This document shows, piece by piece, positions 1-44,743 of a stretch of DNA of 44,743 nucleotides (positions within the stretch are counted from its first letter, which is position 1; every line of letters begins with the position of its first letter). The notes below the pieces were generated by a model. That model did not search any database. It was not told the DNA's origin and saw only the letters and a list, made by a program, of their open reading frames with translations. The stretch covers positions 1-44,743 of the forward strand of contig JAIVJJ010000015.1 of the NCBI GenBank assembly GCA_020200095.1, read 5' to 3'. Source of the stretch: Acidobacteriota bacterium. Its GTDB lineage: Bacteria; Acidobacteriota; Blastocatellia; Pyrinomonadales; Pyrinomonadaceae. The position numbers were made by a program, and so were the translations under genes.

Positions 1-25
1 ACTTTATACTAAATAATATTAAAAT

Positions 26-763
26 TTAACTCCCTCTGAAAGGACTGATAGTAATGATAGGAGGACCTACCTCAAGATCATTACCGCGCCGACTAAAATA
101 AATAGCCGCGCCAACGCCACCGACGATAGCAGCTATAATTGCAGCTGCCGGAATACCGGCTGTTGGAACTGGAGCACCGGCACCCGGACGCAAACAAGGC
201 TTACAACCAGTTTGCTGAGGATTGCCAAATGTGGCATCGGTTCCGGCAGCGACCTGCTTATCTGTCGAACCACTTCTCAAACTAACTAAGCCGACAGTGG
301 TTTCAACGTAAGTTTGAGTACATCTGATTTCATCCGAACAACCTACATCAACGGCGAATGTGTTAGCTTGACCTGTATCAGCTACAACGGTTGCGTTCTT
401 GGTTGTAACGCTTGTCGCTACACCGGCTGAGTTTGAAATACGTACCTTACCAGCTGAAAGCATACCTATAATGCTGTTGTTGTTGAATTTTAATGTTAAA
501 GAAGTGTCTGAAAGAACTTCGACACGTCCGTTTTTGCCTAAATTTATAATGGCAGATGAATTAGTTCCCGCCGTAATGGTGCTTCCAGTAGTTACGGTTG
601 TGCCGGAAACTGCGGATTGACCGTTGACGCTTACCTGTCCGCTAACGGTGATTTCACCCATTACATCATTTGGAGCAGCAATGACACTCATTGAAAAAGC
701 ACTCCAGACAGCGACGGCACTAAGTAATGTTAAAAACTTGCGAATCAAATTTTTGCCGAGCAT
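26..763 (-). CDS. Secreted FecR-like domain protein, paralogue 1
   Basis: A 245-residue protein with an N-terminal signal peptide (basic start, hydrophobic residues 8-29 ending VIAAP). The central part, about residues 35-160, is beta-rich with the pattern SAIINLGKNGRVEVL, which resembles FecR-type domains (PF04773). A Gly/Ala-rich hydrophobic segment at about 203-222 is followed by SRRGN, so the C-terminus is probably membrane anchored. The last residues read ITISPFRGS. AGGAGGAG lies about 10 nt upstream of the ATG, which fixes the start. It is a paralogue of the gene at 859-1470, with the same order of signal peptide, SAIINLGK motif, C-terminal hydrophobic helix and SP(L/F)R tail. The function is unknown; classical FecR is an anti-sigma regulator, but no sigma factor or TonB receptor is adjacent. 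Sure of secretion, less sure of the FecR assignment. Confidence 0.7.
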   Translation of the reverse strand: MLGKNLIRKFLTLLSAVAVWSAFSMSVIAAPNDVMGEITVSGQVSVNGQSAVSGTTVTTGSTITAGTNSSAIINLGKNGRVEVLSDTSLTLKFNNNSIIGMLSAGKVRISNSAGVATSVTTKNATVVADTGQANTFAVDVGCSDEIRCTQTYVETTVGLVSLRSGSTDKQVAAGTDATFGNPQQTGCKPCLRPGAGAPVPTAGIPAAAIIAAIVGGVGAAIYFSRRGNDLEVGPPIITISPFRGS

Positions 764-858
764 TTGTTTAATCTCCTCCTGAATTTATCCTTCGTGTGAA
801 ATAAACTATTCTTAATTATACATTGAATATTTGGTATATCAAGAAAGTTTTCAAGTAA

Positions 859-1470
859 TTAGCGCAATGGGCTGACAATCGTCGCGCCGCCGCCTAATGC
901 AATTCTATTATTATCGGTTCTCGCAGCTAAAACGAGACCAACGATTGCGCCGCCGACAACAAGCGCATAAAGCAATCCCGCTGAACCGCCGTCGTTATCA
1001 TCGTCATCATCGTCTTGAGTTTGTCCGCCAGTTTGTCCGCTAGTTGCCGATTCGCCGGCATTGAGCTTAAGCGTTTTTCCGCCGGTTGTTTTAACATTGA
1101 CAGCATCAGCTGCACTTAAAACATTGAGACGACCAGCAATTAAATCACCGTTAATCCCTTTATCATCAAATGACAAGGCTAAAGTCGTATTCGGAGCAAG
1201 CTCAATTTTACCAATTTTTCCTAAATTGATAATTGCGCTGGCATCTTCCGGCGTTACAACTGTACTGGAAGAAAAAACCGAACGACCGCTTTGTGCCATT
1301 TCACCGTTGATTTTAACAAAGGCAGTCTGTCCGTCAATATTTTTTCCGCTAACTAAAAGTTCTCCGGCTACTCTTTCAGAACTTGCCAGAGCAACCATCG
1401 AATAAGTCGCCATTGTAGCAACAACTAAGCACATAGAAAGTGCTTTACGAATCCATAATTTCCTATTCAT
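859..1470 (-). CDS. Secreted FecR-like domain protein, paralogue 2
   Basis: A 203-residue protein starting MNRKLW. This start is chosen over one seven codons upstream because GAGGAG lies 4-9 nt before this ATG. A signal peptide ends near ALASSERV. The FecR-like beta region shares SAIINLGKIGKIEL with its neighbour. An acidic linker of consecutive Asp residues (about 151-158) is followed by a Gly/Ala/Val hydrophobic helix and a short tail ending TIVSPLR. The arrangement suggests an exported domain tethered by its C-terminal helix. It is co-oriented with paralogue 1 with an intergenic gap of about 95 nt, so the two may be co-transcribed. No enzymatic motif is visible and the function is unknown. 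Confidence 0.7.
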   Translation of the reverse strand: MNRKLWIRKALSMCLVVATMATYSMVALASSERVAGELLVSGKNIDGQTAFVKINGEMAQSGRSVFSSSTVVTPEDASAIINLGKIGKIELAPNTTLALSFDDKGINGDLIAGRLNVLSAADAVNVKTTGGKTLKLNAGESATSGQTGGQTQDDDDDDNDGGSAGLLYALVVGGAIVGLVLAARTDNNRIALGGGATIVSPLR

Positions 1471-2029
1471 ATTTCTCCTCTTGTATCGCATTGAATCAAT
1501 TGTTCAAAAAATTAAACCTTCCAATCTTTTACACGAATTGTTTATTGATGTCAATAAAAATTACTTGGAAAAGGTAAAAAATTATCGGTAAAGTTTGATA
1601 GTTTTAGGGATGCGGTAAATTAACCGGAATTCTAATATATCAAAACACTTATACCATATTTTTACTTCGTATTGAAAGTGATGAATTCAAAAATAAATTT
1701 TCTGCTGTTGAGCATCTGTTCCCGTCGTTAAATAACTTACCAAAAGAATTTAACTTTAACAAATAAGGCTCGATTATAAAAGCTCTTGGTATATTTTACA
1801 ATTATTCTTATTGTACCGCGATTAAAATCAAATCTCAAATTTCTATTAAATAGATTTTTATCGCCAATCTAGAATTCCGTAAAGTTAAAATTTACTATTT
1901 GTTCGACGACTAAAAATATACTCTTTTTGTAAAAATAAAATGATTACACGCTTTTTCGGTTAAATATACGTTTAATTATTTTGCTGAAAGTAAACTTCTG
2001 TTTTAATTTGTGAGAACTTAGACGAGTAA
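1471..2029. other. AT-rich intergenic region, no gene seen
   Basis: This stretch of about 560 bases has stops in all frames and is very AT-rich, with several TATAAT-like words. It must contain the promoter of the FecR-like pair. I see no tRNA, repeat or long hairpin that I can support. Confidence 0.5.
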
Positions 2030-2152
2030 ATGCAAGAAATCATTTTAGCTTGTGATTTGAACAGCACAAATTTATGGATGGCGGCAGTTTCATCAGACGG
2101 AAAAATACTGCGTCGTTTGAAGATCGGAACTCCGAGTTTGAAAAATTTTTAG
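2030..2152 (+). pseudogene. N-terminal relic of a ROK-family sugar kinase
   Basis: Forty codons from ATG to TAG read MQEIILACDLNSTNLWMAAV, then a segment ending ILRRLKIGTP. This matches the start of ROK family kinases/regulators, where the ATP-binding motif is DLGGTN or DLGGTK followed by a strand and KxxxPTP. Here the two glycines are replaced by Asn-Ser and the frame ends after 40 residues, with no ROK sequence following before rimP. The most likely reading is a degraded gene fragment upstream of the rimP operon. The identification rests on a short stretch, so it is moderate. Confidence 0.5.
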
Positions 2153-2228
2153 GGTTAATTAATAACTTACTCAATTTAAAATATTTGTATTTAAACATTA
2201 AATTAATGTTGAGTCATTAATACGCCGC

Positions 2229-2258
2229 TTGCTTTTAGGGTTGTTTTTTGCGTATAAT
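2229..2258 (+). promoter_or_regulatory. Sigma-70-like promoter of the rimP-nusA-infB operon
   Basis: TTGCTT at 2229-2234 and TATAAT at 2253-2258, with an 18-nt spacer, about 80 nt upstream of rimP. This is the only good promoter match before rimP. Confidence 0.55.
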
Positions 2259-2291
2259 GCTTGTTTGCTGCAATGCGTAAAAACGTATTCT

Positions 2292-2318
2292 GTGGGTTTC
2301 GCGCCCACTTTTTATTTT
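2292..2318 (+). promoter_or_regulatory. Terminator-like hairpin in the rimP leader
   Basis: GTGGG (2292-2296) pairs with CCCAC (2304-2308) around a 7-nt loop and is followed at once by TTTTTATTTT. It lies between the predicted promoter and the rimP start, so it could attenuate the operon, for instance in response to NusA or translation. The 5-bp stem is short, so this is a suggestion. Confidence 0.4.
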
Positions 2319-2338
2319 GGGCAAAAAACTGATTAGAG

Positions 2339-2827
2339 ATGCGTTCGATTGAAGGAAAAGTTCAGGAAAATGCTGCTCGCGTGGCGGAGGAAAACCGATT
2401 GGAGCTTGTTCACGCGGAAACGGTCGGTACAATTGCAAATTTAACAATTCGCGTTTTTATTGATAAACCGGACGGCGTGACGCACGAAGATTGTTCAATT
2501 GTAAGCCGCCAGCTTGGAGAAATCTTTGATGCGGAAGATTTTATTCCGTCATCTTATTTGCTTGAAGTTTCGTCGCCGGGTTTGGAACGTCGGCTATACA
2601 ACTTAAAAGATTTTGAAAAGTTTGCGGGAAGTTTAGCGAAAGTTAAAATCAAAGCCGCAATTGACGGACAAAAAAATTTTCGCGGACGCATTGCCGGCGT
2701 CGAGGGAGATGAGGTTATTTTTGATGATAAAACAAACGGCACGGTGCGTTTTCCGTACGAAGTTGTCGCTAAAGCGAATTTAGAAATTGATTTTGAGGAA
2801 GAACTAAAACAAAGTGGCAAACGGTAA
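2339..2827 (+). CDS. rimP: Ribosome maturation factor RimP
   Basis: RimP assists maturation of the 30S ribosomal subunit in the cytoplasm. The 162-residue product has the usual size. The N-terminal domain contains the family signature LEVSSPGLERRL around residues 75-87, preceded by the pattern DCSIVSRQLGEIFD. The C-terminal SH3-like domain (about 90-155) has the typical GRIAGVEGDEVIF strands. It is the first gene of an operon with nusA, infB, rbfA and nrnA, the classical order. The stop codon lies inside a palindrome that fills the gap to nusA. Identification is firm. Confidence 0.95.
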   Translation: MRSIEGKVQENAARVAEENRLELVHAETVGTIANLTIRVFIDKPDGVTHEDCSIVSRQLGEIFDAEDFIPSSYLLEVSSPGLERRLYNLKDFEKFAGSLAKVKIKAAIDGQKNFRGRIAGVEGDEVIFDDKTNGTVRFPYEVVAKANLEIDFEEELKQSGKR

Positions 2828-2865
2828 GTGCTAAATAAAAAACTTACCACTAACCACTTAGCACT
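2823..2865. repeat. Palindromic element at the rimP-nusA junction
   Basis: Two overlapping inverted repeats: GGTAAG (2823-2828) with CTTACC (2843-2848), and AGTGCTAA (2827-2834) with TTAGCACT (2858-2865). It starts in the rimP stop codon and ends just before nusA. It resembles the other stop-codon-overlapping palindromes in this window. Confidence 0.6.
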
Positions 2866-2870
2866 AAAAT

Positions 2871-4451
2871 ATGACATCAATCGGACAAAGTATTGAGGCA
2901 CTATGCAGCGAGCAGGGAATAGACCGCGATTTGGTTATCGAAGCAATGAAGGAAGCGGTCAAAGCAGCGGCTCGCAAGCAGTTTAGGTCGCAAGACAAAA
3001 CCGGAGAAAGCATCGAGGTAGATTGGAACAACGAAGAAGGAACAATCGAAATTTCCGCTAATAAAACCGTTGTTTCGGAAGTAGAAAATCCTTCGACGGA
3101 ACTTTCTTTGACGGAAGCACAGGAACTTGCCGGCGATGAAGTCGAAATCGGCGATATGCTGATGATTCCTTTGCCGACTGAAGAATTAGGTCGCATTGCC
3201 GCGCAAACCGCTAAACAAATTCTCGTGCAAAAAGTGCGTGAAGCGCTTCGTGAGAAAGTTTACGAAGAATATATTGACCGCAAAGGCGAACTAATAAACG
3301 GAATGGTTAAACGTTTTGAACGCGGCGATATAATAGTTGATTTGAGCACTAATCTGGAAGCGATTTTACCGAAACAAGAACAAGCTAGAAACGAAACTTG
3401 GAATCAAGGCGAAAGAATTCGCGTAGTTATTGCGGATGTATCGAAAGATCAGAAAGGACAGCAAATAAAGGTTTCGCGCGCTTCGGCGGAACTTATCAAA
3501 CGTCTTTTTGAAATGGAAGTTCCCGAAATTTACGATGATACGGTTGTTATTAAATCGGCTGTGAGAGAGCCGGGAGACCGCGCAAAAATTGCCGTCGCTT
3601 CGAATGAAAAAGACGTTGACCCTGTCGGTGCGTGTGTCGGAATGAAAGGCTCGCGCGTGCAGTCAATTATCAAGGAACTGCGCGGCGAAAAAATTGACAT
3701 TATCGAATGGTCGGACGAGCCTTCGGTTTTTGCGGCGAACGCCCTGAGTCCGGCGAAAGTTTCGCAAGTTCGCATTACCGACATCAATAATCGCAAGATG
3801 GAAATTATTGTTACCGAAGACCAGCTTTCTCTGGCAATCGGTAAGCGCGGACAAAACGTGAGACTAGCGACGCGGCTTGTCGGCTGGGATATTGATATTG
3901 TCAGCGAAGAACTTTTGAAAAAAGAAATTGCCGAGCAGATGGGCAAAATGATGGCATCGGGCGAAGCTGTTCCGATCACGGTTTTGCAAGGCGTTACGGC
4001 TAACCAAGCTGCTGATTTGAAGGAGAAAGGCATTACGGATGTTGAATCTCTAGTTGCCACCTCGATTGACGATTTAGTTGATACTCTCGACATTAGTTTA
4101 GACGAAGCAGAAAGAATTCTTTCGTCGGCGCGAGATATAATTAAAGCTCGTAATGCGCAAGTCGGAATGCAAGAGACAGGCGAAGAAATTAACGAACAAG
4201 GTAATGTAGAAAGCAGCAAAGAGTTTGCGGAGCAAACTGGCGATGCATTTGATAATTCAGAAGCGGGAGCGGAACAAACTCCAACACCTGAAAACGCCGA
4301 AATAGAAAACGAAGAGTCGGCAGAAATAGTGGAAAATGAATCTTCTGAAAACGCTTTAGAACAAGAGATTGTTTTCCAGACAAGCGAAAACGAAGAAAAT
4401 TCCGACAATACATCGGTTGTTGAAGAAAAGGTGCAGCAATCAAAAGAATAA
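2871..4451 (+). CDS. nusA: Transcription elongation/termination factor NusA
   Basis: NusA binds RNA polymerase and modulates pausing, termination and antitermination. The 526-residue protein shows an N-terminal RNAP-binding domain (about 1-130), an S1 domain (about 135-200), and two KH domains including VGACVGMKGSRVQSI and the LAIGKRGQNVRLA signature near residues 320-335. A helix-hairpin-helix region (about 370-430) follows. The last 100 residues are a strongly acidic, low-complexity tail rich in Glu and Asn, longer than in most NusA. It follows rimP closely; the ylxR and ylxQ genes often found before infB are absent here. Confidence 0.96.
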   Translation: MTSIGQSIEALCSEQGIDRDLVIEAMKEAVKAAARKQFRSQDKTGESIEVDWNNEEGTIEISANKTVVSEVENPSTELSLTEAQELAGDEVEIGDMLMIPLPTEELGRIAAQTAKQILVQKVREALREKVYEEYIDRKGELINGMVKRFERGDIIVDLSTNLEAILPKQEQARNETWNQGERIRVVIADVSKDQKGQQIKVSRASAELIKRLFEMEVPEIYDDTVVIKSAVREPGDRAKIAVASNEKDVDPVGACVGMKGSRVQSIIKELRGEKIDIIEWSDEPSVFAANALSPAKVSQVRITDINNRKMEIIVTEDQLSLAIGKRGQNVRLATRLVGWDIDIVSEELLKKEIAEQMGKMMASGEAVPITVLQGVTANQAADLKEKGITDVESLVATSIDDLVDTLDISLDEAERILSSARDIIKARNAQVGMQETGEEINEQGNVESSKEFAEQTGDAFDNSEAGAEQTPTPENAEIENEESAEIVENESSENALEQEIVFQTSENEENSDNTSVVEEKVQQSKE

Positions 4452-4572
4452 ACACTTCTAAAGAAAGGTAAAATTTTTTTATTAAAACCTGTATTTGAAT
4501 ATTGAGAATTAGGCGGAAAGGAAATACGCAAAGCGGATTGATTTATAGATAATCTGTTAACTTAAGATAAAT

Positions 4573-7250
4573 ATGCCCGTAGGAACAGTTCGGATTTACG
4601 ATTTAGCACGAGAGCTTAAACAGGACACCAAGCGCGTTATTGAAGAATTACGACGTGAGGGCGCAGATGTTAATGTGCCTTCAAATTCCGTAACCAAAGA
4701 AATCGCGGAAAAGGTGCGCGGCAGGTATTTTCCGAAAACGGAAGTTGCTCCGAAACGAACAATAAAAGTTATTAAGAAAGCGCCTAAAACAGAAGAAGCC
4801 GCCGAACAGGAAATTGCGGAAGTTGAGGCTGTGGCTGCGCAAGAAGTTGAAATTGAAAAACCGAAGAAAACGGTAAAGCCTCCTGTCATTGAAGAAAGCA
4901 AGCCTGAAAAATCTACTCGTCGAGTTAGAAAACTTCAGAAAAAAGTTGAGGCAGAACCGTCTGAGAAAATACCTGTCGTTGAAGAAATTCCGCAAATAGC
5001 CCAAGTAGAAAACGAAGCTAAAGAAACAGAAACTCCGGAAGAAGTTGGAGCCATAGCCGAAGATATTAAGGTTAATGAGCAAACGGCAGAAGCCGAAGAA
5101 GTTAAACCCGTAACTTCAAGAGTATTACGCCCGACTGGTTCTCAGGTAAAACAACTCAAACTAACTCAAGAGGCTCGGGAAAGAGGATTCAAAACGGGCG
5201 ACCGGATAGTTAGCGAAGCGCCGACTCAAACCGGAAGGCTAAAAACCGAATCCGTTAACGAAAACGTAAGGAAAGATTCGTCTCGAGACGGAAAAAGCGA
5301 CGTAAAAAATTCGGACGTTCCACCGGTAAAAAAGGCGGTAAAAAATTTGATGATAAAGGCGGAAGGTTTGAAGAAAGGGATTTTATTATACAGCGTCCAA
5401 AATCAATCGAAGAACGCATTATTGAACAAGTAGGAACATTCGATAATCAAAATCTCAAAACTGTTCGTTTGACTGAAGGCGCAACTATTCGGGAATTTTC
5501 GGAAGCACTCGGCGTAACACCGCGCGATATTGTTCAATTGCTTGTCAAGCGAGGTATTTTCGCTACGCTCAATCAGCCAATCGGCGAAAGTATGGCGAAC
5601 GAAATCGGCATAACGCTTGGCTATAACGTCAGCTTTGTGCCGTTTGAAGAAATGGTTATCGAGCAGGAATTTGAAGAGCTTATTGCTACTGACGCTGATG
5701 ACGTTGAACTGCCGCGTCCGCCTGTGGTTACCGTAATGGGACACGTTGACCACGGAAAAACTTCTCTGCTTGACGCGATTCGTTCGGACAATGTCGCTGA
5801 AGGCGAAGCCGGCGGAATTACGCAACACATCGGCGCATACAGCGTTTTTGTACCAAACCCCGATAATCCTGAAGAAAAACGGCGCGTTGTTTTTCTCGAC
5901 ACACCGGGTCACGAAGCGTTTACTTTGATGCGCGCGCGCGGCGCAAAAGCGACGGATGTAGTCATTTTGGTTGTCGCTGCTGACGACGGCGTGATGCCGC
6001 AAACAATAGAAGCAATTGAACACTCGAAAGCCGCTGGTGTTCCGATAATCGTAGCAATTAACAAAATTGATAAGCCTGATGCTTCGCCCGATAAAGTTAA
6101 ACAAGGTCTCGCCAATCAAGGTTTACAACCGATTGACTGGGGCGGCGAGACAGAAATGGTTCCGGTTTCGGCAAAGAAACGCGAAAATCTTGATACATTG
6201 CTAGAAACGGTTTTGTTAAGTACGGATATTCTGGATTTGAAAGCAAGCCCGACCAGACGCGCTTCGGGCGTTGTCTTAGAAGCCAAACTAGATAAAGGTC
6301 GCGGCTCGGTGGCAACTGTTCTGGTACAGCAGGGAACTTTGCACGTTGGCGACCCGTTTATCGTCGGGCATTTTTACGGTAAAGTTCGGGCGATGTTTAA
6401 TGACCGTGGCGAAATCGTGCAGGAAGCGCCGCCTGCAACGCCGGTAGAAGTTCTCGGACTTCAAGGTGTTCCCCAAGCTGGTGATACATTCCAAGTTGTT
6501 TCCGATATTGACAAGGCTCAAACTATTGCAAACCAGCGTCAAATACACGCTCGCAACGTGGCAATGCTCAAAACGACCAAGCGCGGCATCGAATCGCTCG
6601 GATTGGCTGAAGTCAAAGAGTTGCTTGTAGTCTTGAAAGCCGACGTTCAAGGGTCGGTTGAAGTTCTTCGTGCAACACTAGAAAAACTTTCAACCGAAAA
6701 AGTGAAAGTGCGCGTGATTCGTTCAGGTGTCGGTGCGATAACCGAATCGGACGTGTTGCTGGCATCGGCAACGCAAGCCGACGAAGTTTCAACCGCCGTT
6801 GTTATTATCGGTTTTAACGTCCGACCAAGCCTGCGTGCAACGGAAATAGCCAAGCAGGAAGAAGTTGATATTCGCTTGCACTCAATCATTTATAAAGTCG
6901 AAGAAGAAATTCGCGCGGCGATGATTGGAATGCTCGACGCAATTGAAAAGGAAGTAATTCTTGGAAAAGCCGTTGTTTTGGATATTTTCAAAGTTTCCAA
7001 AGTCGGCACAATTGCCGGTTGCCGAGTAATCGATGGAGTTATTCGTCGGCAGGCAAAAGGGCGTATTATTCGCGACGGCGTAGTCGTTTGGGAAGGCGAT
7101 ATTTCCTCGCTCAAACGATTTAAGGAAGACACCAACGAAGTTCGCCAAGGTTTTGAATGCGGAATCAGTCTGGCTAATTTCAATGACATCAAAGTTGATG
7201 ACGAAATCGAAGCGTTTGTGATTGAAAGAATTGCAGCAACAGAACTTTAG
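4573..7250 (+). CDS. infB: Translation initiation factor IF-2, reading frame broken
   Basis: IF-2 is the GTPase that brings initiator tRNA to the ribosome. The first part (4573 to about 5330) has the IF2_N motif [12 protein letters not shown] and a charged Lys/Glu/Pro-rich linker. It runs into a stop at 5431-5433. The rest continues one base back: this frame is open from 5259 and reads [15 protein letters not shown] and QRPKSIEER before the second IF2_N domain. The G domain has [17 protein letters not shown] and NKIDKP, followed by IF-2 domains II-IV to 7250. One extra base would give a normal protein of about 892 residues. The shift could lie anywhere between 5259 and 5430; A-runs including A AAA AAG at 5328-5334 are candidates. 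Either a one-base sequence error, a -1 recoding event or a real mutation would explain this. Confidence 0.9.
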
Positions 7251-7251
7251 T

Positions 7252-7322
7252 AGTGGTGAGTGAGTAGTGGTGAGTGGTTAGTGAAAGACATTACTCATCA
7301 CTCACCATTCACCACTACCCAC
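7252..7322. repeat. Palindromic element at the infB-rbfA junction
   Basis: A long imperfect inverted repeat of TAGTGG/GAGTGG words on the left and CACTCACC/CACCACTA words on the right, with a short A-rich loop. It begins immediately after the infB stop and ends 5 nt before rbfA. Confidence 0.6.
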
Positions 7323-7327
7323 TATCT

Positions 7328-7672
7328 ATGCGTCGTCCTGAAAGATTAGCAGAAGTTTTACGCGCGGAAGTAACGGAAATTGTTGGTTATGAACTCGAAG
7401 ACCCGCGCCTGCAAGCCGTAACGGTAACTGATGTCCGCGTATCGGAGAATCTACGCGAGGCAAAAGTTTTTGTCGTTGTTCACGGCGATGATAAAGAAAT
7501 AAAAGAAGCACTCAAAGCTCTGCAAAACGCTGCCACTTTTGTTCGCCAAAAAGTTGCGTTAAATCTGGATTTGCGTCATGCGCCGCTTATTAATTTCGTG
7601 CGCGATACCGTTGAAGAAAATGCAGTCCGCGTGCAAGAACTTTTAGAAGAGATACATTTAACGGATAGTTGA
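7328..7672 (+). CDS. rbfA: Ribosome-binding factor A
   Basis: RbfA is a cold-shock-related 30S maturation factor that binds near helix 1 of 16S rRNA. The 114-residue product begins MRRPERLAEVLRAEV, the classical RbfA start. An upstream in-frame ATG is rejected because the 18 extra codons are just the intergenic palindrome. The KH-like fold is recognisable: DPRLQAVTVTDVRVSENL, then KVFV and LRHAPLINFVRD near the end. It follows infB as in many bacteria, and its stop codon lies within the left arm of a perfect 24-bp inverted repeat. Confidence 0.93.
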   Translation: MRRPERLAEVLRAEVTEIVGYELEDPRLQAVTVTDVRVSENLREAKVFVVVHGDDKEIKEALKALQNAATFVRQKVALNLDLRHAPLINFVRDTVEENAVRVQELLEEIHLTDS

Positions 7673-7730
7673 AAGTGGATAACGGATAGTTTTGAAAAAT
7701 TTAATTTATCCGTTATCCACTTTCAACTAT
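7665..7730 (+). repeat. Perfect 24-bp inverted repeat between rbfA and nrnA
   Basis: Positions 7665-7688 are the exact reverse complement of 7707-7730, with an 18-nt A/T-rich loop. The rbfA stop (7670-7672) is inside the left arm and nrnA starts 14 nt after the right arm. As RNA it would be very stable and could uncouple or protect the two messages. Confidence 0.85.
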
Positions 7731-7744
7731 CCACTATTTTTAGA

Positions 7745-8692
7745 ATGCTAAGTCAAGTTGTTGAGTTAATTGAAAACAAACAGAATTTTGCAATTACCAC
7801 GCACGTCCGACCGGACGGCGACGGAATTGGTTCTTCTTTGGGATTATGCTGGCTTTTACGCTCTCTTGGCAAAAACGCTGAAGTTATCGTTCGTGACGGA
7901 ATCCCAATTTCTTACACACTACTTCCGGGAGCAGAGGAAATACGGCAGATTTCGCAGGTCAACGGAAAGTATGACGCAATTTTCGTAATTGAATGTTCCG
8001 ACATCAATCGCCCGGGCATTAAAGGCTTGGAAAATCAAATTACGGTCAACATTGACCATCACGCTACCAGCGAACATTTCGGCACGATAAACTGGATTGA
8101 CGCGACGGCTTCGGCAGTCGGTGAGATGATTTACAATCTTTGCAAAGCCATCGGCGGACGTATTACCAAAGAAATTGCTGAATGCGTTTATTTAGCGCTC
8201 GTTACCGATACCGGCTCGTTTCATTTTTCAAATACAACTGAAAGAACTCTTAAAATTGCTTCCGAATTAGTAAAGGTCGGCGTCAAACCGGCGAGAATTT
8301 CCGAAGCTGTCTACAATAGCTACCCTTGGAGCAGAATTGAATTAATGCGTCAGGTTTTGGCAACGGTCAAACGCGATGCAGACGGAAAAGTTGCTTGGAT
8401 GAGACAAACACATGCGATGAGCGAAAATGCAAATGCCGTTGATGGCGACAACAGCGGATTTGTCAATATTCCGCTTGCCGCAAAAGAGGTTGAAGCAGTT
8501 GTTTATATGCGCGAGACCGCGCCGAATAATTATCGTGTCAGCCTGCGTTCAAAGGGTGATATAAATGTAGCTCGCGTTGCGGAAAAATTCGGCGGCGGCG
8601 GTCATAAAAACGCGGCGGGTTGTCGCGTCGAAGGCGATTGGGACGAAAAAGAATGTGAGATTGTTTCGGCTTTGATTCGGGCGGTTGAATAG
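7745..8692 (+). CDS. nrnA: DHH/DHHA1 phosphoesterase, NrnA-like oligoribonuclease
   Basis: NrnA-type enzymes degrade short RNA oligonucleotides and hydrolyse pAp; they are cytoplasmic and use manganese. The 315-residue length is typical. The DHH domain shows HVRPDGDGIGSS (motif I), an ECSD motif and NIDHHATSEHFG (the DHH motif), then ALVTDTGSFHF. The C-terminal DHHA1 domain ends with FGGGGHKNAAGC, the substrate-binding loop. It closes the rimP-nusA-infB-rbfA operon, a common arrangement, although truB does not follow here. Confidence 0.9.
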   Translation: MLSQVVELIENKQNFAITTHVRPDGDGIGSSLGLCWLLRSLGKNAEVIVRDGIPISYTLLPGAEEIRQISQVNGKYDAIFVIECSDINRPGIKGLENQITVNIDHHATSEHFGTINWIDATASAVGEMIYNLCKAIGGRITKEIAECVYLALVTDTGSFHFSNTTERTLKIASELVKVGVKPARISEAVYNSYPWSRIELMRQVLATVKRDADGKVAWMRQTHAMSENANAVDGDNSGFVNIPLAAKEVEAVVYMRETAPNNYRVSLRSKGDINVARVAEKFGGGGHKNAAGCRVEGDWDEKECEIVSALIRAVE

Positions 8693-8742
8693 GCACACAA
8701 CAGCGTAGAAAGGTTTGAGTTGAGCAATTTAATACCGGAAAT

Positions 8743-8839
8743 AGGACACGGATTAATACGAAAAAAGCACTGATTCAGGCAATGAAATTTTTGAAACAGT
8801 CCGTGAAAATCCGTTTTTATTTCGTGTTCATCTGTGTCC
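8743..8839. repeat. Intergenic inverted repeat of the GGACACGGAT type
   Basis: GGACACGGATTAATACGAAA on the left is matched by an imperfect reverse complement ending ATCTGTGTCC on the right. It sits between the convergent nrnA and nth genes. Similar 'ACACGGAT/ATCTGTGTCC' words are widespread as intergenic palindromes in several phyla (from memory). Confidence 0.55.
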
Positions 8840-8865
8840 AACTTCTTATTTTATTCCCAGAAAAT

Positions 8866-9564
8866 TCAAAGAATCTTTTGAACGACACCTATCTTCGGGC
8901 AGAGATTTTCCAAAACACAAATTTCACATTTTGGCTTTCGAGCCTGACAAATTTTTCTGCCGTGGAAGATGAGCCAATGCGGAAATATTATCCAATCTTT
9001 GCGCGGCACCAGTTCAATCAAATCTTTTTCAATCTTTTCCGGCACGACCATTTCGGTTAAACCCAATCTTTGCGAAACGCGCGAAACGTGCGTGTCAACA
9101 ACTACGCCCGAAGCAATACCGAAAGCATTTCCCAAAACGACATTCGCGGTTTTTCGAGCAACGCCGTTAAGAGTTAACATTTCTTCCATCGTTTGCGGAA
9201 TTTCGCCGCCGAATTGTTCGATAATTTTCCGACTTGCGCCTTGAATACTTTTTGCTTTGTTGCGGAAAAACCCGGTTGAGTGAATGTCCTGTTCCAGTTC
9301 CTCCTGTTCAACTTCCAAATAATCTTGCGGCTTTCTGTATTTTCTAAAAAGCGTTTCGGTCACGATATTGACGCGCTCGTCAGTGCATTGCGCGGAAAGA
9401 ATCGTAGCAACGAGAAGCTCAAAAGCATTTGAGTGATTTAAAGCGCAATGCGCGTCGGGATACTCTTTTTTGAGCCGTTTAATTATTTCGCCGGTGCGTT
9501 TCTTTTTTTCAAAATTATCGAAAATCATTTTGAAAAGGCTAAAAGAGAATTTTTGAAAATGCAA
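8866..9564 (-). CDS. nth: Endonuclease III (DNA glycosylase/AP lyase)
   Basis: Removes oxidised pyrimidines and nicks abasic sites in base-excision repair. The helix-hairpin-helix LNGVARKTANVV carries the catalytic Lys at about residue 138, and VVDTHVSRVSQRLGL supplies the catalytic Asp. The C-terminal 4Fe-4S cluster motif is intact as C-x6-C-x2-C-x5-C. At 232 residues it is slightly long because of the N-terminus; a second ATG 12 codons in (MIFDNFEKKK) is equally possible, as neither has a clear ribosome binding site. It is convergent with nrnA and stands alone. Confidence 0.93.
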   Translation of the reverse strand: MHFQKFSFSLFKMIFDNFEKKKRTGEIIKRLKKEYPDAHCALNHSNAFELLVATILSAQCTDERVNIVTETLFRKYRKPQDYLEVEQEELEQDIHSTGFFRNKAKSIQGASRKIIEQFGGEIPQTMEEMLTLNGVARKTANVVLGNAFGIASGVVVDTHVSRVSQRLGLTEMVVPEKIEKDLIELVPRKDWIIFPHWLIFHGRKICQARKPKCEICVLENLCPKIGVVQKIL

Positions 9565-9682
9565 ATTTAAAGATTTTGCGCTAAATTATTTCTTTGGCAT
9601 TTTTAGCGAATTTATAAAAGTTTATTTCGCGCAGAGGTTCATAGAAGGCAGAGACAAAAAGATTTTTACAATTGACTGAAAA

Positions 9683-10801
9683 ATGAAAGTTCCTTTGTTA
9701 GATTTAAAAGAGCAAAACGAATCTATACGTCCTGAGATTGACGAAGCGATAAAAAAGGTTCTCGATTCTAACGGTTTTATTCTCGGAGCAGAAGTTCAGA
9801 CGTTAGAGGCGGAACTTGCCGATTATTGCCAAACAAAATATGCGATTGCCTGCGCATCAGGAACCGATGCGCTTTTGTTGGCGTTAATGGCTTTTGACGT
9901 TTCCTACGGCGACGAAGTTATCACGACGCCTTACAGTTTTTTTGCAACTGTTAGTTCGATTACGCGGCTAGGCGGAGTTCCGATTTTTGTTGATATTGAC
10001 CCCCAAACTTACAATTTAGACGTTGCCCAAATCGAAGCGAGAATTACTGAAAAAACAAAAGCGATTCAGCCGGTTCATCTTTACGGGCAATGCGCCGAAA
10101 TGGAAAATTTGCGAAAAATCAGCAAAAAATATAATGTGCCTTTAGTTGAAGATGCGGCGCAGGCAATCGGGGCGGAAGAAAACGGTAAACGCGCCGGAGC
10201 AATGAGCGCAATCGGTTGTTTCAGTTTTTATCCATCAAAAAATTTGGGCGGAATGGGCGATGGCGGCTTTATGACAACTAATGATGAAGCACTGGCAAAA
10301 AAGCTTTTTGCACTGCGAGTTCACGGCTCTGAAGAGCGTTATTATCACAAGTATGTTGGCTTAAATTCGCGTCTTGACGCTTTGCAAGCGGGAATTTTGC
10401 GCGTTAAGCTGCCGCATCTTGATTCTTGGTCAAACAAACGCAAGGAAAACGCCGACAACTATCGAAAACTTTTTACCGATGCTGGTTTAACCGAACAAAT
10501 CGTTTTGCCGAAAGAGCGCGAAAATGCGCGTCATATTTATAATCAATTTGTAATTCGCGTTCCGCAAAAACGCGATTGTTTGCGCCAATTTTTAACCGAA
10601 AATGAAATCGGAACCGATATTTATTATCCGGTCTCGCTTCACCTTCAAGAATGTTTCGCATATCTTGGTTATAAAGAAAATGATTTTTCCGAATCGGAAA
10701 GAGCTTCGCGCGAAACGCTTGCGCTTCCGATTTATCCTGAGCTAACCATTAACCAACAGGAATACGTGGTTGAAAAAATTGGGGAATTTTTGTGGAAATA
10801 A
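9683..10801 (+). CDS. DegT/DnrJ/EryC1-family sugar aminotransferase
   Basis: A PLP-dependent enzyme of the class that transaminates nucleotide-linked keto-sugars for surface polysaccharides. The 372 residues show the family start KVPLLDLKEQ, the cofactor loop CASGTDALLLAL, VEDAAQAIGA and the PLP lysine in FYPSKNLGGMGDGG (about residue 190). The C-terminal NxRLDxLQA-type helix is seen as SRLDALQAGIL. It lies upstream of a TPR membrane protein and an O-antigen-ligase-like protein, which fits an envelope glycan locus. The exact substrate cannot be told from sequence alone. Confidence 0.88.
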   Translation: MKVPLLDLKEQNESIRPEIDEAIKKVLDSNGFILGAEVQTLEAELADYCQTKYAIACASGTDALLLALMAFDVSYGDEVITTPYSFFATVSSITRLGGVPIFVDIDPQTYNLDVAQIEARITEKTKAIQPVHLYGQCAEMENLRKISKKYNVPLVEDAAQAIGAEENGKRAGAMSAIGCFSFYPSKNLGGMGDGGFMTTNDEALAKKLFALRVHGSEERYYHKYVGLNSRLDALQAGILRVKLPHLDSWSNKRKENADNYRKLFTDAGLTEQIVLPKERENARHIYNQFVIRVPQKRDCLRQFLTENEIGTDIYYPVSLHLQECFAYLGYKENDFSESERASRETLALPIYPELTINQQEYVVEKIGEFLWK

Positions 10802-10844
10802 ACTGAACTTATATCAATTTTACAAATCGAACGGATTTCTTAAA

Positions 10845-12152
10845 ATGGTGTCTGAAAACAAAACTCAACAAATAAAAATTCTAGATTCACGCACGTTGGT
10901 TACGCGAATAATTTTAGCAGTCGCAATCATTACTGTAATTGCATTCGGCTGGTTCGCAATGCGCTGGCAATTCGGGAATATGCTTGCAGAGCTTACGCTC
11001 CCGAACGAAGCCAATGCCGCAGAGATTGCTAAATTAGCGGTTAATCTTGCTTCAAGCGATCCTTTATCGAATTGGTTATTTGCGAGTACGAGAAGAGAAG
11101 CTTCGATGCCGGGAAAATTCTCTGAATCGTCCGGCGGGTTTGAAACGGTAGTCAAACTCGCGCCTAATGATTTTCGCTGGTGGATTGAACTCGGACGCAC
11201 TCTTGAACAAACCGAAGATGCGGCAGAAGCGGAAAAGGCATATCTTCGGGCAGTTGAACTTGCGCCGGCATATACTTATCCGCACTGGCAACTCGGCAAT
11301 TTTTATTTAAGACAGGGCAGAGGCGACGAAGCCTTTCGAGAGTTACAAAAGGCTGCTGCAAATAATGCCGTTTACCGCGACCAGGTCTTTTCGATTGCCT
11401 GGGATTATTATGAACAAGACACCGCTAAACTCGAACAGATTGCCGGAGATTCGCCTGCGGTCAGAGCGGGCTTGGCTAGATTTTACGCTAGCAAAGGGCG
11501 AGCGGAAGACAGTTTGCGGATTTGGAACTCACTTTCCGATGAAAGCAAACAGCAAAATACCGCATTTGCCAAAGTAATAGCCCAAGGGCTTTACGAGAAA
11601 CGCTCTTTTCGCCAATCAATTGAATTTGTCCGTCAACTCGGAATTGACCCGAATGCAAAAGCTGAAACTGTTCAAAACGGAGATTTTGAATCTCCAATCG
11701 GCGAAGCTAAAGATACATATTTCGGCTGGAAAGTTTCGTCTCTGGAAAAAGTTGATATCAAACTCGACCCGACGCAGAAACACGAGGGAACCCGCAGCTT
11801 GCGCTTATCGTTTAACGGTTATTCGGACGCGACGTTTTTCAATCTGCTGCAATATGTTGTGGTTAATCCGTTAACACGATACCAACTTAGTTTTTGGATT
11901 CGCACCGATAATTTAAAAAGCGGAGGAACACCCGTCCTGGAAATTTTTAATGCCAATGATGATAAAAATATTGCCAACAGCAAGCCTTTTCCAATCGGCA
12001 AAACTGACTGGCAGCAGATAAAGATGGAATTCACAACGCCCGCCAATGCCGAAGCCGTCGGAATCAGAACAACCCGCGCTTTCTGCGGATATGAATGTCC
12101 GATTTTCGGCACGTTTTGGTATGACGATTTTAAGTTGGAAAAGATAAAATAG
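10845..12152 (+). CDS. Membrane-anchored TPR protein with C-terminal jelly-roll domain
   Basis: The start at MVSENKTQ is chosen because the longer frame would overlap the aminotransferase. Of 435 residues, about 16-40 form a single N-terminal transmembrane helix. Residues about 95-260 hold TPR-like helices, including EKAYLRAVELAPAYTYPHWQ and the LGNFYLRQGRGDEAF motif. The C-terminal 150 residues begin NGDFESP and contain HEGTRSLRLSFNGYSD and YQLSFWIRTD, typical of a carbohydrate-binding beta-sandwich. It overlaps no neighbour and precedes the O-antigen-ligase-like gene, so a role in polysaccharide export or assembly is inferred. No enzyme motif is seen. Confidence 0.75.
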   Translation: MVSENKTQQIKILDSRTLVTRIILAVAIITVIAFGWFAMRWQFGNMLAELTLPNEANAAEIAKLAVNLASSDPLSNWLFASTRREASMPGKFSESSGGFETVVKLAPNDFRWWIELGRTLEQTEDAAEAEKAYLRAVELAPAYTYPHWQLGNFYLRQGRGDEAFRELQKAAANNAVYRDQVFSIAWDYYEQDTAKLEQIAGDSPAVRAGLARFYASKGRAEDSLRIWNSLSDESKQQNTAFAKVIAQGLYEKRSFRQSIEFVRQLGIDPNAKAETVQNGDFESPIGEAKDTYFGWKVSSLEKVDIKLDPTQKHEGTRSLRLSFNGYSDATFFNLLQYVVVNPLTRYQLSFWIRTDNLKSGGTPVLEIFNANDDKNIANSKPFPIGKTDWQQIKMEFTTPANAEAVGIRTTRAFCGYECPIFGTFWYDDFKLEKIK

Positions 12153-12238
12153 TAGTCAGTGATCGGTGGTTAGTTCTCAGTTAAAGCCAGCAACTAACAG
12201 GCTGCGGATTTTTAACCCAAAACCGACCACTGACTACT
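12151..12238. repeat. Palindromic element before the O-antigen-ligase gene
   Basis: AGTAGTCAGTGATCGGT on the left matches the reverse complement ACCGACCACTGACTACT on the right with one mismatch. The left arm begins in the stop codon of the TPR gene. Further GACTACTGAGTACTGACC words extend to the next start. Confidence 0.65.
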
Positions 12239-12260
12239 GAGTACTGACCACTGATAACTA

Positions 12261-13637
12261 ATGACTGATAATTTAGAAACAACCTGGGCGAGCAAGTTGC
12301 TGTTTTTTCTGCTTTGCGCAACGATTATTTTTACGGCTCTGGCTTACGGCGCAGTTCATCAACCGATAATAGCCATCTTCTATTTGTTCGTTGTAATAAT
12401 TGCTCTTTTGTGGGCATATGACGCTTTTGCGAGTGGCAGTCTTCGCTTTAACAAAAGTCTTTTGCAGATACCGCTTTTTGCAACCTTTTTATACGGTATT
12501 TTTCAAATCGTTCCGTTCGGCAGTTTAGCTGAAATCGGAGGCGTTTCCGGCATTCCGCGCACAATCTCGCTCGACCCTTTTTGGACAAAGGTTTCCGCGT
12601 TTCATTTTTTTGCGCTTTTCATTTTCCTGGCTGCGCTTTTAACTTATATTGATTCGACAAAACGCCTTAGAAAAATGGTTTGGGTGATTACGATTTTCGG
12701 CTTTGCTTTCGCCTTTTTTGCCATTCTGCAAGCAGTTTTAAGCCCAAATAAAATTTACGGAATATACGAGGTAAAGAATGCCACGCCCTTCGGGTCGTTT
12801 GTTAACAGGCATAATTTTGCCGCGTTTATAGAAATGACAATTGCCGTTCCGTTAGGTTTGATGTTTGCGGGAGCAGTGCAAAAAGATAGGCGTCTTTTGT
12901 TTATAACGGCAATTGCTTTGATGGGAGTCGCGCTGCTTTTGAGCGGTTCGCGCGGCGGTTTGGTTTCTTTGTTGGCACAAATTATCTTTCTCATTATTTT
13001 GACGACCAAAACAAAAAGCTACAGCCAATTAATCTTAAAAATCGGTCTGGCGGTTTTATTGATTGCGACAATCGTTGTCGGCTCGATTCTCATCGGCGGC
13101 GAATCTTCTTTAACCAGATTAGCCGAAACTGCTACGTCCGAAGATTTTTCAACCAATCGAACGCATATCTGGAGCGTAACGCTCGATGTTATAAAAAATA
13201 ATTTACCGTTTGGAACCGGGCTTGGCGCTTTTCCCGTTGCTTACACGACTTTCGATTCGTTAAGCGGCTTGGAGCGCGTCGAGCAGGCGCACAACGATTA
13301 TTTGCAGGTTTTAGCTGATGCGGGAATTGTCGGATTGATAATCGGCGCATTTTTTCTTTTTTTGCTTTTCCGCACCGGTCTGCAAAACGCAAAAACTTCT
13401 GGTTCGTTTCGGCGTGGTGTTTGTATTGGCGCCTTCGCCGGATGTTTTGCAATTTTGGTTCACAGCCTTTTCGATTTCGTTCTGCACACGACGGCAATCG
13501 CAGTTTTGTTTTTAACTTTAGTCGGGCTGGTCGTCGTTAGTGGAAGAAGAATGTCTGATGAAGAGCCAACGCCGAAGCGGCGAAAAAAAGTTGATTCGGC
13601 AAATATAGTTTCAATAAATAAAAAACCTAAAATTTGA
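12261..13637 (+). CDS. O-antigen ligase/polymerase-like membrane protein
   Basis: A polytopic inner-membrane protein of 458 residues with about 10-12 hydrophobic segments. The O-antigen ligase (PF04932) core is recognisable by ALLLSGSRGGLVSLL and by the large periplasmic loop with THIWSVTLDVIKNN, PFGTGLGAF and EQAHNDYLQVLADAG; the H-N-D in that loop is the family hallmark. The C-terminus is a basic cytoplasmic tail. Such proteins polymerise or ligate lipid-linked glycans (Wzy or WaaL). Its neighbours, a DegT aminotransferase and a TPR protein, support an envelope or exopolysaccharide role. Wzy cannot be told from WaaL here. Confidence 0.85.
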   Translation: MTDNLETTWASKLLFFLLCATIIFTALAYGAVHQPIIAIFYLFVVIIALLWAYDAFASGSLRFNKSLLQIPLFATFLYGIFQIVPFGSLAEIGGVSGIPRTISLDPFWTKVSAFHFFALFIFLAALLTYIDSTKRLRKMVWVITIFGFAFAFFAILQAVLSPNKIYGIYEVKNATPFGSFVNRHNFAAFIEMTIAVPLGLMFAGAVQKDRRLLFITAIALMGVALLLSGSRGGLVSLLAQIIFLIILTTKTKSYSQLILKIGLAVLLIATIVVGSILIGGESSLTRLAETATSEDFSTNRTHIWSVTLDVIKNNLPFGTGLGAFPVAYTTFDSLSGLERVEQAHNDYLQVLADAGIVGLIIGAFFLFLLFRTGLQNAKTSGSFRRGVCIGAFAGCFAILVHSLFDFVLHTTAIAVLFLTLVGLVVVSGRRMSDEEPTPKRRKKVDSANIVSINKKPKI

Positions 13638-13657
13638 GATTTCAGGGAGGAGAGAAA

Positions 13658-14671
13658 ATGGAACAATCTAATCAAGCGACACCACAATTATTTTTCGAAA
13701 CAGTAAACGCTTACCAGCGCTCAGCTGCGATAAAAACTGCGGTTGAACTCGATATTTTTACAAAAATCGCCGAAGGAAACGATAATATATTAAAGATTGC
13801 GCAAGCTTGCAATGCTTCGGAAAAAGGCGTTAGAGTTCTCTGCGATACTTTAACAATTCTTGGATTCCTGCACAAACAAAACGGAAATTACGCTTTAACT
13901 GAAGCTTCTACGGTTTTTCTTAATAAGCATTCACCTGCTTATATGGGCGGCATTACTGATTTTTTATTGTCGCCGATGCTTTTGGAAGGATTTGAAAATC
14001 TTACCGAAGCGGTTCGCAAAGGGGGTACTGCAATCAAGGATGATGGAAGTGTTTCGCCGGAAAATCCGGTTTGGGTGCAATTCGCACGGGCGATGATGCC
14101 AATGATGATGCCTGCCGCACAAATGATGGCGTCACAACTCGATGCAGATTCCAAAGAAGCTCTAAAAATTTTAGACATCGCTGCTGGACACGGAATTTTC
14201 GGTATTACGCTAGCGCAGCGATTTCAGAACGCGGAAGTTTACGCCGTTGACTGGGCGAATGTTTTAGAAGTAGCGCAAGAAAACGCCGAAAAATTTGGCG
14301 TCGCTAATCGTTTTCACAAAATTGCCGGAAGCGCGTTTGAAGCTGATTTTGGCGGGAATTATGACGTGGTTTTGCTGACAAATTTTTTACATCACTTTGA
14401 CCCATCAACTTGTGAAACGCTTTTGCGGAAAATAAACGCGGCAATGAATGAAAACGGGAAGGTTTTGACGCTTGAATTTGTGCCGAATGATGACCGGGTT
14501 TCACCGCCAACGGAAGCAATGTTTAGTCTGGTTATGCTCGCCTCAACTCCAAAAGGCGATGCTTATACTTTTACCGAACTCAGTAAAATGTTTGAGAGTG
14601 CAGGATTTTCCAGCAACGAGCATATTACGCTTGAACCTTTGCCTCAGCATTTAATAGCATCGACCAAATAA
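13658..14671 (+). CDS. SAM-dependent O-methyltransferase-like protein
   Basis: A 337-residue class I methyltransferase. GGGAGGAG lies 5-12 nt before the chosen ATG (MEQSNQ). The N-terminal winged-helix dimerisation domain (about 15-95) includes AAIKTAVELDIFTKI. The SAM-binding motif I is LDIAAGHGIFGITLAQ near residue 170, followed by the acidic VYAVDW and the motif LLTNFLHHFD. This architecture matches plant-type and hydroxyneurosporene O-methyltransferases. It begins just after the O-antigen-ligase-like gene on the same strand, so co-expression is possible. The substrate is unknown. Confidence 0.82.
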   Translation: MEQSNQATPQLFFETVNAYQRSAAIKTAVELDIFTKIAEGNDNILKIAQACNASEKGVRVLCDTLTILGFLHKQNGNYALTEASTVFLNKHSPAYMGGITDFLLSPMLLEGFENLTEAVRKGGTAIKDDGSVSPENPVWVQFARAMMPMMMPAAQMMASQLDADSKEALKILDIAAGHGIFGITLAQRFQNAEVYAVDWANVLEVAQENAEKFGVANRFHKIAGSAFEADFGGNYDVVLLTNFLHHFDPSTCETLLRKINAAMNENGKVLTLEFVPNDDRVSPPTEAMFSLVMLASTPKGDAYTFTELSKMFESAGFSSNEHITLEPLPQHLIASTK

Positions 14672-14691
14672 GTTTATATAGTTGCGGAAAT

Positions 14692-15564
14692 TTAGGCTTC
14701 ATTTCTGACAACTATCTCTTTCTGTTTCTTGGTTCGGAAAAAACTCAAAAAATACCAAAAAATCCCGTGAAGAACGTAAGCCGAAGCAATGGCAAAAAGC
14801 ATATAACGCGAGTAAAGCCAGACAAGCATACCAAGAGCGGCAATAACCAAAATCAAATAACCGCTTTGCCTGCCTGAAGCGGTGCTTTTAAAGCTCGTGT
14901 AACGAAGCGTGCTGACCATTAGAAGCCCTAAAAATCCCATTAAAACAATTATTGAAATCGTGTAAATATTTGCCAGATCTTCCGTAAAAACGCTGAGCGG
15001 ACGAGGATGAAGATAAACAATAGAAGCAAGTAGTCCGGCTGCTGGCGGAATTGGCAAACCGACAAAGTTTTTCTTGTCAATTTTCGGTGTGCCTTCTATC
15101 AAAACGCGCGGGCGAATTGCTTGCAGATTAAATCTTGCCAAACGAAACGAACCACACATCAAATACATAAAAAGAACAAAAACTCCGAAATTGTGCAGCC
15201 CGTTCGCTTCATTAAAAGTTGCGCCGATTGCCCAACTGTAAATTAAAACTATCGGAGCAATTCCAAAAGTTAAAACGTCTGCCAGAGAATCAAGTTGAAC
15301 GCCGATTTCGGTTGCCGTTCTGGTCATACGCGCGACCCGTCCGTCGAGCATATCGAAAACGATTGCCAAAGCAATACCTTTAGCAGCGTATTCAAAATAA
15401 ATGGCGGCTTGTTCGGGATTAAGCGATAAAAGCTGAAAACCGCGTACGGAAGATAAAACCGCTAGAAATCCCATTGCGATATTTGCTGCTGTAAATGCGG
15501 TCGGAATCAAGTAAAGACCTTTTTTTAAGCCTCGATGAACAGGTTTTTTTTCTTCTGGTTCCAT
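14692..15564 (-). CDS. pssA: CDP-diacylglycerol-serine O-phosphatidyltransferase
   Basis: Makes phosphatidylserine from CDP-diacylglycerol and serine in the inner membrane. The CDP-alcohol phosphotransferase signature DG-x2-AR-x8-G-x3-D-x3-D is intact, seen as DGRVARMT followed by VQLDSLAD. The 290-residue protein has about seven hydrophobic helices and the typical N-terminal YLIPTAFTAANIAMGFL. It lies 44 nt downstream of psd on the same strand, and the two together give phosphatidylethanolamine. Identification is firm. Confidence 0.93.
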   Translation of the reverse strand: MEPEEKKPVHRGLKKGLYLIPTAFTAANIAMGFLAVLSSVRGFQLLSLNPEQAAIYFEYAAKGIALAIVFDMLDGRVARMTRTATEIGVQLDSLADVLTFGIAPIVLIYSWAIGATFNEANGLHNFGVFVLFMYLMCGSFRLARFNLQAIRPRVLIEGTPKIDKKNFVGLPIPPAAGLLASIVYLHPRPLSVFTEDLANIYTISIIVLMGFLGLLMVSTLRYTSFKSTASGRQSGYLILVIAALGMLVWLYSRYMLFAIASAYVLHGIFWYFLSFFRTKKQKEIVVRNEA

Positions 15565-15608
15565 AATTTGCCATTCAAATTATTCAAAGAATTGTTCCGA
15601 TTAAAAAT

Positions 15609-16268
15609 TTAATTAACAACAGGCAATTCTGCTAACGAATTGTCAAGATAATTTGGAGTCAAATTGTATTCGATAAGTCTTCCGATAATGGTTTCGCCGC
15701 CAACCACTTTATCGCCTATTTTTACCGCTAATTCAACATTCTCAGGCATTAGTAAATCAGTTCTAGAGCCAAATTTGATAAGTCCGAATTTTTCGCCGGT
15801 TTTCAGGTAATCGCCTTCTTTACTCCAGCAAACAATTCTTCGCGCTAAGATTCCGACAATTTGAGTGCAGACGACAGTCATTTTTTCGCCTTCAATAGTA
15901 ATAGAATTTCTTTCGTTTGTTTGACTTGCCTGATTACTTGTAGCAGGAGCTTTTTTACCTTGAAATCGTTCAACTTTGACAACTCTTCCGGCAATCGGAG
16001 CGCGATTAATATGTACGTCAACAGGCGACAAAAAAACGCTCACAAATTTACCATTTTCTCTATCTTCGATGCGCGTAACCTTACCATCAGCAGCAGAAAC
16101 TATAATGTCTGCTTCGCTCGGAATCAAGCGTTGCGGGTCGCGGAAGAAAAACGCCATAAAAAGCGCGAGCGCAACAAAAACAATAACTCCAATCCAAATT
16201 TGGAAAAAAGCGAAAATTATGGCGATTGCAACCGGAACGATAACAAATGGAAAACCTTCTTTAACCAT
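15609..16268 (-). CDS. psd: Phosphatidylserine decarboxylase proenzyme
   Basis: Decarboxylates phosphatidylserine to phosphatidylethanolamine. The 219-residue length is that of the short PSD-A group. Two N-terminal transmembrane helices (about 8-45) precede the soluble part. Conserved pieces are VSAADGKVTRIE, FLSPVDVHINRAP and FGLIKFGSRTDLL. The Gly-Ser in FGS is the autocleavage site that yields the pyruvoyl group. The FGSR variant replaces LGST, as expected for this subgroup. pssA follows in the same direction. Confidence 0.92.
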   Translation of the reverse strand: MVKEGFPFVIVPVAIAIIFAFFQIWIGVIVFVALALFMAFFFRDPQRLIPSEADIIVSAADGKVTRIEDRENGKFVSVFLSPVDVHINRAPIAGRVVKVERFQGKKAPATSNQASQTNERNSITIEGEKMTVVCTQIVGILARRIVCWSKEGDYLKTGEKFGLIKFGSRTDLLMPENVELAVKIGDKVVGGETIIGRLIEYNLTPNYLDNSLAELPVVN

Positions 16269-16290
16269 AGAGAAAAATTATCAGAGGTTA

Positions 16291-16319
16291 GAGGTTAGTA
16301 AATACTATTTACTAACCTC
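16291..16319. repeat. Perfect 13-bp inverted repeat upstream of psd
   Basis: GAGGTTAGTAAAT (16291-16303) and ATTTACTAACCTC (16307-16319) with a 3-nt loop, 22 nt before the psd start. It uses the same GTTAGT-type words as the other intergenic palindromes. Confidence 0.75.
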
Positions 16320-16359
16320 TATTCCTATCTTACGTTAATTTCTGATAATTGAAAAATAC

Positions 16360-16390
16360 AAAAAAAGCCCGACGATTTCGAACGTCGGGC
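16360..16390 (-). terminator. Intrinsic terminator of the TM2-like gene
   Basis: GCCCGACG (16367-16374) pairs with CGTCGGGC (16383-16390). On the minus strand the hairpin is followed by a run of seven T. It lies about 28 nt past the stop of the minus-strand gene at 16418. Confidence 0.85.
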
Positions 16391-16417
16391 ACAAGGAGGA
16401 GTGTAAATAAGAAAAAT

Positions 16418-16627
16418 TTAGCTTCTGATTGGGTTATCTTTAGCGTAGCTGTAGGCGCACCACGCAGCTACAAGATGAAAAATCCAGCCCAAAAGACCTG
16501 CCGAGCCAATCCACGAAAAACCTGTCAACACCAGCCAGATTATGCCGATGATTACTCTGCCATTATAAATTTGTCCAAGTCCGGGTATTAAAAGACTTAA
16601 AATTCCTGCTATCCAAGGTTCACGCAT
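16418..16627 (-). CDS. Small TM2-like membrane protein
   Basis: Sixty-nine residues, almost entirely two hydrophobic helices, with the motif LLIPGLGQIYNGR in the first. That motif is shared with TM2-domain (PF05154) and related small membrane proteins of unknown function. GGAGGT lies about 12 nt upstream of the ATG, and a strong terminator follows, so it is probably a real monocistronic gene. It sits between psd and dnaX on the same strand. No specific role can be assigned. Confidence 0.75.
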   Translation of the reverse strand: MREPWIAGILSLLIPGLGQIYNGRVIIGIIWLVLTGFSWIGSAGLLGWIFHLVAAWCAYSYAKDNPIRS

Positions 16628-16701
16628 TTTTATAAATTACCTCCACTTTTATCAAACGAAAAAAAAACTTGTAAGTTTCAAATATTTTGAAAAAACAAAA
16701 A

Positions 16702-18385
16702 TTAAACTTTTCTCACCTCGACAATTTCACCGCGAAAAATCCGCAGAGCCTTTTTTACAAGCGGATGATTTCGAGCGTATTGCCACAATTCCTCCAGTTT
16801 GCAAAAGTTTTCGTTCAAAATCTGTATCGAGCCAAATGTCTTCGACATGTTCAAGTTCCTCGGAAGTTATCGGCGGCAGTTTTATTGGCATTGACTCAAT
16901 TATTCTTGCAGCATTTTCCTTAAAAGAAATAGAATTTGACGCAGGTTGAGTCGCTGAAACTACGGTGGTTTCAACAGCAACAATTTCTTTGACCTCTGCA
17001 AGAGAAACTGATTCTTCGAAATTAATTTTTGTTTTGAGAAGATTTTCCTGAGAAATTTCAGAAACAACAGTGGGGAAAACAGGAAAGGGAATTTCTTCCG
17101 TCGGAAAATCAATTGTTAGAGTTTTTTTTTCTTGCGCATCAGTATCGACAGGCTTTGCAGATTTATCCCAACCGCTATTTTCGTTTTGGATTTTTTCATT
17201 CTGAAAATTCTCATCTGCTAAAATGCTTTCCAACTTTGCCAAACGCTCTAAAATCTTTTCAATCGGTGCAACGCGGCGCATTTCTACCAATTTCACTAAT
17301 CCGATTTCGAGAACGTAGCGTGGCTCGGTTGCTTCGCGCAATTTGCTTTCGGTTTCGCCCAATGAATTAAAAAATCTAGTCAAATCGGCTTCGGAGAAAG
17401 GCGCGGAATTTTCTCTTAATTCTTCACGACTTAAAACCGTCGTATCAAGTAAATTCTCCGTTTCACCAGCCATTTTGAAGACAAGTAAATCGCGGAAAAA
17501 GCTTAACAAATCGCGGCAAAAATTCCGCAGATCCTGACCGCGCCCGATTAAATCATCAACCACTTTCAACGCTTCGGCGGGTTTGTTTTCGGCAATTGCT
17601 TTAGCGGTTCTGGTTAAAATTTCCGCACCCGCAATTCCGAGTGCGACGGCAACATTTTCAGTTTCGATTTTTTCTCCTGAAAAGCTAATTACTTGGTCAA
17701 AATTGCTTTGTGCGTCGCGCATTGAACCCGTGCCGGAACGGGCGATTTCGCGCAGCGCTTCATTCGAGATATGTACCTTTTCGGCATCAGCGATAATTTT
17801 TAATCGGTCGTAAATTTTCTGAACCGGAATTGTGCGAAACTCGAATTCTTGACACCGCGATAAAATCGTGTCTGGAACTTTGTGCAATTCGGTCGTCGCC
17901 ATTACAAAAGCGACGCGCGGCGGTGGTTCTTCAAGGGTTTTCAAAAGTGCATTGAATGAAGAATTGGAAAGCATATGAACTTCGTCAATGATAAAAACTT
18001 TAAAGCGATCGCGTGCCGGATTGATGTTGATGCTCTCCAGAATTATCTCACGGATGTCGTCAACACCCGTGTGCGATGCCGCATCAAATTCTAAAACATC
18101 AATCGAGCGGCTTTCGGCTATTTCCAGACAAGAAGCGCAGGCGTCCGTATCATCAATCCGGCAAGGCTGCGGATTCGGTTTATCGGTTTTGTGACAGTTC
18201 AAGGCTTTGGCGAGAAGTCGCGCCGTTGTCGTTTTGCCGACGCCGCGCGCACCGCTAAATAAATATGCGTGATGGAGGCGGTCGTGTTCTACAGCGTTGC
18301 GCAAAGTGCGCGTTATCGCTTCTTGTCCAGTAACTTCTTCAAATGTTTGCGGTCGCCATTTGCGGGCGATTACTTGGTAAGCCAT
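16702..18385 (-). CDS. dnaX: DNA polymerase III subunit gamma/tau, C-terminal frame broken
   Basis: The clamp-loader ATPase of the replisome. Residues 1-370 show the classical start YQVIARKWRPQTFEEVTGQ, Walker A GARGVGKTTTAR, a four-cysteine zinc module (CHKT, CRIDDTDACASC), the DEVHML Walker B and the LSRCQEF sensor region. The tau-like linker is Glu-rich. The continuous frame ends at 16727 with a non-conserved tail. A different frame, open from 16866 to a TAA at 16702-16704, reads KLEELWQYARNHPLVKKAL then IFRGEIVEVRKV, which looks like a true gamma/tau C-terminus. A net +1 shift (or a small deletion) between 16866 and 16727 separates the two. This may be a sequence error or real damage limited to the dispensable end. 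Confidence 0.9.
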
Positions 18386-18587
18386 AAAGGAATTATTTCA
18401 CTTATATTTACAGAGTGTTACAGAGTGTTATTTGTTGAATAACTAACATGTATCTTATCACTGTGTAATACTCTATCCAAACAGGTAATAGATACATTTT
18501 CGGATACATACAACTTGCAGCCAGTCAAAATAATTTGTTAGACTGCTTTTGCTTAAAATGTATTCAGTTGTCAAAGAACTGAAAGGG

Positions 18588-18620
18588 ACGGTTTGAGAAT
18601 AGTCGCTCAAGCCGTTTTTC
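18588..18620 (+). terminator. Intrinsic terminator without an upstream gene
   Basis: ACGGTTTGAG (18588-18597) pairs with CTCAAGCCGT (18606-18615) with one G-U pair, followed by TTTTTC. The T-run is on the plus strand, but no plus-strand gene precedes it: dnaX is transcribed away. A smaller hairpin, TTCAGTT/AACTGAA, lies just before it. It may end a small RNA. Confidence 0.6.
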
Positions 18621-18631
18621 TTTGTCTAAAA

Positions 18632-18781
18632 TTATTTCTTGATAGATTCTTTTTTCGCCGTATCCCAATACGGTGATTTACATTTAGGGCATACCTTCGG
18701 TTTTTCTTCCTTATTTCTAGGTGCCCACTCGTGAGAACATCTCTCACAACGCCAGCCATCAATTTTTATCATTTTCGCCAT
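18632..18781 (-). CDS. Small zinc-ribbon protein
   Basis: With the start at MAKMIK the product has 49 residues; an ATG five codons upstream (MLDFVMAK) is also possible. Two pairs of cysteines, C-E-R-C and C-P-K-C, separated by a charged loop (HEWAPRNKEEKPKV), form a rubredoxin-like zinc ribbon. Such proteins often bind nucleic acid, but the role is unknown. It is divergent from the SWIM gene at 18928 across a region with mirrored -10-like sequences. Confidence 0.65.
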   Translation of the reverse strand: MAKMIKIDGWRCERCSHEWAPRNKEEKPKVCPKCKSPYWDTAKKESIKK

Positions 18782-18820
18782 AACAAAATCTAGCATATAC
18801 CTAAACGAAAAATAATTCAA

Positions 18821-18878
18821 GTATATTACTAGAAAGTAATTTTTGCGTTTGACTTATCTTACTTATCAGTAATATACT
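18821..18878. promoter_or_regulatory. Divergent promoter region with 10-bp inverted repeat
   Basis: Plus-strand promoter: TTGACT (18849-18854), 18-nt spacer, TATACT (18873-18878), leading to the SWIM gene. GTATATTACT (18821-18830) is the exact reverse complement of AGTAATATAC (18868-18877), so the minus-strand gene has a mirrored -10-like word. The symmetry may be an operator or only paired -10 boxes. Confidence 0.55.
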
Positions 18879-18927
18879 ATTAGGTAGTTAAGCAATTAAC
18901 TAATAAAACAAAGGAAGGAATACCAAA

Positions 18928-19326
18928 ATGCTAGAAATCACCAACCAAGACAAATTCGGAAAAGTTATCGCAGACGCGATTGCTAAGGTTGAATTGACAG
19001 TTACCGATAACCAAACCAAAGCAAGATGGATTAACGCTATCTCGAAAGCAGCCGCTCAAATCGAAGAAAACGGCGTGTTTATGACGTGGCAGTCGGAAAC
19101 GAAATCTCTGCTTATCTGGAGCCAAGAATCAAACGAAATTTACAGCAGCAACGGCGTTTGCAGTTGCCCAGCGTTCAAACGCGGTTTCGCTTGCTGGCAC
19201 AGAGCAGCTGCCCGATTGGTCAGGTTGTACAACGAGCCGCAAGCCGAAGAAATGAACAATGCACCGTATCTGAAACCGACAATCGAGCGTAAGGCAGAGC
19301 GGGTAGGCGGAATAAGAATCAATTAA
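18928..19326 (+). CDS. SWIM zinc-finger protein
   Basis: A 132-residue protein with a SWIM signature C-x-C-xn-C-x-H, seen as CSCPAFKRGFACWHRAAA at about residues 87-104. The upstream WQSETKSLLIWSQ strands are as expected for the SWIM fold. SWIM domains bind DNA or protein, and occur in transposase-, helicase- and recombination-associated proteins. The ribosome site AAGGAAGGA lies upstream of the ATG, and a good promoter precedes it. The product has no other domain. It is first in a plus-strand pair with the tiny membrane protein at 19407. Confidence 0.75.
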   Translation: MLEITNQDKFGKVIADAIAKVELTVTDNQTKARWINAISKAAAQIEENGVFMTWQSETKSLLIWSQESNEIYSSNGVCSCPAFKRGFACWHRAAARLVRLYNEPQAEEMNNAPYLKPTIERKAERVGGIRIN

Positions 19327-19406
19327 AGGAAAAGGCTTAGGAAAATCTTGGCGGACTTCCTAAGCCTCTCATTACACTGCAAATTTCATAACAGGAGATA
19401 CCAATT

Positions 19407-19562
19407 ATGAGAAACCAAGATAACACGAAAACAAATCAACACAAAAATACAGTCACGGCACATATCGAAATGATGCTAATGATTTTCACACTGGCGGCGG
19501 TTTCGTTCGCTTGCGGCTTTTACTTGGCATCGGCACACATCGCGGCGATGCTAACCAATTGA
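19407..19562 (+). CDS. Tiny single-pass membrane protein
   Basis: Fifty-one codons from ATG to TGA, with AGGAGA 10 nt upstream. The first 20 residues are polar (MRNQDNTKTNQHKN) and the rest is one hydrophobic helix (MMLMIFTLAAVSFACGFYLA) followed by a short tail. An intrinsic terminator follows 25 nt later, which supports a real transcription unit with the SWIM gene. No homologue is recognised. Confidence 0.6.
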   Translation: MRNQDNTKTNQHKNTVTAHIEMMLMIFTLAAVSFACGFYLASAHIAAMLTN

Positions 19563-19586
19563 CAATAACCACGAGTAATTAAAACA

Positions 19587-19620
19587 AAAGCCGCGAGCGT
19601 CAAACCTTGCGGCTTTCTTC
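19587..19620 (+). terminator. Recurrent-type terminator, copy 1
   Basis: AAAGCCGC (19587-19594) pairs with GCGGCTTT (19609-19616); the loop contains GAGCGTCAAACCTT. Nearly the same hairpin, including the unpaired GAGCGTCAAA loop, occurs at 21.66, 22.75 and 40.70 kb. Confidence 0.85.
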
Positions 19621-19643
19621 CTTTGGAAGATATACAAACATTG

Positions 19644-19923
19644 CACAATAAAAACGCGCCACAGGGCAAATAAACACACACGAGGCACATAAAATTACGA
19701 ATTTTATTGACTTGTTTTCGGAAAGAGGTGTATAAAAACTCGGTATTTGAAAAGTTATACTTTTTAGTCCAGAAATGTATGCTGCTTCTGTCCGGAGACT
19801 GTAATGCTCCAGCCAGATTGCCTGGCGTACTTGGTCAAGCAGTTTAGATAGAATGCGGCAAATTGTACCTATGCGCGGGTGGCAGCCGCAACGCGAGCGG
19901 TATAAACCCGCGCATAGTTAGGC
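19644..19923 (+). repeat. Promoter-bearing intergenic repeat, copy A
   Basis: About 280 bp nearly shared with 24936-25178 and 27462-27740. The order of parts is an AACGCGCCACAGG start, ACGAATTTTATTGACTTG with a promoter, GAAATGTATGCTGCTTCTG, CAAGCAGTTTAGA, GGCAAATTGTACC, then a terminal hairpin and a GTT core. In this copy CTATGCGCGGGT (19869-19880) pairs with ACCCGCGCATAG (19906-19917), and the unit ends in GTTAGGC (19917-19923), which fits the integron R' core GTTRRRY. The FG-GAP gene starts about 60 nt further on. No protein is encoded. Confidence 0.8.
19707..19736 (+). promoter_or_regulatory. Promoter in repeat copy A
   Basis: TTGACT (19707-19712), 18-nt spacer, TATAAA (19731-19736). The same boxes and spacer recur in copies B, C and the partial copy at 40.8 kb. 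Confidence 0.65.
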
Positions 19924-19985
19924 GCTATCTACTCTCTCCCATTCAAACAAGTGGGGATAACCAAAACAAAAAAGGAGGAACGAAA

Positions 19986-21636
19986 ATGAAAGCTAAAATA
20001 GCAAACTCCAAACGTCTGAACATTCTTGGAAATAGCGATTTGTCGTCAAATCGAGAAATCTTAATCGCGTTCTTAAAACAATTCCGGCAAAAGTTGGGTT
20101 ATTTTACAATGTTTGCAGCATTTCCCGCGATTTTGACCTCGCAGGCACAAGCAGAGCGGGGTGAGGAAGCGAAAAAACCGGAAGTAAGCGTCGCCGGGGA
20201 AACCGCGAAACCACTTGTTCGACTGAATAACAGCCGCAGAATACCGGAATTACTTCAACGCCAGAGCAGCTTTCTCTTACCTCATCAAGCGGGTAAATAT
20301 AATAATATTATTTCCGCATTAGCTGGCGGTGATGACTGTCCCGGCAACCCGATCCCGGCAGGATACTTATACTGCTGCTGCGCCTTTTACTGACTCCGGC
20401 GACACAACGGGCGCCAACAACACTGTTCGAGTCCTCGGTGATTTTTATTACTCTTATTCAGCCGAAGGAGCTGACCACATTTACTCGTTTACGCTGACTG
20501 GTCGCGGTCAAAATCCGCAGATACAGGTCTCTACAACCTCCACTACTTACAAGCCGCTGATTTATATTTTGGATGGCCAATTCAGTGGAGGATGTCCTGC
20601 TGGAACGAATAATGTTGCATACAACTGGTTTTGGCCGTCGTATTCCTCCCCTCAAGGCACGGCAACTCTTAACAGGGATCAGTTGAGGTATCTTCCATTG
20701 AATGTTCCTCTTTACCTGTTTGTTGACTCTCCTACCAGCGGAGCTACCGGCTCCGGTCCCTATACGCTTCGAATGCAGGATGTAGGCATTGCGCCAGCGC
20801 CAGCGCCACCGGCGAGAACAAGTTTTGACTTTGACGGCGACGGGCGTTCGGACATTTCTGTCTTTCGCCCCTCGAATGGAGTTTGGTATCTGAACCGCTC
20901 GACGCAAGGATTGTCCGCCGCGCCGTTCGGTCTCTCAAACGATAAACTCGTTCCCGCCGATTATGACGGCGACGGCAGAACCGATGTTGCCGTTTATCGA
21001 GACGGAACGTGGTATCTGCAAAGAAGCCAGGCAGGATTTATCGGCATCTCGTTCGGTACTGCCGAAGACATTCCTGTTCCTGCCGATTTTAATGGCGATG
21101 GTAAAGCCGAATTAGTCGTCTTCCGACCTTCAAACGGCACTTGGTTTGTTTATGATTTAATCAACAATCAGGTTAACGTAGTCACGTTTGGTCAGAACGG
21201 AGATACGCCGGTCATCGGTGATTACGACGGCGACGGAAGAGCCGATATTGCAGTATTTCGTCCATCAAATGGAACGTGGTATTTGCAGAGAAGCCGAGAT
21301 GGTATGACAGCACTAGCTTTCGGGCAAGCGGGAGATAAACCGGTTGCGGCTGATTATGACGGTGACGACAAGACTGATGTTGCCGTATTTCGTCCATCAA
21401 ATGGATTCTGGTATCTGCGTCAATCACGTTCCGGATTAAGATATGTGCATTTTGGGCTTGCAACAGATTTGCCTGTTCCGGCTGACTACAATGGAGATTA
21501 TGATGCAGACATTGCCGTGTTCCGACCATCAAACGGCACGTGGTATATCCAGAGAGGTATATTTAGCTTTAGCTTTACAAGCGTTGCTTTTGGTAATCCA
21601 ACTGACAAACCTGTTCCCAATGCTTTTGTTCCTTAA
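19986..21636 (+). CDS. Secreted FG-GAP/VCBS-repeat protein, frame broken near residue 120
   Basis: The start MKAKIANS has AGGAGG 8-13 nt upstream. A signal-peptide-like stretch ends LTSQAQA near residue 57. The frame runs to a stop at 20391-20393, but the rest of the protein continues in the next frame from DTYTAAAPFTDSGDTTG at about 20360. One extra base around 20350-20360 would explain it. The C-terminal part has six repeats of about 47 residues with DYDGDGRTDVAV-type calcium-binding loops and VFRPSNGTWYLQRS blades, giving a beta-propeller-like surface protein. It follows repeat copy A and ends at a terminator. The function is probably extracellular binding; no enzyme motif is seen. Confidence 0.8.
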
Positions 21637-21657
21637 CAACTCAAACAGATAAAAGAG

Positions 21658-21693
21658 AAAAGCCGTGAGCGTCAAACCTTGCGGCTTTTATTA
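21658..21693 (+). terminator. Recurrent-type terminator, copy 2
   Basis: AAAGCCG (from 21659) pairs with CGGCTTT before ATTATT; the loop GTGAGCGTCAAACCTTG is as in copy 1. It ends the FG-GAP gene. Confidence 0.85.
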
Positions 21694-21792
21694 TTGTGTT
21701 TGTTTTGGAGCGAAAACTCTATATATTAAGTTAAGTTTGTAGACAACACTTAAGTTGATTTACGCTAAGCTTATTTCGAAGGGGGAAATTTT

Positions 21793-22275
21793 ATGTCTCA
21801 AAAATTTACTTTGATTGTGCTCATGTTGCTTTTATTTTACTCAAGCCTGGTAATGGGTTCTTGCAAATCTGAAACATCCCAAGTAGCTGCTTCTGAGGCA
21901 CTAGAATCGTTGCGTAAGATGTCGGGCGAAGTCAAAACGAACTTAACTTTGCAGGAATATAGAACTCGTTTGAGTTCTATGAAGGCTGAAGTTGAAAAAA
22001 AGCAAACACAAATACCTGAGGGTGAATTGAAGACCCAGATAAACCGTGCCAAATCTGCTTATATAGATGCTGAGAGATATTGGACAGGATTAGAGAAAAA
22101 CAAGAGCCTTACTATGACAGGTAATGAGGCGGCGGCGGTAGAAAAAGCTATAAAGGCGTACAACATACCAGCTAATGAAATTAATCCTTCAGACATAGCT
22201 TCTTCGGCGAGGTATATATGGGGAGCAGCAGACAAATACATTGAAAGGGCTACAGAATTGAACAGCAAAAGGTAA
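21793..22275 (+). CDS. Predicted lipoprotein, helical
   Basis: A 160-residue protein. The N-terminal hydrophobic signal ends with VMGSC at residue 23, an acceptable lipobox, so Cys23 would be lipidated. The mature part is mostly charged helices, for example SMKAEVEKKQTQIP and KSAYIDAERYWTGLE, possibly a coiled coil. The strong ribosome site AGGGGG lies about 10 nt before the ATG. It stands alone between terminators. No family is recognised. Confidence 0.7.
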   Translation: MSQKFTLIVLMLLLFYSSLVMGSCKSETSQVAASEALESLRKMSGEVKTNLTLQEYRTRLSSMKAEVEKKQTQIPEGELKTQINRAKSAYIDAERYWTGLEKNKSLTMTGNEAAAVEKAIKAYNIPANEINPSDIASSARYIWGAADKYIERATELNSKR

Positions 22276-22369
22276 TCTGTTCTAGTGAAATACAGATAGA
22301 TAGAAGGCTAAATTCTGGTTCAAAGCTAATGTTTACCTAGTGTCGGCTCTAGGTCAGTGTAGGACAAAG

Positions 22370-22399
22370 AAAAAAAGCCCGTCTTATCGAGAGCGGGCT
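22370..22399 (-). terminator. Minus-strand terminator without a gene
   Basis: AGCCCG (22376-22381) pairs with CGGGCT (22394-22399); on the minus strand it is followed by a long T-run. It is flanked on its upstream (minus) side by ATTTACACTCCT, as is the terminator at 16360-16390, so it may be the remnant 3' end of a lost minus-strand gene. Confidence 0.6.
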
Positions 22400-22480
22400 A
22401 AATAATCAAAAGGAGTGTAAATGAAAAATCTTTCTATTCTTTTTGACTAGACACCTTCAACACAAGAAAAGTTACAAAAG

Positions 22481-22516
22481 AAAAGCCGTTAGTTTTTACG
22501 CTGACGGCTCTTTTTT
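22481..22516 (+). terminator. Intrinsic terminator
   Basis: AGCCGTTAG pairs with CTGACGGCT (one G-U) around an 8-nt loop and is followed by TTTTTT. Confidence 0.8.
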
Positions 22517-22635
22517 GTGAGACTGCTAATACTTAATTTACTCCGCGTGTTGTTAATAAATACTTCATTACAGCGTTATATAGATAGAAGTTCTAAATTT
22601 CTGAAGTTAGCTATACCAGTAAAGGAGATATTTCA

Positions 22636-22716
22636 ATGAAAAAACAATTCTTGTTAGCTCTTATGATTTTGCTTCTGGAAATTTTGTTACCGGGAGTTTT
22701 GCCCGTGCCTATTTGA
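22636..22716 (+). pseudogene. Short signal-peptide reading frame, probably a broken secreted peptide
   Basis: AAAGGAG precedes an ATG opening 26 codons that begin MKKQFLLALMILLL, a convincing signal peptide start. The frame then ends at TGA. In another frame the sequence goes on as GNFVTGSFARAYLSLNKG to the terminator at 22753, which reads better as a mature peptide. A frameshift near 22678 could therefore have broken a roughly 43-residue exported peptide. The evidence is thin. Confidence 0.4.
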
Positions 22717-22752
22717 GCCTAAACAAAGGACAAACTAAAAACCAATTAAGAC

Positions 22753-22788
22753 AAAAGCCGTGAGCGTCAAAACTTGCGGCTTTCTTAT
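22753..22788 (+). terminator. Recurrent-type terminator, copy 3
   Basis: AAAGCCG pairs with CGGCTTT; loop GTGAGCGTCAAAACTTG. It is followed 30 nt later by the AACGCGCCACAGG word that opens the intergenic repeat, as in copy A. Confidence 0.8.
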
Positions 22789-22893
22789 TTCAGAGCATAC
22801 ACCCTAAGGATTGCGTGATAAAAACGCGCCACAGGCGAAGCAAACTGACTTAGACGGGTGAATATCGGCTTTGAGTTAATGTTTACCAAGTGT

Positions 22894-22997
22894 GTCGAGC
22901 CTACACGGATGCAGAGTTAACGTTCGAGCGGCGCGTCGCGCGGGTCTTGTCTTGGGTCGAGCCTACACGGATGCAGAGTTAACGGATGCAGAGTTAA
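22894..22997 (+). repeat. Interrupted 29-bp direct repeat
   Basis: A 29-bp unit beginning GTCGAGCCTACACGG and ending GAGTTAACG occurs at 22894-22922 and exactly again at 22956-22984. Its last half, GGATGCAGAGTTAA, is repeated once more at 22984-22997. Confidence 0.85.
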
Positions 22998-23157
22998 TTG
23001 CCGCAACCCTGCCATACTTAAATATGGCATTTATCGCGCCCGTGAGCGTGTCGGTTTAATGGTAAAGCTAAACCTTTGAATGGCAATAACATAACAGACG
23101 CAAAATCTGGGCGGGTGAACCTTATGTATGCGGGCGTTTTTTCTCACGCAAGAAAGA

Positions 23158-23196
23158 ACAAAGAGGCGGCCCACCTCAAGCCCGCCTCTTTGTTTT
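23158..23196. terminator. Strong hairpin at the 3' side of the metzincin gene
   Basis: AACAAAGAGGCGG and CCGCCTCTTTGTT form a perfect 13-bp stem around a 12-nt loop. It lies about 50 nt past the stop of the minus-strand protease and has T-rich flanks on both strands, so it can terminate in both directions. Confidence 0.7.
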
Positions 23197-23248
23197 GCCT
23201 CGAGCTCGCCTATGGTTATTCGGCGCGCCGCCCAACTAGGAAAGCACC

Positions 23249-24430
23249 TCAGGGTGCGGCGTAGTTGACCGCGTAGCCGCGGACGACGCTCGCGTTGACA
23301 GTGCTGAAGTTCAGCGACGCAAAGTTCACCGAGTTGAACATCAGCGTCGCCGGCGAGAGGTCGTTCGGGCCGGCGCTCGTCAGGTTACCTTCCACTGCGT
23401 TTGCGTAGTGGTGGTGCGCCCCCATCAGGTGGCCGATCTCATGCGCCATCACCTCGGCCGACGCGTCGACGTTGGGGTTGAACCCCATGGAAGCGAGCGT
23501 CCCCGTAGTGCCGGTTTTCGGGTCCTCGATAGACCGGATGTCGCTTAAGACGAAGAACGAGTTCTCGTCGAAGCGGATCCCGCCGATGCAGTCGGCCTGC
23601 CCGACGACCGTCCCGGCCCCGCCGGTTGCCGCCTGCATACTTTTGGTCGTGAAGACGCCCACCAGGTCGATCCCGCGCGGGGGCACCCCGCCGACCGTGG
23701 CCTTTGCGGCGTCGATCAGCTCGGTCGAGACGGTCGTCGTGTAAGAGACCGCCTTCGTCTTCTTGAGCACGAGGTTGATGCCGAGGGGCTTGTAGGACTC
23801 GGCGGCGCGGGCCATTATTTGCTGGGCGACGGCCGCATCGGTCCCGTCAAGCAGCAGCAGCACGGACAGCTCGATGGTCTGCCCGCTGTCGGTGACGCCG
23901 GGGACACCAATCTTATCGGGGAGGGGCTGGAGGCAGTCCGGCTCCACGTCGAAGGCCTGCTCGCGCGTCGGCATGGCGACGCCGCGGTACCTCGATCCGG
24001 AGGTGACGAGATATGGCTGCACGCGGACCTCATAGAACGCCGCGCCAGTATTCTCGATCACGACCGCTTCCTTCCCGTCGGCGTCGGCCTGTTGAGCAAC
24101 CAACACCCCCTGGTCGTTGTAGACATACAGGTCGTAGTCATCAGCCTCGAACCCCTGTTCGGGCGCAATGGCGATGAGAACCCGCTTGATTGACGTGCCG
24201 GAGATCGTCAGCCGGAAATGGTCGCACAGCGGGTCGGTACTGGTGGCGCAGACGACCGGGTTCGACGCGGCGAAGGTGCCGGACCAAGTTACCTCGTCCT
24301 GCGAATTGGCTAGCGTGCCGCTGTCCGGATCCGCCGCCAGGACCCGGGGCACCAACAGGACGGCCAGCAGAAGGACTGCGGCCAGCAAAAGAAACACGGT
24401 CAGGCTACGTGCAAGATTTCGAATATTCAT
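23249..24430 (-). CDS. Secreted metzincin-type zinc metalloprotease, GC-rich
   Basis: A 393-residue protein with an N-terminal signal peptide ending PRVLAAD. The zinc-binding motif HEIGHLMGAHHHYAN fits HExxHxxGxxH of metzincins, with H-E-x2-H, Gly and a third His. A downstream LMFNSVNF is a candidate Met-turn. The N-terminal half contains a beta-sandwich-like region (LTISGTSIKRVLIAI, YDLYVYND) resembling pre-peptidase domains. GGAGAGG lies 8-14 nt before the ATG. The gene is much richer in G and C, with GGC/GTC/GCC codons throughout, than everything around it, and it points against its neighbours. Both suggest recent transfer. Confidence 0.85.
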   Translation of the reverse strand: MNIRNLARSLTVFLLLAAVLLLAVLLVPRVLAADPDSGTLANSQDEVTWSGTFAASNPVVCATSTDPLCDHFRLTISGTSIKRVLIAIAPEQGFEADDYDLYVYNDQGVLVAQQADADGKEAVVIENTGAAFYEVRVQPYLVTSGSRYRGVAMPTREQAFDVEPDCLQPLPDKIGVPGVTDSGQTIELSVLLLLDGTDAAVAQQIMARAAESYKPLGINLVLKKTKAVSYTTTVSTELIDAAKATVGGVPPRGIDLVGVFTTKSMQAATGGAGTVVGQADCIGGIRFDENSFFVLSDIRSIEDPKTGTTGTLASMGFNPNVDASAEVMAHEIGHLMGAHHHYANAVEGNLTSAGPNDLSPATLMFNSVNFASLNFSTVNASVVRGYAVNYAAP

Positions 24431-24935
24431 GGATTCACCTCTCCTTACTTAACTTCAGACTACCAAGAACCAGGCCGGCTCCCTCACCACTGTGAGTGCC
24501 GGCGCCCACATCCTACGATATCGGTCAGGCAGGAACGCGGGCTAGGTTGATGGGTACAGGATAAAGGAGGGTGGTTGAGGAAAACTTGAGTCGTTGAAGG
24601 GTGGAGGTTTACGCGTTTTGGAGCCGCTCGCGGAAACAGAAATCCTAACATTCTTTGTGTCCAATTTCTTGGGGGTCGGTCAGGTGAAGACTCTGTATTC
24701 TAAACTGGGTCACTTGGATGGGGTCAGGTCACATCCCATCGGCCCCGGTCTTCGACATCACTCATCGAGAACTTCCACCTTTGGGCGTGATTATATTGTG
24801 AGCCAATTGAACGGATGCTGAACGTGCCCGCTCGCGCGTCGGGCGGGGTGAGGACACCGGAAGCGGCCTCAAATGGATGTGAGAAGAGGCGGCGACTGTT
24901 TTGCGCCGGTCGCCGCCTTCCCTAAAACCTATCCG
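24431..24935. other. GC-rich upstream region of the metzincin gene
   Basis: About 500 bases without a convincing gene. Its composition matches the protease and not the repeat that follows, so it belongs to the same transferred segment and should hold the protease promoter. A 9-bp hairpin closes it at 24888-24917. Confidence 0.5.
24888..24917. repeat. Hairpin at the edge of the GC-rich segment
   Basis: GGCGGCGAC (24888-24896) and GTCGCCGCC (24909-24917) form a perfect 9-bp stem. The word AAGAGGCGGC at 24884-24893 is repeated exactly at 23161-23170 at the other edge of the segment. Confidence 0.7.
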
Positions 24936-25178
24936 CACATGAGGCACATAAATTAAGAATTTTATTGACTTGTTTTCGGAAAGAGGTGTATAAAAACTCG
25001 GTATTAGAAAGGATATACTTTTTAGCCCAAGAAATGTATGCTGCTTCTGCTTGACGGCTAAAACGTTCCAGCCAGATGGCGTGACGAACTTGGTCAAGCA
25101 GTTTAGACCCGGATAGCGGCAAATTGTACCTATTTCGGATTTATGCCGCAAAGTTGCGGTATAATAACTAGTTACAGC
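24936..25178 (+). repeat. Promoter-bearing intergenic repeat, copy B
   Basis: Matches copies A and C from the ACATGAGGCACATAAA word through the promoter (TTGACT 24965-24970, TATAAA 24989-24994, 18-nt spacer), ATGTATGCTGCTTCTG, GGTCAAGCAGTTTAGA and GGCAAATTGTACCTAT. Its terminal hairpin is TTATGCCGCAA/TTGCGGTATAA with an AG loop, and it ends GTTACAGC, a poorer core than in A and C. The first 45 bp of the unit are missing, replaced by the GC-rich segment. Confidence 0.78.
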
Positions 25179-25245
25179 ATTTTATGTCGCTTGAGCCTGT
25201 TTAAGGCGAACTTTTGCCGGATAAATTTCATCCTTTGCATAAAAT

Positions 25246-25425
25246 GCTCTAACCAATCGTTGGAACCGACATCCCGCGACAACAGGCTCGTTGACTAAAG
25301 CTCAAGTTTCCAGCCGCGGCACAAGCCCCATTCGTCGCGGGTTGGCGGCTCTGCTGGCTGTGAGTGAGCCGCCGCTAAGCTATCGACCGCTCCTCAGGGG
25401 TGCGGCTCAACTCAATCGTTATGCT
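25246..25425 (+). other. attC-like integron recombination site
   Basis: The outer boxes are GCTCTAAC (ends 25253) and GTTATGC (25418-25424), which pair over TAAC/GTTA. After unpaired spacers of 5 and 6 nt, GTTGGAACCG pairs with CGGCTCAAC, leaving an extra base on one arm. That is the R''-L''-L'-R' layout with an extrahelical base typical of attC. Inside, CCCGCGAC/GTCGCGGG and GGCGGCTC/GAGCCGCC form further stems. The cupin gene begins 38 nt after the R' core, as expected for a cassette. At about 180 bp it is long for attC. Confidence 0.55.
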
Positions 25426-25462
25426 TTTATCTCGTTACTATAATTACTAGGAGGAACATGAA

Positions 25463-25849
25463 ATGCGAATAGCCAAGAATGACATTCCAGTTAGAATCAA
25501 TGCGCCGGGCGCGGTAGCTCGCCAAAAGATAAATTTTGGCGATGCCTCCGGATACGGCGAAATGTGCGGTGAGTATTTTTCTCTAGCCGCCGGCACGGAT
25601 ATTGCGCCGCTGCTCAAGGGGTTGGAGGGCGATCTGTGCCAATCTCCCCATTGGGGCTACCTTTTGCAGGGACAAGTTACCTCCACCTACGCCGACGGGA
25701 CAGAGGAAACGGTCAACAGCGGCGACTTATTTTACTGGTCGCCCGGACACACTATCAGAGTCGCTGAAGATGCCGAGGTGATTCTGTTCAGTCCGACAGA
25801 CGAGCACAGCAAGGTTATAGACCACTTGCGGGACCAGTTGACTGGCTAA
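25463..25849 (+). CDS. Small cupin-domain protein
   Basis: A 128-residue single-domain protein. The beta-barrel is recognisable from WGYLLQGQVTSTYADGTEE, then SGDLFYWSPGHTIRVAEDAE, which match cupin motifs 1 and 2; the usual metal-binding histidines are reduced to one (GHT), so metal binding is doubtful. AGGAGG lies 8 nt before the ATG. It follows an attC-like site and precedes a fragment of an AraC regulator, so it was possibly once an N-terminal or partner sensor of that regulator. The function is unknown. Confidence 0.75.
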   Translation: MRIAKNDIPVRINAPGAVARQKINFGDASGYGEMCGEYFSLAAGTDIAPLLKGLEGDLCQSPHWGYLLQGQVTSTYADGTEETVNSGDLFYWSPGHTIRVAEDAEVILFSPTDEHSKVIDHLRDQLTG

Positions 25850-25898
25850 CGTCGAAGGCATCGGCGACGAGTGGAGTTTGCTTGCCATAAAATTTTAA

Positions 25899-26030
25899 CA
25901 ATCGAAAGAGCCGCTCGCCGAAATTGCCCTCGCCGCCGGTTTTTCTAATCAGTCTCACTTCTCCAGAATCTTCAAGCAAGTAACTGGGATGACTCCTGCC
26001 CAATACCGCGCAGCAAGCACCCCCTCTTAA
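25899..26030 (+). pseudogene. C-terminal relic of an AraC-family regulator
   Basis: A frame of about 43 codons ends at TAA 26028-26030 and reads LAEIALAAGFSNQSHFSRIF, then KQVTGMTPAQYRAA. This is the second helix-turn-helix of AraC/XylS regulators (PF12833), almost unchanged. Nothing upstream encodes the rest: a stop lies at 25896. It is a decayed remnant. Confidence 0.8.
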
Positions 26031-26138
26031 TTGCAGACAAGACCTTTTGATTGTGATAGACCTAAACAACTGCGACGTGATAACTCTTGAGTAAGACGCT
26101 TTAAGATCCCATGATTATCATATAGAGGAAAATATTAT

Positions 26139-27259
26139 ATGAAAAAATATTCGTCAGTTCGCTGCTCATCGGTGCACTTTTTGCAGGCACAATCACAACC
26201 GCGCTTGTTTTTTTATCAACAACACTAGCAGGGCAGACTCTAGAGAAACAGCAGCCTGTCCAAACTCTTGGTGATTTCAACCCTATTGAAGCCCAAGAAG
26301 CGATTGAAAACTTGGCTAAACTACTGGAGGAAAATTTTATCTATCCAAAGATCGGTAAATCCTATGCGAACATGCTGCTTTCTAAAATGACGAGCGGTGC
26401 TTATTCAAAATTCGGGAGCGCCGAGGAATTCGCTAAGGTAGTCACTGCCGATCTGCAGTCAATTCATCCTGAAGGGCACTTGAAACTTTTTCCACCTAGC
26501 ACGCCGACTTCAGTCAATTCAGCTGCTGAAAATGTCAATCCGATACGCGGAATTGGTAAAGCCGGGTGGCTCGCTCCGAGAGTGGCTTATATGAGCATAC
26601 ACGGCTTTACTGGCGCACCCGAAGAGATAACCAGACTTCGGAAGATTCTTAACGATTTCTCTACAGCAAAGATTTTGATCATCGACGGGCGCTTTTATGA
26701 CGGGGGCGGACTTCGCGAAACTGACCTTATGTTTTCCTATTTCTTCGATAAACCAACGACAATCATTCAGATGGATACGCGCCTCGACGTAGAACAGCGG
26801 GGCGGCAGCTTCCTGATCGAAAGCGAAACGCTGAAGAGGATTGCCGCTCCCGAAGGAATCGTTCGCCGAGAGCAGGTGGCAATTCCGTCGGAAAAAAAAA
26901 CTAATCTTATGAAAGCTCAAATTTTCCTCCTGACTTCCAAGAAAACAGCATCCGGGGGCGAGCATTTCTCTCTAGCCATGAAGCGCACCGGTCGGGCAAC
27001 GCTTATCGGAGAGAAAACAGCCGGAGCGGGACATTTTGGCAGAACTAGGGATCTAGGCGGCGGTTATCGAGCCTTCATACCAATCGGTCGCCCCTTTGAC
27101 CCCGATACGGGCAAAGGCTGGGAGCAAACGGGCGTGGAGCCACACATTAAGGTTCCTGCTGAAAAAGCACTTGATGAGGCGCTTCGGCGTGCCAGAGTCA
27201 ATCCGTCAGCCGCGAGGAACGCATTGAAATCTTTCAAGATAGACCAATCACCACATTGA
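26139..27259 (+). CDS. Secreted S41-family peptidase, signal peptide frame broken
   Basis: The catalytic domain is related to C-terminal processing proteases (tricorn/IRBP type). Key pieces are PRVAYMSIHGF, ILIIDGRFYDGGG (oxyanion region), and SKKTASGGEHFSLAMKRTGR, with the nucleophile Ser in TASGGE, followed by GEKTAGAGHFG. GAGG lies 9 nt before an ATG at 26139, but that frame stops early. The frame one base off encodes FVSSLLIGALFAGTITTALV, a clear signal peptide leading into the enzyme. Restoring one A in the A6 run at 26142-26147 joins them. No PDZ domain is present. A truncated attC-like sequence follows. Confidence 0.8.
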
Positions 27260-27360
27260 GGCTATAAATGCCCTTGCCTATTAATCTCTCAACACCCAAC
27301 GTATGAGTGGTACTTGACTCGCAAACGAAATGGTAGATACGTGAAATAAGTGCGATAATG

Positions 27361-27425
27361 AACGCGCCGCCCAACAAATCAATGGACGTGAGTGCAAAAC
27401 AGCAGCTCTCTTAAAACGATGTGTA
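27361..27425 (+). other. Left half of an attC-like site
   Basis: GCGCCGCCCAACAAATCAAT followed by GGACGTGAGTGCAAAACAGC and a CTCTYWWAAAACG tail matches the left half of the attC-like site at 41987. GCCCAAC fits the R'' core RYYYAAC. The right half is absent: repeat copy C follows instead. Confidence 0.45.
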
Positions 27426-27461
27426 GTAAATTCTAAGCTGGATGCAATAAAAAGCCGCCCC

Positions 27462-27740
27462 ACACAATAAAAACGCGCCACAGGTCGAATAAACGTACAT
27501 GAGGCACATAAAATTTACGAATTTTATTGACTTGTTTTCGGAAACAGGTGTATAAAACTCGGTATTTGAAAAGTTATACTTTTTAGTCCAAGAAATGTAT
27601 GCTGCTTCTGTTTTGACGGCTAAAACGTTCCAGCTAGATGGCGGGGCGTATTTGGTTAAGCAGTTGAGACATTATGCAGCAAATTGTACCTATGCGCGGG
27701 TTTATGCCGTAACGCGAGCGGTATAATAAGTTATGCGCCA
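27462..27740 (+). repeat. Promoter-bearing intergenic repeat, copy C
   Basis: Full-length copy, from CACAATAAAAACGCGCCACA to GTTATGC (27730-27736). It keeps the promoter, CTGCTT/AAGCAG words, GCAAATTGTACCTATGCGCG, and a terminal hairpin TTATGCCG/CGGTATAA. The MerB-like gene starts 24 nt after it, so the repeat supplies its promoter. Confidence 0.82.
27527..27556 (+). promoter_or_regulatory. Promoter in repeat copy C, upstream of the MerB-like gene
   Basis: TTGACT (27527-27532), 18-nt spacer, TATAAA (27551-27556). It would give a leader of about 200 nt containing the structured part of the repeat. Confidence 0.6.
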
Positions 27741-27763
27741 GGTGTTATAATAGGTGATAGACT

Positions 27764-28453
27764 ATGGATGCTGAACAAGAGAAAGTAGCTTTGGATAAAG
27801 AAATCCGCTATCACGTCTACGATTATGTTATGCGTGAAGGAGTACCTCCAACCATAACAGAAACATCGTCTGCTCTGGCACGCTCGCCGGATGAGGTTAG
27901 AACTTCCTTTCAGCGTCTTGCTGATGAACACATCTTTGTCTTGCAGAAAGGTAATGGTGAGATTCTGATGGCGAACCCATTCTCAGCCGTGCCAACGCCT
28001 TTCATTGTTAAAGTGAGGAACCAGTCTTACTATGGTAATTGCATTTGGGATGCTATGGGCATACCTGCAATGCTGAAGCAGGATGCCACTATAGAGGCTT
28101 CATGTGGCTGTTGTAGCACAGCAATGAGTTTGAAGGTTACGAACGGTTCGCTTGAAGAGGCGCGTGGGTTAGCGCATTTTGCCATTCCTGCGGCACATTG
28201 GTGGGATGACATAGTTTTCAATTGAAAGACGATGCTACTCTTCTGGTCAGAAGAGCATGTTGAGAAGTGGTGTCAGGACTGGAATCTGCCGCGAGGTGAG
28301 ATTATCCCTTTGGACAAGTGCAATCGGTTGGCGCAGGCATGGTACAGCCCTGACCGCAGAGAGCCGGAATGGCGAAGGCGAAGCGTTGACGAAGCAGAAG
28401 CATTATTCTCTGAACTTGGCTTTACATCACCATTCTGGCGGTTGCCGCGCTGA
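27764..28453 (+). CDS. Organomercurial-lyase (MerB)-like protein, candidate selenoprotein
   Basis: MerB cleaves carbon-mercury bonds using Cys96, Asp99 and Cys159. This frame encodes an N-terminal winged-helix part (about 15-70), then YGNCIWDAMGIPAM with Cys93 and Asp96 in the same Cys-x2-Asp spacing, and ASCGCCSTAMSLKV. At codon 154 (28223-28225) there is TGA, followed in frame by KTMLLFWSEEHVEKWC and a MerB-like C-terminus ending 28453. Codon 154 falls 61 residues after Cys93, close to the 63 between the MerB catalytic cysteines, and aligns without gaps with Cys159. A SECIS-like hairpin starts a few bases downstream. Read through, the protein has 229 residues, as MerB homologues do. The alternative is a nonsense mutation in a Cys codon. 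No merR, merT or merA is nearby. Confidence 0.75.
28226..28258 (+). promoter_or_regulatory. SECIS-like stem-loop after the in-frame TGA
   Basis: CTCTTCT (28238-28244) pairs perfectly with AGAAGAG (28249-28255) around a GGTC loop, and ATG (28232-28234) can pair with CAT (28256-28258) across a 3-nt bulge. The loop begins 19 nt after the TGA. In E. coli fdhF the GGUC-bearing loop sits at nearly the same distance from its UGA (18 nt, from memory). It lies inside coding sequence, as bacterial SECIS elements do. Confidence 0.6.
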
Positions 28454-28661
28454 AGATGCATAACAGGTCGTGATACAAGCAAAAGAATCGGCGTATGATT
28501 GTTTGTGACACTTTTCGGAGGTCGCAAGCAAAGAAATGGGGTGAGGGTCGGCAATGAATTTGGGTCAACTCCTTTAAGAGCCAAACCCGTCTGAGCAGTG
28601 GTGATTAAATATTCGCCTTCATCCGTATCACAGAATGGAACAATAGATTCCGAATAGGAGT

Positions 28662-29003
28662 GTGGAAGAACACCGAACAATTTCTTGTTCGGAGTCGCCG
28701 CAAACAGAAAACGTACCGCACGGCGGTAAGCGGCGAGGCAAACAGCAAATTGCGGAATTTATGTCACTGGTCGGTGAAAACCTTGAAAATTTACATTTCG
28801 AGCCGCGCAAAATTGTCGCGCAAGGAGACACAACCGTCGTGCTGGGTGATTACCGCTGGCGCGTCAAAATGACAGGTAAGGAATTCACGTCTGATTTTGT
28901 TCACGTCAACACTTTCAACGACGAAGGCAAAATGACGAGCTTCAAAGAATATCTTGACACTGCCACCGCCCGCGACGCTTACACAGCAGCTAAAGCTTCG
29001 TAA
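28662..29003 (+). pseudogene. SnoaL-like (NTF2-fold) protein lacking its N-terminus
   Basis: Residues from about ENVPHGGKRRGKQQIAEF to the end match the intact SnoaL-like gene at 38335 (ENVPLNGKFSGRENLAAF, then FEPxxFIAQGG). The C-terminal pattern is KIVAQGDTTVVLGDYRW and KMTSFKEYLDTATARDAY. The first 35 or so residues of the fold (MNEQENTKLARQMYETF in the paralogue) have no counterpart: the sequence before 28680 is unrelated. The apparent start MEEHRTISC is therefore probably not real. The gene lost its 5' end where the preceding cassette region begins. The 200 bases before it contain GCATAAC just after the MerB-like stop, a possible attC core, and otherwise nothing recognisable. Confidence 0.65.
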
Positions 29004-29035
29004 AAGTTAATACAAGTGAACAGGCTAAACAAAAT

Positions 29036-31889
29036 ATGGCATTTCTTTACCTCCAAAGAAAAAACTTGGTTTATTTTAAGCGGAAAATTCTTTGGATTTG
29101 CCGATTGTTATCGTTTTGCCTGATTTTTCTTTTCGTTTCTCCAATTTTTCCGCAATATAGATTTGAAAATTGGTCAACCGAACAAGGTTTGCCTTACAAA
29201 ACGGTAAGAGGGGTTTTACAAACCAGTGACGGTTATCTCTGGGCGGCAACATCCGACGGTTTGGCGCGTTTTGACGGCGTGCGTTTTACGGTCTTTAATA
29301 CGGCAAACTCGCCGGGACTGAAAACAAATCGCTTGGATAATCTGGCGGAAACTTTGGACGGAAGCCTTTGGCTCAGCGGAGAAGAGGGACTTTTGTTCCG
29401 TTTTCGCGACGGAGCGTTTTCTTTTCTTTCGACTGCCGAAGGCTTGCCCAGCGACGTTATTTTTTCCATTTACGCCGACCGAAGGGTAAATCGTTTGACG
29501 ATTTTGACGCAGCGTGGAATCGCCGTCTGGCAGGACGAAAAAATTGTTTCGGTCGAACATTTTCTCGAACCGCTTCGCCCCTTCACTGCGCTGCTCGACA
29601 ACACGGGCGCATACTGCGTCAAAGAAAAAAATGTTTTGCGGCGACGGACGGCTGCCGGCATTGACGAATACAAACTGCCAGAAGATTTGTCCGAAACTGA
29701 CCTGACAGCAGTTTACGAAGATCGTGCGGGCGCAGTTTGGATCGGCGTGCTTCATCCTCCGCTTCCGAGCAAAGCCAAGCTTTACGTTTTCAAAAACGAC
29801 CGGATTTCGGTTTTCGACGAACGCGACGGTCTCCCAAACGCTTTCATTCAAAAGATTTTGGAAGACCACGAAGGCAGCCTGTGGGTTGCCACTGGGCAAT
29901 TTGAGGAAGGCGGGCTGGTCAAAATTGAAAACGGAAAATTGCGCTCTCTCTCTAAAGGGGAGGGCTTTAACGGCACTGGAGTTCTCGATCTGACCGAAGA
30001 CAGCGAGGGCGCGCTTTGGGCTGGAATTTCCGACAGCGGTTTGACACGAATAACGCCACGCTTTATCACGAATTTTACCAGCGATAAGAATGGATTGTCT
30101 TCCGACAATATTTATCCGCTCTATGAAGACCCAAACGGCGAAATCTGGTCGGGTTCGTGGCGTTACGGTAAGGAATTAAACGGCGGTATAGACAAATTTG
30201 AGGACGGCGTTTTTAAGCATTTTGCCAGAGAAAATCAGATAACTTCGCTTTCTCCAACCTCTCTTTTCAAAGACCGCGAAGGAAATTTATGGATTGGCGC
30301 CTACGCCGGTTTGACGAAGTACAAGGACGGAAAATTTACCAGGTACACGAAAGAAACGGGCTTCATGCCGGAACATATCAGCGCAATTACGCAAACCCGC
30401 GACGGAACGCTTTGGTTTGGAGCTTTGCAGGGTTTAACGCGCTTGCAGGACAATCAATTTACAGAATTTACAACTGCCGGCGGTCTGCCGCACAACGATA
30501 CGAGAAATCTATATGAGGCTCGCGACGGAACGCTCTGGATTGCCACAATGGGCGGCTTGGGCAGTTACAAGGACGGAAGATTTACAAACTATACCGAATT
30601 TCCTGCCGTGGAGGTTCGTTCGATTTACGAGGATGCGGACGGCGCGCTTTGGTTTGGAACTTACGATGCGGGCGTTTTCCGTTTTCGAAACGGCGAGTTC
30701 AAAGCAATCACGATTAAAGACGGGCTGTTTGATCAGGGAGCGTTTCAAATTCTCGAAGACGATTTCGGACGATTTTGGATTAGCTCGAATCGCGGCATCT
30801 ATCGGGTCAGCCGCCAGCAGTTGAACGATTTCGCTGATAGGAAAATACAGACAGTGACGAGCGTCGCCCACGGTGTCAAAGACGGCATGGTGGACGCGGA
30901 ATGCAACGGCGGGCGTCGAAATCAAATACACGGGTTTGAGTTTTAACAACCCGGAACAAATTAAGTTCATATACAAGCTCGAAGGTTTGGATGAAAATTG
31001 GGTTGACGCGGGAACGCGCCGCCGTGCCTTCTTTACGCATCTTCCGCCGGGCGAATATGCGTTTAGAGTTTCCGCTGCCAATGTTGACGGCGTTTGGAAT
31101 GAAAGGGGTGCCAGCTTGAAAATCATGGTCAAACCGCCCTTTTACCGGACATACTGGTTTTTAAGCCTGAGCATTTTAACTTGTGCCGGAATTTTGTTTT
31201 TCCTCTACAGACGCCGGGTCAAAAATCTCGAACAAAGACGCGCCGCGCAGGAAGAATTTTCGCGCAAACTACTCGAATCTCAGGAACAGGAACGCCAGCG
31301 CATCGCGGGCGAACTGCACGACAGCTTGGGACAGAATTTATTAGTTATCAAAAATTGGGCGTTAATTGGCATGAAAAACGGCGCGGATTCAAGTCAGCAG
31401 CTCACCGAAATTTCCGAAACGGCTTCCGTTGCGATTAATGAAGTGCGCGAAATTGCTTATAATCTGCGCCCGTATCACCTGAACGAACTCGGGCTGACAA
31501 AAGCTGTCGAATCAATGCTTGAACGGGTGGCGAAATCTTCGACGATTAATTTCGTTTGGGAAATTGATTTGATTGACGGGTTTTGCGCGCGAGAGTCGGA
31601 GATAAACTTTTATCGCATTGTGCAGGAATGCTTGAACAACATTATCAAGCATTCCGGAGCCTCGGAAGCGGGCGTCAAAATCCGTCGGAGCGAAAACGAA
31701 GGTGTGACACTGTTGGTTTGGGACAACGGCAAAGGCTTTGATACTAACTCGATGGCTTTGAAACGCGCCAGCCAGAGCGGTTTCGGCATGGCTGGAATCA
31801 GCGAACGTGCACGAATTTTAGGCGGGAAAATTGTGATAAATTCGACTCCCAATGAAGGAACAACCGTCAAATTAACTTTTGTATGTTGA
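29036..31889 (+). pseudogene. Beta-propeller sensor histidine kinase with internal deletion
   Basis: The first frame (29036-30946) starts with a signal sequence, then WSTEQGLPYKTVRGVLQTSD and about ten Reg_prop propeller blades (DGTLWFGALQGLTR type) up to DGMVDAECNGG. In intact relatives about 70 residues and the start of the Y_Y_Y domain follow. Here the sequence jumps to VEIKYTGLSFNNPEQIKF in another frame, about position 30915. From there the Y_Y_Y domain, a transmembrane helix, the HisKA_3 box ERQRIAGELHDSLGQ and a HATPase (DNGKGFD, GFGMAGISERA) run to 31889. The next gene overlaps by 7 nt. The deletion also shifts the frame, so no full kinase can be made. Confidence 0.8.
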
Positions 31890-32542
31890 ATGAAATAAAA
31901 ATTCTGATAGTTGACGACCACCCGATTTTTCGGCGTGGGCTGCGACAGGTCATCGAAGCGGACGCGAAATTAAAAGTCGTTGCCGAAACCGAAAACGGTG
32001 TCAGAGCATTGGAGTTGATTGAAAATTTGAAACCTGCAGTCGTCGTCGCCGACATCGATATGCCGCAAATGGGCGGGCTCGAACTCGCTCGAAAAATTCA
32101 AGATAAAAATCTGGAAACAGCTCTCGTTTTTCTGACGATGCATAATGATGAAACGATGTTCAATGCGGCGATGGACTTACACGTTCAAGGTTATGTTCTC
32201 AAAGACAACGCCGTCAGCGACATTACCGACTGCATTAAGGCTGTCGCGGCGGGAAAACATTACATCACAGCGTCGCTTTCGGAATATCTTCTTAAGCGAA
32301 GCCGCAAAACCGCCGACTTTAAAGAACAAACCAGTGGTTTAAACGTATTGACCAAAACCGAGCGCCGCGTTCTGCAATTGATTGCCGAAGAAAAAACAAG
32401 CAAGGAAATAGGCAAAATTCTCTTCATCCACCCGCGCACGGTCGATAATCACCGCACAAACATCTGCCAAAAATTAGACATTCACGGCACAAACGCGCTC
32501 CTGCGTTTTGCGCTGACGCACAAATCAGAGCTTGCCGGATAA
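31883..32542 (+). CDS. NarL/FixJ-type response regulator
   Basis: A 219-residue two-domain regulator. The receiver (about 5-120) has the acidic pair D11-D12, phosphoacceptor Asp57 in ADIDMPQMGG, and the conserved Lys in YVLKDNA. The C-terminal LuxR-type helix-turn-helix (about 150-215) reads LTKTERRVLQLIAEEKTSKE, then IHPRTVDNHRTNICQKL. Its start overlaps the kinase stop by 7 nt, so the two were translationally coupled partners. With the kinase broken, its phosphorylation source is uncertain. Two palindromes follow its stop. Confidence 0.92.
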   Translation: MLNEIKILIVDDHPIFRRGLRQVIEADAKLKVVAETENGVRALELIENLKPAVVVADIDMPQMGGLELARKIQDKNLETALVFLTMHNDETMFNAAMDLHVQGYVLKDNAVSDITDCIKAVAAGKHYITASLSEYLLKRSRKTADFKEQTSGLNVLTKTERRVLQLIAEEKTSKEIGKILFIHPRTVDNHRTNICQKLDIHGTNALLRFALTHKSELAG

Positions 32543-32558
32543 ATTTTGGTTCTGATTT

Positions 32559-32595
32559 TGTGTGAAAACACACAGAAAAATGTGTGACTTCACAC
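32559..32595. repeat. Two adjacent TGTGTG palindromes
   Basis: TGTGTGAAAACACACA (32559-32574) and GTGTGACTTCACAC (32582-32595) are both perfect inverted repeats, 17-57 nt after the response regulator stop. A third half-site, TGTGTG, follows at about 32604. They may be regulator binding sites or a transcript end. Confidence 0.55.
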
Positions 32596-32698
32596 GATTG
32601 AATTGTGTGTTCGACTCTATTCACAAACCCGACGATTCAAATTACCCTTTCTCTATCGTTTAGTTCACCACTAACTATCCAATCGAAATGAAGAAATG

Positions 32699-32723
32699 AA
32701 ACACATCAAGAGAAGTGTTTTTT
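32699..32723 (+). terminator. Weak intrinsic terminator
   Basis: AAACAC (32699-32704) pairs with GTGTTT (32715-32720) followed by TTT. Possible end of the response regulator transcript. Confidence 0.4.
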
Positions 32724-32824
32724 ACTGGTCATAATTTTGTTGCACGACTAGGCGCTGAAGGATGAACATTCAAACCCGTCACGTTTCAAGTCGCAACTCC
32801 AAACGCTTAGTAACCGGGATTTTT

Positions 32825-33046
32825 ATGAAACTGCTCATTGTGGAAGACAATCTGAAAATACGCCGGATGATTAAATCAATCGTCTGCGGAATAGCCGACC
32901 GGATAGACGAATGTGAAGACGGTGATGAAGATAATCGTGACAAATTACAATGACGATTATTTTAGGGAATCGGCGCGTGAAGCGGGCGCGGTTGACTACA
33001 TTTTGAAGGAAAACCTGTTCGACATTCTGCCGATTATTCAGCAGTA
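32825..33046 (+). pseudogene. Response-regulator receiver domain with internal deletion
   Basis: MKLLIVEDNLKIRRMIKSIV and IDECEDGDE form the first half of a receiver domain. About position 32930 the frame changes and the sequence resumes as IVTNYNDDYFRESAREAGAV, then DYILKENLFDILPIIQQ to TAA 33044-33046, the last third of a receiver. About 40 residues, including the phosphoacceptor Asp, are missing between them. The gene is therefore dead as a phosphorelay protein. This is the second two-component gene in a row with an internal deletion. The 280 bases after it contain nothing recognisable. Confidence 0.75.
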
Positions 33047-33324
33047 AAAAAAGGATTAGAAAAATAAGAGGAGCGATGACCCTTTTTTGCTCCGAATGTC
33101 GTTTAGACAGGTAGAAGAACAAATTTATAGGAAACATTTCGAGAAGAAGAATTAAGTTTTGATTGACGCGGCAGCCAAATATATCGGGCAAGACCGCACA
33201 ATCAAATAACTTCCCTAATTTTCAACATTCATACAGGCGGGCAAATCGCTTAAACCGAGTGCGGCGAATCGTCCAGACAAAACCCTTGTTGCACTTGGTC
33301 TAAATAGAAAAGGAGATAAAAACT

Positions 33325-33948
33325 ATGAAAAACATCTTTTTAATGTTCGTTGTGACATTTGCCTTTGCCGGATATGCTTTCGGCGAATGCAATCAGGCAG
33401 ACAAAAAGGCTCTCGAAGCGTTTGACCACGCATGGAGCGTCGCAGGCGATAACGGCGACCGCGCCGCTTTGACGAATATCCTCGCCGATGATTTTACGGG
33501 CTTGCCCGCGATGATAAACAAAACGCAGTCTATTGATGGCACGATGCGAGCGTTTGAGCGAAACAAAGCCAATCCGCAGAATAAAGACCAGGTTTCATCT
33601 GACCTTTTTATGATTAGCTGCACGCCAGCAACGGCGACCATCACGCATCGCAACGTGGTGACGACCAAGAACGGCACCGGCGGCAAGAAAGAAACTTTTT
33701 ACAGCCGAAGCGTTCATTTTCTGGAAAAGCGCGGCGGCAAATGGCAGGCAGTCAGCAGCGCGAATCACAGTCTCGATGATTACGGCGTTCTGATGTATAT
33801 GGAACATGATTGGAGCAATGCTTATCATACTAAAGGACGCGACGAAAAAGGTCAGCCGTTTGACCGGCGCATCCGCTATACCGACACATACATCAAGCGC
33901 GACGGACACTGGCAAGCCTGGGCGTCGCAGGGGACTCTAATTCCATAA
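33325..33948 (+). CDS. Secreted NTF2/SnoaL-fold protein (DUF4440-like)
   Basis: A 207-residue protein with a signal peptide ending AGYAFGE. The mature part begins with a helix ADKKALEAFDHAWSVA, then LADDFTGLPAMINKTQSIDG, and later THRNVVTTK, FLEKRGGKWQAVSS and YIKRDGHWQAWASQ. This pattern fits two DUF4440-like NTF2 repeats, a fold that binds small molecules or serves as an enzyme scaffold. AAGGAG lies upstream of the ATG. It is the first of three exported small proteins in a row. No catalytic residues can be named. Confidence 0.75.
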   Translation: MKNIFLMFVVTFAFAGYAFGECNQADKKALEAFDHAWSVAGDNGDRAALTNILADDFTGLPAMINKTQSIDGTMRAFERNKANPQNKDQVSSDLFMISCTPATATITHRNVVTTKNGTGGKKETFYSRSVHFLEKRGGKWQAVSSANHSLDDYGVLMYMEHDWSNAYHTKGRDEKGQPFDRRIRYTDTYIKRDGHWQAWASQGTLIP

Positions 33949-34042
33949 ACGTTTTACAAAATCAGGCGGCTATTGCTTTTCGATACTGCAATAGCCTGCT
34001 CACGCCTTTGTCAAAGTATCTTTGAGAAAATAGGAGAAAACT

Positions 34043-34507
34043 ATGAAACGAATTTTATTAACGATGGCGATGATGCTCGCTTTGCCGGCTTTAATTTTGT
34101 GTCAATCGAACGGGAAAAACGCCGATAAAAAAGGCGGCAGCGAACAAGCGGTTCGGCAGACGCTCAACGATCTTGCCGCCGGGCTGGGCAAGAACGACAC
34201 TGCCGTGCTCGACCGCATCTACGCTGACAATTACACCTTTGTCGGCGATACGGGCGAGATTATGACCAAAGCGCAGCGGATCGGCGCGTTTAAGTCGGGC
34301 GATTTGAAATACGAATCAATCAGCCATGAAGTTGTGAGCTTTTACCTTTTTGGAGATACGGCAACGGTAATTACCCGCTTCACGGGCAAAATGGCGTCCG
34401 GCGTAAAGTACTCTGGCGGCAAATTCCTAACCAGCCTGACCTTTGTCAAGCTCAAAGGTCGCTGGCAATTAGTCGCCGCGCATAATACGCGCATCGGCGA
34501 ACGGTAA
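34043..34507 (+). CDS. Secreted DUF4440/NTF2-fold protein
   Basis: A 154-residue protein with signal peptide (MKRILLTMAMMLALPALIL). The DUF4440 pattern is clear: EQAVRQTLNDLAAGLGKND, RIYADNYTFVGDTGEIMTKA, then ATVITRFTG, and TFVKLKGRWQLVAAHNTRI at the end. AGGAG precedes the ATG. It lies between two other exported proteins on the same strand. Function unknown; the fold commonly holds small hydrophobic ligands. Confidence 0.8.
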   Translation: MKRILLTMAMMLALPALILCQSNGKNADKKGGSEQAVRQTLNDLAAGLGKNDTAVLDRIYADNYTFVGDTGEIMTKAQRIGAFKSGDLKYESISHEVVSFYLFGDTATVITRFTGKMASGVKYSGGKFLTSLTFVKLKGRWQLVAAHNTRIGER

Positions 34508-34546
34508 ATATCCCAATTCTAAACAAAAAACAACAGGAGAAAAATT

Positions 34547-35005
34547 ATGAAAAACAAAACACGCATTTTAGTCAGTTCGCTTATCGTTTTGATTTTAACT
34601 TTAAGCATCGTCGTCGTGGCGCAGGTCAGTCGCCCGTATCGCAACGGTTCGGTTTGGAACGTCGCTTTTATCAAGATGAAGCCAGGAATGGAAACGGCTT
34701 ATCTGAACTACATCGCCACTGATTGGAAGCGCAATCAGGAAGCGTTGAAAAAAGAAGGTCTGATTCTTTCATACAAAGTTCTGACCACCGAAGCGCACGG
34801 CGCAGCGGATTTTAACATTATGCTGATGACCGAATACAAAAATTTGGCGACGATGGAAGCAAACGAAGCCAAAGCCGACGCGCTTGCCCAAAAGGTAATC
34901 GGCGACGACCAAAAGCAGATGCAGGGTTACAAAGAACGACTCGAAATCCGCGAAGTTCTGCAAGACCGTCTGGCGCGCGAAATCGTTTTGGAACCGAGGC
35001 GTTAG
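34547..35005 (+). CDS. Exported protein of unknown function
   Basis: A 152-residue protein with an N-terminal hydrophobic signal (ILVSSLIVLILTLSIVVVAQ). The mature part has VWNVAFIKMKPGMETAYLNY, then SYKVLTTEAHGAADFNIML, a pattern like ferredoxin-fold dimeric alpha/beta barrel proteins. ACAGGAG lies upstream of the ATG. It follows the DUF4440 protein by 39 nt and is probably co-transcribed. No specific family is recognised. Confidence 0.6.
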   Translation: MKNKTRILVSSLIVLILTLSIVVVAQVSRPYRNGSVWNVAFIKMKPGMETAYLNYIATDWKRNQEALKKEGLILSYKVLTTEAHGAADFNIMLMTEYKNLATMEANEAKADALAQKVIGDDQKQMQGYKERLEIREVLQDRLAREIVLEPRR

Positions 35006-35106
35006 TTAATCAACTTTACTGCGCAAGACCGCAAGGTAGCCGGGCGCGTGCGTTACTTATGCACTCGACTATCGTGCGGACTCACACATAGCACAGAGCG
35101 TTTTAA

Positions 35107-38100
35107 ATGAAAGCTAAACGACTAAAACAAATTGAAAAATTTTATCACGCGGCTGTAGAAGTTCAGCCAGCCGAGCGTGAAGCGTTTATCAAGAAATCGT
35201 GCGGCGCGGACGCAGAATTGCGCCGCGAAGTCGAGTCTCTGCTCGCTTTTGAAAAAAACTCCGATAACCTTTTAGATACGCCGCCCGAATCGCGCGCCGT
35301 CGAGATGGTTGCCGAACCGGAACCACAGCCGAGCCTGATTAATCAGAAAATAGGGCGTTACAAAATTGAAAAACTTTTGGGCAAAGGCGGAATGGGCGAA
35401 GTTTATCTTGCCGAAGATACGCGGCTCAACCGCAAAGTCGCGCTCAAGTTTTTGTCCACTCCAATCTGCGACAACAAAAATCTGCTACGCCGTTTCGAGC
35501 AGGAAGCGTTTGCCGCGTCCGCTCTAAATCATCCGAATATTCTGACGATTTACGAATTCGATGCCGAAGGGGAAGTTTGTTTTCTCGCCGCCGAATACAT
35601 CGAAGGCGAAACTCTCAGTGAACATTCAAAAAACGGTTTGATGTCGCTTCAATCCGCGCTCGACATTGCGATTCAGGTGGTATCGGCATTGGGCGCGGCG
35701 CATTCGGCGGGAATCGTCCACCGCGATATAAAGCCCGACAACGTGATGATTCGTCCCGACGGTTTGGTTAAAGTTCTCGATTTCGGAATCGTCAAACTGT
35801 CTGCCGATTCGGGATTCGGGACTTCGGATTTCGGATTGAATCGAGAGCAGGCGGAAAATCCCAAATCGGAAGCGGCGACGGTCATCAGAGGTACCGTTCC
35901 GGGAATGATAATGGGGACGGCAAATTATATGTCGCCCGAACAGGCTCGCGGGCTTACGGTTGACGCGCGGTCGGATATTTATAGTTTTGGCATTGTGTTT
36001 TATGAAATGCTGTCGGGAAGATTGCCGTTTGAAGGCGAAACGGCGATAGACACTATCGCCGCGATTCTGCATAAAGAACCCGTTCCGTTAAATCAATCGC
36101 TGCCCGATTTGCCTGCCGAAATTGAACAAATCGTCAACCGAACTCTGCGTAAAAATGCGGACGAGCGTTATCAAAGCATTAAAGATGTCCTGACCGATTT
36201 GCGGAGCGTCAAACAAAAGCTGGATTACGAAGAAGTCGGGCGCAGTTTTCCGCCTGAGAAGTCAAAGACAAATTTGGAAGAGCAGCAAACCAAACTTTTC
36301 GATTCGTCCTCTTCGGGTCAAATAATTTCGATGGCAAACGCGACGACGAACGAGACGGGCGCGCGCCAGACATCGAGTGCCGAGTATATCGCTACTGAAA
36401 TCAAGCGCCGCAAGAAAAGCGCGATCTTGATTGCGGTGCTCGCAACGGTTGCCATTGCAGCTTCGATTCTTTTCATTCACTTCCGCAGTGCGCGTGTCTT
36501 GACCGAAAAGGACACGATCCTGCTTGCCGATTTCGTCAACGCGACCGGAGACTCTGTCTTTGACGGAACGCTCAAGCAAGCTCTGGCTGTGCAACTTGGT
36601 CAATCTCCTTTTCTAAATATTTTCTCCGAAGATCGTGTGCGTGAGGGGCTCAAGTTTATGGGGCGCGCGCCAGATGAGCGCCTGACGAGAGACGTAGGAC
36701 GGGAGATTTGCCAGCGGCAGGGATTGAAGGCGATGCTCGTGGGTTCGATTGCGAGCTTGGGAAACCATTACGTTATCACGCTGGAAGCTATCAACGCGAA
36801 GACGGGCGATGCGATTGCGAGCGAACAGACGGAAGCTGAAAGCAAGGAGCAGGTGCTTCATGCGCTTGGGCTTGCGGCGATGAAGTTAAGAGAGAAGCTG
36901 GGCGAGTCGCTTCAATCAATCCAGAAGTTCGACGCGCCAATTGAACAAGCCACAACCTCTTCGCTTGAAGCCCTCCAAGCCTTCTCGCTGGGACTTGAAC
37001 AGCAATTAAAAGGCAAGTCTCTCGAAGCTATTCCATCTCTCAAACGCGCGGCGGAAATAGACCCTAATTTCGCACTCGCTTATGCTCGGATGGCATCAAT
37101 TTATTATAGCAGCAGGCAGTATGACCTTGCTGCCGAAGCTTCGCAAAAAGCATACGAGTTGCGCGATCGAGTCAGCGAGCGCGAGCGACTCTATATCTCT
37201 GCGGGTTATTACGACAACGTAACCGGAGAATTGGAGAAGTATCTTGAGACGTTGGAACTGTGGAAGCGCTCGTATCCGCACGACGCTCCGCCGCACAACA
37301 ATCTGGCTCTTAAATACAGCGAGCTTGGTCAATTCGATAAAGCGCTGGCAGAAGCGCGTGAAGCGATTCGCCTCAATCCGAATTCGGCTTCCGGCTACTC
37401 ACTTTTAGCTACCGCCTTGGTAGGTCTCAATCGCTTCGATGAGGCTCAGGAGATCATCGGGCAGGCGCTGGCACAGAAGCTCGAAACCACAGCCATGCGC
37501 AGAAATCTTTATAAGATTGCTTTTGTCCGGGGTGATGCGACGACGATGCAGCAACAGATCGAATGGACGAAGGGAAAGCCGGATGAATATGTTGCTCAAA
37601 ATTGGCAAGCCGAGACTGCCGCGTTTTCAGGTCAGCTGCGAAAAGCCAAAGAATTTTCCAACCACGCCTTTGAGTTAGCCACAGCGCGCGACTTGAAAGA
37701 TGTTGCTGCGCAGATTGTGGCAGGAGCCGCAGCGCGGGATGCGCTATTGGGTGATTGCAGGCTGGTGAAAGAGCAGACCGCAAAGGCACTCGGCATGTCG
37801 CGCCGGCAGCTGACGATGATCCCTGCGGGCAACGCACTGGCTACCTGCGGCGAGATCAGCCAAGCACAAACTATTATTGATGAGCTGGTTAAGCGTTTCC
37901 CGAAAGACACCATACTCAATAAAGTTTCGCTGCCGCTCGTTCAAGCTCGAATTGAACTGCATAGAGGCAATCCGGCACAGGCGATTCAGTTACTGGAGAC
38001 GACCAGACCTTATGAAGGATACGCTCCTTTACAGATCGCCTACCTACGCGGTCAGGCATATCTCAATCAACAAAGGGGAACGGATGCCGCAGCCGAATTC

Positions 38101-38313
38101 CAGAAGATACTCGACCAAAGGAGCAGAGGCAGTCTGCCATTTTACCCGCTCGCCCAATTGGGGCTGGCGCGCGCCGCAGCCTTGAGTGGCGACACGGCGA
38201 AAGTACGCCAAGCCTATCAAGATTTCTTCGCACTCTGGAAAGACGCAGACCCAGACAACCGGAGACGAAGTAATCGGACTTTGAATCCTTGCTTCGTCAA
38301 TTACTCAGTCTAA
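35107..38313 (+). CDS. Membrane Ser/Thr protein kinase with TPR domain
   Basis: A 1068-residue protein of a type common in Acidobacteriota. A short N-terminal helical region leads to the kinase domain (about 83-360), with LGKGGMGEVYLAEDTRLN (P-loop), VALKFL (catalytic Lys), HRDIKPDNVMI (catalytic loop) and LDFGIVKL (DFG). A transmembrane helix lies at about 438-456, after KRRKKS. The extracytoplasmic part begins TEKDTILLADFVNATGDSVF, then a TPR region (about 625-1050) including SLKRAAEIDPNFALAYARMA and LAEAREAIRLNPNSASGYSL. The last 20 residues are unlike relatives, so the C-terminus may be altered. Target unknown. Confidence 0.9.
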   Translation: MKAKRLKQIEKFYHAAVEVQPAEREAFIKKSCGADAELRREVESLLAFEKNSDNLLDTPPESRAVEMVAEPEPQPSLINQKIGRYKIEKLLGKGGMGEVYLAEDTRLNRKVALKFLSTPICDNKNLLRRFEQEAFAASALNHPNILTIYEFDAEGEVCFLAAEYIEGETLSEHSKNGLMSLQSALDIAIQVVSALGAAHSAGIVHRDIKPDNVMIRPDGLVKVLDFGIVKLSADSGFGTSDFGLNREQAENPKSEAATVIRGTVPGMIMGTANYMSPEQARGLTVDARSDIYSFGIVFYEMLSGRLPFEGETAIDTIAAILHKEPVPLNQSLPDLPAEIEQIVNRTLRKNADERYQSIKDVLTDLRSVKQKLDYEEVGRSFPPEKSKTNLEEQQTKLFDSSSSGQIISMANATTNETGARQTSSAEYIATEIKRRKKSAILIAVLATVAIAASILFIHFRSARVLTEKDTILLADFVNATGDSVFDGTLKQALAVQLGQSPFLNIFSEDRVREGLKFMGRAPDERLTRDVGREICQRQGLKAMLVGSIASLGNHYVITLEAINAKTGDAIASEQTEAESKEQVLHALGLAAMKLREKLGESLQSIQKFDAPIEQATTSSLEALQAFSLGLEQQLKGKSLEAIPSLKRAAEIDPNFALAYARMASIYYSSRQYDLAAEASQKAYELRDRVSERERLYISAGYYDNVTGELEKYLETLELWKRSYPHDAPPHNNLALKYSELGQFDKALAEAREAIRLNPNSASGYSLLATALVGLNRFDEAQEIIGQALAQKLETTAMRRNLYKIAFVRGDATTMQQQIEWTKGKPDEYVAQNWQAETAAFSGQLRKAKEFSNHAFELATARDLKDVAAQIVAGAAARDALLGDCRLVKEQTAKALGMSRRQLTMIPAGNALATCGEISQAQTIIDELVKRFPKDTILNKVSLPLVQARIELHRGNPAQAIQLLETTRPYEGYAPLQIAYLRGQAYLNQQRGTDAAAEFQKILDQRSRGSLPFYPLAQLGLARAAALSGDTAKVRQAYQDFFALWKDADPDNRRRSNRTLNPCFVNYSV

Positions 38314-38334
38314 ATATTTAAGGAGAACAAAAAA

Positions 38335-38748
38335 ATGAACGAACAAGAAAACACAAAATTAGCCCGCCAAATGTATGAAACATTTATGGCGGGCGATGTC
38401 GAGGGATTTTTGAATTTGTTTTCGGACGATGCAGCTTGGCACTCGCCGGAAATCGAAAACGTGCCTTTGAACGGAAAATTTAGCGGGCGCGAAAATCTCG
38501 CCGCGTTTATATCCGGTATTGACGAACATGAGGAATTTCTAAAATTTGAGCCAACCGAATTTATCGCGCAGGGCGGCAGAGTTGTTATTTTGGGAAATTT
38601 TTTAGCCCGCTCTAAAACGACCGATAATCAATACGCGACGGATTTCGCGCATATCATCACGGTCAAGGACGGAAAAATTACCAGCTTTTATGAATTTTTC
38701 GACAACGCCGCTGCCGGCAAAGCGCACACAGCCGCGCAAGCCGTGTAA
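38335..38748 (+). CDS. SnoaL-like (NTF2-fold) protein
   Basis: A 137-residue cytoplasmic protein. It shows LARQMYETFMAGDVEGFLNL, then DDAAWHSPEIENVPLNGKF and the late strands FIAQGGRVVILGNFLA and HIITVKDGKITSFYEFFDN of SnoaL-like proteins. AAGGAG lies 12 nt before the ATG. It is an intact paralogue of the truncated gene at 28662. The family includes polyketide cyclases and many proteins of unknown role, so no reaction can be assigned. Confidence 0.8.
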   Translation: MNEQENTKLARQMYETFMAGDVEGFLNLFSDDAAWHSPEIENVPLNGKFSGRENLAAFISGIDEHEEFLKFEPTEFIAQGGRVVILGNFLARSKTTDNQYATDFAHIITVKDGKITSFYEFFDNAAAGKAHTAAQAV

Positions 38749-38905
38749 CTCATTGTCAAAATTTATAACCCGCTCGACAGATCAAGCGAGCGAAATAATC
38801 AAACGGGAGCGACTTCCAAAAATCGTCTCCCTAACAGCGCATCTGTTATTCGTCCGCAAGAAAAAGATAGATGCGTAAGCCAAATAAATTAAAAAGAGAA
38901 ATGAC

Positions 38906-39175
38906 ATGGCAAATTATATGATTGCTCGAGCCCGCGTTCAGGATTATTCGGAATGGAAAACAGGTTACGACGCGCACGAACCTAGTCGCGCAGCGGCGGG
39001 GCTGACGGAAAAGCATCTGCTTCAGGATGCCAACGATCCGAATACGGTTATGCTTATCTTCGAGGCGGAAGACTTGAAACGGGCGGAAGAGTTTTCCAAA
39101 TCCGATGATTTGCGTGAAGCTATGCAGAAATCAGGAGTTCTCGGCAAACCGGACACGTATTTTCTCAAAGATTGA
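38906..39175 (+). CDS. Small dimeric alpha/beta-barrel-like protein
   Basis: An 89-residue protein starting MANYMIARARVQDYSEWKTG. It reads like a ferredoxin-fold (ABM superfamily) protein: a first strand with RARVQDY, a helix FEAEDLKRAEEFSKSDD and a late pattern REAMQKSGVLGKPDTYFL. AAAAGAGA lies upstream of the ATG. The gene at 39332 has the same layout and length and is probably a distant paralogue. Function unknown. Confidence 0.65.
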   Translation: MANYMIARARVQDYSEWKTGYDAHEPSRAAAGLTEKHLLQDANDPNTVMLIFEAEDLKRAEEFSKSDDLREAMQKSGVLGKPDTYFLKD

Positions 39176-39331
39176 GAAGCCGGAATAAAAATTTTTTCAA
39201 GCTTTAATATGGCGGCGCGATTTGCGTATTGCCCGCCGTCTGTTATTCGTTCGGCGGCGAGAGGCGCGATCCGGGACTGTTTAATTAATGATTCGATAAA
39301 TCAAACAAAACCAAATAAGGAGAAATAAACT

Positions 39332-39613
39332 ATGCCAACAATAATTGTATTCCATGAAGTTGAAGACGGAGAGATTTGGGCAAAAGCCTGGCGCAAAAGC
39401 GCGGGAAGCCGTCACGAAATGTTCGGTAAGATCGGTATAAAATGTCGCACCTTCCGCGACCCGAACGACCATAATTCGACAGGTGTTATGGCGGAAGTAC
39501 CGGATATAAAGAAATTTGAAGAACTTTTGGCTTCTGACGAGGGACAGAAGGCGATGGCGGAAGACGGGGTGAAAGTTAAGAGCCTGCGGATGTTGGTCGA
39601 GTTCACCCCATAA
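39332..39613 (+). CDS. Small dimeric alpha/beta-barrel-like protein, second copy
   Basis: A 93-residue protein. MPTIIVFHEVEDGEIWAKAW corresponds to the first strand and helix, and VPDIKKFEELLASDEGQKAM to the second helix, as in the gene at 38906, ending in KSLRMLVEFTP. AAGGAG lies 9-14 nt before the ATG. It is followed after 47 nt by the epimerase gene and may form an operon with it. Function unknown. Confidence 0.65.
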   Translation: MPTIIVFHEVEDGEIWAKAWRKSAGSRHEMFGKIGIKCRTFRDPNDHNSTGVMAEVPDIKKFEELLASDEGQKAMAEDGVKVKSLRMLVEFTP

Positions 39614-39660
39614 CTGCAAACTGGCAAGCAGGTTAAAAAATTCGGGAGAAGGAGCAAAAT

Positions 39661-40608
39661 ATGAAAACAGAAAATATGAAAACAGTTGGAATTATCGGCG
39701 GTTCAGGCTTTATCGGGAGTCATATTACGAAGCGGTTTTTAGAGGAAAACTTCAAAGTCAAAGTTTCCTCGACGGACGTTTCAAATCGGAGTAAATACGG
39801 TCATCTGCTTGATTTGAAAAATGCCGAAAATCTGGAAATCGTTCCTTTGGATTTGCGGGAAATCGAGACGATAAAGGCGTTTGCCGAAGGCTGCAAAACA
39901 ATCGTGCATAGCGGCACGCCTTTTCAACTGGATGTTCAAGACCCGCAAACCGAGCTTTTTGAACCGACGGTCAAGGGAACGGAAAACTTTCTGGAAGTCG
40001 CCCATAACGTCGCGGGCTTGGAAAAGGTAATTTTTGTCGCCTCGGTCGCGGCTTGGAACACTTCGTTTCCGTTGTCTCCCCAAGGTTACAACAGCAATCA
40101 TATTTTTTCCGAAAAAGACACGCCGTATCACAATGAAAAAGACCATCCGTACACGCAGGCGAAGTATTTTGCCGACCAAGCGGTTAGAAAATTTACCGAT
40201 GAAAACCGCGATTTGCCCTTTGAAATCGTTACCGTTTCGCCCGTGATGGTGATGGGTAAGGCTCTTTCAGACCGGCAGGATTCTACTTCCGTAGGAATGC
40301 AGCACTTGATTAAAAACAAGATTGCTCCGAATCCTTTTATCGAATCACTTTTCCCAATGGACGCGGAGTTTTCGCTGGTTGATGTTCGCGACGTTGCCGA
40401 ATCGGTTTTTCAGGCGGCGGTCAAAACGAATCTGCACGGCAAAAATTACTTGATTGCCAATGAAAGCTACAAAATATCTGACATCTCCTTGATGCTTAAT
40501 AATCAGCCGCCCGCGTCCTTCGCCGCCCAAACATACAGCCACGCTCTGGTCAAAAACGATTTAGGCATTAGTTTTATCAGCGCAAAGGACACATTAAACG
40601 ATTTGTGA
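39661..40608 (+). CDS. NAD-dependent epimerase/dehydratase-type protein
   Basis: An extended short-chain dehydrogenase of 315 residues. The Rossmann motif is IIGGSGFIGSHI (G-x2-G-F-I-G) near residue 15, and the catalytic Tyr-x3-Lys is in YTQAKYFADQ. VIFVASVAAWNTS supplies the Ser region. AAGGAG lies upstream of the ATG; a second ATG at codon 6 (MKTVGIIGG) is an alternative start. It ends the run of small proteins and is followed by a terminator. The substrate may be a sugar nucleotide or a ketone and cannot be told. Confidence 0.85.
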   Translation: MKTENMKTVGIIGGSGFIGSHITKRFLEENFKVKVSSTDVSNRSKYGHLLDLKNAENLEIVPLDLREIETIKAFAEGCKTIVHSGTPFQLDVQDPQTELFEPTVKGTENFLEVAHNVAGLEKVIFVASVAAWNTSFPLSPQGYNSNHIFSEKDTPYHNEKDHPYTQAKYFADQAVRKFTDENRDLPFEIVTVSPVMVMGKALSDRQDSTSVGMQHLIKNKIAPNPFIESLFPMDAEFSLVDVRDVAESVFQAAVKTNLHGKNYLIANESYKISDISLMLNNQPPASFAAQTYSHALVKNDLGISFISAKDTLNDL

Positions 40609-40701
40609 ACGGATGTCGGGCAAGAGGCGCAATATTGGTGAGATTCGGAAAATAAATTGCCTTAAACAAAACTAACGACAAACTGAAAATTAATCAAGCG
40701 T

Positions 40702-40735
40702 AAAGCCGTGAGCGTCAAAACTCGCGGCTTTTTAC
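40702..40735 (+). terminator. Recurrent-type terminator, copy 4
   Basis: AAAGCCG (40702-40708) pairs with CGGCTTT, followed by TTAC; loop GTGAGCGTCAAAACTCG. It ends the epimerase gene and is 18 kb from copy 3. Confidence 0.85.
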
Positions 40736-40779
40736 TTTTAGGGCATTGTAATTAAAGGCACAACAAAATGAAGATTTTA

Positions 40780-40809
40780 TTGACTTGTGCGGACAAAGAA
40801 GTGTATAAA
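40780..40809 (+). promoter_or_regulatory. Promoter of the partial repeat, copy E
   Basis: TTGACT (40780-40785), 18-nt spacer, TATAAA (40804-40809) inside ATTTTATTGACTTGT context shared with copies A-C. The rest of the repeat has diverged. It lies 230 nt upstream of the alpha/beta hydrolase. Confidence 0.6.
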
Positions 40810-41039
40810 AATTCGCTATAAGAAAACTGTAATTAATTAGAATATAAAGTTCGGCATTCGTCAGTCGTAATTTTGCTAATTCACTCTGCCTTTTACAATT
40901 ACCGATTCGGTATAAAAATTTAGGCAGAATTTAATTCAGCCTAATACAAAGTTCGGTGCTTTCTTGTTAATAGCCAATAACCCTTTCTTAATTGTAAAAT
41001 GTTTCAGCCGTCAATATTTTGATTTGAGGATATTCAGGT

Positions 41040-41978
41040 ATGAACTTACGTTTCGCCGCTTTACTTTCTTTCTCTATAATCTGCTTGTTCGCCAGTCAAT
41101 CCATCGCGCAGGAAAATCCGAAGCCGACACCGACCAGTTCGCCAACGCAGCGCAGTATACGCGAAATCGTGATGATGCCGGTGGTTTATCGAGTCGCGGC
41201 AATGGACAAGGTTAAGGTTAAATCGGATTTGAAATACACCGACGTTGACAACCCAAATTTGCTGATGGACATTTACAGCCCGCCGAATCTGGCAAAAGGT
41301 GAAAAACTTCCGGCGGTTATTTTTATTCACGGCGCGGCGGGCGCGGAATACAAGCCGAAAAATTGGGGATTTTATATTTCGTGGGGACGACTTATCGGTG
41401 CGTCGGGTTTCATCGGCGTTAATTTTACGCATCGCTTGAGCGGACAGAAAACTTCGCTGGAAGACTCGGCAGGCGATGTCGCGGCGGCAGTTAATTACAT
41501 CCGCACGAACGCCGATTCACTTAACATTAACAAAGACCGCGTTTGTTTGGCGGCATATTCCGGCGGCGGTGTGTTGCTTACTCCGGCAATCCGCGACAAA
41601 CCCAATTACGTTCGCTGTTTGGTTAGTTTCTACGCCTATATGGACATCTCGCAAAACGGAAATCTCTTTGCCGCAACTGAATCGGCGGAAACTCTGCGAA
41701 AATTCTCGCCGATAAATTATTTAGCGAATGGTTCGGACAAATTTGCGCCGATGTTTATCGCCCGTGCTGGACTCGACCAGATTCCGACGATGAACGATTC
41801 GATTGACCGCTTTATCCGCGAAGCCCTCGCCAAAAATGTCGCGTTGACCTTTGCTAATCACCCAAACGGCGTTCACGGTTTTGATAGTCAAACGGACGAT
41901 GAACGCTCACGCGAGATTCTTCAAAGCGCAATTGCATTTATGAAATTGCATTTGGGTATGACGAAAGTTGCGAAATGA
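41040..41978 (+). CDS. Secreted alpha/beta hydrolase (esterase-like)
   Basis: A 312-residue protein with a signal peptide ending SQSIAQE. The alpha/beta hydrolase fold is shown by LPAVIFIHGAAG (oxyanion loop), the nucleophile elbow LAAYSGGGVLL (Ser in Y-S-G-G) and a late PNGVHGFD with the catalytic His. GPI-like DRIP spacing suggests an Asp in AGLDQIP. This resembles BD-FAE/dienelactone-hydrolase-like esterases. A GTTCGGCAT core lies upstream and an attC-like site with the same core follows, so the gene may be an integron-type cassette. Confidence 0.82.
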   Translation: MNLRFAALLSFSIICLFASQSIAQENPKPTPTSSPTQRSIREIVMMPVVYRVAAMDKVKVKSDLKYTDVDNPNLLMDIYSPPNLAKGEKLPAVIFIHGAAGAEYKPKNWGFYISWGRLIGASGFIGVNFTHRLSGQKTSLEDSAGDVAAAVNYIRTNADSLNINKDRVCLAAYSGGGVLLTPAIRDKPNYVRCLVSFYAYMDISQNGNLFAATESAETLRKFSPINYLANGSDKFAPMFIARAGLDQIPTMNDSIDRFIREALAKNVALTFANHPNGVHGFDSQTDDERSREILQSAIAFMKLHLGMTKVAK

Positions 41979-41986
41979 ATAATGCC

Positions 41987-42102
41987 GCACCGAACAATTC
42001 AATGGACGTGAGGCAAAAACAGCTTCTCTTTAAAACGGTTCTTCCTAAACCTTTGCTTGTCTGTTGCCGGTTTTTGCCCACGTCATCTCAGCCGTTCGGC
42101 AT
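41987..42102 (+). other. attC-like integron recombination site with extrahelical base
   Basis: CCGAAC (41990-41995) pairs with GTTCGG (42094-42099). After unpaired 9-nt spacers on each side, GACGTG-A-GGCAAAAAC (42005-42020) pairs with GTTTTTGCC-CACGTC (42070-42084), leaving one unpaired A. A boxed R''-L''-L'-R' palindrome with an extra unpaired base and a central variable part is the attC design. The R' core is GTTCGGC rather than the consensus GTTRRRY. Left half shared with 27361-27425. Confidence 0.55.
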
Positions 42103-42149
42103 CTTTACTTGAGTTGTTAGGTTAAACTATTTTAAGGAGACTCAGAGAT

Positions 42150-43019
42150 ATGGCTATCACTTTAACAACAGGAACAAATAGCGGAATCGGAATGGCGACC
42201 GCTTTACATCTGGCGGGAAAAGGTCATCGCGTTTATGCGAGTATGCGTGACCTCGAGCGCGGAAATGATTTACGCGAAGCGGCTGAGGCGAAAGGTTTGT
42301 CGCTTGAGTTTATTGAGCTTGATGTCAACAATGAAAGTTCGGTCAAAGAAGCGGTTGCCGATGTTTTAGAGCGCGAAGGACGAATTGAGGTGCTAATCAA
42401 CAACGCCGGAATCGGACCGCTCGGCACAATTGAGGAAACCGACGACACGATGGCGAAAAGCGTTTTTGAAACTAACTTTTTCGGAGCATTGCGAACAATT
42501 CGCGCCGTTTTGCCTTCGATGCGTGAGCAAAAAAGCGGCACAATTATCAATGTCAGTTCCGTCGCCGGAAGAGTTGCCGCAACTTGTATGGGAATTTATG
42601 CAGCGAGCAAATTCGCGCTTGAAGCGGCAAGCGAAGCATTGGCTCAGGAAGTTGTTCCTTACAATATCCGCATCCGCATAATCGAACCGGGTTTTATCGT
42701 TACGCCGATTTTGGACACGGCTCTTGGCAGTCTTGCATCAGCGACAGATTCGGCTTATCCGAACGCGGTTCAGCGCACCCAAGTAATGTTCACGCAAGGT
42801 CAACAAACCGGCGACTCGCCGCAGATGGTTGCTGAAACAATTGAATCAGCAATCACCGCCACCGAACCCAAATTACGTTATCCAGTCGGCGACGGCGCGA
42901 GAGTTTTCACTGACGGGCGGGCACGAATGAGCGACGAAGAATGGATTGCGATGGGACGACACAATTCAATCGAAGAGTATTTTCAAGAATTTGCCACTCG
43001 CTTTCCGATGTCGGCTTGA
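42150..43019 (+). CDS. Short-chain dehydrogenase/reductase
   Basis: A classical SDR of 289 residues. [12 protein letters not shown] (cofactor loop, T-G-x3-G-I-G), VLINNAGIG (N-N-A-G), the catalytic SSVAG and YAASK (Tyr and Lys at about 152-156) are all present. [11 protein letters not shown] follows as usual. AAGGAGA lies upstream of the ATG. It starts 48 nt after the attC-like site and stands next to the S9 peptidase. The substrate is unknown; NADPH or NADH use cannot be told. Confidence 0.9.
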
Positions 43020-43226
43020 TAACACAGAATCTTTTTCTGCGCGGCTCTGACGGACATCTGTCAACATACAATCTCAACCGTTCGGCGTTTCCTGTTGAAT
43101 TTAAGCGTCTGAATTGTTCAAGCGGTTTAATGTCAAAATTGAAATCCGATTGCGCTTTTCAATTGGAAGTTTTCGTAATTTTTCGTTATTTTGTTTTTTT
43201 TAATCCAAAAATTAGGAGTTACTCAA

Positions 43227-44743
43227 ATGAAGATTCTTGCTGTCGCGTTATTTCTCTTTGTTTCGCTTAGTTCATCGGTTGAATCTGTGTTAGCACAAGA
43301 CGACTTGGAGCGTTCGGTGGCGTTGATGGGAAAAATCGGTTCTGCTACTTCTCCGAGTTTTTCGCCAGACGGAAAAACGCTTGCCTTCGTTTCAAACCTA
43401 AATGGCATACCGCAAGTTTGGACGATGCCCGCGTCGGGCGGCTTTCCAAAATTAGTTACGGCTTTCGATGACCCGGTTGGATTTGTTACCTGGTCGCCCG
43501 ACGGCAGATGGCTTGCTTTTAACGTCGCTCCGGGCGGCGGTTTGAACGAGCAGATTTACGTTGCGCGTCCCGACGGCAGCGAGCTGCGGCGTTTGACCGA
43601 AGGCGGCAAGGAAAACAATTTTTTAGGAGATTGGACACGAGACGGAAAATATCTTTTCTTCTCGTCAAACCGCCGCAATCCGGCTTCAACTGATTCGTAT
43701 TTGCTCGACGCAAAAACGGGCGAGAGGCGGATGGTCGCTGAAAACAAAGGCACGGGCGGAATTAACGAAGTCAGCCGTGACGGTCGCCGCGCAATTGTCA
43801 GCCGTCTTCTCAATCGCGGCAATAACAACCTTTATTTGATTGATGTCGAAAGCGGCAAAGAATCTCTGCTCACACCGCACGAAGGACCCGGAAGTTTTGG
43901 CGGAGCGCAGTTCACGCCCGACGGACGGACAATCTATTTCGCTTCAAACAAAGACCGCGATTTGCTCGCGCTCGCCCGCGTTGTAATTGATGAAAACGGG
44001 CAGCCCGGCGCGATTGAAACGGTCGCCGTCAGAGAAGACGGCGAACTGTCGAGCGGAATTATGAGCGACGACGGCGCGATGATGGTTTTGAATTGGAACA
44101 TCGGCGGACGCAGCGAACTAGCGTTTTACGATGTGAAAAACAACCGGATGATGCCGGGTCCGAAGTTGCCCGCAGAAATTGCCGGCGGTTTTGATTTTAC
44201 CGATGACGGCAAACGCTTGGCAATGGTTCTATCCGGCGCGGCATCGCCCGCTGACATCTGGAAGTTGGATTTAGGCACGAAACAGTTCACCCGATTAACC
44301 GACAGCCCGCACGCCGGAGTTGATTTGACGAAAATGGTGCGACCTGAACTCGTCGAATACACGGCGCACGACGGTTTGAAATTGAGCGGATGGCTTTACA
44401 AACCGCACGGCGCGAAAGGCTCGTTGCCGATTGTGTTGAGTTTTCACGGTGGTCCAGAAGGTCAGGAACGTCCCGGATTTAACTCGACTTATCAAGCGTT
44501 GCTGATGCGCGGCATCGCGGTTTTTGCGCCGAACGTGCGCGGCTCGTCCGGTTTCGGCAAAAAGTTTGTCAATCTTGACAACGGCGCGTTGCGCGAAAAC
44601 GGAGTCAAAGACATCAAGGCGACAGTTGATTACGTCGTGAAAAGTGGAGTCGCCGACCCGAAACGAATCGGAATTATGGGCGGCAGTTACGGCGGTTATA
44701 TGGTGATGGCTGGGCTGACCGAATATCCTGAACTGTTCGCTGC
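43227..44743 (+). CDS. S9 prolyl oligopeptidase-like protein, 5' part
   Basis: The reading frame starts at ATG 43227 with TAGGAG upstream and stays open to the end of the window, about 505 codons. A signal peptide ends SVESVLAQD. The N-terminal part is a WD40-like beta-propeller with repeated SPDGRWLAF and TPDGRTIYFASN blades. From about residue 380 the alpha/beta hydrolase domain follows: PIVLSFHGGPEGQE, NVRGSSGFGK and the nucleophile motif GIMGGSYGGYM. The catalytic Asp and His lie beyond the window. It is a secreted dipeptidyl- or acylaminoacyl-peptidase type. Confidence 0.88.
   Translation, partial: MKILAVALFLFVSLSSSVESVLAQDDLERSVALMGKIGSATSPSFSPDGKTLAFVSNLNGIPQVWTMPASGGFPKLVTAFDDPVGFVTWSPDGRWLAFNVAPGGGLNEQIYVARPDGSELRRLTEGGKENNFLGDWTRDGKYLFFSSNRRNPASTDSYLLDAKTGERRMVAENKGTGGINEVSRDGRRAIVSRLLNRGNNNLYLIDVESGKESLLTPHEGPGSFGGAQFTPDGRTIYFASNKDRDLLALARVVIDENGQPGAIETVAVREDGELSSGIMSDDGAMMVLNWNIGGRSELAFYDVKNNRMMPGPKLPAEIAGGFDFTDDGKRLAMVLSGAASPADIWKLDLGTKQFTRLTDSPHAGVDLTKMVRPELVEYTAHDGLKLSGWLYKPHGAKGSLPIVLSFHGGPEGQERPGFNSTYQALLMRGIAVFAPNVRGSSGFGKKFVNLDNGALRENGVKDIKATVDYVVKSGVADPKRIGIMGGSYGGYMVMAGLTEYPELFA

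Follow-up and report, generated by a model that had tools for sequence, protein, structure and literature searches.

The window, i.e., the whole stretch of DNA that was analyzed (44,743 nucleotides of a contig from an acidobacterial soil bacterium), contains a gene with a predicted product related to the organomercurial lyase MerB, the reading frame of which is broken only by the TGA at codon 154 and is closed by another TGA at codon 230 (Table 1). The ATG of the gene is preceded by a Shine-Dalgarno-like AGGTGA. In the initial annotation the gene had been described as a candidate selenocysteine (Sec)-containing organomercurial lyase, and its structural details were reproduced in our analysis: the single frame with TGA154 as its lone interruption, Cys93-x2-Asp96 before this codon and KTMLLFWSEEHVEKWC after it, as well as the 7-bp stem with the GGTC loop starting 19 nt past the TGA. 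The flanks of codon 154 indeed align with MerB without gaps; the same could not be maintained, however, for the whole stretch between Cys93 and codon 154, as the spacing is 61 positions vs 63 in MerB.

Table 1. Features of the putative Sec-MerB gene of the window.
Feature	Position	Strand	Details or basis
Sec-MerB gene	27764..28453	+	229 residues on decoding of TGA154 as Sec; regular terminal TGA, 28451-28453
TGA codon 154, predicted Sec at the MerB Cys159 position	28223..28225	+	alignments
Cys93-Ile-Trp-Asp96, equivalent to MerB Cys96-x2-Asp99	28040..28051	+	no variation in A2, the alignment of 15 Sec-type members
Predicted bacterial SECIS hairpin: stem CTCTTCT/AGAAGAG, loop GGTC at 28245-28248	28238..28255	+	comparative evidence
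Coding region 3' of the TGA	28226..28450	+	purifying selection, dN/dS about 0.06-0.11

The read-through product matched the Pfam MerB family (PF03243) with an E-value of 1.9e-28 (99.4 bits vs the curated cut-off of 27), the match covering residues 73-194, i.e., both sides of TGA154. All 11 PDB structures that matched the protein at E<=0.001 were those of MerB or MerB2, and its AlphaFold model had a mean pLDDT of 96. Codon 154 was aligned with the catalytic Cys of MerB2 (5C17) in the phmmer search against PDB, and in alignment A1 with Cys159, the first Cys of FCC/FCH in the canonical MerBs L026 and L027 from the same phylum; in the latter alignment Cys93 and Asp96 corresponded to Cys96 and Asp99 of MerB. 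Cys96, Asp99 and Cys159 of MerB have roles in catalysis (PMC4525700, PMC8261052). At position 159, where Cys is expected in a classical MerB, the window gene has TGA, i.e., presumably Sec. Among the 15 Sec-type members, Cys93, Trp95, Asp96 and codon 154 were invariant. Invariant residues downstream of the TGA are F160, W193, F224 and W225. The earlier proposal that this TGA is read as Sec at a catalytic position is thereby supported by the alignments with MerB and MerB2 and by the MerB-fold model; comparison of sequences gives good support both to the predicted Sec decoding and to the catalytic position, and the gene may be regarded as a real selenoprotein gene of the MerB type.

By folding energy the hairpin downstream of TGA154 was unremarkable, with z values of -0.7 to -1.7 against shuffled sequences. 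Since folding energy alone is a weak indicator, tests based on synonymous codons and covariation were applied. In the per-gene synonymous shuffle, p<=0.05 was reached in just 34 of 95 genes, the low yield being due to the conserved LFRSEE peptide, which favours a hairpin by itself; the informative test for a SECIS element is therefore codon usage pooled across genes. In the pooled data, Arg161 is encoded by CGG in 87 of 89 cases (27% elsewhere in the same genes), Ser162 by TCG in 86 of 92 (36% elsewhere) and Glu163 by GAA in 70 of 91 (35% elsewhere). The GGTC tetraloop is located at the same distance in 90 of the 95 TGA genes, and each of the six loop-proximal pairs is formed in 88-95 of them, the fifth pair varying between C-G, G-C and T-A. 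In the window gene, as in its three nearest relatives, residue 161 is Trp (TGG) and Ser162 is encoded by TCA, so that the closing pair changes from C-G to T-A together with the amino acid; TCA is present in all four genes with TGG at Trp161, and the pair is thus restored by a compensatory change. In the actinobacterial Cys-encoding genes L155 and L156, the FRSEE peptide and the hairpin are both lost. Taken together, the comparative evidence for the putative role of the hairpin as a SECIS element is convincing.

When 85,000 species genomes were scanned with two patterns, 233 relatives were obtained, of which the best 80 were inspected. All of these 80 have TGA exactly at codon 154, and scattered stops, which the initial annotation had regarded as an argument against Sec, were not encountered among them. 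This uniformity was not forced by the method, as one of the two patterns omits codon 154 and the ranking penalises stops. Cys was found at the corresponding position in canonical MerB, MerB2 and the relatives L040, L045, L155 and L156. According to the record titles, the best 80 relatives belong to more than ten phyla: Acidobacteriota, Chloroflexota, Actinomycetota, Gemmatimonadota, Planctomycetota, Verrucomicrobiota, Calditrichota, KSB1, Myxococcota, Eremiobacterota/Vulcanimicrobiota, Marinimicrobia/Fidelibacterota and Pseudomonadota. The three relatives closest to the window gene show 83-87% identity; in comparison with them, dN/dS past the TGA is similar to that of the preceding part and the differences fall at third codon positions; judging by these substitutions, the coding region past TGA154 is under purifying selection.

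The genome containing the window is a draft of 4.32 Mb in 464 contigs with 86.6% completeness. It encodes tRNA-Sec (72 bits; anticodon TCA according to ARAGORN) and a full-length SelB (a 650-residue frame, 402 bits), the joint absence of which had been named in the initial annotation as evidence against Sec decoding. The search for the remaining components suggested there recovered SelD (335 bits, contig C361) and, in two pieces, SelA. The gene selD has an in-frame TGA at the CAGU motif and is itself a selenoprotein gene. The pieces of SelA (L023 and L024) are located on the tRNA-Sec contig (C72, 37698-38763) with a frame change between them and with profile positions 92-198 (~107 residues) absent; in this draft genome the break reflects either an error of assembly or a genuine lesion of the gene. 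The same genome encodes a MerB paralogue (L001), 49% identical to the window protein, in which the corresponding codon is likewise TGA and the GGTC hairpin is also present.

Within the phylum Acidobacteriota, the Pfam MerB match was detected in 29 of 396 genomes, and the acidobacterial members of the window-like branch have TGA at codon 154 in all cases except L043. In this member of the Sec branch (genome G167) the Sec codon is replaced by TGG (Trp) and Cys93 by Ser; with both residues lost, it is probably a pseudoenzyme. The profile search of 396 genomes of Actinomycetota revealed the TGA form in 18 and TGC in two (L155, L156). Nocardioides sp. zg-1230, a cultured organism with a named non-MAG record, has two equally scoring Sec-MerB copies (L133/L149; contigs C4 and C8 of G445) and might be suited to laboratory study. 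The tRNA-Sec was found above the curated cut-off in 42 of 50 non-acidobacterial hosts (two borderline at 48-49 bits) and, within Actinomycetota, in 16 of 18 Sec-MerB hosts vs 187 of 378 other genomes (Fisher p 0.001). Incompleteness of MAGs possibly accounts for the eight non-acidobacterial and two actinobacterial hosts in which it was not detected. In Acidobacteriota SelB is near-universal (36 of 37 genomes), the exception (G352) carrying a Cys version, and its presence is therefore uninformative there on the link between Sec-MerB and the Sec machinery.

In the tree of 102 proteins, calculated with codon 154 masked, the 93 Sec rows appeared as one broad group with tentative deep forks. The Cys-containing A-P-C-x-W-C type (L040, L045) is nested in the Sec branch with support of 97/94, which suggests a change from Sec to Cys in this type together with that from Asp96 to Cys. 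Rows of different phyla are interleaved in the tree, and of the genomes listed for its family the window's genome alone has a Sec-MerB gene; these two facts suggest horizontal spread of the gene.

Two other readings of TGA154 have to be considered. If the codon were a true stop, only a 153-residue MerB fragment would be produced, or the gene would be dead. TGA does terminate genes of this genome in the ordinary way (it is the last codon in 7 of the 24 window genes that were checked) and SelA appears broken, but the identical TGA in the best 80 relatives from more than ten phyla, the purifying selection and the four invariant residues past the codon, and the conserved SECIS make this reading very improbable. 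Even less credible is the translation of the codon as another amino acid, e.g., Trp, by means of a changed code or read-through. It could draw on the TGG at codon 154 of L043, whereas normal window genes and the Sec-MerB gene itself end in TGA, related branches without Sec at this site usually have Cys there, and a dedicated tRNA-Sec and SelB are encoded in the genome. Considering these facts, decoding of UGA154 as Sec appears nearly certain from the sequence comparisons.

MerB-like proteins with Sec are not new in principle. SaoL (NF040728) was described as a MerB-like organometallic lyase with one predicted Sec in the motif CU, encoded in the SAO operon (PMC9312934, PMC13188914). The window protein shares with SaoL, which is known here via reviews and the NCBIfam model, the homology to MerB, one predicted Sec and the proposed organometal lyase function, but it scored only 51.8 bits vs the cut-off of 140 with the SaoL model, and the match stops at residue 133, short of Sec. 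None of the 38 family members came near this cut-off (best E 1.6e-17), and in the window branch the C-U motif of SaoL (PMC13188914) corresponds to F-N-U or F-T-U. In contrast to SaoL with its SAO operon, the window gene has no conserved neighbourhood and none of its ten window neighbours matched the Sao models. Furthermore, no NCBIfam cut-off was passed by any of the 38 members, and no NCBIfam model names the branch. We consider the window branch as a Sec MerB relative outside SaoL, possibly mentioned elsewhere in the literature.

With canonical MerB (E. coli R831b type; PDB 3F0O, 3F2F) the window protein has in common the fold, the equivalents of Cys96 and Asp99, and the position of the second catalytic Cys; with MerB2 of Bacillus (PDB 5C17), in which Asp99 is Ser, it shares the fold, the Cys96 equivalent and the position of the second catalytic Cys. 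It differs from both by Sec in place of Cys159, an extended C-terminal region and the lack of a mer operon, and its identity to them in the structural alignment is 15-20%. Its scores with the NCBI MerB equivalogs are likewise below the cut-offs (45.6 bits vs 193 for NF009710 and 40.7 vs 200 for NF033555). The A-P-C-x-W-C relatives (L040, L045, and also L169 and L170) are of similar length, but in them Cys occupies both the Sec position and that of Asp96/Asp99. Plasmids of Paraburkholderia and Sphingomonas carry genes of this type, the one from Sphingomonas being annotated as merB; the plasmid search revealed the Cys type only, and not the Sec type.

The neighbours of the gene in the window include those for an S41 peptidase, a SnoaL-like protein, a two-component system and others, with no mer genes among the neighbours scanned. 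Neighbourhood clustering over 80 loci did not reveal a recurrent mer or SAO operon, the sole recurrent neighbours, named by reading their sequences, being ABC-type ATPases at seven loci (four within 2.5 kb) and an EamA-like transporter at four. The two largest neighbour clusters consisted of MerB halves or antisense frames. MerA above the cut-off was absent from the window's genome and from 20 of 22 hosts and was found in two of the 22; the MerA candidates in the window's genome were rejected as generic flavoprotein disulphide reductases only. For such an orphan gene, without mer genes or conserved neighbours, a putative role in mercury conversion is deduced from homology and the active site, and the substrate would be organomercury or another organometal.

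A MerB-fold selenoprotein could act on a substrate other than organomercury, i.e., on an organometal of tin, lead, arsenic, selenium or tellurium, or have a redox or metal-binding role. We give this possibility somewhat less than an even chance. It agrees with the absence of mer neighbours and of MerA from most hosts, MerB without MerA being hard to explain (Christakis et al., 2021, PMC8261052), and with the assignment of SaoL, the known Sec MerB relative, to an organometal system and not to mer operons (PMC13188914). On the other hand, the full triad is kept, with invariant C93 and D96, which fits Hg-C protonolysis, and L043, the one member in which Sec is lost (to Trp), has also lost Cys93 (to Ser), as expected if both residues act together.

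The best explanation overall is a selenoprotein belonging to the MerB (alkylmercury lyase) superfamily, which would perform organometal chemistry at Cys93/Asp96/Sec154; we estimate the probability of this explanation as roughly 0.85. A MerB-type fold carrying this triad is highly probable, organometal lyase activity is, by analogy, rather probable, and for mercury as the main substrate the odds are about even. In the proposed mechanism, SelB and Sec-tRNA-Sec would be placed by the GGTC-loop hairpin just past UGA154, resulting in insertion of Sec, and in the folded protein the triad Cys93/Asp96/Sec154 would replace Cys96/Asp99/Cys159 of MerB. By analogy with MerB, the thiolate and the selenolate would hold the metal atom of the organometallic substrate, most likely an organomercurial such as methylmercury, Asp96 would act as the proton shuttle and the carbon group would be released, the metal staying between S and Se until its removal by cell thiols or another carrier. 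Both the enzymatic chemistry and the metal hand-off we infer from this analogy. A broader proposal seems rather doubtful at present: that the phylum-spanning Sec MerB branch works without MerA, Cys/Sec demethylating methylmercury or another organometal, that the strong Hg-Se bond helps to sequester the metal, and that the branches with two Sec residues possess all-selenium active sites.

The MerB census of 2021 was screened for Cys159 and listed no MerB genomes for Acidobacteria or Planctomycetes (PMC8261052, Table 1). Relatives of MerB encoded with UGA are present in these two phyla and also in Chloroflexota, Gemmatimonadota, Verrucomicrobiota, Calditrichota, Actinomycetota and others. A census requiring Cys would have missed the Sec form, and standard gene callers stop at UGA, ahead of the second catalytic residue. 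If methylmercury is the substrate, the known range of potential demethylators of soils and sediments would be larger, and mercury cycling would depend in part on the availability of selenium. For the contribution of selenium to the cleavage of metal-carbon bonds, a natural comparison is offered by the branches with Sec, with Cys and with two Sec residues.

Two types of relatives with two TGAs were observed. In the acidobacterial type, AUAED ... GYU (L048, L049, L050 and L051, the same proteins as L134-L139 and L142; about 1450-2200, minus strand), all seven full-length genes have TGAs at both catalytic Cys positions, i.e., in U-x2-D and at the Cys159 equivalent, with hairpins after both of them. 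The proteins of this type match Pfam MerB with E-values of 1e-10 to 1e-12; no NCBIfam cut-off was passed by the two-TGA proteins. The structure prediction obtained for a two-Sec protein was of poor quality (pLDDT 51, four rows) and was discarded. The actinobacterial type, LUGMEAL ... FNU, has longer frames and is represented by L163, L164 and L165 from three genomes (G654, G664 and G773). The same GGTC hairpin is located past the second TGA in both types, and the frame of L164 runs on into an apparent AAA-type ATPase region.
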